This document shows, piece by piece, positions 1 through 57,079 of a stretch of DNA of 57,079 bases. Position 1 is the first letter of the stretch. The number at the start of each line of letters is the position of its first letter. The stretch is from an uncultured Chlorobiaceae bacterium. GTDB taxonomy: Bacteria > Bacteroidota > Chlorobiia > Chlorobiales > Chlorobiaceae. The DNA is taken from NCBI GenBank assembly GCA_903939765.1, contig CAJAIK010000016.1, forward strand, positions 1-57,079, in the 5' to 3' direction. The notes beneath the pieces were generated by a model, which saw only the letters and a list, made by a program, of their open reading frames with translations, was not told the origin of the DNA and ran no database searches. The translations under genes and the position numbers were made by a program.

Positions 1-27
1 GTTCGGCGAACTCAAACAACTCAGCAG

Positions 28-3000
28 GTCGCGCCCCCCGCGGGCGCGTGGATTGAAACTCCCGGCCCATATCTGCTTGGGTAGCTGGAGACAGTCGCGC
101 CCCCCGCGGGCGCGTGGATTGAAACACATCCTCCTGAACGATGAACCTCGCAACACGGCCGTCGCGCCCCCCGCGGGCGCGTGGATTGAAACTACAAGCT
201 CATAGACAAAGCTGCAGAAATAGGCGGTCGCGCCCCCCGCGGGCGCGTGGATTGAAACGCATTGAGCGACCAAGTCAATAAGATCGCCCCAGTCGCGCCC
301 CCCGCGGGCGCGTGGATTGAAACAGTTTGTGCCTGCAAAAGATCACGCTGAGCAGATAGTCGCGCCCCCCGCGGGCGCGTGGATTGAAACATTTTAACAG
401 ATACTCAATCGAAAGAAACTTAGGAGTCGCGCCCCCCGCGGGCGCGTGGATTGAAACGTCACACCTTTGAACTTCTCGAACGTGCGCATTCGTCGCGCCC
501 CCCGCGGGCGCGTGGATTGAAACACCTTCCGGGCAAAAACCGAACAGATTTATAAGGCAGTCGCGCCCCCCGCGGGCGCGTGGATTGAAACGCTGATCGT
601 CCGTGGCGCTGAATCAGATACACGAGTCGCGCCCCCCGCGGGCGCGTGGATTGAAACGGCAGTGCTCCGAAAAAGGTCCAATGATCCAGATGGTCGCGCC
701 CCCCGCGGGCGCGTGGATTGAAACCCGTTGACGGCCTCGCCCCTATAACGACAAGATTGTCGCGCCCCCCGCGGGCGCGTGGATTGAAACGCTGCTACTT
801 CACTTTTTGCCCGCAACTCAGCAGGTCGCGCCCCCCGCGGGCGCGTGGATTGAAACGCTCGTGCCGATGGGTCGTAATTAAAACCCTTCCGTCGCGCCCC
901 CCGCGGGCGCGTGGATTGAAACTCAAGAACTCCGGGTCAATCACGTAAGCCGGGGAAGTCGCGCCCCCCGCGGGCGCGTGGATTGAAACCCAATAACCTT
1001 ACCGTTAAACGCCTCCCACTTGCAGTCGCGCCCCCCGCAGGCGCGTGGATTGAAACATCGTCCAAATCATCATATGAGCAAGCTGAAGAAGGTCGCGCCC
1101 CCCGCGGGCGCGTGGATTGAAACACTCTGAGTGGTCGCTGTGTGACCCTGCATCGTGGGTCGCGCCCCCCGCGGGCGCGTGGATTGAAACTGGATCGTCT
1201 GCTCCAAAAGGAGAATCTGCAGCAGTCGCGCCCCCCGCGGGCGCGTGGATTGAAACTGCAAATTCTCGTCCCGGAAACACTCATTATATAGTCGCGCCCC
1301 CCGCAGGCGCGTGGATTGAAACGACAAGCTCGGCATCACCCAGCTCACCCCCTACCGGTCGCGCCCCCCGCGGGCGCGTGGATTGAAACTTGTAGCGCCA
1401 GGACTTCCCCGACTTCCTACCGAGGTCGCGCCCCCCGCGGGCGCGTGGATTGAAACCGATCATTTCGGAAACAAAGGTCTCGATAGCTCCGTCGCGCCCC
1501 CCGCGGGCGCGTGGATTGAAACGACTCCTCAATCAAGGACCCGCATGACTCGCAAGGTCGCGCCCCCTGCGGGCGCGTGGATTGAAACGCTTACCAGTGT
1601 CCCGATAGGTGCATCGATCAGCGCGTCGCGCCCCCCGCGGGCGCGTGGATTGAAACACGATATAGTGTATTTGCATCATCAAAGTACGCTGTCGCGCCCC
1701 CCGCGGGCGCGTGGATTGAAACCACTCACCGAACGCGACGTTGTCCTCGATGATGAGTCGCGCCCCCCGCGGGCGCGTGGATTGAAACAATCTGTTCGTG
1801 TTGCATGACTCACTTATCCCGGTCGTCGCGCCCCCCGCGGGCGCGTGGATTGAAACGAGTTTGATGTGGTTGAGAGGTAGCTTTGGTACGTCGCGCCCCC
1901 TGCGGGCGCGTGGATTGAAACGTTTTCCTCGTCCGCTGCCGGCGCGACAATCTCGGTCGCGCCCCCCGCGGGCGCGTGGATTGAAACAACCTGTGGAGGG
2001 CAATGGCCCGTTTAAGCAGCGGTCGCGCCCCCCGCAGGCGCGTGGATTGAAACTTAAAGAGAAAAGGTCGGTTGATGCAATCATAACTAGTCGCGCCCCC
2101 CGCGGGCGCGTGGATTGAAACGAGACATCGAGCCACGAATAGTCCACCTTCACAACGTCGCGCCCCCCGCGGGCGCGTGGATTGAAACTTCCGGAAGTTT
2201 TTTGTCTCGACAACTTCGACGTCGTCGCGCACCCCGCGGGCGCGTGGATTGAAACCCCCTGCAGGGCGTCGGTATAGGTGATCTGCAGGGTCGCGCCCCC
2301 CGCGGGCGCGTGGATTGAAACGGGGACAACATCGATAACGTCGTACCAGGTCCCTCCGTCGCGCCCCCTGCGGGCGCGTGGATTGAAACACTGAGATCGG
2401 TAAAAAGTTAAACCGAAAAAAAGATGTCGCGCCCCCCGCGGGCGCGTGGATTGAAACTAAGGTTATTAATATGCGGGTAATGGTGAGCAAGTAGTCGCGC
2501 CCCCCGCGGGCGCGTGGATTGAAACGAGATGCCAAGGACATGTGCTGCCTCTCGTGGGCTGTCGCGCCCCCCGCGGGCGCGTGGATTGAAACGTGCAGCG
2601 CTGGCACATCCGCCCCTCGTCGGTGTCGCGCCCCCCGCGGGCGCGTGGATTGAAACGTGCTGCATGACTCACCTATCCCGCCTCCAATGGTCGCGCCCCC
2701 CGCGGGCGCGTGGATTGAAACGGCCAGTCGCGACCGTGAGTTGAAATCAATCATAGTCGCGCCCCCCGCGGGCGCGTGGATTGAAACCTGTCGGTCAGGG
2801 AACTTGTAAACCATGCCGGGGTCGCGCCCCCCGCGGGCGCGTGGATTGAAACCTGACTTATAAAGTCAACATCCAGAAAACGAAAAGTCGCGCCCCCCGC
2901 GGGCGCGTGGATTGAAACGCACTCCTAACGGGCAACTCCGAACGCACCATAAAGTCGCGCCCCCCGCGGGCGCGTGGATTGAAACGGATCACGCCGCAAT

Positions 3001-4914
3001 CCGCCAATTGCAAAAGAGTGTCGCGCCCCCCGCGGGCGCGTGGATTGAAACATAATTGTTGCTCCAATTTACGGATTAGCAGGTTGTCGCGCCCCCCGCG
3101 GGCGCGTGGATTGAAACGTTCCCGCTTCTCAAATTCTCCGGCGGAGATGCTGTCGCGCCCCCCGCGGGCGCGTGGATTGAAACAGCTACATCAAACCAAA
3201 GTTCGAGATCCCGGAGAGTCGCGCCCCCCGCGGGCGCGTGGATTGAAACTTTCAATGCGGTGAGTATGGGTCAAAACACGGTAGGTCGCGCCCCCCGCGG
3301 GCGCGTGGATTGAAACTGATCGTCATGGACGTGCTGGCCGCAGCGGTTTAGTCGCGCCCCCCGCGGGCGCGTGGATTGAAACTGGTACTGCTGCGGAATA
3401 TCCCGGTAACAAACCAGGTCGCGCCCCCCGCGGGCGCGTGGATTGAAACTTGCTGGGCTTGGCATTCCGCTCGTCAAGCCGGAGGTCGCGCCCCCTGCGG
3501 GCGCGTGGATTGAAACGTCCCTAATCCACTCATTATATATGAGGTTATAGGGTCGCGCCCCCCGCGGGCGCGTGGATTGAAACTTCGCATACTGGACAAT
3601 CTCAGCATACGTCAGCGGTCGCGCCCCCCGCGGGCGCGTGGATTGAAACCATTGTGAGTCTGGTTTTTGGTGCACGAGTGAACGTCGCGCCCCCCGCGGG
3701 CGCGTGGATTGAAACAACTGGCCCAAAGTTATTGGCTGACCAAAAAACAGGTCGCGCCCCCCGCGGGCGCGTGGATTGAAACCGGAGTCTGTTGATGTGT
3801 TGTCGTCTGGCTCTTGGTCGCGCCCCCTGCGGGCGCGTGGATTGAAACTCCGCTTTATAAGCCTCTCTGTAAGCCGCACTCGTCGCGCCCCCTGCGGGCG
3901 CGTGGATTGAAACATACCAGTGTGCTCCATCTCGATCTCAGCGCTATGTCGCGCCCCCCGCGGGCGCGTGGATTGAAACTTTTTGGCTTTTGTCTTTGGT
4001 GGCAGTCTTGCTGAGGTCGCGCCCCCCGCGGGCGCGTGGATTGAAACAAAGCCCTCCCTCACTCCTGACCTGCTTAAAACGCGTCGCGCCCCCTGCGGGC
4101 GCGTGGATTGAAACACGTTTGATTCTGTAGATATTGCTGATGTCGTTATGTCGCGCCCCCCGCGGGCGCGTGGATTGAAACTGTCTTGCGCATCGATCCA
4201 AATGTACCATTTTCGTCGCGCCCCCCGCGGGCGCGTGGATTGAAACAGTAATGGCGCAGACCACTTTCTGAAAATGTGGGATGTCGCGCCCCCCGCGGGC
4301 GCGTGGATTGAAACTGCCGATCAATTTGCGCTTCTCAGTGCATTGATTGTCGCGCCCCCCGCAGGCGCGTGGATTGAAACAATAATTTTTGTTTCTTCTG
4401 TTTGGCACGCACCAGGTCGCGCCCCCCGCGGGCGCGTGGATTGAAACACAACCGCTCAGCAAGACTGCCACCAAAGATAACAACGTCGCGCCCCCCGCGG
4501 GCGCGTGGATTGAAACTGTTCTCGCCGGCCTGAACAGGGCGGCAACCGTGGTCGCGCCCCCCGCGGGCGCGTGGATTGAAACGCGGGCTTTATCTGTACC
4601 CTCTGAACCCCATCTGTCGCGCCCCCCGCGGGCGCGTGGATTGAAACTTTACCGCTGCAGCCTGCAATGCCAGAGCGTCACGTCGCGCCCCCTGCGGGCG
4701 CGTGGATTGAAACAAAGACTCGTGCAGCATCGGCTCTGGTGTGTACCGGTCGCGCCCCCCGCGGGCGCGTGGATTGAAACGGCGTTGCCGTGGCCTCAAA
4801 AAGGTCCGTCGGTCGTCGCGCCCCCCGCGGGCGCGTGGATTGAAACTCGTAAATCACGCCGGTCTTTCCGGGCTCACCGTGGGTCGCGCCCCCCGCGGGC
4901 GCGTGGATTGAAAC
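28..4914 (+). CRISPR. Type I-C-like CRISPR array, 74 repeats
   Basis: A 32-bp repeat beginning GTCGCGCCCC and ending GTGGATTGAAAC recurs 74 times every 65-69 bp, with 73 complete unique spacers of 32-37 nt. Bases 1-27 are the end of one more spacer, so the array continues off the left edge. The repeat holds a GC-rich inverted repeat (GCGCCC/GGGCGC), and the ATTGAAAC end would form the crRNA 5' handle. This fits type I-C repeats and gives + strand transcription with the leader to the left, outside the window. Thirteen repeats carry a single substitution in or beside the loop. Eight are C to T (1557, 1890, 2358, 3485, 3817, 3882, 4083, 4682), four are G to A (1025, 1291, 2022, 4349) and one is C to A (2224). 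The last repeat is intact. No cas gene lies in the window, so the subtype rests on the repeat alone. Confidence 0.98.
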
Positions 4915-4941
4915 TTGATAATTGGTTTTGCTGCCTTGGCA

Positions 4942-5808
4942 TCATATCCCTTTGGCAAGCTCGAACAACTGTTGTGTAATATCTTGCAGCGGCATCGCCT
5001 CTATATCAGGTGCAAGGCGGTAACGCTCTTTTCCAGGATAAACCACAATTTTTCGGGACGGGTTGAGATCGGCGCAGGCTGCATGGAATCCACGCTCCAG
5101 TTTTGGGGTCATGCTGCGCTTTATCTCAATAGCCCACAGATTTCCGTTGGGCATTGTGAGCAGCAAGTCAATCTCTGCGCCTCCTGCGCTCCGATAAAAA
5201 GAACCCTGAACATCATCAGTAGCAGCCACGAGGATGTTTTCGATAACAAAACACTCCCAGCTTTGCCCTATAACGGGGTGCGAAAGAAGGCTCTCTTTAT
5301 CGGGAATGGAGAGCAAAGCGTGTAAAAGTCCGCTGTCACGCACAAAGACTTTTGGTGACTTGACCAAACGCTTGCCAATATTGCTGTGCCATGGAGCCAG
5401 ACGGCGAACAAGCAATAAATCGACCAGCAAGTCGATATAGCCGTTAATGGTTTTGACATCGACACCAAGATTTCGGGCAAACTGGGCGCTATTGAGCAGT
5501 CCACCCTGTTGCCAGGCGAGCATGACCCAGAATCTCCGTAACGTTGCAGCGGCAATGCGCGGGCCAAACTGGGAGATATCGCGTTCGAGGTAAGTGCGAA
5601 TAAAATTCTTTCACCACTGAAAACTCCCGGAAGAGGTTTCGGCAAGCAGGTCAAGGGATGCTGAGCCAAGCAGCAGGTATTGCCCGTTTTTACGGCCTGC
5701 ACGGCGTGCACTGTCGATAAAACCTCGAAGAAGGGGGAAAAGAGCGGGAAGACGATGCACCTCATCAAGAATCACAAGCTGATCTTGATGGTCAGAGAGA
5801 TAAAGTTC
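4942..5808 (-). pseudogene. Decayed AAA-family ATPase with DUF4143 domain
   Basis: This is the remnant of a predicted ATPase of the AAA_14/DUF4143 family. The 3' part (from 5523) reads as an intact 193-residue DUF4143-like C-terminus with a PD-(D/E)XK-like EIDLLL...AIEIK segment. Upstream in the same frame, 5808-5614 encodes a Walker B segment (VILDEVHRLP) and a GSASLDLL sensor-like stretch. A TGA at 5613-5611 then interrupts a segment that continues as FIRTYLERDI; a CGA arginine codon to TGA change is plausible. Compared with the family, the roughly 60 residues normally between the sensor stretch and FIRTYLERDI are missing, and the N-terminus with Walker A is absent because a stop lies just upstream of 5808. 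The gene is therefore truncated at the 5' end, internally deleted and nonsense-mutated. It ends 27 bp from the last CRISPR repeat. Confidence 0.8.
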
Positions 5809-6141
5809 TGAGAATCATCCGATCAATTATGGATATTAATTCCATGATTTGCATGGTTAAAGAAAAAGCATACGTTTTTTTCCAGACATGCAATACGAGA
5901 TTAATTGCTTTTCGGAAACTATAGTGAACCCCGATTTTCAGACAGCGGTTTATGATGCTTTGCTGCGTATTTGTTGTTCAAGCAAGGGTGCGACTGTTCG
6001 ATTCACGGTGGTTGCCTGATTGACTCTGTTTTTTCTGCTCCAGTTTTTTGGGAAGGGCCTTGATAATGCAGGGAGGATTATGTAATGTAGCATGTTGCCG
6101 ATTGCGGCTTTCTTTGCTCCTTGTATTCAAAACGACAGGTT
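5809..6141. other. Non-coding gap, nothing recognised
   Basis: About 330 bp between the ATPase remnant and the next gene hold no convincing ORF, RNA or repeat. The ATPase 5' end, including its Walker A, is not found here in any frame. The gap probably marks the deletion point of that gene plus the promoter region of the next one. Confidence 0.5.
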
Positions 6142-6417
6142 ATGCATCATTTTTATTCCTGGTATTGGTCTGATTCCTCACCGGTGGTATCCATTCTGGT
6201 CATGGTATTGTTGTGGGCAGCGTATTTTATTCCATCCGTTGTGGCTTTTTTGCGAGCACATCACAGCAAAGTGGCGATCCTTACCCTCAATATCCTTCTC
6301 GGATGGAGCGGTATTGGCTGGATCGTTGCTCTGGTATGGGCGCTGGCTTGGCCCGGCCACGATTCCAGGCATGACCGGACGGAGAAAAATATTCAACAAA
6401 CACCTGATCTCCCGTAA
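6142..6417 (+). CDS. Superinfection-immunity family small membrane protein
   Basis: A 91-residue protein with two predicted membrane segments: about residues 15-35 (VSILVMVLLWAAYFIPSVVA) and 45-72. The second holds the motif LNILLGWSGIGWIVALVWAL, typical of the superinfection immunity family named after the phage T4 Imm protein (Pfam PF14373). T4 Imm blocks DNA entry of superinfecting phage; bacterial homologues are common and mostly uncharacterised. I chose the ATG at 6142, seven codons inside a possible TTG start at 6121, because family members begin shortly before the first membrane segment. The hydrophilic tail after the second segment is basic and acidic. It is close upstream of a hypothetical gene on the same strand. 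The family call is good, but a role in phage exclusion is only inferred. Confidence 0.7.
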   Translation: MHHFYSWYWSDSSPVVSILVMVLLWAAYFIPSVVAFLRAHHSKVAILTLNILLGWSGIGWIVALVWALAWPGHDSRHDRTEKNIQQTPDLP

Positions 6418-6453
6418 AGATCACCTTTCGGAAGTAAAAAAAATTAGTAAAGC

Positions 6454-6768
6454 ATGAACAGACAACTACAAAGCATTATTGACCAGATTGAGGCTAAACA
6501 GTACAAAGAGGCTTATGAGGCCCTGAAGGTGATGAGAAAAGACCCGACACTTTCAGAGGAAATTTTGGAAGTTGCGGAAATTGCGAGCATTGAAATTGGA
6601 GTGACTGAAAAGCGCCGGCAGTTGGAACCGAATGGTGGTTTTTATGCAAAAAGCGCTGTATTGAGGCTGCGGAAAGCGTCAGGCGATCCTGATGCGGAGG
6701 AACGACTGAGAGAGTTAAAGGAGCAGATGAACCTTGCTATAGATGCGCAGGTCAATAGCAGAAACTGA
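6454..6768 (+). CDS. Hypothetical protein, helical, 104 aa
   Basis: I do not recognise a named family. The protein is hydrophilic and probably all alpha-helical. The N-terminus (QLQSIIDQIEAKQYKEAYEAL) resembles a TPR-like helical pair, and the C-terminus (residues 78-98) is charged and coiled-coil prone. There is no signal peptide or membrane segment. It starts 36 bp after the superinfection-immunity-like gene on the same strand, so the two may be co-transcribed. Codon use looks like that of the surrounding chromosome. Confidence 0.65.
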   Translation: MNRQLQSIIDQIEAKQYKEAYEALKVMRKDPTLSEEILEVAEIASIEIGVTEKRRQLEPNGGFYAKSAVLRLRKASGDPDAEERLRELKEQMNLAIDAQVNSRN

Positions 6769-6787
6769 GGGCATCATCATTCTTTAA

Positions 6788-6828
6788 CAGGGTAACAGCA
6801 ATGCCGTTATGCGCTGCTCTGTTACCTG
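6788..6828. terminator. Hairpin between convergent genes
   Basis: CAGGGTAACAG (6788-6798) pairs with CTGTTACCTG (6819-6828) with one bulged G. Inner bases add further pairing. It lies between two converging genes and may terminate in both directions, although only a short T run (TTTT) follows on the + strand. Confidence 0.4.
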
Positions 6829-6853
6829 ACTTTTCTGCAACGGCTCCATTTGT

Positions 6854-7183
6854 TTACCTCCCCCCCGAAAACACTTTCAGCCCGATAACACCACTGATGA
6901 TCAGCAGCAGGCAGAGAATCCGCGCCAGGTCACGTGGTTCATCGAACAAAATCATGCCGAACATGGCCACCCCGACAGCGCCAATGCCTGTCCAGACGGT
7001 GTAGGCGGTACCAACCGGTATGGTTTTCATGGCAAGTGAGAGGAGCCAGAAACTTGCAATCATGGCTGTCGCCGTCAGAAGCGATGGTATGGGGCGAGTA
7101 AAGCCCTCGGTGTATTTGATACCGAGAGCCCAGCCGCACTCCAGGCAACCGGCAATGACAAGGCAGACCCAGGAAATCGTCAT
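6854..7183 (-). CDS. gdx: SMR-family guanidinium exporter (SugE/Gdx type)
   Basis: A 109-residue small multidrug resistance transporter with four predicted membrane helices. The conserved membrane-embedded glutamate is Glu15 in GCLECGW, and the next loop has the [12 protein letters not shown] pattern typical of the SugE/Gdx subgroup rather than EmrE. Gdx proteins exchange guanidinium for protons as antiparallel dimers; some relatives export quaternary ammonium compounds. The start codon is only 6 bp after the stop of the oxidoreductase gene, so the two are probably one transcript. There is no room for a guanidine riboswitch directly ahead of it. The family is clear; the substrate is inferred from subgroup motifs. 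Confidence 0.9.
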
Positions 7184-7189
7184 CCGGTG

Positions 7190-8323
7190 CTAAATTTTAA
7201 CCCAGCGTTGAAGTTTGTGGGATTTTCGGGCAGCCTGCATCACTTTCTGGATCATGAGACCGTCAGGAAAGCCGGCGGCATGATCCAGCCTCTTCTCCTT
7301 GTTTTTGAGCGCTTTGACAATGCGGTGAGCCAAAAAGGCAAAGCCGACGGCAAAAATACCATGAACGGCGAGGGATGACTGGCGGATTTTTTCCTGCAGG
7401 ACGAGCTCATCCCACGAAAGCATCGGTTCAACCTGTTTCCAGCGGGGAGCATCAATGAGGCTGCGCCCCACTTGCGCTTCGTCATTTGCAACCTCCCACA
7501 ACCGTCCTGCCCCATCGAGCCTGATAGTTTTGAGGCTGCCGACCACTTCAAACGAAAACCAGGTGTAGGCGCCAACGGTAGTAACGTGCATCAGGGAAGA
7601 GTTTCCAAGGGCAACTGATGAGGGGCCGAACTTCATCATCATGGCAAAATGGTCATCCGAGGTGACACGGCACGCCTTGCCCGACTTGTCGGGGCGAGAG
7701 GGAATACTGATTCCAAGGTTGCAGGATACCTGCGAAATTTCGCCAATAAGGAAGCGATTCAGGTCAATCAGATGGGAACCGATGGCGCCGAGAGCTCCTC
7801 CCCCTTTTTCGGCGTCACACCACCATGACCAGGGCATGTCGGGTCGGTTGCGGGTAGCAAGGTTCACAACAGCACGCACTTCGTACACTTTGCCAATCTC
7901 TCCGCCATCAATCATCTGTTTCATGCAGCGGACCGCCGGATGAAAGCGGAGCTGATGGTCGATAAGGGCAAAACCGGGAGCCGATGCGGCAACGTCCACC
8001 ATGTCGGCCGCATCAGCAAAATTAAGCGCAAAGGGTTTTTCGCAGAGTACACTTTTGCCGCACTGGAGGACTCCGTTCACCATCTCCCTGTGCAGCCAGG
8101 TCGGCGTGGTGACGCAGACCAGGTCAAGGTCGCACTGCAGCATGTCGCGCCAGTCAGCGAAGCCCTTCTCGATGCCAAACATCTTCATGAACTTCTGGCG
8201 ATGCAGTTCGGTGGGGCTTGCCACGGCGACAAGCTCCACATCCTCCATCATTGAAAAGGCCGGGGCCTGCGCAATTCTCGACCAGCCACTTCCGATAAAT
8301 CCTATTTTTATTTTTTTCGTCAT
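7190..8323 (-). CDS. Gfo/Idh/MocA-family oxidoreductase
   Basis: A 377-residue NAD(P)-dependent dehydrogenase. An N-terminal Rossmann fold starts at residue 4 ([15 protein letters not shown]), and the family signature CEKPFAL is near residue 95. The C-terminal alpha/beta domain carries the likely substrate-site His in a [10 protein letters not shown] segment. The family oxidises or reduces sugars, inositols and similar compounds; this sequence does not let me name the substrate. The gene is followed after 6 bp by the SMR transporter gene and preceded by the hemN terminator, so it probably has its own promoter in 8324-8389. Confidence 0.85.
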
Positions 8324-8332
8324 AATTTTTCA

Positions 8333-8362
8333 CAAAAAAAAGGGTGACCGAAATCACCCTTT
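8333..8362 (-). terminator. Rho-independent terminator of hemN
   Basis: AAAGGGTGA (8339-8347) and TCACCCTTT (8354-8362) form a 9-bp stem with a 6-nt loop. On the minus strand the stem is followed by a run of T (8333-8341). It sits 28 bp after the hemN stop codon. Confidence 0.85.
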
Positions 8363-8389
8363 GTAAGATTGCAACTGAAGTCAAATCAT

Positions 8390-9808
8390 TCAACCCAGTT
8401 GTTGGGCTTTTGCAAGTCGGGCTTTCTCAATATAGGTCTTCTGGATATCTCGCGAAACGTTGTATGCTTTTGAGAGGCTGTCGGAGCTCCAGAGCCTTGC
8501 GTCGAAGGCCATACAGATATTGCGCAGAAACGGAATACCAGCCTCGGTTACCCTGACGCTCTTGTCGCCCAGAACAACGATGCCGTCGTTCTGCATGTCT
8601 TCGAGGCGGTAGAGGGCTATGTCAAGTTCATCGGTGTAGAGCTTGGGATCTTCCCATGAGGTCTCCTGCTTGCACATCAGGTTGAGGATGTGGCGGCGGA
8701 GTACCAGATCTTCGTCGGTCAGCAAGTGGCCGCGGTGGAGCGGAAAGCGCCCTTCGTTGACGGCCTTTATATAGGATTCATCGTCGCGCTCGTTTTGTGC
8801 GAAAGCGTACCAGGTGTCGCTGATGGAGGATGAGCCGATCGCCAGCATCATCTGTGTGGTATTTTCGGTATAACCCATGAAGTTACGGTGCAGTGTGCCG
8901 TTTTTCGCGGCAATGTAGAGTGCGTCCCCTTCAATGGCGAAATGGTCCATGCCGATTTCGTGGTAGCCGATGGACTCAAGCATGGCGCTTCCTTTGTCGT
9001 AGAGTTCCTGCTTGACATCGCCGACAGGCAAGTCTTCCTCCTTGAACTTCCGCTGCCCTTCGTACATGTGCGGGTTGTGACCGTAAGCATAGAATGCAAG
9101 GCGGTCAGGTTTCAGCTCCATCACCTTCTGGATGGTGTCGGTAATGGTGGCCATCGTCTGCTTGGGCAGGCCGTAGACCAGGTCAAAATTGATTGAGGTA
9201 AAGCCGATTTCGCGAGCCAGGTCAACCTTTTCCTTGACCAGTTCGAATGACTGGAGACGGTTGATCTCCTGCTGCACAATCGGGTCAAAATCCTGTATGC
9301 CAAAACTCATACGGCGAAAACCGACACTGTAGAGCGCTTCGAGGTGCTCTTTTGAGGTTGACTTGGGATTGGTCTCAAAGCTGAACATGTAATTGTCCAT
9401 CTTGTTGACATCCTTGCAGATACCATCTATGAGCCTGACAAGATTTTCAGGGCTGAAGAAGGTTGGGGTGCCGCCGCCGATGTGCAGCTCCTTGACGTTA
9501 AGGCGACCGGGGAAAACATCAATATACATCTGCCACTCTTTGAGCAGTGCCTCAAGATAGGGGGTCTCGTAGGAGTGATCCTGGGTACGGTGAGCGTTGC
9601 AACCACAGAAGTAACAGTGGTTCTCACAGTAGGGAATGTGAATGTACAGGCTGATTCCGGTGGTCTCGTTGCTGTCGTTAAAACCCTTCACCATAGCCTC
9701 TTTCCACTCCTCCTGGGTAACGCCATCGGTGCTCCATGAGGGAATGGTGGGGTAACTGGTGTAACGGGGGCCGGGATTGCTGTACTTTACTGCGAGATTA
9801 GTTGCCAT
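8390..9808 (-). CDS. hemN: Oxygen-independent coproporphyrinogen III oxidase
   Basis: A radical SAM enzyme that converts coproporphyrinogen III to protoporphyrinogen IX without oxygen, as expected in a strict anaerobe making heme and bacteriochlorophylls. Near residue 55 the [16 protein letters not shown] segment gives the CxxxCxxC cluster ligands plus the extra cysteine typical of true HemN. GGGTPTF follows as a SAM-binding motif, and the C-terminal HemN domain is complete. Length (472 residues from the chosen start) is usual for HemN and longer than HemW-type relatives. I chose the ATG at 9808, preceded by GAGGA with 8-nt spacing, over a TTG six codons upstream. A strong terminator follows. 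Confidence 0.95.
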
Positions 9809-10102
9809 TGTTATCTTCCTCAACAAGGATTATTTTTTTAAATTAGCTCTCGTGAAAATACATAAAACTCGGCAATTTCATAAATCGTTATACCATAAAC
9901 TGCCTGTGAAATCGCTCTTATCCAAGGCTTGCACGTTTGCACTACAGATAGGAGGCCACCGTAGGGATTTTTATCAAGACCGACATCCTCACCGTTTGAC
10001 CCTGAACGAACGACTCGAACAATCGAAACCCGTAATTCCGCTCCTGAAGAGCTTGTATTCTCAAATCACCTGTTGACAAATTATATTTAAAAGTGCCTTT
10101 TT
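9809..10102. other. Divergent intergenic region hemN/purE
   Basis: About 294 bp separate the divergent hemN and purE genes, so both promoters must lie here. A TTGACA is visible at 10073-10078, but its spacing to the purE start (10103) would leave almost no leader. I see no convincing riboswitch or small gene. Confidence 0.4.
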
Positions 10103-10630
10103 ATGAAACAAAAAACAGACGCTGACAAGATACCGGTTGTCGGCATCATCATGGGTTCCGATTCAGATTTCGACATCATGAAGGAGGCCGCAGAGGCTCT
10201 TGATGATTTCGGTATTGCATCGGAGATCTCCGTTATATCAGCACACCGGACACCGCATGACCTCGAAGCCTATGCCACGTCAGCCATTGAGCGCGGCTTG
10301 AAGGTCATTATCGCCGGAGCAGGCGGAGCGGCGCATCTGCCGGGTGTTACTGCTGCCATGACGGTTCTGCCGGTTATCGGCGTGCCGATTTTCAGCAAAA
10401 AACTCAACGGTCAGGACTCGCTCTACTCCATCGTGCAGATGCCCGCCGGGATTCCTGTGGCGACCGTTGGTATTGATAATGCCCGGAATGCCGCCCTGCT
10501 TGCCGTACAGATTCTTGCACTCTCTGACGAGGCGCTGATGGCGGCCCTCGTTGAGTTCCGCAAAAAACTTGCCGATGCTTCCCGGCAGAAAACTGCCAAA
10601 ATCCGCGAAAAGCTCCATGCAAAAAGCTGA
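10103..10630 (+). CDS. purE: N5-carboxyaminoimidazole ribonucleotide mutase
   Basis: PurE, 175 residues, rearranges N5-CAIR to CAIR in purine biosynthesis. The diagnostic motifs are present: GSDSDF (residues 19-24), SAHRTP (about 47-52) and [10 protein letters not shown] (about 74-83), which build the active site of the octameric class I enzyme. The basic C-terminal tail is slightly extended. Its end overlaps the start of the cupin-type gene by 14 bp, so the two are translationally coupled. purK is not in the window. Confidence 0.95.
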
Positions 10631-11117
10631 CTTCTGGATCAAAAGTCTTCAACTTGCACCGCATCCGGAAGGGGGATACTACCGCGAAACCTACAGGAGC
10701 GAGGGTTCGTACCCCTTTACCGATGCCACTCTGTTCAATGGCCAGCGTGCTTATGCAACGGCCATCCATTACCTTCTTCAGGGTAATGATTGCTCAAAAC
10801 TGCACAAAATCCATTCCGACGAGCTCTGGTTTTTTCATGACGGTCATCCCCTGAAGGTTCACATTTTTCCTGAATCGGGTGTTCCATCAAGCTTTACACT
10901 CGGCCTCGCGCCCGACAAGGGCCAGGTGGTGCAGGAGGTGGTTCCAAAAGAGTGCTGGTTCGGCGCCTCCCTTGAAACTCCTGAAGATGAAAGCTACACA
11001 CTGGTGAGCTGCGTGGTGGCGCCGGGCTTTGATTTTCGGGACTTCGCCTTTGCCGACCGAAACACGTTGCAACAAAGATTCCCCCGGCACACCGAAATAA
11101 TCGAGCGCCTGACCTGA
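10617..11117 (+). CDS. Cupin superfamily protein (DUF985/cupin_5)
   Basis: A 166-residue protein of the cupin_5 (DUF985) family. Signature segments are [16 protein letters not shown] near the N-terminus, [26 protein letters not shown] in the middle, and the C-terminal [17 protein letters not shown]. The His/Glu pattern HxIxxDExWxxH fits a metal-binding cupin barrel. The biochemical role is not established for the family, although some members are annotated as epimerase-like. I chose the ATG at 10617, which overlaps the purE stop, because it gives the usual family N-terminus ([10 protein letters not shown]). A weak hairpin with a T run follows. Confidence 0.85.
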
Positions 11118-11142
11118 TTGTGGTATCTGAATTGAATGAGGT

Positions 11143-11165
11143 GCGGAGTATTCCCGCTTTTTTTT
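11143..11165 (+). terminator. Weak terminator after the purE/cupin genes
   Basis: GCGGA pairs with TCCCGC (one bulged C) and is followed by eight or more T. The stem is short, so the call is tentative, but the position between the cupin gene and ndh is right. Confidence 0.4.
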
Positions 11166-11246
11166 ACTTTGTTCGGTAACGGTTCTGTTTATCAAAAGGA
11201 TGGAGCGTTAAATGTTCACGTCTTATAACAAAAGGTAGCACGATAG

Positions 11247-12551
11247 ATGAAAAAGAGGGTTGTCATTGTAGGTGGAGGATTTGCAGGACTGAATGCGGCA
11301 CGGATGCTGGGCAATAAAGAGGATATTGAGGTTACCCTCATCGACAGAAAGAACTACCACCTCTTCCAGCCGCTCCTCTACCAGGTTGCCATGGCGGCGC
11401 TTGGTGAGGGCGATATTGCCGCACCACTGCGGAACATGCTGGCAAACTACCAGAACATTACCGTTTTCAAGGGTATTGTGGAGCGTATTGATGTTGAGAA
11501 TAAAATAGTCATAACCGATTTCAGCGATATCCCTTACGATTATCTGGTGCTTGCCTGCGGTGTACAGCACCACTATTTCGGCCATAATGAGTGGGAAGAG
11601 TTTGCGCCCGGGCTGAAAACCCTTGCGCAGGCAAAGGAGATTCGCCGCCGGGTGATGGAGGCTTATGAGCGTGCTGAACGGACAAATGATTTTGTGGAGC
11701 GCAAGAAACTGCTGACCTTTGTTATTGTCGGGGGCGGACCAACCGGAGTTGAACTTGCCGGATCGATTGGCGAAATGAGCCGCTACACTCTCTCGAAATT
11801 TTACCGGCACATTGACCCGAAACTGACACGCATTTTCATTGTTGAAGCGGCTCCGCGCATTCTCGGCTCTTTTTCTCCTGATCTCGCCAGCAAGGCGACA
11901 CGCTCGCTTGAGAAACTCGGTGTGCAGGTCTGGACCAACAGCATGGTCAGCGAGGTTGACTCCGACGGGGTGCAAATCGGCAATGAACGCATCGAAGCGG
12001 CAACGGTACTCTGGGCTGCTGGCGTTACCGCCATTGAGATCGGCAAAACGATGGCCGGGGTGGAGACCGACCGTATCGGACGCATCATTGTTGGCGAAGA
12101 TCTCAGCATACCAAATCATCCGGAGATCTTTGTCGGAGGTGACCTTGCGCACTTTGTTTCCGAAAACGGAAACCCTCTGCCAGGCCTTGCGCCTGTTGCC
12201 CTGCAGCAGGGACGACTCATCGGCAAAAACATTCTGCTTGAACTTAAAACAAAGGCAAGAAAGGCGTTCCGCTACCGCGACAAAGGGCAGATGGCCACTA
12301 TCGGAAAAAACAAGGCTATCGTTGAATTCGGCAGTTTGAAATTTGACGGTATTCTTGCCTGGTTCACCTGGCTGCTGGTGCATATCTACTTTTTGACCAG
12401 CTTCCGTCACCGGGTCTTTGTGCTGCTGCAGTGGGGATGGTCGTACTTCACCTTCAGCTATGGCGCGCGGCTTATCGTCAACCGGGAGTGGCGCTTCTAT
12501 CCTGATGCCGATCCCTGTGCACTTCGAACAGAAAAGAAGACAAAAGAGTGA
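11247..12551 (+). CDS. ndh: Type II NADH dehydrogenase (NDH-2)
   Basis: A 434-residue single-subunit flavoprotein that passes electrons from NADH to quinone without pumping protons. Two dinucleotide-binding folds are visible: VVIVGGGFAGLNAARML at residues 5-21 for FAD, and FVIVGGGPTGVELAGSIGE around 160-178 for NADH. The FAD-contact segment FVGGDLAHF follows around residue 295. The C-terminal part (about 370-410) has aromatic, amphipathic helices (WFTWLLVHIYFLTSFRHR) typical of membrane attachment. The stop codon overlaps the GTG start of the next small membrane protein gene. The exact quinone and physiological role in a phototroph are not shown by sequence. Confidence 0.9.
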   Translation: MKKRVVIVGGGFAGLNAARMLGNKEDIEVTLIDRKNYHLFQPLLYQVAMAALGEGDIAAPLRNMLANYQNITVFKGIVERIDVENKIVITDFSDIPYDYLVLACGVQHHYFGHNEWEEFAPGLKTLAQAKEIRRRVMEAYERAERTNDFVERKKLLTFVIVGGGPTGVELAGSIGEMSRYTLSKFYRHIDPKLTRIFIVEAAPRILGSFSPDLASKATRSLEKLGVQVWTNSMVSEVDSDGVQIGNERIEAATVLWAAGVTAIEIGKTMAGVETDRIGRIIVGEDLSIPNHPEIFVGGDLAHFVSENGNPLPGLAPVALQQGRLIGKNILLELKTKARKAFRYRDKGQMATIGKNKAIVEFGSLKFDGILAWFTWLLVHIYFLTSFRHRVFVLLQWGWSYFTFSYGARLIVNREWRFYPDADPCALRTEKKTKE

Positions 12552-12760
12552 TAAAGAAAAGCGCTGCCGGAATGGTCATGGGGCTGCTTCTGGGGAGTAC
12601 ATTTATCGGGATAGCCCTCTATCTTCTTTTTTTCCCGGACATCTCCCCCGCCGGGATGAAACAGGATCTCCGCCTTTATGCCCTGCTGACCGGCGCTTAT
12701 GGTATCTGGCGCTTTTTCCGCGTCTGGCTTGCATGGAAAGACGCAGAAGAAAATGTTTGA
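12548..12760 (+). CDS. Small membrane protein, 70 aa
   Basis: I do not recognise a named family. It has two predicted membrane segments, about residues 7-28 (GMVMGLLLGSTFIGIALYLLFF) and 42-60 (RLYALLTGAYGIWRFFRVW). The GTG start overlaps the ndh stop by 4 bp (GTGA), which argues for a real, translationally coupled gene and possible partnership with NDH-2 or its membrane environment. The tail is charged. Confidence 0.65.
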   Translation: MIKKSAAGMVMGLLLGSTFIGIALYLLFFPDISPAGMKQDLRLYALLTGAYGIWRFFRVWLAWKDAEENV

Positions 12761-12907
12761 TGGCGTAGCAATGTCTCTGCTCGGACACCGTTATCATTAC
12801 CTGAGGAGTCAAAACAGATGTATAGCAACTTATAATGCATTTTTCTTATACTCCGTTAAAACGAGTCAGACTATAGTATATTTTGTTATAAAGATAGAAA
12901 ACAGAGC

Positions 12908-14134
12908 ATGAAAAGAATGGACGTCAACCCGGAGAGCGAAAAAAAGCTTTTTTTTCATAATTATGCCCGGCTTCCCATTGCTGTGACGCATGGTGAAGGG
13001 GTCTGGCTCGTCAGTGATGACGGAACCCGTTATCTCGACATGATTTCGGGAATCGGCGTCAATGCCCTCGGCTATGGCGACCAGCGACTGGTTGATGCCA
13101 TAAGCTCGCAGGCCGCAAAGCTCATCCACGCTTCCAACCTCTTTATGATGGAGCCGCAGTTTGAGCTTGCCGCAAAACTGCTCTCACTTTCAGGGTTCTC
13201 AAAGGTCTTTTTTGCCAACAGCGGCACGGAAGCCATTGAGGCGGCCATCAAGATAGCTCGTAAATGGGCTGGTTTATCGGGCAATCACGACAAAAAAGAG
13301 GTGCTCTCACTGAGCAACTGCTTCCACGGCAGGACATACGGCGCCCTGTCACTGACAGCAAAAGCAAAATACAGCGACGGTTTCGATCCGCTCCTGCCCG
13401 GCACAGGCATGATTACCTTCAACGATATTGCTGACCTTGAAGCACAAGTTTCAGATAAAACTGCGGCTGTTTTTATTGAGGTGGTTCAGGGCGAGGGTGG
13501 CATTCACCGTGTGTCGCAGCCCTTTATTGACCGGTTGAAAGAGCTTCGGGAGCGCTACCAGTTCCTCATCATCGCCGATGAAATTCAGTCGGGCTGCGGA
13601 AGAACCGGCACATTTTTCAGCTATACACAGGTTAATGCCGATCCCGATCTGGTCTGCCTGGCCAAACCGCTTGGCGGCGGGCTCCCCCTCTCTGCCGTGA
13701 TCGGCAGCGAAAAGGTTGCTGATGTTTTATCCTACGGCAACCACGGCACCACCTTTGGTGGCAACCCGGTAGCTTGCGCAGCAGGAATAGCCATGATCAA
13801 GGCGATCGAAGAGGATAATCTGATGGCGCACGCCTCGGAAATCGGCACCTTTATCAACAATGAGGTGCAAAAACTGGCCGCAAAACATCCGCAGATTCTT
13901 GAAATCCGCCAGTATGGCCTTATGGTGGGCATTATGGTCGACAAAGAGGCGAAAGTCTATGTCGGGCAGGCACTGGAGAAACATGTGCTCATCAATGCCA
14001 CCAGCGTTAACGTTATCCGGCTTCTTCCTCCTCTGACAATCAGTCGGGAAGAGGCACAACACTGTATCACAACACTTGATGAAATCTTTACCGAAGAAAC
14101 AGCCGAACAAGCAGCGGCAGCAGAACGATGCTGA
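12908..14134 (+). CDS. argD: Acetylornithine aminotransferase
   Basis: A class III PLP-dependent aminotransferase, 408 residues, expected to convert N-acetylglutamate semialdehyde to N-acetylornithine in arginine synthesis. Visible motifs are [14 protein letters not shown] (cofactor phosphate site, about residue 100), [27 protein letters not shown] with the pyridine-binding Asp, the Schiff-base lysine in [11 protein letters not shown], and [15 protein letters not shown]. The family also includes succinylornithine and ornithine aminotransferases; ArgD is the best fit by length and motif wording. No other arg gene is adjacent. The next small membrane protein gene begins 14 bp downstream. Confidence 0.88.
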
Positions 14135-14147
14135 AAAAGCAGCAGTA

Positions 14148-14360
14148 ATGCCTCTGGAAACTATCAACTATATCATGATTGTTCTCGGGGCTCTGGTGAT
14201 TGCCGCAAGCTACTGGGGAATGTACCTCGAACGTGAAATTGACGGCGTTTTCGCCCTGTTTATAAGCCCCGTAACCTTGATCGGGGCTTATATCTGGATT
14301 GCCTTTTCGTTGATCTACCGGCCAAACAGCGAGAAGAAACCGCCCGGTCAGTCAAGCTGA
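14148..14360 (+). CDS. Small membrane protein, 70 aa
   Basis: Unrecognised family, with two hydrophobic segments: residues 5-24 (INYIMIVLGALVIAASYWGM) and about 34-57. A longer reading frame opens upstream inside argD, but it is out of frame with argD and hydrophilic there. I therefore start at the ATG at 14148, just after the argD stop. Its last 13 bp overlap the convergent tonB-like gene. Probably co-transcribed with argD. Confidence 0.6.
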   Translation: MPLETINYIMIVLGALVIAASYWGMYLEREIDGVFALFISPVTLIGAYIWIAFSLIYRPNSEKKPPGQSS

Positions 14361-15148
14361 AAACGGATCGGAACGGTAAACCACACCTGTATGGGACTGC
14401 CGTTCTGAATGCCGGGATAGTATCTTGACTCCATTACGGATTTCAGTGCAACTGCATCAAAGACTTCGCAATCAGCAGGAATGCGCTTCATGACCTTGGC
14501 CTTGATGGGTCGGCCATCGACACCGATAAGGACACTGACAAAGACCTTTCCGGTAATACCGGCAGTTCTTGCCATTTCAGGGTAAGAGGGTTTTTTCTGG
14601 TCAAGAAATCCGGGCATTTTTTCGCAGGGCACAAACATCGGCGTTTCATCACCCGGAGAGCCGCTTCCGGTTCCCGTGCCTGTCTGTATCGCCTGTTTCA
14701 TCTCCTTCTGCGTGGCAACAGTCTGCTGCAGAGGCGCATCCTCCCGACTGACCTGCTTGATTTTGCCGACATTGGGCGGCGCAGGAGTTGCGGCGGAAGT
14801 AGGAGTCACCGGAACCGGTTCGGGAATATCAAGCGGAGGGGGCGGCGGAAGCTGCGTTACACTGGTCACCACTTCATAGCACTCAATCATGGGTTTGTTA
14901 TCATTTCCAAACCAGCCTGTCAATGAAACAAGTCTCTGCCAGTTGGCCGTAACAAGCCAGAACATGCCAAGAAGCACGATGGCTGTAATGACTCCGTGAC
15001 TGAGAAAAAGATGCGCCTGACGGCGAAGAACAAGATTGCCGTACGACAACCGCCGTAAACGGTCGGTATCAAGAAACTCCTCCTGAAAAGACCATGTAAG
15101 GGCTTTCCTGCGAGCTTCATGATGCATGTTATCAAGTTTTGAAGACAC
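14348..15148 (-). CDS. tonB: TonB-family energy transducer
   Basis: A TonB-like periplasm-spanning protein. It has a cytoplasmic N-terminal stretch, one membrane anchor (SHGVITAIVLLGMFWLVTA), a proline-rich region (LPPPPPLDIPEPVPV) and a C-terminal TonB domain with YPEMARTAGITGKVFVSVLIG and a YYPGIQNGSPI segment near the end. It should couple ExbB/ExbD proton flow to outer-membrane transport. I favour the GTG at 15148 because AAGGAG lies 9 nt upstream. An ATG at 15211, overlapping the exbD stop at 15183, is an alternative without a good ribosome-binding site. It is the last gene of the exbB-exbD-exbD-tonB operon. Confidence 0.85.
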   Translation of the reverse strand: MSSKLDNMHHEARRKALTWSFQEEFLDTDRLRRLSYGNLVLRRQAHLFLSHGVITAIVLLGMFWLVTANWQRLVSLTGWFGNDNKPMIECYEVVTSVTQLPPPPPLDIPEPVPVTPTSAATPAPPNVGKIKQVSREDAPLQQTVATQKEMKQAIQTGTGTGSGSPGDETPMFVPCEKMPGFLDQKKPSYPEMARTAGITGKVFVSVLIGVDGRPIKAKVMKRIPADCEVFDAVALKSVMESRYYPGIQNGSPIQVWFTVPIRFQLD

Positions 15149-15182
15149 CTGAATGAACTCCTTTTCTGATTCCTCTCCCGAA

Positions 15183-15707
15183 TTAAATAGCCCTTTGTAT
15201 TTCGACTGCATCCTGATCGGTATAGTCATCCAGACTGAAGCGGTCAATTTTCATGAGGTTCAGTTCGTCAATAATATCAACCAGATGTTTGTACTTCGCC
15301 TTTTCGCTGATCTTTACAACAATAACCAGTTTTGCATTCGCCGCCGTCTGCTGCCTGAGGAGCTGGCGCAACTCTCCGCTCAAGGCTGACTGGTGCGTAT
15401 CGCGGGAATCATAAAGAGGGATTTTCCGGGGCACTTCATTGCCAATCGAGCAGTAGGCCATGACGTTATCGGCAATCCTGAGTGTCATCACGTTCGACTC
15501 AACAACCTTCACCTCCACCCTTTCGGGAGGCATATTGATCTCCATCGTGTTGGATTTTGAAAAGGTTGTGGTCAGCATGAAAAAGGTCAGCAGAAGAAAT
15601 GCCACATCGACCATCGGCGTCATATCGAGATGAAAGCCAATCCTTTTTGAGCGCCTCCTCCCTTTTTTTTGGGAGCCGCGTCCATTTGGAGAGTCAATAA
15701 TACCCAT
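15183..15707 (-). CDS. exbD: ExbD/TolR-family protein 2
   Basis: A 174-residue ExbD/TolR family protein. A basic N-terminus precedes the signature [23 protein letters not shown], a single membrane helix containing the conserved proton-path aspartate (MVDVAF). A periplasmic domain follows. It starts exactly where the first exbD copy ends (1-bp overlap at 15707), so translation is coupled. The pair of different ExbD proteins suggests a heteromeric ExbB/ExbD/ExbD' channel, an arrangement known for some TonB systems. Confidence 0.9.
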
Positions 15708-16240
15708 CAGCGCACCTCCCTTTCAAGCACGGTAATGAGGTTAAAGGTGAGCATGTTTGCCTTTTTGTAGACCTTGATGACATGGTTTACGGCGTCAAAA
15801 CCTGCATCGGCATCAGCGCGTATCACCGGGCGAAGCTTCTGGTCAGCAAAGCGTGCCATGATAACAAACCGGTCGAGTTCATCGCGTTCAACCCGGAAGT
15901 TTTCGGCAAGCTTGAATTTATTCAGGGAATCCGCAACGGCTGTGGCCGTGAACCCCGCTTTCTGAAGCTTGGGTTTAACGACGGAATTAAAAATTTTCAC
16001 CCTCGTCTGCTGTGAGGAGACCCCCATGAAAAATGAGTTGTCGCCACCGACCGTCACCGTCAAAACATCTGACTCAGGAAGCTTAACCTGCGAATGAGAT
16101 GAGGGGAGATCGATCTTTACAACCTCGGGAGGACGAAACTTGGTGGTCAGCATGAAAAAGGTCAACAGAAGAAATGCAACGTCCACCATCGGCGTCATAT
16201 CAATCCGGAACCCGATCCGTTTAGACTTGATTCTCGACAT
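15707..16240 (-). CDS. exbD: ExbD/TolR-family protein 1
   Basis: A 177-residue ExbD/TolR family protein with the same N-terminal signature as its neighbour ([27 protein letters not shown]) but a divergent periplasmic domain. It starts 6 bp after the exbB-like gene stop. The tandem copies share the membrane anchor and differ beyond it, so this is an old duplication rather than a recent one. It should form the proton channel with the ExbB-like protein and the neighbouring ExbD. Confidence 0.9.
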
Positions 16241-16246
16241 CAGCGA

Positions 16247-16993
16247 TTATTCCGGTTTACCGGTTCCGAGAGTCTGTATAATGTAAAAGGCCGCTTCATC
16301 AATCATGTAGCTGAAACGGTCAACCCTGCTGGTAAAAACGTTATAGGTGACAATACCCATAATACCGCCAAGAATACCGATTGCTGTATTGAAAAGCGCT
16401 TCAGAGATGCCAAGCGAGAGCTGCACGGCATCCGGGGCGCCACTGGTCGCCATGGCCGCAAAGGCACGGATCATGCCAAGCGTCGTTCCAAGAAGACCAA
16501 CCATGGTGGAGATGGAAGCAATAGTGGAAATGGCTACAAGGTTTTTTTCGAGAAGCGGCATCTCCATCACCGTGGCCTCCTCGACCGCCTTTTCCATATC
16601 ACTGATCTTTTTTTCGCGATCAGTAACATTGTAGGAAACAAGCACTTTATAGCGGTCAAGGACTGAGCGCAGGACAGCGGCCAGAGAGCTTTGATGAGCG
16701 TCACATTTGGCAATGGCCTGATCAATAAGTCCTTTGTCGATATCCTGTTTGAGACTGCGCACAAATTCCGGAATATTTCCCTTTCCGGAAGCCTTGTTCA
16801 GGGCAATGATGCGCTCAACAATGTAGGCGACGAGCATCAGAATAAGCGCCATAAGCACAGAGACAACCGGGCCTCCCTTCCATATAGCATGAAATATCGA
16901 CTCGGGAGGAGTGGTGCCCATCCAAACATAGAAGCCCAGAGAGACCGCGTAGGTTACTGCAATGAGTATCCCCGTAAAAAAACCCTGTTTCAT
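16247..16993 (-). CDS. exbB: MotA/TolQ/ExbB proton channel protein
   Basis: A 248-residue member of the MotA/TolQ/ExbB family and the first gene of the tonB operon. There is an N-terminal membrane pair (about residues 7-26 and 39-60), a cytoplasmic loop, and two C-terminal helices. The conserved core is LVAISTIASISTMVGLLGTTLGMIRAFAAM, followed by ISEALFNTAIGILGGIMGIVTYN. It forms the pentameric stator in which ExbD sits. The promoter should lie in 16994-17261, a shared region divergent from dnaG, where I see no clear operator. Confidence 0.92.
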   Translation of the reverse strand: MKQGFFTGILIAVTYAVSLGFYVWMGTTPPESIFHAIWKGGPVVSVLMALILMLVAYIVERIIALNKASGKGNIPEFVRSLKQDIDKGLIDQAIAKCDAHQSSLAAVLRSVLDRYKVLVSYNVTDREKKISDMEKAVEEATVMEMPLLEKNLVAISTIASISTMVGLLGTTLGMIRAFAAMATSGAPDAVQLSLGISEALFNTAIGILGGIMGIVTYNVFTSRVDRFSYMIDEAAFYIIQTLGTGKPE

Positions 16994-17261
16994 AGACTCT
17001 TATTTTTTTTTGACTATTCTTATAGGTAAACGAAGCGGTATGAACCACACCGCAATTTGCTATACTGTGACGCAGATTTGAAAGCAACCCAAAACCGGCA
17101 CCAGATTCTGATCATCAAAAAAGTTGAACGGTGGAACCCTGTCAGGATTTGAAGGGTACCAAGTGTGAAGTTAGTAAATAAGCTGCCAATTTTTCAACAG
17201 TAATCGATCATTCAAGGAAAAAACACGTGTTCCCGCAACAATATTTCAAACAAACAGGCGC

Positions 17262-19157
17262 ATGATCCCTCCCGCAATTGTTGACGAGGTGCGCCAGACG
17301 GCAGACATTGTTGAGGTTATTTCTGATTACCTGAAACTTCAGCCTTCGGGACGCAACTACAAGGCGCTCTCTCCCTTCACTGCGGAGAAAACCCCCTCTT
17401 TTTTTGTTTTTCCCGACAATCAAATCTATAAATGTTTTTCAACCGGCAAGGCTGGCAACGTATACTCATTTGTCATGGAAATGGAAAAGCTTCCCTTTCC
17501 TGAGGCGGTTGAACTGGTTGCCCGGCGCTCAGGCTTCGACCTCACGCGCTTTACCGAAAAAAAAGAGCCCAAATCGGCGCACGAAGAGAGCCTGACAGAA
17601 ACCCTCCGCTGGGCGGCAAAGTTCTTTCATGGAAAACTGACAAGCGGAGAGGGAAAAGCTGGTTATTCCTATCTGGCAACTGAGCGCGGACTGACGGAAA
17701 AAACGATCAAAACATTTGGTCTCGGTTATGCCTCCGACGCATGGGATCATCTCTTTAACGAGGCAAAGCGGGTTGGCATACCGCAAGAGCATTTGGTTGA
17801 TCTTGGCCTCATAACAGCAAAAAAACAGGGAAACTCATGGTTTGACACCTTCCGCAACAGGGTGATCTTTCCCATTTTTTCTGTTGGCGGTACTGTTGTC
17901 GGCTTTGGTGGACGCACCCTTGAAAAGGATACACAAACACCAAAATATCTCAATTCACAGGAGAGCAAGCTCTTTGAAAAATCAAAGCTCCTCTATGGAC
18001 TTCATGCCGCCAAAAATGAGATCCGGCGGATGGAGAGTGCGCTGCTCGTTGAAGGGTACATGGATGTTCTTGCCCTGCACCAGGCGGGCATGACCAATGC
18101 GGTGGCCTCGTGCGGCACCTCGCTGACCCGCTATCAGGCAAAAATTTTGACGCGTTACACCAACCGCGTGCACTTTATGTATGATGCCGACCAGGCTGGT
18201 CAAAAGTCAATGATGACGGGTATCGACATTCTTCTTGCTGAAAACCTCACCCCCTTCGTCATCATGCTTCCTGAAGGTGACGATCCCGACACGTTTGTTC
18301 GTCGTGAAGGGCGTCAAAAATTTCTGCAGTTTGCTGAAGAGAAGATGCTCTCGTTTCAGGATTTCCAGCTCCGTTTCTTTAAGGAGTCGGGAAATTTTGA
18401 GCAGCCTGAGGCAAAGACGAAAGCGATAAGGACAATGGTTCACACGATTGCACTGATTCCTGACCGTATCCGTCAGGAGCTCTATCTGCAGGAACTGTCA
18501 AAAAAACTTGCCATCACCCAGACTGCCCTCAAGGAGCTTCTTGGCAGCGAAAAGGCGGGACAGGAAAAGAGGATATCGGCAGAGGAAACCAGGCAGGAAG
18601 TTGCGCCGCCACGCAAGCCTGAAACGGAGCTTTCCGTTCTCGAAAAGACCTTTTTAAAAGCGCTGCTTGAAAGCACCCTGTATGGAAATACCGTGCTCGA
18701 ATTTGCCGCTTCGCATGAAGAGATGCTTGAGTTGCCACACCGGGTGGCGCAGCAGATTTTTACCCATCTGATTCGCCGCTATCAGGCCACGGCCAACAAT
18801 GCGGAAGAGAAAATCGACATTGCGACGGAGATCAGCCGGTTCAGCACTCCTGAATCAAGAGATCTTGCCACCAGCTTGCTGATTGAACAGCCCATCAGCA
18901 AAAAATGGCTTGAACAATCCAATGTCCACGCCGACAATGCGAAACGGTGCCTTGCGATGTTCCTTGACGGCTTCAAAAACCTTATTCTTGATCCACTGGT
19001 CTCTCAAAAAAACAGGCTCACCGAAAGCATCCGGGTTGAAAACAACACGGAGCGCGAAATTGAGCTTTTGAAGGAGAAGATTGTGCTTGATAAAAAGATC
19101 CAGAAAACCTCCCGTGATCTCAAAAAGATGATCGCCTCTATTCTCGAAAACAGTTGA
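17262..19157 (+). CDS. dnaG: DNA primase with degenerate zinc-finger ligands
   Basis: DnaG, 631 residues, lays RNA primers at the replication fork. The TOPRIM core is intact: ALLVEGYMDVLALHQ with the catalytic Glu, and FMYDADQAGQKS with the DxD pair. A C-terminal helicase-binding region follows. The N-terminal CHC2 zinc-binding domain is recognisable by its EKTPSF segment, but most metal ligands are replaced. The usual C-P-F-H is Ser37-Pro-Phe-Thr40 and the usual C-F-x-C is Cys58-Phe-Ser-Thr61, so three of four zinc ligands are gone. I recall similar zinc-less primases in Bacteroidetes, so this may be a clade trait. The ATG at 17262 gives the normal primase N-terminus. Confidence 0.95.
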   Translation: MIPPAIVDEVRQTADIVEVISDYLKLQPSGRNYKALSPFTAEKTPSFFVFPDNQIYKCFSTGKAGNVYSFVMEMEKLPFPEAVELVARRSGFDLTRFTEKKEPKSAHEESLTETLRWAAKFFHGKLTSGEGKAGYSYLATERGLTEKTIKTFGLGYASDAWDHLFNEAKRVGIPQEHLVDLGLITAKKQGNSWFDTFRNRVIFPIFSVGGTVVGFGGRTLEKDTQTPKYLNSQESKLFEKSKLLYGLHAAKNEIRRMESALLVEGYMDVLALHQAGMTNAVASCGTSLTRYQAKILTRYTNRVHFMYDADQAGQKSMMTGIDILLAENLTPFVIMLPEGDDPDTFVRREGRQKFLQFAEEKMLSFQDFQLRFFKESGNFEQPEAKTKAIRTMVHTIALIPDRIRQELYLQELSKKLAITQTALKELLGSEKAGQEKRISAEETRQEVAPPRKPETELSVLEKTFLKALLESTLYGNTVLEFAASHEEMLELPHRVAQQIFTHLIRRYQATANNAEEKIDIATEISRFSTPESRDLATSLLIEQPISKKWLEQSNVHADNAKRCLAMFLDGFKNLILDPLVSQKNRLTESIRVENNTEREIELLKEKIVLDKKIQKTSRDLKKMIASILENS

Positions 19158-19176
19158 GTGATCATTTTGCCCGATT

Positions 19177-19203
19177 CTCCCTGCACCATTCAGATGCAGG
19201 GAG
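19177..19203. repeat. Perfect 9-bp hairpin between dnaG and glyA
   Basis: CTCCCTGCA (19177-19185) and TGCAGGGAG (19195-19203) form a stem with a 9-nt loop, between the convergent dnaG and glyA stops. No T run follows on either strand, so it may aid termination or mRNA stability rather than act as a standard terminator. Confidence 0.5.
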
Positions 19204-19217
19204 TGTGGTCAAACAGA

Positions 19218-20534
19218 TTACACGTTGTACCCGTCGATAGGGTTACGCAGGCAGAGCGCCTTGATTTCCTCGCGGACAGTGCGGCAGACTTCAGCAACAT
19301 CAGCACGTTCAGCAGATGAAATAACCCTGTCGATAAGCTCCGCAATAAGGGTACTGTCGGCTTCCTGCATCCCTCTTGTGGTCATGGCGGGGGTGCCGAT
19401 GCGGATACCGCTCGTCACAAAGGGCGATTTGTCGTCAAAAGGCACCATATTTTTGTTGACGGTGATGCCTGCTGCGTGCAGGAGGTTCTCGGCAACCTTG
19501 CCGGTAACGTTCTTGTTGCGCAAGTCAAGCAGCATGAGGTGGTTTTTGGTGCCACCGCTGACAATGTTGTAGTCAAGAGCCAGAAACTTTGCCGCCATCG
19601 CTGCGGCATTTTTTATGACCTGGGAGGCATAGTCGCGGAAAGCAGGCTGCAGCGCCTCACCAAAAGCAACCGCCTTGCCAGCAATGATGTGCATCAGGGG
19701 TCCGCCCTGGATGCCCGGCATCACTTCGGCGTCCATCACCTCCGACATCATTTTCAGGCGTGAACCTGTTTTTGTCTTGATGGTAATGCCCATGGGATTT
19801 TCGAAATCGGAACCCATCATGATCATGCCGCCCCTCGGACCGCGAAGGGTCTTGTGGGTCGTGGTGGTCACAAAATGGCAGTGCGGGATAGGGTCGCCAA
19901 GAAAACCGGCGGCAATCAGCCCGGCAGGATGAGCAATATCGGCCATCAAAAAGGCCCCGACCTTGTCGGCAATTGCCCTGAAGGCCTTGACGTCAAAGCC
20001 CTGCGAATAGGCGCTTGCTCCGGCAATAATCAGTTTTGGACGAACCTGCAGGGCAAGTTCTTCGACCTTGTTCATGTCAATGCAGCCAGTTTCGCGATCG
20101 ACACCGTACGAGTGCGCATCGTACATCTGGCCTGAAAAATTGACCGAACTGCCATGGGTCAAGTGGCCCCCGTGTGATAAATCAAGCCCCATGATACGGT
20201 CGCCGGGTTTCAGTACGGCAAAAAGAACCGCCATGTTGGCGCTTGAACCGGAGTGGGGCTGCACGTTGACATAATCGCAGCCAAAGAGCTTTTTGGCCCG
20301 GTCACGAGCGAGGTTTTCAGCCACATCAACATATTCGCAACCGCCATAATAGCGCTTGCCAGGGTACCCTTCGGCATATTTATTGGTCATCACCGATCCG
20401 CACGCCTGCATGACCGCACGGCTGGTGAAGTTTTCAGAAGCGATCAGTTCAAGCGTTTCGGTCTGCCGCACGGTTTCGCTGGCAATAGCGTCGAAAAGCT
20501 CTTTATCCTGCAGTTGAAGGATATCGGTATCCAT
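19218..20534 (-). CDS. glyA: Serine hydroxymethyltransferase
   Basis: GlyA, 438 residues, interconverts serine and glycine while loading one-carbon units onto tetrahydrofolate. The PLP lysine sits in [14 protein letters not shown] (about residues 224-237). The [20 protein letters not shown] segment and the [10 protein letters not shown] segment are also diagnostic. Length is slightly over the usual 415-425 residues because of a short C-terminal extension. It lies 29 bp downstream of ribBA on the same strand, probably one transcript. Confidence 0.96.
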
Positions 20535-20563
20535 CGTCTTTCATTCCTTTTCCTGACGGAAGT

Positions 20564-21823
20564 TTACGGGTTGGTTGGTATTTTTTCAAAAGGGGTGCTC
20601 CCTGCCGCGCATGAACAGCCAATGATATGGCCAAGCTTGTCGCGCTTTGTATCGAGATAGATCTGATTCATCGGATTTGAGGCAATTTCAAGCGGAATGC
20701 GCTCAACAATTTCAAGGCCATACCCCTCAAGACCGACCACTTTTTTTGGATTATTGGTCATCAGCTTCATTTTGCGCACGCCAAGATCCTTGAGAATCTG
20801 TGCACCAATGCCATAGTCGCGCAAATCAGCTTTGAATCCGAGCTGTTCGTTGGCCTCGACCGTATCAAACCCTTCATCCTGAAGGTTATAGGCTTTCAGT
20901 TTATTGATCAGGCCAATACCCCGGCCCTCCTGCATAAGATAAACCAGCACACCGCGCCCCTCTTCTTCAATCATCGTGAGTGCTGAAGCGAGCTGATTGC
21001 CACAATCGCAACGCAAGGAGGCAAAAGTGTCACCCGTGGCACACTGCGAGTGAACCCTGACAAGAACCGGCTCGTCTGTGGTAACATCCCCCTTCACAAG
21101 GGCTACATGGTTCTGATGGTCGGTAAACGATTCGTAGGCGATCAGTCTGAACTCCCCGTATATGGTGGGCAGTCTTGATTCAACCGCCCGGTTCACCAGT
21201 TTGTTGCGTTGCATCTGCCAGGCAACAAGAGACTTGATGGTAATAAGCTTAAGCCCGTATTTCGCCTTCAGCTTGATCAGTTCGGGAAGCCTTGCCATGC
21301 TGCCGTCATCATTAAGAATCTCGCAGAGCAATCCAACCGGGCTGCAACCCGCAAGACGGGCAAGATCAACCGCAGCTTCCGTATGGCCTACGCGCCTCAG
21401 AACACCGCCATCCATCGCCCGGAGAGGGAAAATATGGCCGGGACGCGAAAAATCGTCCGCCTTCGAAGCGAGATCACCAAGCATTTTGATGGTCATGAAC
21501 CTGTCATAGACTGAAATACCGGTCGTGACACCCTCGGCAATTGCATCAACCGAGACGGTAAAGTTGGTCTCGTGCTGGGAGGTGTTTCTCTGCACCATCG
21601 GATCAAGCTGCAGCTCTTTGGCCCGCTCCATGGTGACCGCCACACAAAGAAGACCCCGCGCCTCCTTCGTGATAAAATTGATCATGTCATAGCTCACGCG
21701 GTCGGCAGCGCCAATAAAATCGCCCTCATCCTCACGGTCCTCGTCATCAATCACAATGACCAGTTTTCCCTGGCGAATATCCTCAAGAGCAGCATCAATC
21801 GTATCGAAATTCTTTTTATCCAT
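20564..21823 (-). CDS. ribBA: Bifunctional riboflavin enzyme RibBA
   Basis: A 419-residue fusion. The N-terminal half (residues 1-205) is 3,4-dihydroxy-2-butanone-4-phosphate synthase with the acidic [11 protein letters not shown] loop (about 25-35) and the [10 protein letters not shown] segment. The C-terminal half is GTP cyclohydrolase II with the zinc cysteines in [21 protein letters not shown] and the QEGRGIGL loop. Both halves keep their catalytic motifs, so both starting precursors of riboflavin should be made. glyA follows after 29 bp. I see no FMN riboswitch in the 140-bp region shared with the divergent carB gene. Confidence 0.96.
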
Positions 21824-21944
21824 ACCCCTTTATTACACCTTTTTGCAAGACAGAGAAGAGAAGAAGAGATGGTAATGTAAAAAAAATCCTGAACCATTTT
21901 CACGGGGCAAAAAAAGATAGCAACGAGAGGCACAATCAGGTGCT

Positions 21945-21972
21945 TTGAGAAGCATGGGCATTTTTGTATACT
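21945..21972 (+). promoter_or_regulatory. Putative sigma-70-type promoter of carB C-half
   Basis: TTGAGA (21945-21950) and TATACT (21967-21972) are separated by 16 nt and lie about 80 bp before the carB start. The match is by eye only. Confidence 0.45.
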
Positions 21973-22053
21973 GGAACGGTTTTCATACAAAGAGGTGAAT
22001 TACCACCTTTACACAGCTCTGCCCTGAAGCACCTTAAACCTGATCAAAATTGC

Positions 22054-23910
22054 ATGACCATTCAAGCTTCCGACCTGACGCAGGAGGTTACTGACCTTTC
22101 CAGAAAATTTCCGAAAGAGCGGCTTCTGAAGGCCAAACAGAACGGATTTTCTGATTTTCAGCTTGCTACCATTTTCAATACTACAGAGCCTTCCATAAGG
22201 GCGCTCAGAAAAGAGTACGGCATTGAGTCCGTCTTCAAAACCGTCGATACCTGTGCAGCAGAATTCGATGCAAAAACGCCCTACCACTACTCGACATACG
22301 AGGAGGAGAACGAGTCGGTCTCTTCTGACAGGAAAAAAGTCATCATCCTTGGTGGCGGTCCGAACCGGATCGGTCAGGGAATTGAATTTGACTATTGTTG
22401 TGTGCAGGCGGTCTTCGCCCTCAGAGAGGCCGGGTACGAAACCATCATGGTCAACTGTAATCCCGAAACAGTTTCGACCGATTACGATATAGCCGATAAA
22501 CTCTACTTTGAGCCGCTCACCTTTGAAGACACCATCCGCATTATAGAGCATGAAAAACCTCTCGGTGTCATTGTCAGCTTTGGAGGTCAGACGCCACTGA
22601 AACTCTCGACAAAACTCCATGAGGCTGGCGTCACCATTCTTGGCACCTCTTCGAAAGGGATTGATCTGGCAGAGGATCGCAAGAAATTCGGAGCCCTTCT
22701 TGAAGAGCTCCAGATTCCCCATCCTGAATACGGAACAGCCATCAGCTTTGATGAGGCACGGGAGATCACCAGAAGAATCGGCTACCCAGCCCTGATACGG
22801 CCAAGTTATGTCCTCGGCGGGCGGGCAATGAAAATCATCTACAGTGACGATTCACTCAAAGAATATGTCGACCAGGCACTCTTTATTACTGAAAAATATC
22901 CCCTCCTGATTGACCGCTTTCTGGAAACAGCCGTTGAGTTCGACATTGATGCCCTTGCCGACAGCACCGACTGCGTCATCAGCGGCATCATGCAGCATGT
23001 TGAGGCGGCAGGCATACACAGCGGCGATTCAACCTCCATATTGCCTTATCATAACATCAGTCCCAAGGCGATTGCCCTGATGAAGTCCTATACCAGAACC
23101 CTGGCAACAAATCTCAAGGTTGTAGGGCTGATGAACATTCAGTATGCCGTTCAGAACGAGAGCGTCTATGTCATAGAGGTCAATCCGAGAGCCAGCCGTA
23201 CGGTGCCGTTTGTCGGCAAAGCCACGGCGATCCCGGTAGTAAAAATTGCCACCCGCATCATGCTTGGTGAAAAGCTCAGCGACCTGCGTCAGGAATATGA
23301 CCTGAAAGATTGCGATGAACTCGGCATGAAGCACCTTGCCATCAAGGAACCAGTCTTCCCCTTCTCCAAGTTTGTAAAATCAGGTGTCTATCTGGGCCCC
23401 GAGATGCGATCAACCGGTGAAGCGATGAGCATGGCCGAAAAATTTCCGGAAGCTTTTGCCAAAGCCTATCAGGCAGCGAACATGCAGCTCCCTCTCTCCG
23501 GTGCGGTTTTCATCAGTGTGAACGATCAGGATAAAAACCAGCGCATCCTCGACATCGCACAAGCGCTCTTCCGCATGGATTTTGATCTGGTTGCCACAGC
23601 CGGAACACACCAGTTCCTGACGGAGAACCAGATTGAGTGCAAGAAGGTTTTCAAGGTCGGAGAAGAGGGACGTCCGAATATTTTCGACATCATCAAACAC
23701 GGCAAAATCAATTTTGTCATCAACACTCCAAGGGGCGAAAAAGCGCTGCACGATGAAGAGGCAATAGGAGCGGCATCAGTGCTGAGCAATGTCCCTTTTG
23801 TCACCACCATCGAAGCGGCCGAAGCATCGGTACAGGCCATCGACTGTATCCGTCATCAGGAGTTCGGCGTCAAAAGCCTCCAGGAGTATGCCTCCTACCG
23901 CAACAAATAG
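22054..23910 (+). CDS. carB: Carbamoyl-phosphate synthase large subunit, C-terminal half
   Basis: This 618-residue protein matches only the second half of the usual ~1,070-residue CarB. It contains part of the oligomerisation domain (residues 1-85), the second ATP-grasp synthetase unit (from KKVIILGGGPNRIGQGIEFDY, about 98-118, through VIEVNPRASRTVPF) and the C-terminal MGS-like allosteric domain (from about 500). The second unit makes carbamoyl phosphate from carbamate for pyrimidines and arginine. The first half must be encoded elsewhere; it is not just upstream, where the divergent ribBA lies. Split carB is known in some bacteria and archaea, including, as I recall, green sulfur bacteria. 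I use the ATG at 22054 because a longer frame would begin at or before the putative -10 box. Confidence 0.93.
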   Translation: MTIQASDLTQEVTDLSRKFPKERLLKAKQNGFSDFQLATIFNTTEPSIRALRKEYGIESVFKTVDTCAAEFDAKTPYHYSTYEEENESVSSDRKKVIILGGGPNRIGQGIEFDYCCVQAVFALREAGYETIMVNCNPETVSTDYDIADKLYFEPLTFEDTIRIIEHEKPLGVIVSFGGQTPLKLSTKLHEAGVTILGTSSKGIDLAEDRKKFGALLEELQIPHPEYGTAISFDEAREITRRIGYPALIRPSYVLGGRAMKIIYSDDSLKEYVDQALFITEKYPLLIDRFLETAVEFDIDALADSTDCVISGIMQHVEAAGIHSGDSTSILPYHNISPKAIALMKSYTRTLATNLKVVGLMNIQYAVQNESVYVIEVNPRASRTVPFVGKATAIPVVKIATRIMLGEKLSDLRQEYDLKDCDELGMKHLAIKEPVFPFSKFVKSGVYLGPEMRSTGEAMSMAEKFPEAFAKAYQAANMQLPLSGAVFISVNDQDKNQRILDIAQALFRMDFDLVATAGTHQFLTENQIECKKVFKVGEEGRPNIFDIIKHGKINFVINTPRGEKALHDEEAIGAASVLSNVPFVTTIEAAEASVQAIDCIRHQEFGVKSLQEYASYRNK

Positions 23911-23932
23911 AGGGAGAAGAAGAGAATCAAGG

Positions 23933-23954
23933 CGCCTCTGACAAAAAAGAGGCG
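23933..23954 (+). repeat. Short hairpin before the rubrerythrin-like gene
   Basis: CGCCTCT (23933-23939) pairs with AGAGGCG (23948-23954). It lies between the carB stop and the next start and has no following T run. It could attenuate or stabilise the message; no function is shown. Confidence 0.35.
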
Positions 23955-23974
23955 ACGCAAAAAAAAGGTTGATC

Positions 23975-24445
23975 ATGCAGGAAACACATCAGAAACATCT
24001 CGACGAGTCGATACAACTTGAACTGAACCTTGCAACGCTCTACACCGTTTTCAATGACTCTTTTCCGGAAGATGAGGATTTCTGGTGGGAGCTTGCCATG
24101 GAGGAGAGAGGTCACGCGGCGCTGCTTCAGCAGGAAAAAAAACATCCCCAGCAAAGCGAGTTTTTTCCAAAAAACCTGTTAGCCAAAGACTTGCAATCCC
24201 TCATTGATACCAATGCAAGAATTACGCAACTGATCAGCAACTACAAAGAGCATGCGCCCTCAAGAGGCGAGGCACTGCAAACGGCACACGATCTTGAAAT
24301 GGCGGCTGGAGAATCCCATTTCCAGCATTTTCTCGACAGCCCCACAAGCTCCCCTGCCGCAAATATTTTCAAACAGCTCAATCAGGAAGATTGCGATCAT
24401 GCCGCAAGAATCCTGCAATACATGCAGAAAAACCTCACGGAGTAA
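23975..24445 (+). CDS. Ferritin-like/rubrerythrin-type protein
   Basis: A 156-residue, all-helical ferritin-like protein. Carboxylate and histidine ligand candidates occur in the expected helices: SIQLELNLATLY, then LAMEERGHAALL (an ExxH motif), then a later ExxxxH in MAAGESHFQHF and DCDHAARIL. There is no C-terminal rubredoxin domain, so it is not a classical rubrerythrin. Family members handle peroxide or iron. I chose the ATG at 23975, with AAAGG 6 nt upstream, over a TTG two codons earlier. It lies 64 bp after carB. Confidence 0.75.
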   Translation: MQETHQKHLDESIQLELNLATLYTVFNDSFPEDEDFWWELAMEERGHAALLQQEKKHPQQSEFFPKNLLAKDLQSLIDTNARITQLISNYKEHAPSRGEALQTAHDLEMAAGESHFQHFLDSPTSSPAANIFKQLNQEDCDHAARILQYMQKNLTE

Positions 24446-24464
24446 GAGCGCCCAGTCTCTCTTT

Positions 24465-25331
24465 TCAGGGAAGCGTGACAAACTTTTGATCACAGTTTCC
24501 CTGCCCGTCAATGAGTAGTTCATTGTAGCGCTGCGGAGTGTAACGGAAACTGCCTCCATTGACAAAGGTTATTCCCTGAACGGTGTAAAACTGAAACCGG
24601 TGAAAATGGCCGTGCAGCACCATTTTTGCATGCAGAGTCTTCATGAGGGAGAGGAACTCTTCGCGGTTTTTCAGCTCCATGGTCCAGTCAAAAGCCTGGT
24701 CGATCAGTGAGTCCGTTCCATAAACCCTGTAAGCATGATGGCAGAGCCCTATGACGAAACACCCTTTCAGTGAGGCCTGTACACTTTCACGGCCCAGTGC
24801 ACGCAACTGTCCGGGGCTGATAACACCTCTGGCACCCAACGGATTATCGGCAGGATACCAGGGATAGACCGAATTGAGTGCTACAAAAGCGAGCTTCACC
24901 GAAGGGTAGTTGATGATTTTGAGAAAGGGAAATGCCGCACCTCCATGCCCCTCGCCTGTTATCAGCTCCTGAAAAAACAGGCAAAACTCTGCCAGCTTGC
25001 GCTCAAAACCCTTTTTCCTGACCGACTGAAGAGGGTTCAGTGCATTATAAAAGCGCATCTCCTCTTCAAGATTGATCAGATCGTGGTTGCCGACAATAAC
25101 AGTAGTCTTTTCCCAGTGATAGAGACCATGACTCTCAAGCTTTTCGCGAACAATACGCCAGTCCGCCGAATCAGCATTGTTGCTCATATCCCCTGAAATA
25201 ACAAGATGATCGAACCCTGCTGTGTTGAAATGAGCAAGCAGGCGGTCAAAATTATAAAGCAGACGGCGATCCTGTCTACCAGAAAAATGCAGATCTGATA
25301 GATGCGCTATTTTTATATTCTCTGTAATCAA
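24465..25331 (-). CDS. Metallophosphoesterase
   Basis: A 288-residue calcineurin-like phosphoesterase. All metal motifs are present in order: HLSDLHFSG (DxH), VISGDMSNNADS (GDxxx), VGNHDL (GNHD), a later LCHHAY and HGHFHRFQ (GHxH). Two divalent metals would be bound. The family covers nucleotidases, phosphodiesterases and lipid phosphatases, and I cannot name the substrate. It converges on the rubrerythrin-like gene with 19 bp between stops. Confidence 0.88.
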   Translation of the reverse strand: MITENIKIAHLSDLHFSGRQDRRLLYNFDRLLAHFNTAGFDHLVISGDMSNNADSADWRIVREKLESHGLYHWEKTTVIVGNHDLINLEEEMRFYNALNPLQSVRKKGFERKLAEFCLFFQELITGEGHGGAAFPFLKIINYPSVKLAFVALNSVYPWYPADNPLGARGVISPGQLRALGRESVQASLKGCFVIGLCHHAYRVYGTDSLIDQAFDWTMELKNREEFLSLMKTLHAKMVLHGHFHRFQFYTVQGITFVNGGSFRYTPQRYNELLIDGQGNCDQKFVTLP

Positions 25332-25481
25332 TTTCTTCTTGGCTTGCGGTTTTTAATTCTAAAACAGTAAATTGGCCATACATTTTTAACCTGGCATTAT
25401 TCAACCTGACACAGAGAGCATTGAGATTACTGCCTTTCATTCAACCTGCTTGTGCAAAGCAAATACCTGCGCTGATCAATT

Positions 25482-27599
25482 ATGCAAAATAAAATAACAT
25501 CCCTGAAAGAACTGTCAAGAAATCTCTGGTGGTCGTGGGATACTGAAGCAAAACAACTTTTCGAAGAGCTCTCCCCCCTTCTTTGGGAAAGAAACAATCA
25601 CAACCCGGTCGAACTCTTACAGCACATCTCCAATGATGAGCTGACCGCCCGTTGCCAGCTCGAATACGGAAAAAAAATAGAGTCGGTCTATTCACGCTTC
25701 ACCGACTACCTGAACGCAAAAGAGACCTGGGCAGCAAAAAACGCGCCTGAACTGGTCGAAAACCCTGTTGCCTATTTCAGTGCGGAGTTCGGTATTCATG
25801 AAAGTGTAAGAATTTATTCCGGCGGACTCGGTGTTCTTGCGGGAGACCACCTGAAATCGGCCAGTGACCTTGGCATTAATTTTATAGGCATTACCCTGTT
25901 TTACAAAGAGGGCTACTTCCGCCAGTATCTCAATCAGGATGGATGGCAGACAGAAAACTATCCATTGCAATACCCGGAGAGCCTTCCGATTGAAAAAGTG
26001 ACCGATGCTGATGGCAATGACCTGATTATATCGGTCAATATAGCACAAAGTGAAGTTTTTGCACAGGCATGGCGCCTCAAGGTAGGCCGTGCTACGCTTT
26101 ATCTGCTCGACACCAATATTGCTGTAAATGAACCCCACTACCGCGACATCTGTTGCAGGGTCTACGGCGGCGACCAGAATATGCGTATCAACCAGGAGAT
26201 TCTCCTCGGTATCGGCGGGGTAAAACTTCTTGAAAAGCTTGGTGAAAAGCCAACGGTCTATCACATGAACGAAGGCCACTCAGCATTTCTGACCCTCGAA
26301 CTCCTTGCCAAAGAACTTGCCAATGGAGCGACCGAAACAGAAGCAATGGCAAATGTCCGCTCACGCTGCGTCTTCACGACACACACGCCGGTTCCTGCCG
26401 GTCATGACCGCTTCTCGAGAGAGATGATGCACTACACCTTCAACAAGTACATTTCAGCCATCGGGATGGACTTCGATGACCTGATGAGGCTTGGCTCTGA
26501 AGACAAGAACAATATCTACGGCCTCTTCACCATGACGGTACTTGCACTGAACCTCTCACGCACAGCAAACGGTGTATCAAAACTCCACGGAGAGGTCTCA
26601 CGCGTCATGTGGCAGCATCTCTACACCGGCAAAAGTGTTGATGAGGTGCCTATCGGTCACATCACCAACGGTGTGCACGCCAGCAGTTGGACCTGTGGCC
26701 CTACCGCCCTGTTCTGGAAAAAATTTGGAGTCAGCGTTGACGAGATGTCGCTTTCACCCGAAACCGCTGAAGCGGTTCTGGCAAAAGTGAGCGACAGCGA
26801 ACTCTGGTCGCTCCGCTACATTCTAAAACGCAATCTTAGCGACTTTATCGACCGCTACCTGGCCAACCAGCTTTTTCACCAGCATCTCAATTCATGTCAG
26901 AGCGAATACGACACGCTGAGATCAGCTAAAAACACCTTCTCTCCCGACGTGCTGACCATAGGCTTCGCAAGACGTTTTGCTACCTACAAACGCGCACCGC
27001 TTATTTTCAGGGATCTTGAGCGCCTGAACAGAATTATCAATAACGAAGCCAGACCGCTGCAGATCGTTTTTGCCGGAAAAGCGCATCCGCATGATGATGC
27101 AGGCAAAGACTATATCCGCCAGATTGTCCAGCACTCCCGCCGGTCAGAGTTCAGCGGCAAAGTTATTTTTCTTGAAAACTACAACCTCGGTGTTGCAAAA
27201 CGGATGGTTTCGGGCGTTGATGTCTGGCTGAACACCCCGGTAAGGCCAATGGAGGCGAGCGGTACATCAGGCGAAAAAACCGTACTGCATGGCGGACTGA
27301 ATTTCAGTGTCCTCGATGGCTGGTGGCCTGAAGCCTACAATGGCGAAAACGGTTTTGCCATCGCCAACGGCGAATGTTTTGAAAATTATGAGGAGCAGGA
27401 CAGCTTCGATGCGGAAAAGATGTACAGTACGCTGGAAAACCAGATCATACCGGCATTTTACGAGCGCAACGAAGAGAACATCCCTGTACAGTGGATCAAA
27501 AAAATCCGGAACGCCATTGCCACTATTGCGCCGGAATACAACACCCACAGGATGGTGCGTGACTATGCAACCAAATACTATCTGAACAGAAAAGCATAA
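25482..27599 (+). CDS. glgP: Alpha-glucan (glycogen) phosphorylase
   Basis: A 705-residue GT35 phosphorylase of the shorter archaeal/bacterial type, releasing glucose-1-phosphate from alpha-glucans. The N-terminus (LKELSRNLWWSWDTEAKQLF) and YFSAEFGIHESVRIYSGGLGVLAGDHLKSASDLG are typical of this subgroup. The PLP pocket appears as RRFATYKRAPL and EASGTSGEKTVLHGGLNFSVLDGWWPE, where the motif lysine is expected at Lys in SGEK. Glycogen mobilisation in the dark is the likely role in a phototroph. The 150-bp region upstream is divergent from the phosphoesterase gene. Confidence 0.95.
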   Translation: MQNKITSLKELSRNLWWSWDTEAKQLFEELSPLLWERNNHNPVELLQHISNDELTARCQLEYGKKIESVYSRFTDYLNAKETWAAKNAPELVENPVAYFSAEFGIHESVRIYSGGLGVLAGDHLKSASDLGINFIGITLFYKEGYFRQYLNQDGWQTENYPLQYPESLPIEKVTDADGNDLIISVNIAQSEVFAQAWRLKVGRATLYLLDTNIAVNEPHYRDICCRVYGGDQNMRINQEILLGIGGVKLLEKLGEKPTVYHMNEGHSAFLTLELLAKELANGATETEAMANVRSRCVFTTHTPVPAGHDRFSREMMHYTFNKYISAIGMDFDDLMRLGSEDKNNIYGLFTMTVLALNLSRTANGVSKLHGEVSRVMWQHLYTGKSVDEVPIGHITNGVHASSWTCGPTALFWKKFGVSVDEMSLSPETAEAVLAKVSDSELWSLRYILKRNLSDFIDRYLANQLFHQHLNSCQSEYDTLRSAKNTFSPDVLTIGFARRFATYKRAPLIFRDLERLNRIINNEARPLQIVFAGKAHPHDDAGKDYIRQIVQHSRRSEFSGKVIFLENYNLGVAKRMVSGVDVWLNTPVRPMEASGTSGEKTVLHGGLNFSVLDGWWPEAYNGENGFAIANGECFENYEEQDSFDAEKMYSTLENQIIPAFYERNEENIPVQWIKKIRNAIATIAPEYNTHRMVRDYATKYYLNRKA

Positions 27600-27628
27600 T
27601 AAGGGCCCGTTCTGCATCTCTTTTTTAT

Positions 27629-27659
27629 TCCTGACTGGCTCATAATCAACCAGTCAGGA
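27629..27659. repeat. Perfect 10-bp inverted repeat before pyrD
   Basis: TCCTGACTGG (27629-27638) and CCAGTCAGGA (27650-27659) can form a strong hairpin. No T run follows on the + strand. It lies 30 bp after glgP and 34 bp before pyrD, so it could end glgP messages or act in the pyrD leader. Confidence 0.55.
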
Positions 27660-27693
27660 GTAGATTAGCCCTCATCCTCTCTCAAGCAACACC

Positions 27694-28638
27694 ATGAGCC
27701 ACAACAAAATCCCCAACACTCCACCCTTTGCGGCACTCTCTCTGGGCCGGGGGCTTGAATTGAAATCACCGGTACTCCTTGCATCAGGCACCGTCTCTTA
27801 CGGCGAAGAGCTGAGTCAACTCTGTGATCTTTCCAAAATAGGCGGCATCGTCACCAAGGCCATCTCCCTCGAACCAAGAGCAGGTAATCTCCCCCGGCGC
27901 ATCGCTGAAACGCCATCAGGCATGATCAACGCGATCGGACTGGCCAATGTGGGAGTTGAGCGGTTCATTACTGAAAAAGTGCCCTTTCTCCGCCAGCTCG
28001 ATACGACCGTCATCGTCAACATCGCCGGACGCTCAATCGACGAGTACTGTGAAGTTGTTGCACAGCTTGACAGGGTTGAGGGGCTCAGCGCCTACGAGAT
28101 CAACCTCTCCTGCCCGAACGTTAAGGGGGAGTGCATGATTATGGGGGTAAGCCGGGATGCCACCTTTGAAATTGTCTCGGAACTGCGCCAGGTCACCAAA
28201 CGCCATCTCATGATCAAGCTGACGCCGAACGTCACTTCCATCAGTTCAATCGCCCTTGCGGCCCAGGAGGCTGGCGCCGACTCCCTCTCGCTTATCAACA
28301 CCGTGGTCGGCATGGCCATCAATTATAAAACCCGCAGGCCTCTCTTGAACAACATTACAGGAGGACTTTCCGGTCCGGCAATCAAGCCTATTGCCCTTGC
28401 AAAAGTTTGGGAGGTGTACAATGCCGTTGCCATTCCCATTGTCGGCATGGGAGGCATTGCGTGCTTCGAGGATGCCATGGAGTTCTTCCTTGCAGGCTCA
28501 AGCGCCATACAGATCGGTACCATGAACTTTGTCTATCCCGATATCGGCGAAACGGTGGCCACTGCCATTGAAGAGCACTTTTCAACTCCAGGCGCAATCC
28601 CCCTCAGGGAGTACACCGGAACCCTTCTCACCGATTAA
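27694..28638 (+). CDS. pyrD: Dihydroorotate dehydrogenase, class 1B-like
   Basis: PyrD, 314 residues, oxidises dihydroorotate to orotate in pyrimidine synthesis. FMN-binding and active-site segments are visible: LASGTVSYGEEL, KAISLEPRAGN, NAIGLANVGVE, and EINLSCPNVKGE with the class 1 catalytic-loop Cys. Near the C-terminus are GGLSGPAIKPIALAKVWEV, VGMGGIACFEDAMEFFLAGSSAIQIGT. Class 1B enzymes normally pair with the electron-transfer subunit PyrK, which is not adjacent, so the class rests on sequence feel. ispF follows after 22 bp. Confidence 0.93.
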   Translation: MSHNKIPNTPPFAALSLGRGLELKSPVLLASGTVSYGEELSQLCDLSKIGGIVTKAISLEPRAGNLPRRIAETPSGMINAIGLANVGVERFITEKVPFLRQLDTTVIVNIAGRSIDEYCEVVAQLDRVEGLSAYEINLSCPNVKGECMIMGVSRDATFEIVSELRQVTKRHLMIKLTPNVTSISSIALAAQEAGADSLSLINTVVGMAINYKTRRPLLNNITGGLSGPAIKPIALAKVWEVYNAVAIPIVGMGGIACFEDAMEFFLAGSSAIQIGTMNFVYPDIGETVATAIEEHFSTPGAIPLREYTGTLLTD

Positions 28639-28660
28639 CCCTTAAAACCCTGAAATAATA

Positions 28661-29134
28661 ATGCGTATTGGAATTGGTATTGATGTACACCCTTTTGCAG
28701 AGGGCCGGAAACTGGTGATCGGTGGCGTTCATATCCCCGGACACGATGGTCTCGACGGCCACAGTGATGCCGACGTTTTGCTCCATGCCGTCAGTGACGC
28801 CCTTCTTGGTGCTGCTGCCCTGGGAGATATCGGGTTGCACTTCCCCAACACAAGCCAGGAGTTCAAGGATATCGACAGCATGATTCTGCTCCGGCATGTC
28901 AAAAAGCTGCTCGAAAAGCATGGCTACCAGATCGTGAACGTTGATTCGATGCTGCTTCTTGAAGAGCCTAAAATTGCACCCTACATTACCGAAATGCGCA
29001 AAAACATTGCACGCTGTCTCGACGTTGAAATCGGTGCAATCTCCGTCAAGGCAACCACCAACGAAAAACTTGGCTACATCGGGCGTGTTGAGGGCGCTGC
29101 CGCACATGCCGTCTGCATCATTCGGCAGGGCTAA
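28661..29134 (+). CDS. ispF: 2-C-methyl-D-erythritol 2,4-cyclodiphosphate synthase
   Basis: IspF, 157 residues, forms the cyclic diphosphate of the MEP isoprenoid pathway, which supplies carotenoids, quinones and bacteriochlorophyll tails. The zinc-site residues are in GIGIDVHPF (Asp8, His10), and [30 protein letters not shown] is the family signature. The C-terminal KATTNEKLG segment binds the CDP moiety. The last 4 bp overlap the convergent permease gene. ispD is not adjacent. Confidence 0.96.
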
Positions 29135-30405
29135 GCCCCGACTTCACCCCGCAGGATGGTAACCGGCACATAGCGTGTCGCCTTTCTTGCCGGGCTCCAC
29201 GAAGAGAGTACGGCAATGAGGATACCGAAAACAATGACGATCAGATGGGCATCGGCCATTTCAATAATGGTGATCCTGTCACTTTTCAGTACCCCTGCCG
29301 TCGTTGCCTCAAAACGGATTGAGGCCACAAACTGGCAGATAAAATGGCCGATCGGACTTCCAATCAGCACGCCGAGAAGGCCAATCATAAACCCTTCGAG
29401 CATGAAAATACGGGTAATGTTTCCTGCCGGCATCCCCATGGAGCGCATGATGGCGATATCCTTGACTTTTTGCAGAATGACCGTCGTCATAACGGATGAA
29501 ACGCCGAGACCCGCAACCACAAACACAAATCCGACAAGAACCAGTGTAATGAGCGCATTGCGGTTATAAAACTCAATGACGTTACGGTTGGTTTCATCCC
29601 AGCTCTCGCTTTTATAACCGCTGAGCAGCTCCACCCTGTCGGATGTCTGCTGTGCACGCTCAACATGCGCCGTTCTCAGGCCGATACCACTCACTGAATT
29701 GGAGGCGACTGCCTCCATCCTCTGGGCAAAAGAGAGGTTGACATAAGCCTCGCGCTCATCCTTGGCATTAAAACCGCTGCTGAAACGCCCTACAATCGTT
29801 ACAGGAAACTCTTCGCTGTTTTTTGTCACAAGCACAATCCTGTCGCGGTATTGGACATTGAGTTTTTTTGCCAGAAGGTCACCGACCAGCACACCATTCG
29901 GCGTAGAGGCCAACTCGTCGAGAGCGCCTGGCTCGAGAAGGTTTTTTTTCAGGCCTGCAATCTCAGCTTCAAGATGCGGTATAACGCCCCGGACAATACA
30001 GGGAGTAAAGCGGGTTTTGTTGCGGGCAATCACCTTGCTGAGCACAAAGGGTGAAATACTCCGGAGCTCCTCAACTGACCGGATACTCTCCACAACTTCA
30101 GCATAGTTCTTGATCACATCCGGGTCATTCTGATCAACATTTCTGCTCACCATCGAAACCATGCTGCCGTGACGGCCGATAATATTGTCGGGCACCAGCG
30201 GCACAACCCTTTCTGCACTGATCACCACATGAGGGGCGGTGTCGATCACCTTTGCAACAACATTTGATGACGAACCCCGTGAAACGGAGATCGTTGTCAC
30301 CAGCATGGCTGAACCGACTGCCACACCAAGTGCGGTAAGCAGTGTCTGGCGTTTTCTCTCCCTCAGATGCACAAAAGCGATACGTGCCTGATCTCTGTAG
30401 TTCAT
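29131..30405 (-). CDS. ABC transporter permease, FtsX/LolCE/MacB type
   Basis: A 424-residue permease. There is one N-terminal membrane helix (about residues 20-41), a large periplasmic MacB-like domain with [13 protein letters not shown], and three C-terminal helices (about 283-310, 335-358, 385-410). The FtsX core includes [27 protein letters not shown]. Relatives move lipoproteins, export peptides or transmit signals across the membrane. No ATP-binding subunit lies next to it, so the substrate and partner are unknown from this window. Confidence 0.85.
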
Positions 30406-30590
30406 GAAAAAATCTGTTGTTCAGTCATCTTCGGAGCGGATGGGCGGTTATTAAATTTTGAGACTTATCGTTGAAAAATCACACAAAAAATCTATCTTGA
30501 CTGCCAGAAGCAGGAAAGATTTTTCCCTGACAAATAAAGAAATTTGATCATTAAATACTAACCTTGACATCGAAACAGGAGAACATAACT

Positions 30591-31796
30591 GTGAAAAAAA
30601 TTGGTATCCTTACCAGCGGCGGAGATTGCGGCGGACTTAATGCTGTGCTGAAAGGTGCGGCAATGATGGCTCTCTCAAAAGAGCTTGAACTCTTTATTAT
30701 CCCTAACGGCTACGCAGGGTTATACAACCTTGTCGATCAGGAGACGATTGTGCGGCTCGACCAGCCTCGGCTCGACCGCTTTGACGCAAGTTTTGCCGGA
30801 TCCGAAGCGGGCCATTCGAGAGTTAAAATCAAAGCTATAAGCAATCCTGACAAGTACAACCGCATCAAGGCCGGCATGAAAAAATTCGGCATTGATGCAC
30901 TCATTATCAGCGGAGGCGACGATTCAGGCAGCGTCATGGTCGATTTGAACCAGCAAGGGATTCAGTGCATCCACGCGCCAAAAACCATGGATCTCGACCT
31001 GCAGACCTATTCGGTCGGCGGCGACTCGACAATCAACCGAATTGCCCAGTTTGTGCACGACCTGAAAACAACAGGCAAAACCCACAACAGGGTACTGGTT
31101 ACCGAGGTATTCGGCCGCTATGCTGGCCATACCGCCTTCCGCAGCGGCGTTGCTGCTGAGGCGGACTGTATTCTCATACCCGAAATTCCAGCGGACTGGG
31201 ATGTCGTTTACGAGCACCTTGCAGAGCGCTTTACCCGCCGCATCAGGGAGAGCGACGTCCACAGCGGCACCTATACCATTGTTGTTGCTGAAGGGCTGAA
31301 AAATGCCGACGGCACCGATATTGTTGATGAATCGGCGGGCATTGACGCCTTTGGTCACAAAAAACTTGCCGGTGCAGGAAAATTCACCTGCCAGCAGATC
31401 CAGAAGAGAATGAAAGCCGATCCAGCCATGCCGATTTTCATGAAAGAGACCGGCATGTTTGTTGAGGGTGTCTATGAAATTCCGGAGGTACGTGAAATCC
31501 ATCCAGGCCACCTGGTCCGTTCCGGCAACTCTTCAGCCTACGACATTAACTTTGGCTTTGAAGCCGGCGCAGCAGCCGTTCTGCTCCTGCTCGATGGCAA
31601 AACCGGTGTCACGATCTCCAAGGTCAAGGGACGCAAGGTAGAGTTTATCGAATCAAGCAAAGCGATTGTTCAGCGCCATGTCGATCTTGACCACGTCGCC
31701 ATGTACGAATCACTCGGCATCTGCTTTGGACGCAAACCCGTCGCCTATGACCCGATTCTGCGTGAAGTCGAAGGCGTTTACGAAAGAATCTACTGA
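30591..31796 (+). CDS. pfkA: 6-phosphofructokinase, predicted PPi-dependent
   Basis: A 401-residue phosphofructokinase. The nucleotide-site loop is GGDCGGLN (residues 10-17). The two positions that separate ATP from PPi users read GGDD (108-111) and PKTMD (130-134). The second Asp of GGDD and the Lys of PKTMD are the residues that favour pyrophosphate in characterised enzymes. Catalytic Asp134 is kept, with Asp136 two residues on, and the sugar-site EVFGRYAGHTAF follows. PPi enzymes are reversible and can serve gluconeogenesis. I start at the GTG at 30591 because AGGAG lies 9 nt upstream. A strong terminator follows. Confidence 0.9.
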   Translation: MKKIGILTSGGDCGGLNAVLKGAAMMALSKELELFIIPNGYAGLYNLVDQETIVRLDQPRLDRFDASFAGSEAGHSRVKIKAISNPDKYNRIKAGMKKFGIDALIISGGDDSGSVMVDLNQQGIQCIHAPKTMDLDLQTYSVGGDSTINRIAQFVHDLKTTGKTHNRVLVTEVFGRYAGHTAFRSGVAAEADCILIPEIPADWDVVYEHLAERFTRRIRESDVHSGTYTIVVAEGLKNADGTDIVDESAGIDAFGHKKLAGAGKFTCQQIQKRMKADPAMPIFMKETGMFVEGVYEIPEVREIHPGHLVRSGNSSAYDINFGFEAGAAAVLLLLDGKTGVTISKVKGRKVEFIESSKAIVQRHVDLDHVAMYESLGICFGRKPVAYDPILREVEGVYERIY

Positions 31797-31817
31797 CCTT
31801 TTCATTGTTCCGGACAT

Positions 31818-31847
31818 AAAAACCCCGCAACAGAACGCGGGGTTTTT
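31818..31847 (+). terminator. Strong rho-independent terminator after pfk
   Basis: AAAAACCCCGC (31818-31828) pairs perfectly with GCGGGGTTTTT (31837-31847) around an 8-nt loop. The A and T tracts on either side allow termination in both directions. Confidence 0.92.
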
Positions 31848-31898
31848 ATATCTTGAGCTTTACTCCTGCTAATGCCATTAACACCCAATACCTGCATC

Positions 31899-32810
31899 AT
31901 GAACAAATCTGCCAAAATCTGGATGAACGGCGAACTGATTGACTGGATTGACGCAAAAATTCACATTCTGTCGCATGTTGTCCATTACGGTTCATCTCTC
32001 TTTGAAGGAATCCGCTGCTATGAAACCCGGAAGGGATCGGCCGTTCTTTTTCTTGATGAACACATTAAACGCCTCAGGGACTCATCGAAAATATACCGTA
32101 TTGAAATTCCGTACTCCGAAAAAGAGCTGAAAGAGGCCATCATCGCAACAATCCAGGCCAATGATTTCAAATCCTGCTACATCCGTCCACTGGTTTACCG
32201 CGGACAGGGCGCTTTGGGAGTCAACCCGCACCGTGCCTCTATCGAGGTTGCCATTGCTACCTGGGAGTGGGGCACCTACCTTGGCGAAGATGTGCTTGAA
32301 ACCGGCGTTGACGTCCGCGTCTCCTCCTGGACCCGTCCGGCCCCGAACACCCTTCCCGCATGGGCAAAAGCCGGAGGCAACTATCTGAACTCGCAGCTCA
32401 TCAAAATGGAAGCGTTGATGGACGATTACGCCGAAGGGCTTGCGCTTGATGTCAACGGCTATGTTTCCGAAGGAAGCGGCGAAAATATTTTTGTCATACG
32501 CGACGGCATTATCTACACCCCCATGTCTGGTCAGTCCATACTTCCAGGCTTTACCCGCTTCGCCATCATGCATATAGCAAAAGAGCTGGGTTACGAAGTG
32601 CGTGAAACACTGATTCCGCGCGAAGCACTCTATATCGCTGACGAGGTATTCCTGACCGGCACTGCGGCGGAAATCACTCCGGTCAGAAGCATCGACAAAT
32701 ACCCCATCGGCAATGAAAAACGGGGTCCGATTACCGAAGTGCTGCAGGAGGCATATCTCAAAATCGTCCACAGTGGCGAAGATCCGTACAACTGGCTAAC
32801 CTTTATCTGA
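31899..32810 (+). CDS. ilvE: Branched-chain amino acid aminotransferase
   Basis: A 303-residue class IV PLP aminotransferase that performs the last step of valine, leucine and isoleucine synthesis. Visible motifs are VHYGSSLFEGIRCYET (residues 28-43), YIRPLVYRGQGALGVNP, the PLP-lysine region AKAGGNYLNSQLIKMEA, then EGSGENIFVIRDG and a conserved FLTGTAAEITPVRSID near the C-terminus. I prefer the ATG at 31899 to one nine codons upstream because it matches the family start (KIWMNGELIDW). No clear ribosome-binding site supports either. holB begins 18 bp after its stop. Confidence 0.93.
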   Translation: MNKSAKIWMNGELIDWIDAKIHILSHVVHYGSSLFEGIRCYETRKGSAVLFLDEHIKRLRDSSKIYRIEIPYSEKELKEAIIATIQANDFKSCYIRPLVYRGQGALGVNPHRASIEVAIATWEWGTYLGEDVLETGVDVRVSSWTRPAPNTLPAWAKAGGNYLNSQLIKMEALMDDYAEGLALDVNGYVSEGSGENIFVIRDGIIYTPMSGQSILPGFTRFAIMHIAKELGYEVRETLIPREALYIADEVFLTGTAAEITPVRSIDKYPIGNEKRGPITEVLQEAYLKIVHSGEDPYNWLTFI

Positions 32811-32827
32811 GCACGGCAACGCCTCGC

Positions 32828-33997
32828 ATGAGCTGGAAAAACATTATTGGTCAAAAGCAGCAGATACGCGTCCTGCAGCAAGCACTTGCAACAGGGCGCC
32901 TCGCCCATGCCTACCTTTTCACCGGCCCTGACGGGTCGGGAAAAGAGTCGGTGGCCTTTGAACTCGCCTCGCTCCTCAACTGCCAGAACGCGGCAACCGG
33001 CAATGAAGAGGGCGCATGCGGAAAATGCCCTGACTGCATGCAGATCCAGGCATTCATGCACCCGAACGTCGAGTATATTTTTCCGGTAGAATCGGCCCTG
33101 CTCGATCCGGGAGAGTCCGCAAAAAAAGAGAACAAGCGCTTTACCGATGCAAAAGAGCGCTACGACGCGCTGATTGAACAAAAAAAACAGAACCCCTATC
33201 TCTCCCCTGCCATGGAGCGTTCCATGGGCATTCTGACTGAACAGGTTGTCTCGCTCCAGCACAAAGCGATGTTTATGCCGAGTGAGGGAAGCAAAAAGAT
33301 CTTCATTATTTCGCAGGCCGAACGGCTGCACCCATCGGCGGCAAACAAACTCCTCAAACTGCTCGAAGAACCGCCATCGCACGTCCTCTTCATTCTTGTC
33401 TCATCACGGCCGGACGCACTGCTCCCTACCATCCGTTCTCGATGCCAGGCGGTCCGCTTTTCACGCATCACCTCGCAGGAGTTGCGACTCTGGCTGCTCG
33501 AAAACCGTCCGGAGATTCAGGAGCCTGATCTGAGCTTTATCGTCAGTTTTTCGAGAGGCAACCTCCGTCTTGCCTGGGAGTTTATCAACAACCGCGACAG
33601 CAACATGGCTGAAACCGCGACCATTGGACTCCGCAACCAGGCGCTCGAATACCTTCGCAAGGTGCTCACCCCCAGCCGCTTTCACGAGGCGATCACCTCC
33701 TGCGAGCAGAACGCCAAAACCCTTTCGCGTGGCGACCTTGTACTCTTTCTCGCCGCACTTCTCCTCTTCTTTCAGGACGCCAACCACCGCCGGATCAACC
33801 CTCACTTTCAGGAGCTGAACAACCCCGACATCAGCGACGCCATCGACCGTTTTGCAAAAAACTTCCCCAATCCGGATTTTTTCCGGATCTCAACCATCAC
33901 CGAAGAGGCCATCCGCTCAATCGAGCGCAACGCCAGCCCGCTCCTCGTCATGGCCTCATTTACGGCTGAAATCAAGGGTTTGCTGCAGAGGGCATAA
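32828..33997 (+). CDS. holB: DNA polymerase III delta-prime subunit
   Basis: The clamp-loader subunit delta', 389 residues, with the AAA+ fold. The N-terminus is WKNIIGQKQQIRVLQQAL. The Walker A-like loop is FTGPDGSGKES (residues 37-47), the zinc-module cysteines are spread over CQNAATGNEEGACGKCPDC, and the sensor region is KLLEEPPSHVLFILVSSRPDALLPTIRSRC. Compared with E. coli HolB there is an insert of about 50 charged residues after the zinc module (around 85-150). The C-terminal collar domain is present. The gene is followed by a cassette of two genes on the other strand. Confidence 0.92.
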   Translation: MSWKNIIGQKQQIRVLQQALATGRLAHAYLFTGPDGSGKESVAFELASLLNCQNAATGNEEGACGKCPDCMQIQAFMHPNVEYIFPVESALLDPGESAKKENKRFTDAKERYDALIEQKKQNPYLSPAMERSMGILTEQVVSLQHKAMFMPSEGSKKIFIISQAERLHPSAANKLLKLLEEPPSHVLFILVSSRPDALLPTIRSRCQAVRFSRITSQELRLWLLENRPEIQEPDLSFIVSFSRGNLRLAWEFINNRDSNMAETATIGLRNQALEYLRKVLTPSRFHEAITSCEQNAKTLSRGDLVLFLAALLLFFQDANHRRINPHFQELNNPDISDAIDRFAKNFPNPDFFRISTITEEAIRSIERNASPLLVMASFTAEIKGLLQRA

Positions 33998-34058
33998 AAC
34001 AGACCAACAACCACAAAACCCGAAATAAACTACATTAATTACACTGGTCAGAGAGGAT

Positions 34059-34820
34059 TCATTCATTGACTTGTCCACAGATAAAAGTAATTGCTCTTTT
34101 CATATCTGTACGGAGATCGTTAAAGCTCGGCATATCAAGCCTCTCTATTTCTATCGAACGAGCTATCTCACAGAGCTTCTCTCTGCCATAATCAGGATCT
34201 CCCAACGCTTCAGCTAAACAAATTTTTGGTGATCTCTCAGGAGAACGGACATTTCCGGATAATTGCGTTTCAAAATCTTCGCAATGTTGGTAAGGATCTT
34301 TTTTTATTGCACATAAAAACCAGGCTTCTGAAGTTGGCTTAGGAACAACAGGCACCCCACACTCAGAAAACTCTGCTGCACGAAACCCTGCATTTATGGC
34401 ATCAACAAGATGTCTCCTCCGTTGAGGATCATTCTGTAATTCATGACGAGTTCCGTCTGTATCATGAAAATAGGCCGCTATCTGATGCTCCTGATCAATA
34501 GCAAAAAGGGCCAATTCTGCTGCCCGCTGGGCATGTACAACAAACCCTTTTTCAACACCATTTTTCCCCGGCCGGATTAATTTTCGTCTTTTTGCCTTTT
34601 CGCTCAAAAACTCTCGATAGGCAAACGTTACAATCAATTCCGGGTGATCGTAATCAATCACATCCGCGTTCCATACTGGCAAATACCGTTCAAGCAGCTT
34701 TATCAGCAACAATGTCACAGGTCCGATGTCATAATCAGCTCCTGAACATACCTGCGCCTGATTATTACAAATACCCATATCAGTCTTTCCCTCTCCGGTA
34801 ACGACCATCCTAATGAACAT
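34059..34820 (-). CDS. TOPRIM/DUF4276-like protein, partner of AAA15 ATPase
   Basis: A 253-residue protein. The N-terminus VVTGEGKTDMG places Glu10 in a TOPRIM-like (V)xGEGxTD motif. An FHDTDG segment supplies a DxD pair (Asp120/Asp122), and PTSEAWFLCA (about 162-171) matches the E-x-W segment of DUF4276 and RloB-type proteins. These three elements suggest a metal-dependent nuclease of the TOPRIM type, but none is proof. I start at the ATG at 34820, which overlaps the ATPase stop by 11 bp; the frame opens further upstream inside the ATPase gene. Two-gene ATPase plus TOPRIM pairs are common in anti-phage loci. Base composition is slightly more AT-rich than neighbours. Confidence 0.65.
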   Translation of the reverse strand: MFIRMVVTGEGKTDMGICNNQAQVCSGADYDIGPVTLLLIKLLERYLPVWNADVIDYDHPELIVTFAYREFLSEKAKRRKLIRPGKNGVEKGFVVHAQRAAELALFAIDQEHQIAAYFHDTDGTRHELQNDPQRRRHLVDAINAGFRAAEFSECGVPVVPKPTSEAWFLCAIKKDPYQHCEDFETQLSGNVRSPERSPKICLAEALGDPDYGREKLCEIARSIEIERLDMPSFNDLRTDMKRAITFICGQVNE

Positions 34821-36024
34821 GGCTTGCGCTCCTGATCTGCTCAGCCTCAATTGCCATATCTTTCAAAGAGAGATCCAGCATAGCATCACCTGCGGCAAGA
34901 CAACTGAGTTTCTGTGAAGCAGAGGGTATTTCAAAAAAACGGCACGCCTGTGTACGCCCGTCTGGCCGCTTGTAGAGAAGCGTAACGGATTGCCGTGCAA
35001 TTTCATCTTCCAGATAGTTAAGAACCATCGGGCTATGGGTAGTAACAATAGTCTGCTTGGGGGAAGCGACTAAAGCATCAACTACCTGTTCCGTTATTTC
35101 CGGATTGATTCCATTTTCTATCTCATCAAACAACAAGGTTTCCAGCGGACTGAACTGCTGGGCAAGAATAGCAAGCAAGCGGAGCATACCATCATTGATA
35201 TGACGGGCTTCTGTCACCATCATCAGAGGCTCCCGAAAGATATGACCGGATTTTTTCACTATCGGCACATACTTAGTGTTGTCTTTACCGTGTTGTTCGG
35301 TAATTTCGAGCTGTATCCATCCGGCTCTCAAGGGTTTTGCTTCCAGAGAACAGACATGAGGATAGAAATTTTGAAGTTGTGTCAGTAATTGGTGTTGCTG
35401 CTTGTTCGATAACTCATGAATAAATGCTGACAGGTGTTCTCCACCCATTCCTATGTCACCCTCATCGGCTTTTTTTGCCTTTTTACGCAATAACTGAGGT
35501 GACAAAAGATCCATTGAACGAAGCGAAGCAATACGCTCTTTTACCTTAACAAGTTCAGGACTCAACCGTTCAAGTTTGAGGCGAGAAAAAACAGAACCCT
35601 TATAGGTAAAGTCAACCGGGAAAGTAGAAGCAGAATCCGCAGTCCGATACATTCCATTTTCCAGGCTAAAAAGAACAGCTTTATCGCTCAATTTAGATAC
35701 TTTTTCTTGTGTACAGCGAAGCTTGTCAATGTCGCGATTAAATACAGCATCCCAACGATACTCGTCGTTGTCGATCTGTACTTCAAATCCGAGCGTAATA
35801 TTTCTACGATTGACCAAGGCTGAATTTAAATCTTTCGATTCCCAACCTCTTTTGCTCAACCAACTCTCCACATCCCCCGTCATTAGAGAACTTGCGAAAT
35901 CAATTGCCTGCAGCAGCGTACTCTTACCAGCTCCGTTGAGACCAATCAGACAATTGAAATGAGAAAGCTCCACTTCAAAGTCTACAAGCGATTTGAAGTT
36001 ATCAATGAAAAATTTTTTCAGCAT
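34810..36024 (-). CDS. AAA15-family (SMC-like) ATPase
   Basis: A 404-residue ATPase of the AAA15/AAA21 group found in OLD-, PARIS- and RloA-like defence systems. Walker A is GLNGAGKST (28-36), preceded by FIDNFKSLVDF. The C-terminal half has the EARHINDGMLRLLAIL signature segment, Walker B TLLFDEIENGINPE, and an IVTTHSPMVLNYL switch/H-loop. The middle holds a helical region with charged stretches. It overlaps the TOPRIM-like gene by 11 bp, so both are made from one message. The pair sits between holB and cutA as an inserted unit. The function as a defence sensor-effector is inferred from gene architecture. Confidence 0.8.
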   Translation of the reverse strand: MLKKFFIDNFKSLVDFEVELSHFNCLIGLNGAGKSTLLQAIDFASSLMTGDVESWLSKRGWESKDLNSALVNRRNITLGFEVQIDNDEYRWDAVFNRDIDKLRCTQEKVSKLSDKAVLFSLENGMYRTADSASTFPVDFTYKGSVFSRLKLERLSPELVKVKERIASLRSMDLLSPQLLRKKAKKADEGDIGMGGEHLSAFIHELSNKQQHQLLTQLQNFYPHVCSLEAKPLRAGWIQLEITEQHGKDNTKYVPIVKKSGHIFREPLMMVTEARHINDGMLRLLAILAQQFSPLETLLFDEIENGINPEITEQVVDALVASPKQTIVTTHSPMVLNYLEDEIARQSVTLLYKRPDGRTQACRFFEIPSASQKLSCLAAGDAMLDLSLKDMAIEAEQIRSASHVH

Positions 36025-36228
36025 TTCCGGGTCTCTTCTATGTTATCCAATCATGTATCATAACAAATGCTTGGACTTAAATGTACCAATATTTACAGAA
36101 GAAGCCACCAGAGCAACAGTCGAATGCAGCCACCAAGACCTCCGTTCTTCATGGCCTCCTGTGCTGCTGAAATTCACCATCTGCAGAAACGGGCTTAAAT
36201 AATTCTTGTGAAAGACAACAAGAACATC

Positions 36229-36594
36229 CTATAGCTTTTCCTGCTCGTTTGTGTTGCTGTTATCGCCTTTTACCCGATCGATACCGGAAGCCGATTCGAT
36301 CCAATCAAGATAAGCAGGTAGTCCCCCGGTTATGGGCACTTTAATAATTTCCGGCACGTCGTAGGGGTGAACACTCTTGATCCAGGCTTCGAGTTCGCTG
36401 TATCGGGCCTCTGTGGTTTTGATATGGAGGGCAATTTCTTCCTCTTTCTGCAACGCCCCTTCCCAGTGAAAAAAGCTCCGGATATCGATCATCTGGACAC
36501 AGGCCGCAAGCTTGCGGGAGAGAATGCCCTCTGCAAGCTTTTCGGCAATCTCACGGTCGGGGGCGGTGGTAATAACCATGCAATAAGCGCTCAT
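36229..36594 (-). CDS. cutA: Divalent-cation tolerance protein CutA
   Basis: A 121-residue CutA1-family protein, a small trimeric protein of the ferredoxin-like fold linked to copper tolerance in E. coli. The family segments are visible: VITTAPDREIAEKLAEGILSRKLAACVQM, SFFHWEGALQKEEEIALHIKT, and SVHPYDVPEIIKVPITGG. The C-terminal dozen residues are an extra polar tail. It lies 20 bp after the M24 peptidase gene on the same strand, probably co-transcribed. Confidence 0.92.
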   Translation of the reverse strand: MSAYCMVITTAPDREIAEKLAEGILSRKLAACVQMIDIRSFFHWEGALQKEEEIALHIKTTEARYSELEAWIKSVHPYDVPEIIKVPITGGLPAYLDWIESASGIDRVKGDNSNTNEQEKL

Positions 36595-36614
36595 ACACTT
36601 TTCGGGGAATAGCG

Positions 36615-37709
36615 TTACAACTCAATAAGCTCCTTGCTGAATCGCTGCAGGGAGGTTGCTCCATTAAGGCCCATCACCACCGTATCCTCAATGCGCACTC
36701 CGAATTTTCCGGGCAGATAGATACCGGGCTCAATGGTAAAAAGCATATTTTCCTGCAAGGTGTGCTCCCCTTTCGGGCTTATCCGTGGCTCTTCATGCAC
36801 CTGAAGGCCAACGCCGTGACCGAGGCCATGGCCAAACTCGTCGCCGTAACCGCGACTGGTAATAAAGCGACGAACCTCATTATCAAGCTCTCTGGCCGTC
36901 ATACCGCACCGCGCCGAGGCGACTCCAAGCGCCTGTGCTTCCTGCACGATACGATAGACGTCCCTGGCTTCGCCTGAAACAGGACCAAGCGCAACCGTGC
37001 GGGTCTGATCGGAAGCATACCCTTCATAAACGCACCCGATATCAAGCACAATCAGCTCTCCAGACCTGAACCGGGTATTCGTGGGTGTTGCATGGGGCAT
37101 GGCGGAACGCGCTCCCCCCGCTACTATCGGGTCAAAAGAGTCTTTTTCGGCGCCAAGCTTTTTATGCTGGTAGCTGATCTCTGCGGCAATGTCGAGTTCC
37201 GTCACTGACGAGGAAATCATGGGAAGAACCCCCTCAAGCACCAGCTCGCTGATTTCAACCGCACGACGCATCTTTGCAAGCTCAATCTCATTTTTGAGCA
37301 TCCTGAACTCATCGAAAAAAAAGTCAACAGGGATCACCCGCTGTTGGCCGAGAATCTGCTCGATAAGGTGGGTTGCCTCATGCCAGGTGACATGATCGGA
37401 CTGAAGTGCGACCATCTCTCCGAGAGCGTAGCGACCTGAGCCAAGCTCGGCCGCAAAACCGTCAGTGGCAATAACCGTTTCAGCCACACTCACCTCCCGT
37501 GCCGCCTGCTCCTTGTAGCGAAAATCGGTAAAGAGCCAGCTTTTTTCTCTGGTAATGAGCATTCTGGCGCTTGAGCCGCTGAAGCCGGTCAGCCACCGGA
37601 TAACGGCGAGATCGGTAACAATAATGGCGTCGAGAGCCTGGCTCATCATTTTCCCTAAAACCATCTGCAAGGCCTCTTTCCGGTACAACGTACTCTGCTG
37701 ACTTTCCAT
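36615..37709 (-). CDS. pepQ: M24-family aminopeptidase (Xaa-Pro type)
   Basis: A 364-residue creatinase/aminopeptidase-fold metallopeptidase. An N-terminal creatinase-like domain (IRWLTGFSGSSARMLI, WLFTDFRYKEQA) precedes the catalytic pita-bread domain. Metal ligands appear in VLDIGCVYEGYASDQTRT (two Asp), GHGLGHGVGLQVHEEPRI (His), ENMLFTIEPGIYLPG (Glu) and GVRIEDTV (Glu). The enzyme should remove residues N-terminal to proline or cut X-Pro dipeptides; which of the two is not clear. I chose the ATG at 37709, eight codons inside the longest frame. cutA follows after 20 bp. Confidence 0.88.
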   Translation of the reverse strand: MESQQSTLYRKEALQMVLGKMMSQALDAIIVTDLAVIRWLTGFSGSSARMLITREKSWLFTDFRYKEQAAREVSVAETVIATDGFAAELGSGRYALGEMVALQSDHVTWHEATHLIEQILGQQRVIPVDFFFDEFRMLKNEIELAKMRRAVEISELVLEGVLPMISSSVTELDIAAEISYQHKKLGAEKDSFDPIVAGGARSAMPHATPTNTRFRSGELIVLDIGCVYEGYASDQTRTVALGPVSGEARDVYRIVQEAQALGVASARCGMTARELDNEVRRFITSRGYGDEFGHGLGHGVGLQVHEEPRISPKGEHTLQENMLFTIEPGIYLPGKFGVRIEDTVVMGLNGATSLQRFSKELIEL

Positions 37710-37876
37710 GTGTGTGTTTTTTTGCCAATACACGTTGATTCATAAAACTATCGGCCCTGCGCCCTGGCGGCCATTGCGGAAAGAATCAATGCTACTTTAT
37801 TATTTACATTTAGATCAATTCTTGCTATTATTTAGATTTACAAAAATTCGCAACCATTTGCCAACCAACCGCTCTC

Positions 37877-38932
37877 ATGCCACAAAAAATATTGCTTCAA
37901 AAGCTGCTTGCAGGCGAAGATTTTTCACAGGAAGAGATGACGCTGTGCATGAACAGCATCATGGATGGCCTTTTTTCAGAGGTTGTTATTGCGGCAATGC
38001 TTGCCCTGCTGCAGAAAAAAGGTGTTACCTCGACGGAAGCTGCCGGTGCATACTACAGCCTGATGGCCAGAGCTGGCACCATCGCCCTTGATGACGATGC
38101 TGTCGATACCTGCGGTACCGGGGGAGATCATGCTGGCACCTTCAATATTTCAACGACCGCATCAATCATTGCCAACAGTGCCGGAGTGCACATTGCGAAG
38201 CATGGAAACCGTTCGGTAACAAGCAGTTGCGGCAGTGCCGATGTGCTTGAAGCACTCGGTTTTACCATTGATCTCCCCCCTGAAGCAACAAGAGAGCTTT
38301 TTCAGCGAACTGGTTTTGCCTTTCTGTTTGCCCCCCACTACCACCCGTCAATGAAAAAAGTGGCCCATATCCGCCGGGAACTCGGCATCAGGACGATCTT
38401 CAACATTCTCGGTCCCCTGATCAATCCGGCAAGGGCAAAACGGCAGTTGGTCGGTGTTTTTACCAGGGAACTGATGGAGCTCTATGCTGAAGTACTGCTC
38501 CAGACGGGAACCCGTCACGCCATGATTGTTCATGCCATGACTGAAGAGGGGACGGCACTTGACGAACCGAGCCTCAACGGACCGACGCATATTATCGACA
38601 TTCAGCATGGAAGTTTCAGAAGATATACGGTCTATCCTGAAGAGTTCGGCCTGACGCGACATGCCCTCGCGGAAATCCAGGGGGGAGAGAGGGATGAAAA
38701 CGCGCTCATTATCCGCCGGATCCTTGACGGAAGCGCTCCGGCAGCACACATCGATGCTGCGCTCTTTACCACCGCCATGGCCTGTCACGTCTCCGGAAAA
38801 GCGGCCACCATCAACGACGGCTTTAGTATGGCAAGAGAGGCTCTGACAAGCGGTCAGTCGGAGAAAAAATGGGATGAGATACTGAAAATCAACCGTGAAC
38901 TCTCCCGGCAGTACCGGCCTGCCATCAACTAA
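37877..38932 (+). CDS. trpD: Anthranilate phosphoribosyltransferase
   Basis: TrpD, 351 residues, transfers phosphoribosyl to anthranilate in tryptophan synthesis. The PRPP-binding loop is [20 protein letters not shown] (about residues 76-95). It is followed by [21 protein letters not shown], the [37 protein letters not shown] segment, and the magnesium-site DE in EGTALDEPS. No other trp gene is adjacent, so it is a stand-alone copy. The bchG promoter begins only a few bases after its stop. Confidence 0.95.
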
Positions 38933-38936
38933 ATCC

Positions 38937-38966
38937 TTACCATTTTAGCCAAAAAACTTGTATACT
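38937..38966 (+). promoter_or_regulatory. Putative promoter of bchG
   Basis: TTACCA (38937-38942) and TATACT (38961-38966) are separated by 18 nt and lie 36 bp before the bchG start codon, immediately after the trpD stop. By-eye prediction. Confidence 0.45.
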
Positions 38967-39001
38967 GTCTGCCTTGTTTTTAAGCTGTAGCGAGAACCAT
39001 T

Positions 39002-40000
39002 ATGCCCATGAAAGGACGCGACACTCCAATCCCTGAAAAGCACCAAGGCATAGCAGAAAAGCTTCTCCAGTCGGGAGTGAGCAATTCGAGACGAAAAATC
39101 ATTGAACTGGCGCTTGAGAATGTCAACAAGCCCGGCTTCAGGATAGAGTCCTCAGCCATTTTGCCGCTCATGAAACCGGTGACCTGGTTCCCGCCCATGT
39201 GGGCCTTTGCCTGCGGCGTGGTATCGACGGGTGAAAATATTGCCGACAACTGGTCGATCCTCCTTCGGGGCGTCCTTCTGGCCGGGCCGCTCATGTGCGC
39301 CATGTCGCAGACCATGAACGACTACTTTGACCGGGAGGTTGATGCCATCAACGAGCCCGAGCGTCCGATTCCGGCCGGGAAAATATCAAAATCGGCCAGT
39401 TGGCTGATTACCTTCGCCCTTATTGTTACCGGATTTCTTGTCGCTCTCTCCATTCACCCATACGTGGTCGTCATTGCTTTTGTCGGGGTACTCATGTCAC
39501 ACGCCTATTCCGGTCCCCCGATCAGGGCCAAAAGAAACGGCTGGTTCGGCAACCTCATTGTCGGACTTGCCTACGAAGGCGTCGCCTGGCTGACCGGCAG
39601 TTTTGCCATAACCCAGGGAATTCCTTCAGGCGAAACCATCGCCCTTGCCATTATTTTTTCGCTGGGAGCGCATGGCATCATGACGCTGAACGACTTCAAA
39701 TCCGTCGTTGGCGATACCATTCGCAAAGTTGCCTCAATCCCGGTACAGCTCGGAGAAAAGAGGGCGGCCATTCTTGCGGCCATCATCATGGATATCGCAC
39801 AACTGTCGGCCATCACCATACTGATCGTCAAAGGCTCCATAACGACCACGGTCATTGCCCTGATACTGCTCGTCGCCCAATTGCCCATGCAGAAGATTCT
39901 GATAGCAAATCCGAGGGAAAAAGCGGTCTGGTACAATGCTTTCGGTACCCTGCTCTATGTTCTCTCCATGATGGTCTGCGCTGTCGGCATTCGACCCTGA
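39002..40000 (+). CDS. bchG: (Bacterio)chlorophyll synthase, BchG/ChlG family
   Basis: A 332-residue UbiA-superfamily prenyltransferase that attaches the isoprenoid tail to (bacterio)chlorophyllide. An N-terminal soluble stretch of about 55 residues precedes eight or nine membrane helices. The first aspartate-rich motif is NDYFDREVDAINEP (106-119) and the second is LNDFKSVVGDTIRK. LPLMKPVTWFPPMWAFACG and GLAYEGVAWLTGSF are wordings typical of the chlorophyll-synthase branch. Green sulfur bacteria carry related paralogues (BchG for BChl a, ChlG for Chl a, BchK for BChl c/d/e). I favour BchG, with ChlG possible and BchK less likely. It is the best taxonomic marker in the window. Confidence 0.85.
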   Translation: MPMKGRDTPIPEKHQGIAEKLLQSGVSNSRRKIIELALENVNKPGFRIESSAILPLMKPVTWFPPMWAFACGVVSTGENIADNWSILLRGVLLAGPLMCAMSQTMNDYFDREVDAINEPERPIPAGKISKSASWLITFALIVTGFLVALSIHPYVVVIAFVGVLMSHAYSGPPIRAKRNGWFGNLIVGLAYEGVAWLTGSFAITQGIPSGETIALAIIFSLGAHGIMTLNDFKSVVGDTIRKVASIPVQLGEKRAAILAAIIMDIAQLSAITILIVKGSITTTVIALILLVAQLPMQKILIANPREKAVWYNAFGTLLYVLSMMVCAVGIRP

Positions 40001-40072
40001 AACAATACGTTTCCAGTTTATAAAACTATTGTTATATTGAGGTTCGTTTTTTTAACACCAATTGATTGCACC

Positions 40073-40291
40073 ATGTCTAAAGTTTGTTTACTGACCGGCA
40101 AGAGACCCATATACGGCAATACGGTATCCCACGCGAACAACCACGTCCGCACCCGTTTTGAGCCAAACCTTCACACCAAAAGAATCTGGATCGAAGAGGA
40201 AAAGCGGTTTGTAAAGGTCAAGCTTTCAGCAAAAGCAATGAAAATTATTGCTAAAACCGGCACAGCCGCGCTCGCAAAACTGCTGAAGTAA
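40073..40291 (+). CDS. rpmB: 50S ribosomal protein L28
   Basis: A 72-residue L28. The N-terminus [23 protein letters not shown] and [32 protein letters not shown] are the family core. The start is the ATG at 40073, which gives the standard N-terminus; a longer frame upstream is not used in the family. It stands alone, without rpmG, and ends ahead of a good terminator. Confidence 0.96.
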
Positions 40292-40340
40292 GGTTTCGGC
40301 AACAGCACAGCATAAAAAGATTTTTCACTATCTTGCAAAG

Positions 40341-40372
40341 GCTCAACCATACAACCGGTTGAGCTTTTTTTT
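40341..40372 (+). terminator. Rho-independent terminator after rpmB
   Basis: GCTCAACC (40341-40348) and GGTTGAGC (40357-40364) form an 8-bp stem followed by a run of T (40365-40372). It is 14 bp before the rnhA start, so rnhA message must begin at or within this region. Confidence 0.88.
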
Positions 40373-40385
40373 GTTTTTTTGAAGG

Positions 40386-40826
40386 ATGGAAAAAAAGATC
40401 ATTATTTACACCGACGGCGCATGCAGCGGCAATCCCGGTCCCGGCGGATGGGGTGCACTCTTGATGTATGGCCCTTCAGTCCGGGAAATATCGGGCTACT
40501 CACCAGCCACGACCAATAACCGCATGGAACTCAGTGCGGCAATAGAGGCACTCCAGGCACTCAAGGAACCCTGCAAGGTCGATTTATACAGCGATTCAAG
40601 TTACCTCGTCAACGCCATTAACGAAGGGTGGCTGAAACGCTGGACCGTAAATAACTGGAAAACTGCGGCGAAGAAAAATGTTGAGAATATCGACCTCTGG
40701 CAAAAAATCATGAAGTTGCTTACATTGCACACGATAGCCTTCCACAAGGTAAAGGGCCACAGCGACAACCCCTACAACAACCGCTGTGACACACTGGCCC
40801 GTGAGGCCATTAAAAGAAAATCATAA
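40386..40826 (+). CDS. rnhA: Ribonuclease HI
   Basis: RNase HI, 146 residues, cuts RNA in RNA-DNA hybrids, for example Okazaki primers. The catalytic residues appear in [17 protein letters not shown] (first Asp), [10 protein letters not shown] (Glu), [12 protein letters not shown] (second Asp), and the last Asp in [11 protein letters not shown], with the flexible-loop His in [11 protein letters not shown]. All are intact. The basic handle region [18 protein letters not shown] is present. Confidence 0.96.
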
Positions 40827-40838
40827 CCAGTTGATCCT

Positions 40839-41885
40839 ATGCCTCGCAACGCCCTGCCAGAAGCAACCGCCGCGACACCTGCAAAACGCTCCCTGAAAAG
40901 AGGGGCCGGACTCCTGCTCTCTATGAGCGTTATCAGTACGGTATGCTTTCTCTTGCTCGTTCTCTGGATAAACTGGCAAAAACCCCGGCTTCAGCCTGAA
41001 CCGCTCAACCGGGAGCTTCGAACAATTATTGATCGCATTCCCGGAAAATCTGATGCCGTGATCTATGTAGGCCTTAAAGATATCCGTGAGAGCCGCCTCT
41101 GGAAAGAGGTTATTCCTGATTCACTGAAGCAGGCACCGCTCTTCAAGCCGCAAGAGCGGCTCGCCTCGCTCATGAAGGTGGCAAAAATCAACCCATCTCT
41201 GGACATCGACACCCTGTTGATCAGTTTCAAGCGTCACGGGTACAAAGAGCAGAACTTTCTTGCTGTCGCCTGGGGGAACTCTTTTTCAAAAAAGCTTCCG
41301 GCATCATTTCTCAGAACCCGCAGTACGGCTGTTGAGCAAATCGGCGGCCAGCAATGCTACGCACTCGACAGCACGCTCTGGCTCTGCCCGCTCGGAGCAA
41401 GGCAGATAGCGGTGACGAACAACAAAAAAATGCTTGAAGGGTTTCTTGTCCCGACCGGGAGTTTTTATCAAAGGGATTTGCTCACCGCTCGGCTTATCAA
41501 CAAGGCCGTCTACAAATCGCACCTCTGGTTTGCCCTGCCCTCCGCCGCATGGACCTCCGGAGCGCTGCAAAGCCTCACTTCTGCAAACCGGGATATGAAA
41601 TCTCTCGGAAACCTCAACCGTATCAAGCACCTTGCCCTCTCCGTGAAATTCAACGACGGAATCACGGCCCAAAGTGAATGGGTCTATAACTCCCCCCAGA
41701 CAGCCTGGTTTGCCTCAACATTTCTCTGGGGTGCTGTCAGGCTTTCAGAACTCTCCGGCACAAGAACAAGCGAGTCGACAAGACAACTGCTCAAAAAAAT
41801 CGGGATCCAGCAAAATCTTGAATCGGTGATGATTCACGCTGACCTTCCCCTCGAGTTTTTTCAGGCTGCCAAACAAAAAAAATAG
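40839..41885 (+). CDS. Membrane-anchored protein of unknown function, 348 aa
   Basis: I do not recognise the family with confidence. A basic N-terminus is followed by one membrane helix (about residues 24-46, LLLSMSVISTVCFLLLVLWIN). The remainder is a large exported domain with repeated hydrophobic strands, reminiscent of DUF3352-type proteins that contain two similar lobes. No catalytic motif is evident. It begins 12 bp after rnhA and is probably co-transcribed with it. Anchored, periplasm-facing placement is inferred from the single helix and positive-inside residues. Confidence 0.6.
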   Translation: MPRNALPEATAATPAKRSLKRGAGLLLSMSVISTVCFLLLVLWINWQKPRLQPEPLNRELRTIIDRIPGKSDAVIYVGLKDIRESRLWKEVIPDSLKQAPLFKPQERLASLMKVAKINPSLDIDTLLISFKRHGYKEQNFLAVAWGNSFSKKLPASFLRTRSTAVEQIGGQQCYALDSTLWLCPLGARQIAVTNNKKMLEGFLVPTGSFYQRDLLTARLINKAVYKSHLWFALPSAAWTSGALQSLTSANRDMKSLGNLNRIKHLALSVKFNDGITAQSEWVYNSPQTAWFASTFLWGAVRLSELSGTRTSESTRQLLKKIGIQQNLESVMIHADLPLEFFQAAKQKK

Positions 41886-41936
41886 GCAAAAGTTGGATAC
41901 TCCTGAAGAGTTCTACACCCGCTCTTCATGCCGCTC

Positions 41937-42965
41937 TCAGTCGCGCAAAAAAACGAGTTTCCCTTTTTTCCAGAGCACACGCAACTGGCGGCCAGCCATG
42001 ACCATTTTGCCAGGCTGACTGCCAAGAAGATCGACCAGCTTCTGAAGCGTTTGACCGTCTACCGGCGCATCCATATCACGTAACGCCCTCTTGAAAAGCT
42101 CTTTCTGCTCAAAAGCCGTAAGCCGCTTCAGAGCTTCGACATCAAGCTTCCCGTCAACAAGAGAGAGCCCTGGCTCCCGTTCACACAGATTTTCAAAATA
42201 GAGCTCAAGAAACTCTTCAAGCTCCCCGGCCTGCTCCGAAACTCTCTGGAGTGATGGCATCAATTTATGGGCAAACCGCTCCTCAATCAGCGGAATAACA
42301 CGATTCCTGATAAAATTGCGGTCATAGTCACAGGCAAAATTGCTCAAATCACTCCGGCTCGCAATCCCCTTCTCATTCAGGTAGCCGACAATATCCGCTT
42401 TATGAAACAGCAGCATGGGGCGAATGATTTTACCGTTGCGCGCCCTGATTCCCCTCAGCCCAGGGAGGGAGACTCCCCTGAAAAGATTAAAAAGAATGGT
42501 CTCGGCATTATCGTTGACATGATGACCGGTAGCAATTTTTGTGAATCCTTTTTGGGCCATCACCTGCTCAAAAAAAGTATAACGCAATATCCGTGCCGTC
42601 TCCTCCACCGATTTTTTCAACTCACCGGCAACGCGCAAGGTATCAAAGCGCTCGACAAAGCACTCCAGACCAAGCAACTGGCAATGATCGCGCACAAACG
42701 ATTCATCCCGATCGCTCTCATCGCCACGGAGCTGAAAATTGCAATGAGCCACCGCAAGCACGGTTTGCAGAAGAGGCCTTGTTGCACAAAAGAGTGAAAG
42801 CATGGCCATCGAATCCGGCCCTCCGGAAAGAGCAACGAGAACCTTCTCCCCCTCATCAACCAGCCGCCTTGAGCGGAGCTGACCGAGAAACTTTTTTTCT
42901 AACGCATTCACCCGTTTCACCGCATGTAATCCTGTTTCACCGCCAACAACTTGGCCCTCTTTCAC
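41937..42965 (-). CDS. tilS: tRNA(Ile)-lysidine synthase
   Basis: TilS, 342 residues, converts the wobble cytidine of the AUA-reading tRNA(Ile) to lysidine. The PP-loop ATP motif ALSGGPDSMAML is at about residues 44-55. AHCNFQLRGDESDRDE, TGHHVNDNAETILFNLFRG, and RPMLLFHKADIVGYLNEKGI with the DLSNFACDYDRNFIRN segment are diagnostic. The C-terminal domain is short, as in smaller TilS types. About 160 bp separate its start from the divergent psd gene. Confidence 0.94.
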   Translation of the reverse strand: MKEGQVVGGETGLHAVKRVNALEKKFLGQLRSRRLVDEGEKVLVALSGGPDSMAMLSLFCATRPLLQTVLAVAHCNFQLRGDESDRDESFVRDHCQLLGLECFVERFDTLRVAGELKKSVEETARILRYTFFEQVMAQKGFTKIATGHHVNDNAETILFNLFRGVSLPGLRGIRARNGKIIRPMLLFHKADIVGYLNEKGIASRSDLSNFACDYDRNFIRNRVIPLIEERFAHKLMPSLQRVSEQAGELEEFLELYFENLCEREPGLSLVDGKLDVEALKRLTAFEQKELFKRALRDMDAPVDGQTLQKLVDLLGSQPGKMVMAGRQLRVLWKKGKLVFLRD

Positions 42966-43128
42966 CCTCTATAGCTTCTTTCATATTAAAAATGACCTGC
43001 AAAAAGAGCTCTTCTGCCGGAGAATTGCAAAATAAAGCGAAAAAAAACTACAAGTTTTATTTCAAGTTAAAGATAAATAATTATCATACGGGAGCTTATC
43101 ATAAAATAACCGGCAAGAGACAAAAAAG

Positions 43129-43767
43129 ATGTTTACTTCCTACGGCTACAGCACCATGATAAAAGTGCTTCTTCTCTGCATGGGCGTAAGTGCTGCTGCA
43201 ATGATTTTTCCTTTGGGGGTTGAAATAGCACTGCTCTTGATGGCCGCCGCCCTGCTCCTCTTCACCCTCTGTTTTTTTCGCGACCCGAAACGAACGGCTC
43301 CCGATGAAAAGAGAATCATTCTGGCACCGGCTGACGGCAAAATAGTGCTTGTCGAAAAACAGGCCGAAAACAGTTCCGGCAAATCATCAACACTGGTCAG
43401 TACCTTCATGTCACCCTTCAACGTTCACGTCAACCGCATACCGCTCAGCGGCAAAGTGACTCACCTGCGCTACCGCACCGGCCAGTTCCTCATGGCTTTT
43501 GACCCCAAGAGCACGGAGAGCAATGAAAGAATGGAAATCGCCATCAACAATGGGGAGATAGAGGTGCGCTTCAGCCAGGTCTCCGGTTTTCTGGCAAGAA
43601 GAATTGTCTGTCAACTGCAAAAGGGTGAAAACGTTACCATCGGCAAACGGTTCGGTATGATCAAGTTTGGTTCAAGGGTAGATCTTATCCTGCCCCCGTC
43701 AGCGACCGTACTGGTTGAGCCCGGCCAGAGAACCCGCGCAGGAGAAACCATCCTCGCCCGCTATTGA
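43129..43767 (+). CDS. psd: Phosphatidylserine decarboxylase, short type
   Basis: A 212-residue pro-enzyme of the short PSD family, which makes phosphatidylethanolamine from phosphatidylserine. Two N-terminal membrane helices (about 10-45) precede the core [24 protein letters not shown]. The second core segment is [20 protein letters not shown], followed by [14 protein letters not shown]. The Gly-Ser pair in FGSR is the expected self-cleavage site that yields the pyruvoyl group. The pssA partner is not next to it. The usual length for this type is about 210-220 residues. Confidence 0.92.
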
Positions 43768-43796
43768 GCAAGAGAGCCCGGCTGGGTTTATAAAAG

Positions 43797-43827
43797 TTGG
43801 TTTCGGAATGCATATTGCTTATATAAT
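43797..43827 (+). promoter_or_regulatory. Putative promoter of tatA
   Basis: TATAAT at 43822-43827 is a perfect -10 box, 49 bp before the tatA start. A TTGGTT at 43797-43802 lies 19 nt upstream, which is long; TTTCGG at 43801 with 15 nt is the alternative. Confidence 0.4.
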
Positions 43828-43876
43828 TGGCAGAAGGAGCTGTTTTTATGAATGTAAATTCCGTGGAGGAATCCCG

Positions 43877-44086
43877 ATGTTTGGATTAGGTGGACAGGAA
43901 CTTATCCTTATTCTGCTGATCATTCTTCTGTTGTTCGGCGCAAAAAAACTCCCGGAGCTTGCAAGAGGGCTTGGGAAAGGAATAAAAGAGTTCAAAAAAG
44001 CACAGAATGATATGGAGGAGGAGTTTAAATCGGCCGCAGATGAAACACCAAAAAAGGAGAAGTCTCCCTCTTCAACGCAAAGTTAA
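43877..44086 (+). CDS. tatA: Twin-arginine translocase subunit TatA
   Basis: A 69-residue TatA/TatE protein. It has the N-terminal [21 protein letters not shown] helix, the conserved FG hinge with [21 protein letters not shown] amphipathic helix, and a charged tail. The start is the ATG at 43877, preceded by GGAGG; a longer frame upstream is not family-like. tatC and tatB are not in the window. recN starts 18 bp downstream. Confidence 0.95.
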
Positions 44087-44104
44087 AGTGTGCGATATCC
44101 GGCC

Positions 44105-45808
44105 ATGCTTTACAGCCTCTACATCAAAAATTTTGCCCTGATTCAGGAACTCACGGTTGAGTTCAGCCCTCAATTGACCATCATCACCGGTGAGACCGGC
44201 GCAGGGAAATCAATTCTTGTCGGAGCACTGAGTCTTGTACTTGGTGAGAGGGCAAGCAGCGATCTGGTACGGTCAGGTACCAACAAGGCTGTTATCGAAG
44301 CCCTCCTGAAAAATGTGGACACTGAAAAAATCGACACCCTGCTCTCTGCGGCGAATATTGAACCGGTGCCGGAACTCATTATCCGAAGGGAGCTCTCCTC
44401 AAGCGGTCAATCGCGCTGCTTCATCAACGATACTCCCTGCACGGCCGCGCTGCTGAAACAGGTTGGAGAACTGCTGATTGACCTGCACGGCCAGCATGAT
44501 CACCAGCTCCTGCTTCGGGCCGACACGCATGAAACCCTGCTTGATGAGTATGGAGGAACCAACCCGGAAGTGAGCGCCTACAGGGCTTCCTGGTCAAAGC
44601 TCCAGAATCTTCAGCAGCAATTGAACCAGTTGAAAAAAGAGGCCGCTGAAATCCGCGACAAAAAAGAGATCCTCGATTTTCAGCTCAACGAACTGAGCGC
44701 CCTTGACCTTACCAGCGGCGAAGAGGAGGCAAACGAAACCGAGATAACCCTGCTCGAAAACGCCGAAACCCTTTTCACTCTCAGCACTGCGCTCAGCGAG
44801 CTGCTCTATAACAGCGAGCATTCGGTATACTCTTCAATCAGCACTGCGCTCCACACCCTCGAGAAAATTGCCGTCATTGACAAACGGTTTGCCGCGCACC
44901 TTGAAGAGACACGAACCGCAAAAAGCATTGTCGATGAACTTGCCCGCTTCAGCCGAAGCTATTCGTCGGATATTGATTTCAATCCCGTCAGGCTCGAATC
45001 ACTGCGTGAACGCCAGCTCCTGCTCCAGCGCATCGCCAAAAAATATGGCCGCTCGCTGCCGGAACTGATTGCGCTGCGCAACCAGCTTGAAGAGCGGATT
45101 GCCCTTGAAGACAATCTTGAAGAGGAGGTTGAGCGCATTGAGCAAATAATCATCACCGGGAAAACAGAGCTCTCACTCTGTGCCTCGGAACTCTCCGGCA
45201 AGCGCCAGGAGGCTGCACGCCTCCTTGAGGGCGTCATTCAGGGCCACCTTGCTCTTCTCGGCATACCGAACGCCACCTTCATCGTCAGCATGAGCCATGA
45301 AGAGCAGAGTGAGGGCGAAATATGCGTCGAAGGGAAATCGTTCGCCGCCTTGCCGAACGGATTCGACCGGATTGAGTTCCTTATTTCCACCAACCCTGGA
45401 GAAAAGCCAAAACCTCTCGTCAAAGTGGCGTCAGGTGGCGAAATTTCAAGAGTGATGCTCGCCATGAAAAGCGCACTGGCTGAGTCGGCTGAACTGCCGA
45501 TTCTCATTTTTGATGAAATCGATACCGGCATCAGCGGCAGGGTTGCAGAGGCGGTCGGTAAAAGCCTCAAAAGCCTCTCACGCCTCCACCAGATCATTGC
45601 CATCACCCACCTGCCGCAAATCGCAGCAATGGCCGACCTGCATCTCCAGGTACAAAAATCCGTTCAGGATGAGAGAACCGTGACGGAAGTGACCATCCTT
45701 GACCACGAAAGCCGCCTGCAAGCCATAGCCCAGCTCATCAGTGGCAAAAGCATCTCCTCCTCATCGCTCCATCACGCAGCCGAACTGATTGCCGGTGCAG
45801 CCAACTGA
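44105..45808 (+). CDS. recN: DNA repair protein RecN
   Basis: RecN, 567 residues, an SMC-like ATPase for double-strand break repair. Walker A is ITGETGAGKSILVGAL (about 27-42). A central coiled coil (about 150-345) contains long LxxLxxQLNQLKKEAAEI stretches. The C-terminal lobe has KVASGGEISRVMLAMKSAL, Walker B ILIFDEIDTGISGRVAEAV, and ITHLPQIAAMADLH. I start at the ATG at 44105 (LYSLYIKNFALIQEL), five codons inside a GTG alternative. Confidence 0.95.
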   Translation: MLYSLYIKNFALIQELTVEFSPQLTIITGETGAGKSILVGALSLVLGERASSDLVRSGTNKAVIEALLKNVDTEKIDTLLSAANIEPVPELIIRRELSSSGQSRCFINDTPCTAALLKQVGELLIDLHGQHDHQLLLRADTHETLLDEYGGTNPEVSAYRASWSKLQNLQQQLNQLKKEAAEIRDKKEILDFQLNELSALDLTSGEEEANETEITLLENAETLFTLSTALSELLYNSEHSVYSSISTALHTLEKIAVIDKRFAAHLEETRTAKSIVDELARFSRSYSSDIDFNPVRLESLRERQLLLQRIAKKYGRSLPELIALRNQLEERIALEDNLEEEVERIEQIIITGKTELSLCASELSGKRQEAARLLEGVIQGHLALLGIPNATFIVSMSHEEQSEGEICVEGKSFAALPNGFDRIEFLISTNPGEKPKPLVKVASGGEISRVMLAMKSALAESAELPILIFDEIDTGISGRVAEAVGKSLKSLSRLHQIIAITHLPQIAAMADLHLQVQKSVQDERTVTEVTILDHESRLQAIAQLISGKSISSSSLHHAAELIAGAAN

Positions 45809-45952
45809 AGCGTCACTGGTGAAGGGATATTTGACAGGCCTCGATCTTTTTGGCTAATCGACTGGTAACTGACTACCGCAATACCGAAGTGCAAGGCTCA
45901 TCCATTTTTTTTATCTTCCCAAAAAGCTCAAGAACAGAATAACAGGAGAGAG

Positions 45953-46474
45953 ATGCCAAAACTGAAAGCGAAGGGGTTACAATGGCTGAAAGGGTTTCAT
46001 CTGCTTGCGGTTTCCTGCTGGATCGGGGGTGCAGTATCGCTGATATCGCTCTATTTTTTGAAAGCCGGTATTGCTGATGGACGCGTTTTATACGGAATCA
46101 ACCAGAGCCTTCATCATGTTGACATGTCGATTGTCGTCGTACCCGGTGCCGTTGGATGCCTGCTTACCGGGCTCGCCTACTCACTGTTCAGTAACTGGGG
46201 CTTCTTCAAGCACACCTGGCTGACTGTCAAGTGGATAGTGACCATCTCAGCCATAGTGTTTGGGACATTTTTTCTTGGCCCCTGGGAAAGCACAATGATG
46301 GAAATTTCCGGAAAACTCGGCATGGCATCGCTGGGCAATGCCGCCTACCTCTACAACCAGAAGATGAATCTCTTTTTCGGGACTCTTCAGGTCGTGCTCT
46401 TGATGATCACCCTCTTTATCTCCATCTTCAAACCCTGGAGGGCGAAAAAAAAGAGCGCGTCAAAGGCTGACTGA
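45953..46474 (+). CDS. Integral membrane protein, DUF2269-like
   Basis: A 173-residue protein with four predicted membrane helices (about 10-35, 58-80, 90-115 and 138-160). The WLKGFHLLAVSCWIGGAVSLISLYF opening, with a His in the first helix and HHVDMSIVVVPGAVGCLLTGLAYSLFSNWGF after it, resembles DUF2269 and other small four-helix heme-type membrane proteins. His16 and His54 or His55 could be heme ligands, but this is speculative. It lies 144 bp after recN, before the accessory island. Confidence 0.6.
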   Translation: MPKLKAKGLQWLKGFHLLAVSCWIGGAVSLISLYFLKAGIADGRVLYGINQSLHHVDMSIVVVPGAVGCLLTGLAYSLFSNWGFFKHTWLTVKWIVTISAIVFGTFFLGPWESTMMEISGKLGMASLGNAAYLYNQKMNLFFGTLQVVLLMITLFISIFKPWRAKKKSASKAD

Positions 46475-46565
46475 ACTCTTTTTGTAAAAGATCGTTACAG
46501 AAATCACTTCACCTGCTTTGGCTTCGGGCAACTCTTTGGCTCTGGAGAAGGGCTTTGAAAGCATG

Positions 46566-46578
46566 TACAAACTTTGTA
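46566..46578. promoter_or_regulatory. Palindrome, possible antitoxin operator
   Basis: TACAAACTTTGTA is a perfect palindrome around a central C, 34 bp upstream of the ribbon-helix-helix gene. RHH antitoxins usually bind such short palindromes to repress their own operon. Confidence 0.45.
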
Positions 46579-46612
46579 TGTTTCTTGATTGATAACGTAT
46601 AAAAAAATTATT

Positions 46613-46864
46613 ATGAGCACTGTTACCGTAAACGTCTCTTTTCAGGACTCATTGCTGAATGAAATTGACAAAACAGCCAAAAAGGAGTATCGAAGCCGTT
46701 CAGAATTGATAAGGGAGGCTGCGAGACTTTATATCCAGCGCCAGAGTCAGTGGAATGATCTGTTTCAGCTTGGCGATACGGTAGCCCGGAAGCAGCAGTT
46801 GACAGAGCATGATGTTGTAGCGGAGATTGCGGCTCTCCGTACAGCAAAAACCAAGTTGTCGTGA
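46613..46864 (+). CDS. Ribbon-helix-helix antitoxin
   Basis: An 83-residue CopG/RHH-family protein. The N-terminal strand VTVNVSFQDSLLNEIDKTAKKEYRSRSELIREAARLYIQRQ is the complete RHH DNA-binding unit. The C-terminal half is a charged helix likely to wrap the toxin. I start at the ATG at 46613, eight codons inside the longest frame, because RHH proteins begin close to the strand. Its stop overlaps the toxin GTG start by 4 bp. It should neutralise the toxin and repress the operon. Confidence 0.85.
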   Translation: MSTVTVNVSFQDSLLNEIDKTAKKEYRSRSELIREAARLYIQRQSQWNDLFQLGDTVARKQQLTEHDVVAEIAALRTAKTKLS

Positions 46865-47262
46865 AAATTGTATGCGATACCAATGTCCTTGTTTCCGGCA
46901 TTCTCTTCGGTGGAAATCCAAGGGAAATCTTGCGACTTTGTTCTGCTGGCAAGGTGATCAACTTCATCTCTCCTGAAATGATGCTGGAGGTGGTAGATGT
47001 TCTGCAACGACCAAAGTTTGGTCTGCTTCCTGAACAGGTTTACCGGATTTTAGGGCTCTTCATGGACACATTTACCTTGATTACTCCACTCATTTCAGTT
47101 CATGACATCACTGCTGATCCCGATGATAACAGGATTCTTGAGGCGGCTTATACTGCTGAGGCAGAGGTAATTGTTTCTGGTGACAACCATTTGCTTGAGC
47201 TGCTCTCATGGAGGGGTATTGCGGTTCTTGCTCCTGCTGATTTTCTGAAAAGATGGTTATGA
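46861..47262 (+). CDS. PIN-domain ribonuclease toxin
   Basis: A 133-residue PIN-domain protein of the COG1569 type. Catalytic acidic residues appear in VCDTNVLVSGILF (Asp6), SPEMMLEVVDVLQRPKF (Glu), ADPDDNRILEAA (Asp pair) and the distal VSGDNHLLEL (Asp). It should be a metal-dependent RNase inhibited by the RHH antitoxin. It starts with GTG overlapping the antitoxin stop (GTGA), the usual coupling. Confidence 0.85.
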   Translation: MKIVCDTNVLVSGILFGGNPREILRLCSAGKVINFISPEMMLEVVDVLQRPKFGLLPEQVYRILGLFMDTFTLITPLISVHDITADPDDNRILEAAYTAEAEVIVSGDNHLLELLSWRGIAVLAPADFLKRWL

Positions 47263-47321
47263 GAGGAGATTCCAAACAAGGGTATAACCGCATTTTTTGT
47301 TCGTAGATTAAAGGGAAAGAG

Positions 47322-47522
47322 ATGAAAATTACTGTTGACAAGGCAACTGATTCGCTTTGTTTTTGGCTTGACGAAAAGAAAATAGTCGAATCTGAAGAAA
47401 TCAGGCCGGGTGTGATTCTTGATTATGATGAAAACAATGTCGTTATAGGCGTAGAGTTTCTCAACGTCTCGTCAAGAAAAACAAAAGAGGATTTATCCAA
47501 CATGCAGTTTCAGACAGCGTAA
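47322..47522 (+). CDS. DUF2283-family protein
   Basis: A 66-residue DUF2283 protein. The pattern MKITVDKATDSLCFWL, then SEEIRPGVILDYDENNVVIGVEFLNVS, is characteristic. DUF2283 genes are often found near toxin genes and suspected to be antitoxins, although no mechanism is established. It lies 59 bp after the PIN gene and may belong to the same mobile module. Confidence 0.8.
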   Translation: MKITVDKATDSLCFWLDEKKIVESEEIRPGVILDYDENNVVIGVEFLNVSSRKTKEDLSNMQFQTA

Positions 47523-47534
47523 GAATCAGGCATA

Positions 47535-47597
47535 AAAAAAGAGTGCCCACAGCCTTCGAAGAGGCTATCCGGCTCTCTTCTACCAACAGCAGGCACC
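47535..47597 (-). terminator. Possible terminator of the DGR transcript
   Basis: Reading the minus strand, GTGCC (47597-47593) and GGCAC (47548-47544) can close a long stem. It encloses AGCCTCTTCGAAGGCT, and a run of T follows (47541-47535). It lies 86 bp beyond the TR and would end an RT-TR transcript. The outer pairing is short, so the call is tentative. Confidence 0.35.
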
Positions 47598-47665
47598 CGG
47601 TCAATGGACTTTTTGCCCTTGCCACTTACAGGGTCAGGGTCATCAATCTGTTCAACGGCAGCCAT

Positions 47666-47683
47666 CCGGCTTTACTCTTGAGC
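47666..47683. repeat. 18-nt inverted repeat, TR-side copy
   Basis: CCGGCTTTACTCTTGAGC abuts the TR 3' end. Its exact reverse complement is at 49424-49441, just beyond the VR. The similarity extends imperfectly a further ~10 nt (CTGCC block on both sides). It is not part of the TR/VR alignment. Confidence 0.9.
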
Positions 47684-47814
47684 TACGGGACGAACACAAG
47701 GCGGAAGCCAACGTTGCTGTTACGGTTGCCAGGGGTGTTGTTGTTGCGATAAGCCGACCGGCAATTCTCGGCATTGTTGTTCCAGCTCCCGCCGCGAAGA
47801 ACACGGTTCGAACC
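47683..47814 (-). repeat. DGR template repeat (TR)
   Basis: 132 bp aligned without gaps to the VR at 49460-49591 (offset exactly 1,777). Read on the minus strand, the TR has 11 AAY codons where the VR differs: GSN, W-NNN, AEN, R-NNN, GN, RN and SN. Seventeen of 19 differences replace a TR adenine (a T on the + strand). The other two (47695 and 47698 on the + strand) lie near the 3' end and are synonymous. The TR begins 17 bp after the RT stop codon, so it is downstream of RT in the transcript. It ends at the copy of the target stop codon. Confidence 0.97.
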
Positions 47815-47831
47815 CACGATTGATGCCCTCG

Positions 47832-48836
47832 TTACTCCTTTTCGTCCATTACGGAATTATACACATTTTTTCTGAACTCCACAGCATCAGCATACTCCGT
47901 AAAGGCCACCAAAGGCATGACATGGTTTGCATACTCCTGTTGTGACCATCGACCTGTTTGGAGATAATCGGCATAAAGAACCGATTTCCGGATAAACCTT
48001 TTTTTGCTCTGCTGCGTCATCCGTACCCTGCATGGAAACAACAAATAGCCCAAAAAAGGCAACCCTTTATCGGGGCTGTTCAAACAAAACGGCTTGAACA
48101 AAAGCTTCAACTCTGTTGCCGCAAACTCCTGCAACCGCCCCCCCGCTTCAAGCAAGATATCCCTGTCATTATGCCACAACACCATATCGTCCATATACCG
48201 AACGTACGCCGGTATACACAACTCCTCCTTGATCCAGTGATCGGCCCTCGACAGATAATGATTGGCAAAATACTGGCTTGTCAAATTCCCGATAGGCACA
48301 CTTTTCTGTGCTGTGGTTGTATAGCTGTCAATGATTTTTTCAAACATCACAAGGAGATGTTTTTGGCTGAAAAGTCGGTGCAGTTGTGCCTTCAAAACAA
48401 CATGATCAATGCTCTCAAAATACTTGCGCACATCAAGTTTCAAAAACCATCCGTAGTGGCGGTGGTACGCTCTGGCCGTATCAAGAGCCGCATAGGTGCC
48501 CTTTCCGATACGACTGGCAAAACTGTTTTCGATCTGCTGTTTTTCAAACGCATCGTGACAGACATTCATCAACGCATGATGCAACACCCGCTGTGAAAAT
48601 GGAGCCGCACAAATCAACCGTTTTTTGGGATCGTAGACCGTGAAGTAATGATAGTGCCCCGTTTCGATTGCCCCGGAACGTAGCTGCTGCTGAAGGAGCT
48701 GCAAATTTTCATGCAACCGCTGCCTGTAGGCAATAACTTCCTGATCAAAAACTTTTCCTTTTTGAGCTTTGTAAAAAGCTTCATAGAGGTTGTTGAGATC
48801 AAGTATCTTCTCAAACAGCCGTCCCTGTCGCTTCAT
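47832..48836 (-). CDS. DGR reverse transcriptase
   Basis: A 334-residue reverse transcriptase. RT motifs are in order: [25 protein letters not shown] (motifs 1-2), [14 protein letters not shown] with the first catalytic Asp (134-140), [14 protein letters not shown] (180-192) and [11 protein letters not shown] with the YMDD box (214-217). The IGNLTSQ wording replaces the QGxxxSP of group II intron RTs and is a hallmark of diversity-generating retroelements. There is no maturase or endonuclease domain. I chose the ATG at 48836, overlapping the HRDC gene by 26 bp; a longer frame upstream is the shadow of that gene. The enzyme copies the TR RNA with errors at adenine. Confidence 0.95.
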
Positions 48837-49275
48837 TGGTTTCGGATTTTTCTGTAAAATACCGGGCAAACCGTTCCACTTTTTTTTCACCAATACCTTT
48901 GATACCCAACATATTCTTTTCCGTGATCGCTTCAAGTCTGGCAAGAGCCGCCAGTTCTTCATCGGTAAAAATAATGAATGCCGAAACCCCCTCCTCGGCG
49001 GCCGCTTTTTTGCGTTTTTCACGCAATGCGGAAAATTTATGAAATGTTGGCTCATCGAGCACTTTCCGGTAATCAACCCTTGCTTTGTGATCCGCACCTG
49101 ACGGATTGGCCTCCAACTCCACATAGCGCACACAAAAACACCAGCAGGCACTGTGTTTATTACTGATAAGCCGGTTTTCAACGTCAAGCACTTTGTTTGC
49201 TTTCAGAAAGGTGTTCAGCTCCTGCCCGGCAGCATCACTGTCACCGACAGGAATGGTAAAAAATTTGATTTGCAT
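48811..49275 (-). CDS. HRDC-domain DGR accessory protein
   Basis: A 154-residue protein. The N-terminal ~70 residues are a mixed alpha/beta segment (MQIKFFTIPVGDSDAAGQEL, CWCFCVRYVELEAN) also seen in RecQ-linked HRDC accessory proteins. The C-terminal ~80 residues form an HRDC domain (DYRKVLDEPTFHKFSALREKR, IIFTDEELAALARL, NMLGIKGIGEKKVERFA). HRDC proteins occur in some DGRs in place of the usual Avd accessory protein and could bind the RT or nucleic acid. It ends inside the RT gene start, so the two are coupled. An AAGGA lies just before the ATG at 49275. Confidence 0.88.
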   Translation of the reverse strand: MQIKFFTIPVGDSDAAGQELNTFLKANKVLDVENRLISNKHSACWCFCVRYVELEANPSGADHKARVDYRKVLDEPTFHKFSALREKRKKAAAEEGVSAFIIFTDEELAALARLEAITEKNMLGIKGIGEKKVERFARYFTEKSETNEATGTAV

Positions 49276-49304
49276 CCTTTTTTGCTCTTCATCTGGCTAT
49301 GCAT

Positions 49305-49332
49305 TAAAAAAAGCTGGCCGCCACAGGGCGGC
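49305..49332 (-). terminator. Terminator after the diversified gene
   Basis: On the minus strand GCCGCC (49332-49327) and GGCGGC (49322-49317) form a tight stem with a 4-nt loop, followed after four bases by a run of T (49312-49306). It separates the target gene from the HRDC-RT pair. Confidence 0.75.
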
Positions 49333-49349
49333 ATTTTCTGTTGTCGGTG

Positions 49350-49414
49350 GTTACCGCCAACTTGTGGTGCACAGCAGCGCTCCGCTTGCTGCCGTTCACC
49401 ACAAGTTTGGTAAC
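49350..49414. repeat. Long interrupted hairpin downstream of the VR
   Basis: GTTACC (49350-49355) pairs with GGTAAC (49409-49414), AACTTGTGGTG (49359-49369) with CACCACAAGTT (49397-49407), and GCAGC (49374-49378) with GCTGC (49388-49392). Small bulges separate the three stems. It lies 46 bp beyond the target stop codon. A hairpin or cruciform after the VR promotes retrohoming in characterised DGRs. Confidence 0.75.
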
Positions 49415-49423
49415 TGCTCTCTT

Positions 49424-49441
49424 GCTCAAGAGTAAAGCCGG
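49424..49441. repeat. 18-nt inverted repeat, VR-side copy
   Basis: GCTCAAGAGTAAAGCCGG is the exact reverse complement of 47666-47683 beside the TR. It also overlaps a local palindrome CTCTTG-CT-CAAGAG at 49419-49432. Confidence 0.9.
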
Positions 49442-49459
49442 AATGAACTGCCCATTAAA

Positions 49460-49591
49460 CTACGGGACGAAGACCAGGCGGAAGCCAACGTCGCTGTCAC
49501 GGGAGCCAGGGGTGCGGTTGCGGCGATAAGCCGACCGGCAAGACTCGGCAAGGCAGTACCAGCTCCCGCCGCGAAGAACACGGGGCGAACC
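49460..49591 (-). repeat. DGR variable repeat (VR)
   Basis: The last 43 codons plus stop of the target gene. Against the TR, ten of eleven AAY codons have changed amino acid, giving P; Y, C and L; S; R and R; S; D and D at the variable positions. One (the middle of the second NNN) is still Asn. The fixed frame RGGSW...CRSAYR...VGFRLVFVP is the C-type-lectin core of the FGE domain, so the variable residues map to its binding face. Confidence 0.97.
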
Positions 49592-51955
49592 TGTTTCAGG
49601 GCCCTTTGGATCTTTGACCACCCCTTTGCTCTTGCACTCCTTGTAATAGTCACTCACGAACCAGTCATTGCACCACTCCCACACATTGCCATGCATGTTA
49701 TACAATCCCCAATTGTTTGGTTCAAAACTCTCAACAGCAACAGTCTTCTCCCGATACTCCCCTTTCGGGTTCCCGTTATAAGGATAATTTCCATTGTAAT
49801 TTGCCTGCTCCGTTGTCAGGTTTTCTCCCGTGCTGAATGGTGTTGTTGTGCCTGCCCGGCACGCATACTCCCACTCCGCTTCCGTGGGTAACCGGTATGT
49901 TTTACCGGTTTTTTTTGAGCACCATTCACCGTAAGCAACCGCATCATCCCATGATACCCCGACCACAGGATAATGGTCACCTGTCAATGCGTTTCCAAAC
50001 TTTTTATAATAATCATTGCTCCCTGTCTCAATGTTATACTCACTTCCCACTTCCAGCCATTCCGGATAATGGCTCTCTGTCTGCCGGGCAAACTGCAAAT
50101 ACTCCCCAACCGTCACCGCATGCCTGCACATCCAGAAGTCACTCACCTCTACCTCATGCAGGGTTTCATCATCACTTCTACTCACCTCCGTTTCCGGACT
50201 TCCCATACTGAACCGACCTCCACGAATGTGAACAAAAGTCGCTGACACCTTGCTTTTGTTTCGGAGCTGGTCGGGATCAACACCGAGACGTTGCAGCAGG
50301 TGATCGGGTATGTCAAAATAGATTGGGCTCAGGTCGCGCTGGTTGATGACGTGCAGGGTAACAATGTCGGGCAAGGATCGACTCCTGGCGAGAAGCTCAT
50401 TTACTTTTTTCGCTTTCTCTGTCGCAAGATCCCTGTCGGGCTCCGCAAGCAAATCGTAGACGGCAAGTTGCAGACTTCGGCCTGCATGGTCGGAGTCACC
50501 TTCGAGCGGGATGTTCTGGCTGAGCTGCTCGTAGAGAAAGCGGCAAACGGCGTTAAACTCGCTCCTCGTCAGCCACGTTTCATTCTCGAGCAGCTCACGG
50601 CGGCACCGGTCGGGTATGCGGCCAAGACGGAACCACTCCAGCCGCAAAAGCTGACTGAGCTGCCGGTAGGAGTTGAGCGATGCTCCCGGCTCTTCGGGAT
50701 ACCACTCACCTAACATCTTTCCAAGGGCAAGGGTCAGGTTCCAGTTCAGTTCCGGATAGATGGCGCACGCAGCAATCCATCGCTTGACTGGTTCCCGGAA
50801 AAAGAGTCCGATAAAGTCGAGTGTCTTGTCTTCGGTGCGTACCGGAACGAGGGTGTAGTCTACACTTTCCTGCCAGTATTTAAGCTTGTCAAACTCTGTC
50901 GCCACACCTTGCGACAGGTCAGCCGCCACAACCTGCAATCCCTCAACCGACATGGGCAACACAAAGGGAAAAAGCTCCTGCAACAGCCGTTCACGCTCTC
51001 CCCACAGTGCCGGTGAAACCGGGGTAAAAAAATAGCGATGCTGCCAGTGCCGGAACATCTCTGTCCAGTCAAACCGCCTGACCTCCCAGGTATCAATATA
51101 TTGCAGGCCATCGGTAAACATCATCAATGCCGCGTGCTCGTACTGGCTCAGCAGCTCCGTCAGGGCAATACCGCCTGGGTATCGCTCGTTTCGGCAGAGC
51201 ATAGGGGAGTTATCGAAATAGAATCGCTCAACAAAAATATTGTTCCCCCTGAGAGTTTCGTAGATGGTGTTGTAAAGGTGCGCCTGATGGTCACGCGAAT
51301 TGTGCCGGTCGATCAGCATCAGGTACTCGATATGGCGCAGCCTTGGTGCGTAAATTGGCCTCAGCATCCCTCCTGCATGAGCTGCTGCTTTCCGGATGGT
51401 TTTATCGATAGCAAAGAATTGCCTCCCGGAACTGGTGGTGTAACGGAGTTGGCGCACCACCTTGACCATACGGGGCTCGCTTGCCATCTCCGTCGTTGCC
51501 ACAAAGCGCTCAATCGAGGGAGATCCACTTCTCTGACGCGATTTCAGCGAGGCGACAATCCGTTCTTCATCTTGCAGAAAGGATTGCGCTTCAGAAGTGT
51601 TTGAACTGCCTGCTTCGGGCGATGGAGTTGGCTCAGGCTGAATCGCTCCACCAGACTTCGACACTTGCTTCTCCGCTGCTGCTGGCGACCGCTTCTCGAC
51701 AAGGGGAATGATCAGCCGCTTGTAGAGTTCAAGAAATGTCGCCTGCTGTTCTGGTGAGTGGGCGACGACCGGGCAAAGCCACTGATCGAGCCGCTCCAGG
51801 TCGCCTGCATCAATGGCTTTGATCAGCACGTAATGGAGCATTTCACAGGTATCGACACCAAAGCTGAACCCTTGCTCCCGCAAAAGCCCGAACAGCTCAT
51901 CGAAGGGGAAGTGATGATTGGCGGAAATATATGCCTTGGTTTCTCCCATCGTCAT
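49460..51955 (-). CDS. DGR target: vWA-like/FGE (SUMF1) protein
   Basis: An 831-residue protein. Residues 1-85 resemble the N-terminus of MoxR-partner/CoxE-type proteins (HFPFDELFGLLREQGFSFGVDT...SPEQQATFLELYKRLI). A Pro/Ser-rich linker follows (about 95-125). Residues about 205-330 look like a vWA domain with a degenerate metal site (EYLMLIDRHNSRDHQAHLY, then MMFTDG). A helical middle leads to an FGE/SUMF1 domain from about 569 (FVHIRGGRFSMGSPETE, RLPTEAEWEYACRAG, NMHGNVWEWCNDW). The VR is residues 789-831. The ATG overlaps the MoxR stop by 4 bp. I infer a diversified recognition protein worked by the MoxR ATPase. FGE enzyme activity is unlikely because the domain belongs to the lectin-fold DGR target class. 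Confidence 0.9.
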   Translation of the reverse strand: MTMGETKAYISANHHFPFDELFGLLREQGFSFGVDTCEMLHYVLIKAIDAGDLERLDQWLCPVVAHSPEQQATFLELYKRLIIPLVEKRSPAAAEKQVSKSGGAIQPEPTPSPEAGSSNTSEAQSFLQDEERIVASLKSRQRSGSPSIERFVATTEMASEPRMVKVVRQLRYTTSSGRQFFAIDKTIRKAAAHAGGMLRPIYAPRLRHIEYLMLIDRHNSRDHQAHLYNTIYETLRGNNIFVERFYFDNSPMLCRNERYPGGIALTELLSQYEHAALMMFTDGLQYIDTWEVRRFDWTEMFRHWQHRYFFTPVSPALWGERERLLQELFPFVLPMSVEGLQVVAADLSQGVATEFDKLKYWQESVDYTLVPVRTEDKTLDFIGLFFREPVKRWIAACAIYPELNWNLTLALGKMLGEWYPEEPGASLNSYRQLSQLLRLEWFRLGRIPDRCRRELLENETWLTRSEFNAVCRFLYEQLSQNIPLEGDSDHAGRSLQLAVYDLLAEPDRDLATEKAKKVNELLARSRSLPDIVTLHVINQRDLSPIYFDIPDHLLQRLGVDPDQLRNKSKVSATFVHIRGGRFSMGSPETEVSRSDDETLHEVEVSDFWMCRHAVTVGEYLQFARQTESHYPEWLEVGSEYNIETGSNDYYKKFGNALTGDHYPVVGVSWDDAVAYGEWCSKKTGKTYRLPTEAEWEYACRAGTTTPFSTGENLTTEQANYNGNYPYNGNPKGEYREKTVAVESFEPNNWGLYNMHGNVWEWCNDWFVSDYYKECKSKGVVKDPKGPETGSPRVLRGGSWYCLAESCRSAYRRNRTPGSRDSDVGFRLVFVP

Positions 51956-52947
51956 CCTTTGAGCTTGTGCTTTTCTATTGCATCGACAACGACTTTCAGG
52001 TCTGACTCCTCCTTGGCAAGAATCGACATCCCGCTCAAAAGCGTCGCGGCATTGGCGGATATGCTGCTGAAACAGGTCAGCTCTTCAACATTGAACTTGT
52101 TCTCTTGCATCCACCATATCCAGAGAATCAGCTCATGGGTAGCTGGTTTTTTGCCGGTAACAAGGTCACTGATCTCTAAAAAGAGGTCGATGAATTTTGT
52201 GGCGCTCTCTTCATCAAGTTTGCGCAGAATCCGCTTTTTTTTGAGAAGAATCTTCATGAGCTGCTCTTTGTCGGGCATGTCGATATGAAAATAGACGCAG
52301 CGACGCAGAAAGGGTTCCGGCAGAGTTTTTTCGGAGTTGCTGGTCAGAATTACTACCGGCTTGTAAGCCTCTTCACCTTCTTTCCTGTAAAACGAGGAAT
52401 CGGTCTCTTTTGCCGATTTCAGCTCCGGCACATCAAAGCTCATGGATTCAATAATCGAGAGGATATCATTGGGCAAATCACGCGGCGCTTTGTCGATTTC
52501 GTCGATCAATACCACCCTGCGTCTCGGTTTCTTTTCTTTGTTTTGCCCAATCGAGTCACAGATTGCCTGCCCAAGCGCCTCATAGTGAATATAGTTATCT
52601 TGAATCTCCGAGGCTTTCAGTTCACAGGCACTTCCCTTTTCAATATTCACCTTGTGAAAATGGGCAAGGCTGTCGTAGCGGTAGAGCAGATCGGTTGACA
52701 CCGAATCGGTTCGTGTAGGAAAAGGCAAGACATCCCCCCATCCAAAACGTTCGGCGATATGGTACGCAAGGTCCGACTTGCCGGTACCCGGCACACCGGT
52801 CACCAACAGCGGCTTCTGCAGCATCAGCGCAACATTCAACGCCCTGACCAGCCCCTCCGAAGGCATGTACCCTTCACCCCGCTCTATCTTCGGCAACTGC
52901 ACCGCTGCGTTCACCACCTTGTTCTCGTAAAAGTTGTATTGTTCCAT
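51952..52947 (-). CDS. MoxR-type AAA+ ATPase
   Basis: A 331-residue AAA+ ATPase of the MoxR/CbbQ group. Walker A is GVPGTGKSD (about 52-60), Walker B VVLIDEIDKAPRDLPND, sensor 1 ILTSNSEKTLPEPFLRRC. The segment between them holds the typical LPFPTRTDSVSTDLLYRYDSLAHFH insert. MoxR ATPases remodel a vWA-containing partner, which here is the overlapping downstream gene. GAGG lies 7 nt before the ATG. In MoxR-vWA conflict systems the ATPase cycle is thought to gate effector release. Confidence 0.92.
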   Translation of the reverse strand: MEQYNFYENKVVNAAVQLPKIERGEGYMPSEGLVRALNVALMLQKPLLVTGVPGTGKSDLAYHIAERFGWGDVLPFPTRTDSVSTDLLYRYDSLAHFHKVNIEKGSACELKASEIQDNYIHYEALGQAICDSIGQNKEKKPRRRVVLIDEIDKAPRDLPNDILSIIESMSFDVPELKSAKETDSSFYRKEGEEAYKPVVILTSNSEKTLPEPFLRRCVYFHIDMPDKEQLMKILLKKKRILRKLDEESATKFIDLFLEISDLVTGKKPATHELILWIWWMQENKFNVEELTCFSSISANAATLLSGMSILAKEESDLKVVVDAIEKHKLKG

Positions 52948-52968
52948 TTATGTGCCTCAAGCTTTAAG

Positions 52969-53895
52969 TTACTTTTGACAAAACTTTAATTTTTCCACTG
53001 CATCACGATAGCTCATGACTGAAAGACCTGCCAGCAGACCAGGGTCATAGCTGTAACAATCGTCATAGTGGTCACAAAAATCACCAAGATCATCCGGACT
53101 TATATTTTCATATTCGTCCGTATACAAGCAAATGCAATTGTCCGGCAGGCTGACTTTTGGTCGCACTTTTATTTTCAGATGAATAAATAGATAGAGGGGA
53201 GTTTCAAGCCCTAATGACTCCCAAAGTTTAAGGTATTCACCTATCAACAATGCGTTATATTTCTCAACTGAATGAACAACAAAATAGATTTCCGTTTGAT
53301 TTCTTTTTCTTTTGAACTGGTCATAAATACCAGAAAGATTTTCATTCAGTTTAAAATGAAAATTCATAAAATCAACCCAGCCAGATCGCATAATTTCCAT
53401 TGAATCAAAATAAATATAATCTAAAAGGTAGTCACCCTTAAGATTAGCCGGATTTTGTTGTTGAGTGTCTTGACGGCAATAATGCACATGTAAAATCTCC
53501 GGGATTTTATTTGAAAATGCCAGCCTGTCATGTTCAATCATGATCACATTCAGCTTATGTTCTTTCCAACGAAGTACATCAAATTTATGCTTTATTTTTT
53601 TATGATCCAGATGACACCATTTTTTATCAGGATCATCTTTATAATTACCATTTTCAGTTTTTTCATTTTTATTATCTGCTATACACGAAGAGACAAGAGT
53701 TCTGAGCCTGTCGATCCATTTAAGCATTTCTATCACATGAATTCCTGCAATAAACTCCTGCTTTAACTGTTTGAATAAAAACAGATTGTCGCGATTCAAT
53801 GATAATTGCCCAGCACAGCGCAATGCCTCACCAAGAGTCGTTGGATCGTCAAGCAGGTCGAGAATTCTTTGAATAAGAATATTACTTGTATCCAT
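52969..53895 (-). CDS. Adaptor-like protein with effector-associated module
   Basis: A 308-residue protein I cannot assign to a named family. Residues 7-68 (IQRILDLLDDPTTLGEAL, FIAGIHVIEMLKWIDRLR) are clearly homologous to the C-terminal module of the upstream TIR protein. The rest (about 90-308) is a mixed alpha/beta domain with several hydrophobic strands (LNVIMIEHDRL, TEIYFVVHSVEKYNALLIG, TPLYLFIHLKIKV). It could be an inactive NTPase-like (iSTAND-like) domain, but no P-loop is present. The start overlaps the TIR gene stop by 14 bp and it ends 21 bp before moxR. Probable role: adaptor that links TIR effector and MoxR-vWA sensor by like-with-like binding. Confidence 0.65.
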   Translation of the reverse strand: MDTSNILIQRILDLLDDPTTLGEALRCAGQLSLNRDNLFLFKQLKQEFIAGIHVIEMLKWIDRLRTLVSSCIADNKNEKTENGNYKDDPDKKWCHLDHKKIKHKFDVLRWKEHKLNVIMIEHDRLAFSNKIPEILHVHYCRQDTQQQNPANLKGDYLLDYIYFDSMEIMRSGWVDFMNFHFKLNENLSGIYDQFKRKRNQTEIYFVVHSVEKYNALLIGEYLKLWESLGLETPLYLFIHLKIKVRPKVSLPDNCICLYTDEYENISPDDLGDFCDHYDDCYSYDPGLLAGLSVMSYRDAVEKLKFCQK

Positions 53896-54481
53896 AAAGA
53901 AAAATTTTTAATTGATCAATCCATTCAAGTTTTTCATGATTAGCCATACCGGCAATAAATCGCTGCCGCTTATCGTTAAAAGTATAACGGTCACGACCTC
54001 TGAATGGTATTGTTTCCGCCTCCCTCAAAGCATCAGGAATGGTCGCCGGATCGTCAAGCATATCAATAATTTTCTGAACAGGGATTTTTGACTTGATAGC
54101 TTCGATACATTTCAGAAATTCAGGATGAGAACGGTCACCGTTCCAGCCAAAAAGATCGGCATACTGGATAAACTCAAATACCGACGGCGGATCAACATCA
54201 TCAAGACGTAAAGCCACAAGAATTCCTTTTTCTTTTCCCGCATCAGCTTCCTTTTTCACCCATTCATGGTTATCAAGATCAACCGACTCACAAGTCCAGA
54301 CAACCAGCACGCACCGTGATGAATCGAGTGCTCGCTGGATTTCGTCAGGCCATGTAACACCCGGCAAAAAAGCTCTCTTGTCGATAATGGGCCGCCACCC
54401 ATGCTCTTCAAGGGCGGTCACAATGGGTTCAACCCTGGCAAGATCTTTACGGGCATAACTGATAAAAATATCCTTGATCAT
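53882..54481 (-). CDS. TIR-domain effector with C-terminal EAD-like module
   Basis: A 199-residue protein. Residues 1-125 are a TIR domain (DIFISYARKDLARVEPIVTALEEHGWRPIID...WPDEIQRAL). The putative catalytic Glu78 lies in NHEWVKKEADAG, as in NAD-cleaving bacterial TIRs. Residues 134-195 (VQKIIDMLDDPATIPDALREA, FIAGMANHEKLEWIDQLK) repeat the module found in the next gene, consistent with an effector-associated domain. I start at the ATG at 54481, four codons inside a TTG alternative. The 3' end overlaps the adaptor-like gene by 14 bp. Expected action: NAD+ depletion or signal production when released. Confidence 0.85.
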   Translation of the reverse strand: MIKDIFISYARKDLARVEPIVTALEEHGWRPIIDKRAFLPGVTWPDEIQRALDSSRCVLVVWTCESVDLDNHEWVKKEADAGKEKGILVALRLDDVDPPSVFEFIQYADLFGWNGDRSHPEFLKCIEAIKSKIPVQKIIDMLDDPATIPDALREAETIPFRGRDRYTFNDKRQRFIAGMANHEKLEWIDQLKIFLYGYK

Positions 54482-54712
54482 ACCTTTACGCAATTAATTA
54501 TGAAGAGTCAAAAATATGCAATACTGAAATAGACATTCGATTTCACCGCCCTCAGATTGCTCTATACAAAAAAGTATTTATTATTATAACACCTAATACT
54601 TAAAAGCATTTTTCCTAAAATATTTAGCTTTAAGTATAATGCACTTACTATACAAGCAACTGAGTATTCAAGCATATCTGCGAATAACTCTATTTAATTA
54701 CAATAAATACAG

Positions 54713-55315
54713 TTATCGACGAAGCCACAATATTGATATAAAGTCAAAAATCATCTTTTCTATTTTTTCATCTTTGTTACTATTATTCTTACCTTGCAAT
54801 ATATCACAGAGCTTATTACGCACCTCATCAGACATTTTATCATCTTTCCCTTGCTCGTGTACTCGTATAACTTGATTTACTTTGTTTACAAGATTATCTT
54901 CACTATCAAAACATTGATAGGAATGTTTTTCTTTTATTATTTTTTTAAATTCATTCAAGAATTCTAAATATTTTGGTTTAGTTTCATGAAATTTTGGATA
55001 CCATAACATATCTTCATTATGAAAAAAGACAAAACATGTTTTATTGTTATCTCTCGCATACTCATATTCAAGTTGAGTGATTGATTTATTATCCCCATCA
55101 TGAATTGTGCCATATAAATACGCATATATACCAATGAAGTACGAACAACTATCAATATTATAAAATACTTCTTTCCGCCATTCCTGAAAATATTTAGGGT
55201 TTTCCATACAATAAACATCGTACTTCTGTGAGATAAGATCTTTTATAAGAGCCTGACGATGTTTTTTTAAATCATTATATGTTGAGCTGATAAACACCTT
55301 TTTTCTGTTTGTCAT
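54713..55315 (-). CDS. DUF4062-domain protein
   Basis: A 200-residue protein. Residues 5-115 are a DUF4062 domain (KKVFISSTYNDLKKHRQALIKDLIS, ENPKYFQEWRKEVFYNIDSCSYFIGIYAYLYG, SITQLEYEYAR), a TIR-related fold common at the N-terminus of STAND and conflict proteins. The C-terminal 70 residues are helical, charged and may be an interaction region. Unlike most DUF4062 proteins it has no NTPase domain. The ATG follows the stop of the upstream TIR-like gene by 1 bp. The region is much more AT-rich than the chromosome before 46 kb. Confidence 0.85.
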   Translation of the reverse strand: MTNRKKVFISSTYNDLKKHRQALIKDLISQKYDVYCMENPKYFQEWRKEVFYNIDSCSYFIGIYAYLYGTIHDGDNKSITQLEYEYARDNNKTCFVFFHNEDMLWYPKFHETKPKYLEFLNEFKKIIKEKHSYQCFDSEDNLVNKVNQVIRVHEQGKDDKMSDEVRNKLCDILQGKNNSNKDEKIEKMIFDFISILWLRR

Positions 55316-55316
55316 A

Positions 55317-56840
55317 TCAATCTATTCTATTAAAAATAACGGTATCCAAGACATGTAAATTACTTTTCTCTTTTCGACCCATCCTGTTGGGATACCATAA
55401 ATATCGAGGCGCTTTCTTTTTTACAGAAAAATTTATCTTTCCTTCAGTATAATAATGGCATGAGACATATTTATTAATTTTGAATGGCGTAAATTCTTTG
55501 TACTGCAATGCATTCATACTAATAAAAGAATCAACATCAAACTCTGTTGATTCAAAATCCTTTTTACCATATTCTAAAACCGGATTCTCACTGAATGATC
55601 TTTGCCATACTGGATCATGTAGATATTCTTTCATGAATTTTTTATTTGCATAATCTGAAAGAATACTCTCTTCACTTACAGCTCCTTCGGTAATCACAGA
55701 AGATGGTACATATTTTTTCATTATAGTTTTAACTTTTTGAGAAGTTGCGACTTTCCGAAGGCCCCAATAAAAAAGAGTCCCGATAAAAGGAATATCAGAA
55801 ACAATTTGCATTATCCTGATATTTCGTGTTGTTTCAGGCCCCATTGTCAATGGATCTGAATTAGAATATAAACGAGCCATTTTTTTTGCCTGTATTTCTG
55901 TCAATTTCGGCAGAGATGCATAGCCTGGTGTAAGGTTATAAGGGTTTATTGGATTACATGTTTTTACTTCCGGGCAATATGAACCGTGATATTTTCTGTA
56001 TGCAAGTGTTATCAATTCCCCTTGAGTCCACCATGAATCCCTGTAGTCACCCGTATCGTATATCCATACTTCATCGACACGTTCAATATAACGATCAATA
56101 ATAGAAATCAATTGCCATCGTCGAAGTCTTGATAGTATTTCTGTTTCATAAGCAAGCGTACCGGGTCTAAAAACGGTAAACTCGTATCTATCTTTATCAT
56201 ATTGTTCCATTAAATTTTTGACACTCTCAAAATGCCTGCTTCGATAACTTATAAATATCTTTCTTTTGCCATTGCGGTTTTGAGTAGTAGTTCTGTCAAT
56301 AGACTTTTTTATTAATTCAGTATATGCCTCATAAAAAGATTTTGGGTTATCCGGATCAAAATCAGGCAGAACTGTATCAAGAGGTGGTTGATTAATCGTT
56401 TTTAATCTTTTGGTAAGACGTTCAATAATCTCTTGATTTTCCCTGTTTTTCCAGATCGTTGTTTCTGCGTCGTTTATTTCAATATCCGGATATTCTTGGT
56501 ATGGATATCTATTTGGATAATCAGGAGCTATGTCACGAAACAGGGTTGTAAAATTGAGTGGTAGATAGCTTCGACTGACAATAATAATATGGTCAAATAC
56601 ATTATGCATGGCATTAAAATTTCCATAGTGGATATTTTTATTGATATCTGATTCTATTGTTGCATCGACAACTACAGCATCAGATTGCAAACATGCTTTA
56701 AAATATACAACAGGAGTGGAATTTAACGGCAAATATTCAATAAAATCAAAACCTTCTTTTGCGGCCAAGATCTTTACTAATTCACCTAAATTTTTGCTAT
56801 TGCTACTTAAAGTTCCAAAAAAACTGAGGATTTTACACAT
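55317..56840 (-). CDS. Large protein with TIR-like domain
   Basis: A 507-residue protein. Residues 1-100 form an alpha/beta domain (AVVVDATIESDINKNIHYGNFNAMHNVFDHIIIVSRSYLP) of no family I can name; it resembles a nucleotide-hydrolase or TIR-like receiver. Residues 192-300 are a second, clearer TIR-like domain (KRKIFISYRSRHFESVKNLMEQYDK, DEVWIYDTGDYRDSWWTQGELITLAYRKY), with Glu275 in the place of the catalytic glutamate. The C-terminal 200 residues are basic and aromatic, with a possible hydrophobic helix (IVSDIPFIGTLFYWGLRK, about 347-364). It is the first gene of the DUF4062 operon. Confidence 0.65.
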   Translation of the reverse strand: MCKILSFFGTLSSNSKNLGELVKILAAKEGFDFIEYLPLNSTPVVYFKACLQSDAVVVDATIESDINKNIHYGNFNAMHNVFDHIIIVSRSYLPLNFTTLFRDIAPDYPNRYPYQEYPDIEINDAETTIWKNRENQEIIERLTKRLKTINQPPLDTVLPDFDPDNPKSFYEAYTELIKKSIDRTTTQNRNGKRKIFISYRSRHFESVKNLMEQYDKDRYEFTVFRPGTLAYETEILSRLRRWQLISIIDRYIERVDEVWIYDTGDYRDSWWTQGELITLAYRKYHGSYCPEVKTCNPINPYNLTPGYASLPKLTEIQAKKMARLYSNSDPLTMGPETTRNIRIMQIVSDIPFIGTLFYWGLRKVATSQKVKTIMKKYVPSSVITEGAVSEESILSDYANKKFMKEYLHDPVWQRSFSENPVLEYGKKDFESTEFDVDSFISMNALQYKEFTPFKINKYVSCHYYTEGKINFSVKKKAPRYLWYPNRMGRKEKSNLHVLDTVIFNRID

Positions 56841-56942
56841 ATATAGATATTTTGATAAATATTAATAATACAATAAAGATAAATCATGTTTTATTACTCA
56901 TCACCAACAGAATCTCCATCATTTTAACCATATAAGCGCTCG

Positions 56943-57079
56943 TTAGAAAGTCATTACGTAATTCGTGCCAAAACCGTCTAAGATTTTGCAGACATCTTCT
57001 TCAAGAGTTTTGACATTTCGAGTCTTGAATTCCATCAATTCATACTTCACCTTGTGCCAAAACTTTTCAATTCGATTGA
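56943..57079 (-). mobile_element. IS630-like transposase, C-terminal fragment
   Basis: The last 44 codons of a gene that continues past the right edge. The reading NRIEKFWHKVKYELMEF followed by KTLEEDVCKILDGFG resembles the ends of IS630-family DDE transposases, after the conserved N-P-I-E-R-x-W element. The stop is at 56943-56945. Whether the element is intact outside the window cannot be judged. It borders the conflict locus and may have helped move it. Confidence 0.7.

Follow-up and report, generated by a model that had tools for sequence, protein, structure and literature searches.

Why does the sequence that abuts the template repeat (TR) of a retroelement recur, as an exact reverse complement, just beyond the variable repeat (VR) of its target gene? 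This question bears on how the cDNA of a diversity-generating retroelement (DGR) finds its VR, how the TR is spared, and what is done by the IMH, which is already known in DGRs. The exact process of DGR integration "remains unknown" (PMC12875486). Here, we analysed a window of 57,079 nt, which is the whole stretch of contig CAJAIK010000016.1 from an uncultured Chlorobiaceae bacterium.

ORF analysis and profile searches located on the minus strand of the window a target gene, VR, hairpin, HRDC accessory gene, reverse transcriptase (RT) and TR, which is the full gene set of a DGR, and by its sequence the locus is a DGR of the HRDC type. The target gene (49460-51955, minus strand) encodes 831 amino acids, and its C-terminal FGE-sulfatase (CLec-type) domain (residues 573-828; PF03781, E = 2e-59) bears the VR, which is thus found at the 3' end of a CLec-type-fold gene. 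Alignment of the VR (49460-49591) and the TR (47683-47814), both on the minus strand, defined a common repeat of 132 nt with 19 mismatches, including 17 at TR adenines and two elsewhere. The HRDC-domain accessory gene (48811-49275, minus strand; 154 amino acids; PF00570, E = 5e-14) is overlapped by the listed RT frame (47832-49187, minus strand; PF00078, E = 5e-13), which as the longest frame has 451 amino acids. The RT adjoins the repeats, and its translation carries the sequence IGNLTSQ, which fits the DGR-type motif [ILV]GxxxSQ. Its true start is probably located further inside this frame, because the aligned N-terminal part contains stops in many relatives and the listed start is therefore placed too early.

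On the 3' side of the VR, where DGRs classically have their target hairpin, there is a hairpin or cruciform (49359-49407) with 20-nt arms (49359-49378 and 49388-49407), which are 90% complementary and enclose a 9-nt loop. Other VRs of the HRDC lineage seem to have similarly long target hairpins. A G+C-rich inverted repeat followed by a T run (47533-47578, minus strand) probably acts as an intrinsic terminator for the TR RNA, as judged from its sequence and fold. No group II intron ribozyme RNA was found around the RT, with Rfam matches in 47000-50500 being at chance level and none of them to a group II intron, and rRNA, sRNA or other Rfam families were rejected as the identity of the region on the basis of chance matches only. 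Beside the target gene (window 51952-54493) there are genes for an AAA ATPase, a further protein and a TIR-domain protein, and the target is probably part of a cassette of the conflict type, such as DGRs diversify in multicellular bacteria. An RHH (copG)/PIN-domain toxin-antitoxin pair is located directly downstream of the DGR (window 46589-47262).

The original prediction for this locus described a perfect inverted repeat of 18 nt joining the 3' flanks of the TR and VR, with its second arm 18 nt past the VR. The repeat is real and its second arm does follow the VR, but the perfect match comprises 19 nt (47665-47683 and 49424-49442, 100% complementary) and the second arm is placed 17 nt beyond the final VR base. 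The 19-mer has no other mismatch-free copy anywhere in the 2.98 Mb assembly, and the G at 47683 is the last base common to the TR and VR. Imperfect similarity beyond the repeat had also been noticed, and strict local complementarity, which was scored in place of thermodynamic duplexes since these overextend with wide windows, bears this out: TR positions +0..+33 pair with VR positions +0..+36 with small bulges, forming an antiparallel complement of about 34 × 37 nt. The VR flank complementary to the TR spacer is referred to here as X (GTTTAATGGGCAGTTCATTCCGGCTTTACTCTTGAGC; 49424-49460, minus strand, with the perfect 19-nt core at 49424-49442), and the spacer tag of the TR RNA as X' (GCTCAAGAGTAAAGCCGGATGGCTGCCGTTGAAC; 47650-47683, minus strand). 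X and X' both start at the last base common to the TR and VR, and X' ends at a GAAC motif (47650-47653, minus strand) that pairs at the VR boundary. A small spacer hairpin, AGCC-GGAT-GGCT (47660-47671, minus strand), is located inside X'. The X/X' duplex has an energy of −54.4 kcal/mol compared to −20.1 ± 3.1 kcal/mol with shuffled VR flanks. Self-folding of the TR transcript was rejected as the cause of the repeat, because the transcript shows no unusually stable fold (its stability is not above that of shuffles, z = −0.59).

The flanks were then compared between related elements, with RT relatives taken from whole genomes and their TRs and VRs found de novo by adenine-specific mismatches. 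The sampled loci came from Chlorobi, Saprospiraceae, Bacteroidales, and MAGs labelled Caldithrix and Pontiellaceae. Pairing with z < −3 against shuffled VR flanks was observed in 60 of 75 TR/VR pairs, and the median duplex energy of these 75 pairs was −43.7 kcal/mol for a locus with its own partner and −28.4 kcal/mol for cross-locus combinations. The complement is kept in loci with changed letters, as exemplified by L110 (GCTCGTATAGAATAGTCGGAGGACATC with GATGTTTTCTGACTATTCTATATGAGC) and L105 (GCTCATAAGTCAGGC with GCCTGACTTATGAGC). Columns 5-12 form an ungapped core, in which Watson-Crick pairs fill 367 of 456 cells, versus 179 ± 10 with permuted partners (maximum 215 in 1000 permutations), and the cores scored include 39 different sequences. 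The RT tree, built from 46 loci, places 83 TR-side changes in the eight core columns, and 53 of these changes are matched on the same branch by a compensatory double change from one Watson-Crick pair to another; controls with slid columns gave 0-4 double changes, and 11 at one offset. Covariation of the two flanks across phyla is thus strong with relatedness controlled by the RT tree, and the abundance of compensatory changes in related DGRs indicates that the pairing is under selection. Such changes had been named as the test for this repeat, and they also support the earlier suggestion that it guides the TR RNA to the VR. Little or no pairing beyond chance was seen in some loci (part of L112, L121 and L125).

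The long X accompanies the HRDC-type lineage, with an HRDC-like accessory match in 76 of 80 lineage loci versus none of 163 DGR loci outside it, from viruses or phages. No long X was found in the remaining phage lineages, and no signal extended further out than the VR edge there. Other DGR lineages gave a weak signal at the VR boundary (5.89 versus 5.51 ± 0.14, p about 0.009), so the pairing rule may not be general. No viral relative was found in searches with the window RT or with a crAss RT. A second Chlorobi RT lineage, about 40% identical (L042-L048), has the spacer TTTCAAGGAA and the VR flank TTCCTGAA in L042, L043, L044 and L046, which perhaps represent another short spacer/VR match; this match is absent from L048.

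The pairing in the HRDC lineage has two arms, including a TR-adjacent arm (GCTCA...) and a GAAC-ending arm, which pairs with the first bases after the VR. In 42 of 47 distinct spacers, a hairpin with a GGA loop and a stem of 3 bp or more, whose sequence varies, stands between them. Pairing begins at the TR boundary, and in most loci its VR end coincides with the VR boundary or falls close to it, where GAAC, AAAC or GACC is found at +30..+34 of the spacer. The TR-adjacent end shows the best-conserved pairing (57 of 57 Watson-Crick at two columns), and the VR-boundary arm taken alone scored 6.93 versus 5.17 ± 0.17 for permuted partners (maximum 5.78 in 5000). The two arms can also vary separately. 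TR-adjacent pairing is reduced to a few pairs in L036 and L037, and is absent from L089 and L126, both of which keep the VR-edge arm (in L089, TGCAGGTAAAC:GTTTACCTGCA). As read by eye, X is shortened in L121, L123, L125 and L127 with both of its edges still able to pair with the two arms, and in L102 the two arms, which still match X, are set apart by additional spacer sequence.

The source assembly contains TRs of this lineage on three contigs, C16 (the window), C87 and C116, and these TRs have three different cores and tags. Each of the seven VRs (7/7) pairs best with its cognate TR, that is, the TR that matches its non-adenine positions. The chance for this result at one in three each is 1 in 2187, with the VRs of one TR not being fully independent. 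Two of the seven tagged VRs are located on C55 and C27, contigs on which no TR was found, and three repeat-like sequences of the same assembly, which are not VRs of these TRs, are without X. Among VRs with a common TR, wobble changes or an additional T are seen. The C116 cassette (G000:C116:9928-12412, L130) is an orphan DGR with a tagged TR, two VRs and an RT relic of 33 codons, which corresponds to the C-terminal part of the protein. The VRs on C55 and C27 match the C116 TR with 0-5 non-A mismatches. Because C116 keeps the tag and has only an RT relic, an RT would be needed in trans, as the matching VRs on the other two contigs also suggest.

A comparable arrangement was met in the family of the Bordetella phage BPP-1. 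In the BPP-1 DGR, the cDNA is started on an adenosine within the spacer, producing a covalent RNA-cDNA hybrid. This priming by a spacer adenosine has been reported together with an Okazaki-like hybrid intermediate proposed by Naorem et al., and editing was better where the cDNA-complementary strand is the lagging-strand template (PMC12875486). In BPP-1-family loci (L141, positions 2743-3020 and 3443-3576, and L142-L204) with the spacer GTGGTCAG, the heptamer TGACCAC, an exact complement of the spacer segment GTGGTCA, is present in 34 of 39 VRs and in none of 39 TRs (chance per locus ~0.003). A first count over 9 nt (19 in favour of the VR, 22 ties and none in favour of the TR) was blurred by variable outer bases, whereas the invariant 7-mer is clear. 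GTGGTCA ends at spacer A56, which together with TR G117 we take to be the published priming pair. Among five starts tried in BPP-1 itself, only 117 (TR G117 on spacer A56) gives a hybrid contiguous with the VR antisense strand. Thus, spacer RNA matching the target antisense strand at the 3' edge of the VR is found both in the window lineage and in the BPP-1 family. The VR-specific bases of the IMH look like a site for the RNA primer, and the heptamer match could explain the difference between IMH and IMH*. The core of the BPP-1 VR is nearly invariant and so shows no covariation.

We consider it fairly probable that X' is an address that anchors the RNA-cDNA hybrid at X on the sense strand, at the 3' edge of the cognate VR. 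If cDNA synthesis proceeds as in BPP-1, the cDNA would start at the GAAC end of X', within 1-2 nt, and the hybrid would read 5'-X'(RNA)-cDNA-3', which corresponds to the target antisense strand rc(X)-rc(VR) in one piece. Much as the RNA of an Okazaki fragment pairs with its template, X' would anneal at X, where the sense strand is exposed, and would thereby fix the 5' end of the cDNA at the 3' edge of the VR, where the cDNA could pass from its template onto the VR. The data show the complement with its precise position, its covariation over several phyla and the cognate preference in a single genome; we infer the sense DNA as the partner strand, the hybrid as the active molecule, its timing and the priming site. 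The address would direct the cDNA preferentially to the cognate VR, and the TR would be protected from rewriting because it has no X. The lagging-strand-template preference (PMC12875486) is expected from annealing of X' to an exposed sense strand. As a counterpoint, a simple model with a primer adjacent to the cDNA would stress the VR-adjacent end of the pairing, yet the TR-adjacent end is the best conserved.

The strength of the TR-adjacent arm would fit a pure guide, in which the tag recruits the complex of RT and TR RNA through RNA:DNA pairing, as in EBS-IBS interactions, and the RNA-cDNA junction has no role. Covariation and cognate specificity are explained equally well by such a guide, but on its own it accounts neither for a complement that starts at the VR boundary nor for the same junction match in BPP-1, and we regard it as unlikely. 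Conservation of the TR-adjacent pairs, together with the start of X' exactly at the last TR base, would also be expected from target-primed reverse transcription, which was once considered for BPP-1 (PMC3240598). In this scheme, nicking of the sense strand directly after ...TGAGC would yield a 3'-OH base-paired to the spacer exactly at the 3' terminus of the TR, from which the cDNA would be primed. However, L089 and L126 retain pairing at the VR boundary without TR-adjacent pairs, L036 and L037 have only a few of them, and BPP-1 is primed by its spacer adenosine. Direct priming by the VR-side strand, as raised in the original prediction, is thus disfavoured, and we give it a low probability.

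Because X follows the stop codon on the sense strand, the target mRNA could also pair with the TR RNA through its 3' UTR, either with the TR RNA as an antisense regulator or with the mRNA used as a partner. This would give no reason for a complement abutting the VR so exactly, and in BPP-1 the pairing site is in the VR end itself and a DNA hairpin beside the VR is needed in the target (PMC3240598), which makes pairing with the mRNA very improbable. The near-perfect arms of many loci might suggest a functionless complement, produced by copying of the spacer into the VR flank as a by-product of conversion or by an old inversion. However, X keeps bases of its own that are unlike rc(X') and recur across loci, and the wobble changes and extra T among VRs of one TR are not expected from copying, whereas a local inversion cannot account for the tagged VRs of C55 and C27, whose contigs yielded no TR. 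The last observation, together with compensatory evolution of the pair, ruled out an inversion or duplication scar, including the old inversion proposed previously, and a functionless complement in any form is the least probable of these explanations. The address that anchors the hybrid at X remains the reading we prefer.

The use of HRDC proteins as DGR accessories (PMC4891356, PMC10053308) and the target hairpin (PMC3240598) are already known. Complementary TR and VR flanks were not encountered in a term search of DGR surveys and reviews, with key papers (Naorem 2017, Handa 2018, 2021 and 2025) lying beyond its scope, and within these sources the repeat is outside the usual DGR description, as had been predicted. 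It is plausible, and we propose it tentatively, that a general rule applies, whereby the RNA part of the hybrid is complementary to DNA at the VR 3' edge and not to the TR, with 9 nt in BPP-1 and an evolvable address of ~34 nt in HRDC-type DGRs that sorts several TRs among several VRs of one cell. If true, this rule would explain the IMH/IMH* difference in BPP-1, and the HRDC-type address could be reprogrammed. Given a covarying address of ~34 nt, a DGR could perhaps be retargeted by altering a short RNA tag together with the complementary DNA, and tag complementarity provides a sequence rule for assigning TRs to remote VRs in genomes with multiple cassettes.

Among known systems, group II introns resemble this locus in that a retroelement RNA pairs with target DNA beside a hairpin (EBS-IBS pairing; the IIC introns, with a target hairpin, are discussed in PMC3240598), and their RTs are related to those of DGRs. 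Unlike these introns, the DGR has no intron ribozyme or reverse splicing, and its cDNA replaces a homologous repeat and is not inserted. The overlapping RT and HRDC accessory genes are like those of other HRDC-type DGRs, such as that of Treponema denticola (PMC4891356). IMH-like 3' ends have been described for this type, and a term search of the text of that paper found no complementary or inverted flanks. With BPP-1, the window DGR shares the TR, VR, RT, a spacer 3' of the TR and a hairpin 3' of the VR, although both stem and loop of the window hairpin exceed the 7-10 bp stems and 4-nt GRNA loops of phage DGRs (PMC3240598). The accessory protein is an HRDC protein, whereas BPP-1 uses Avd, and the locus is therefore classified as a DGR rather than as BPP-1-type. 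In BPP-1, likewise, the VR (IMH), and not the TR (IMH*), has the complement of a spacer segment that ends at the priming adenosine. The BPP-1 match is 9 nt long and lies inside the VR, whereas in the window lineage it covers ~34 nt and lies outside the VR.
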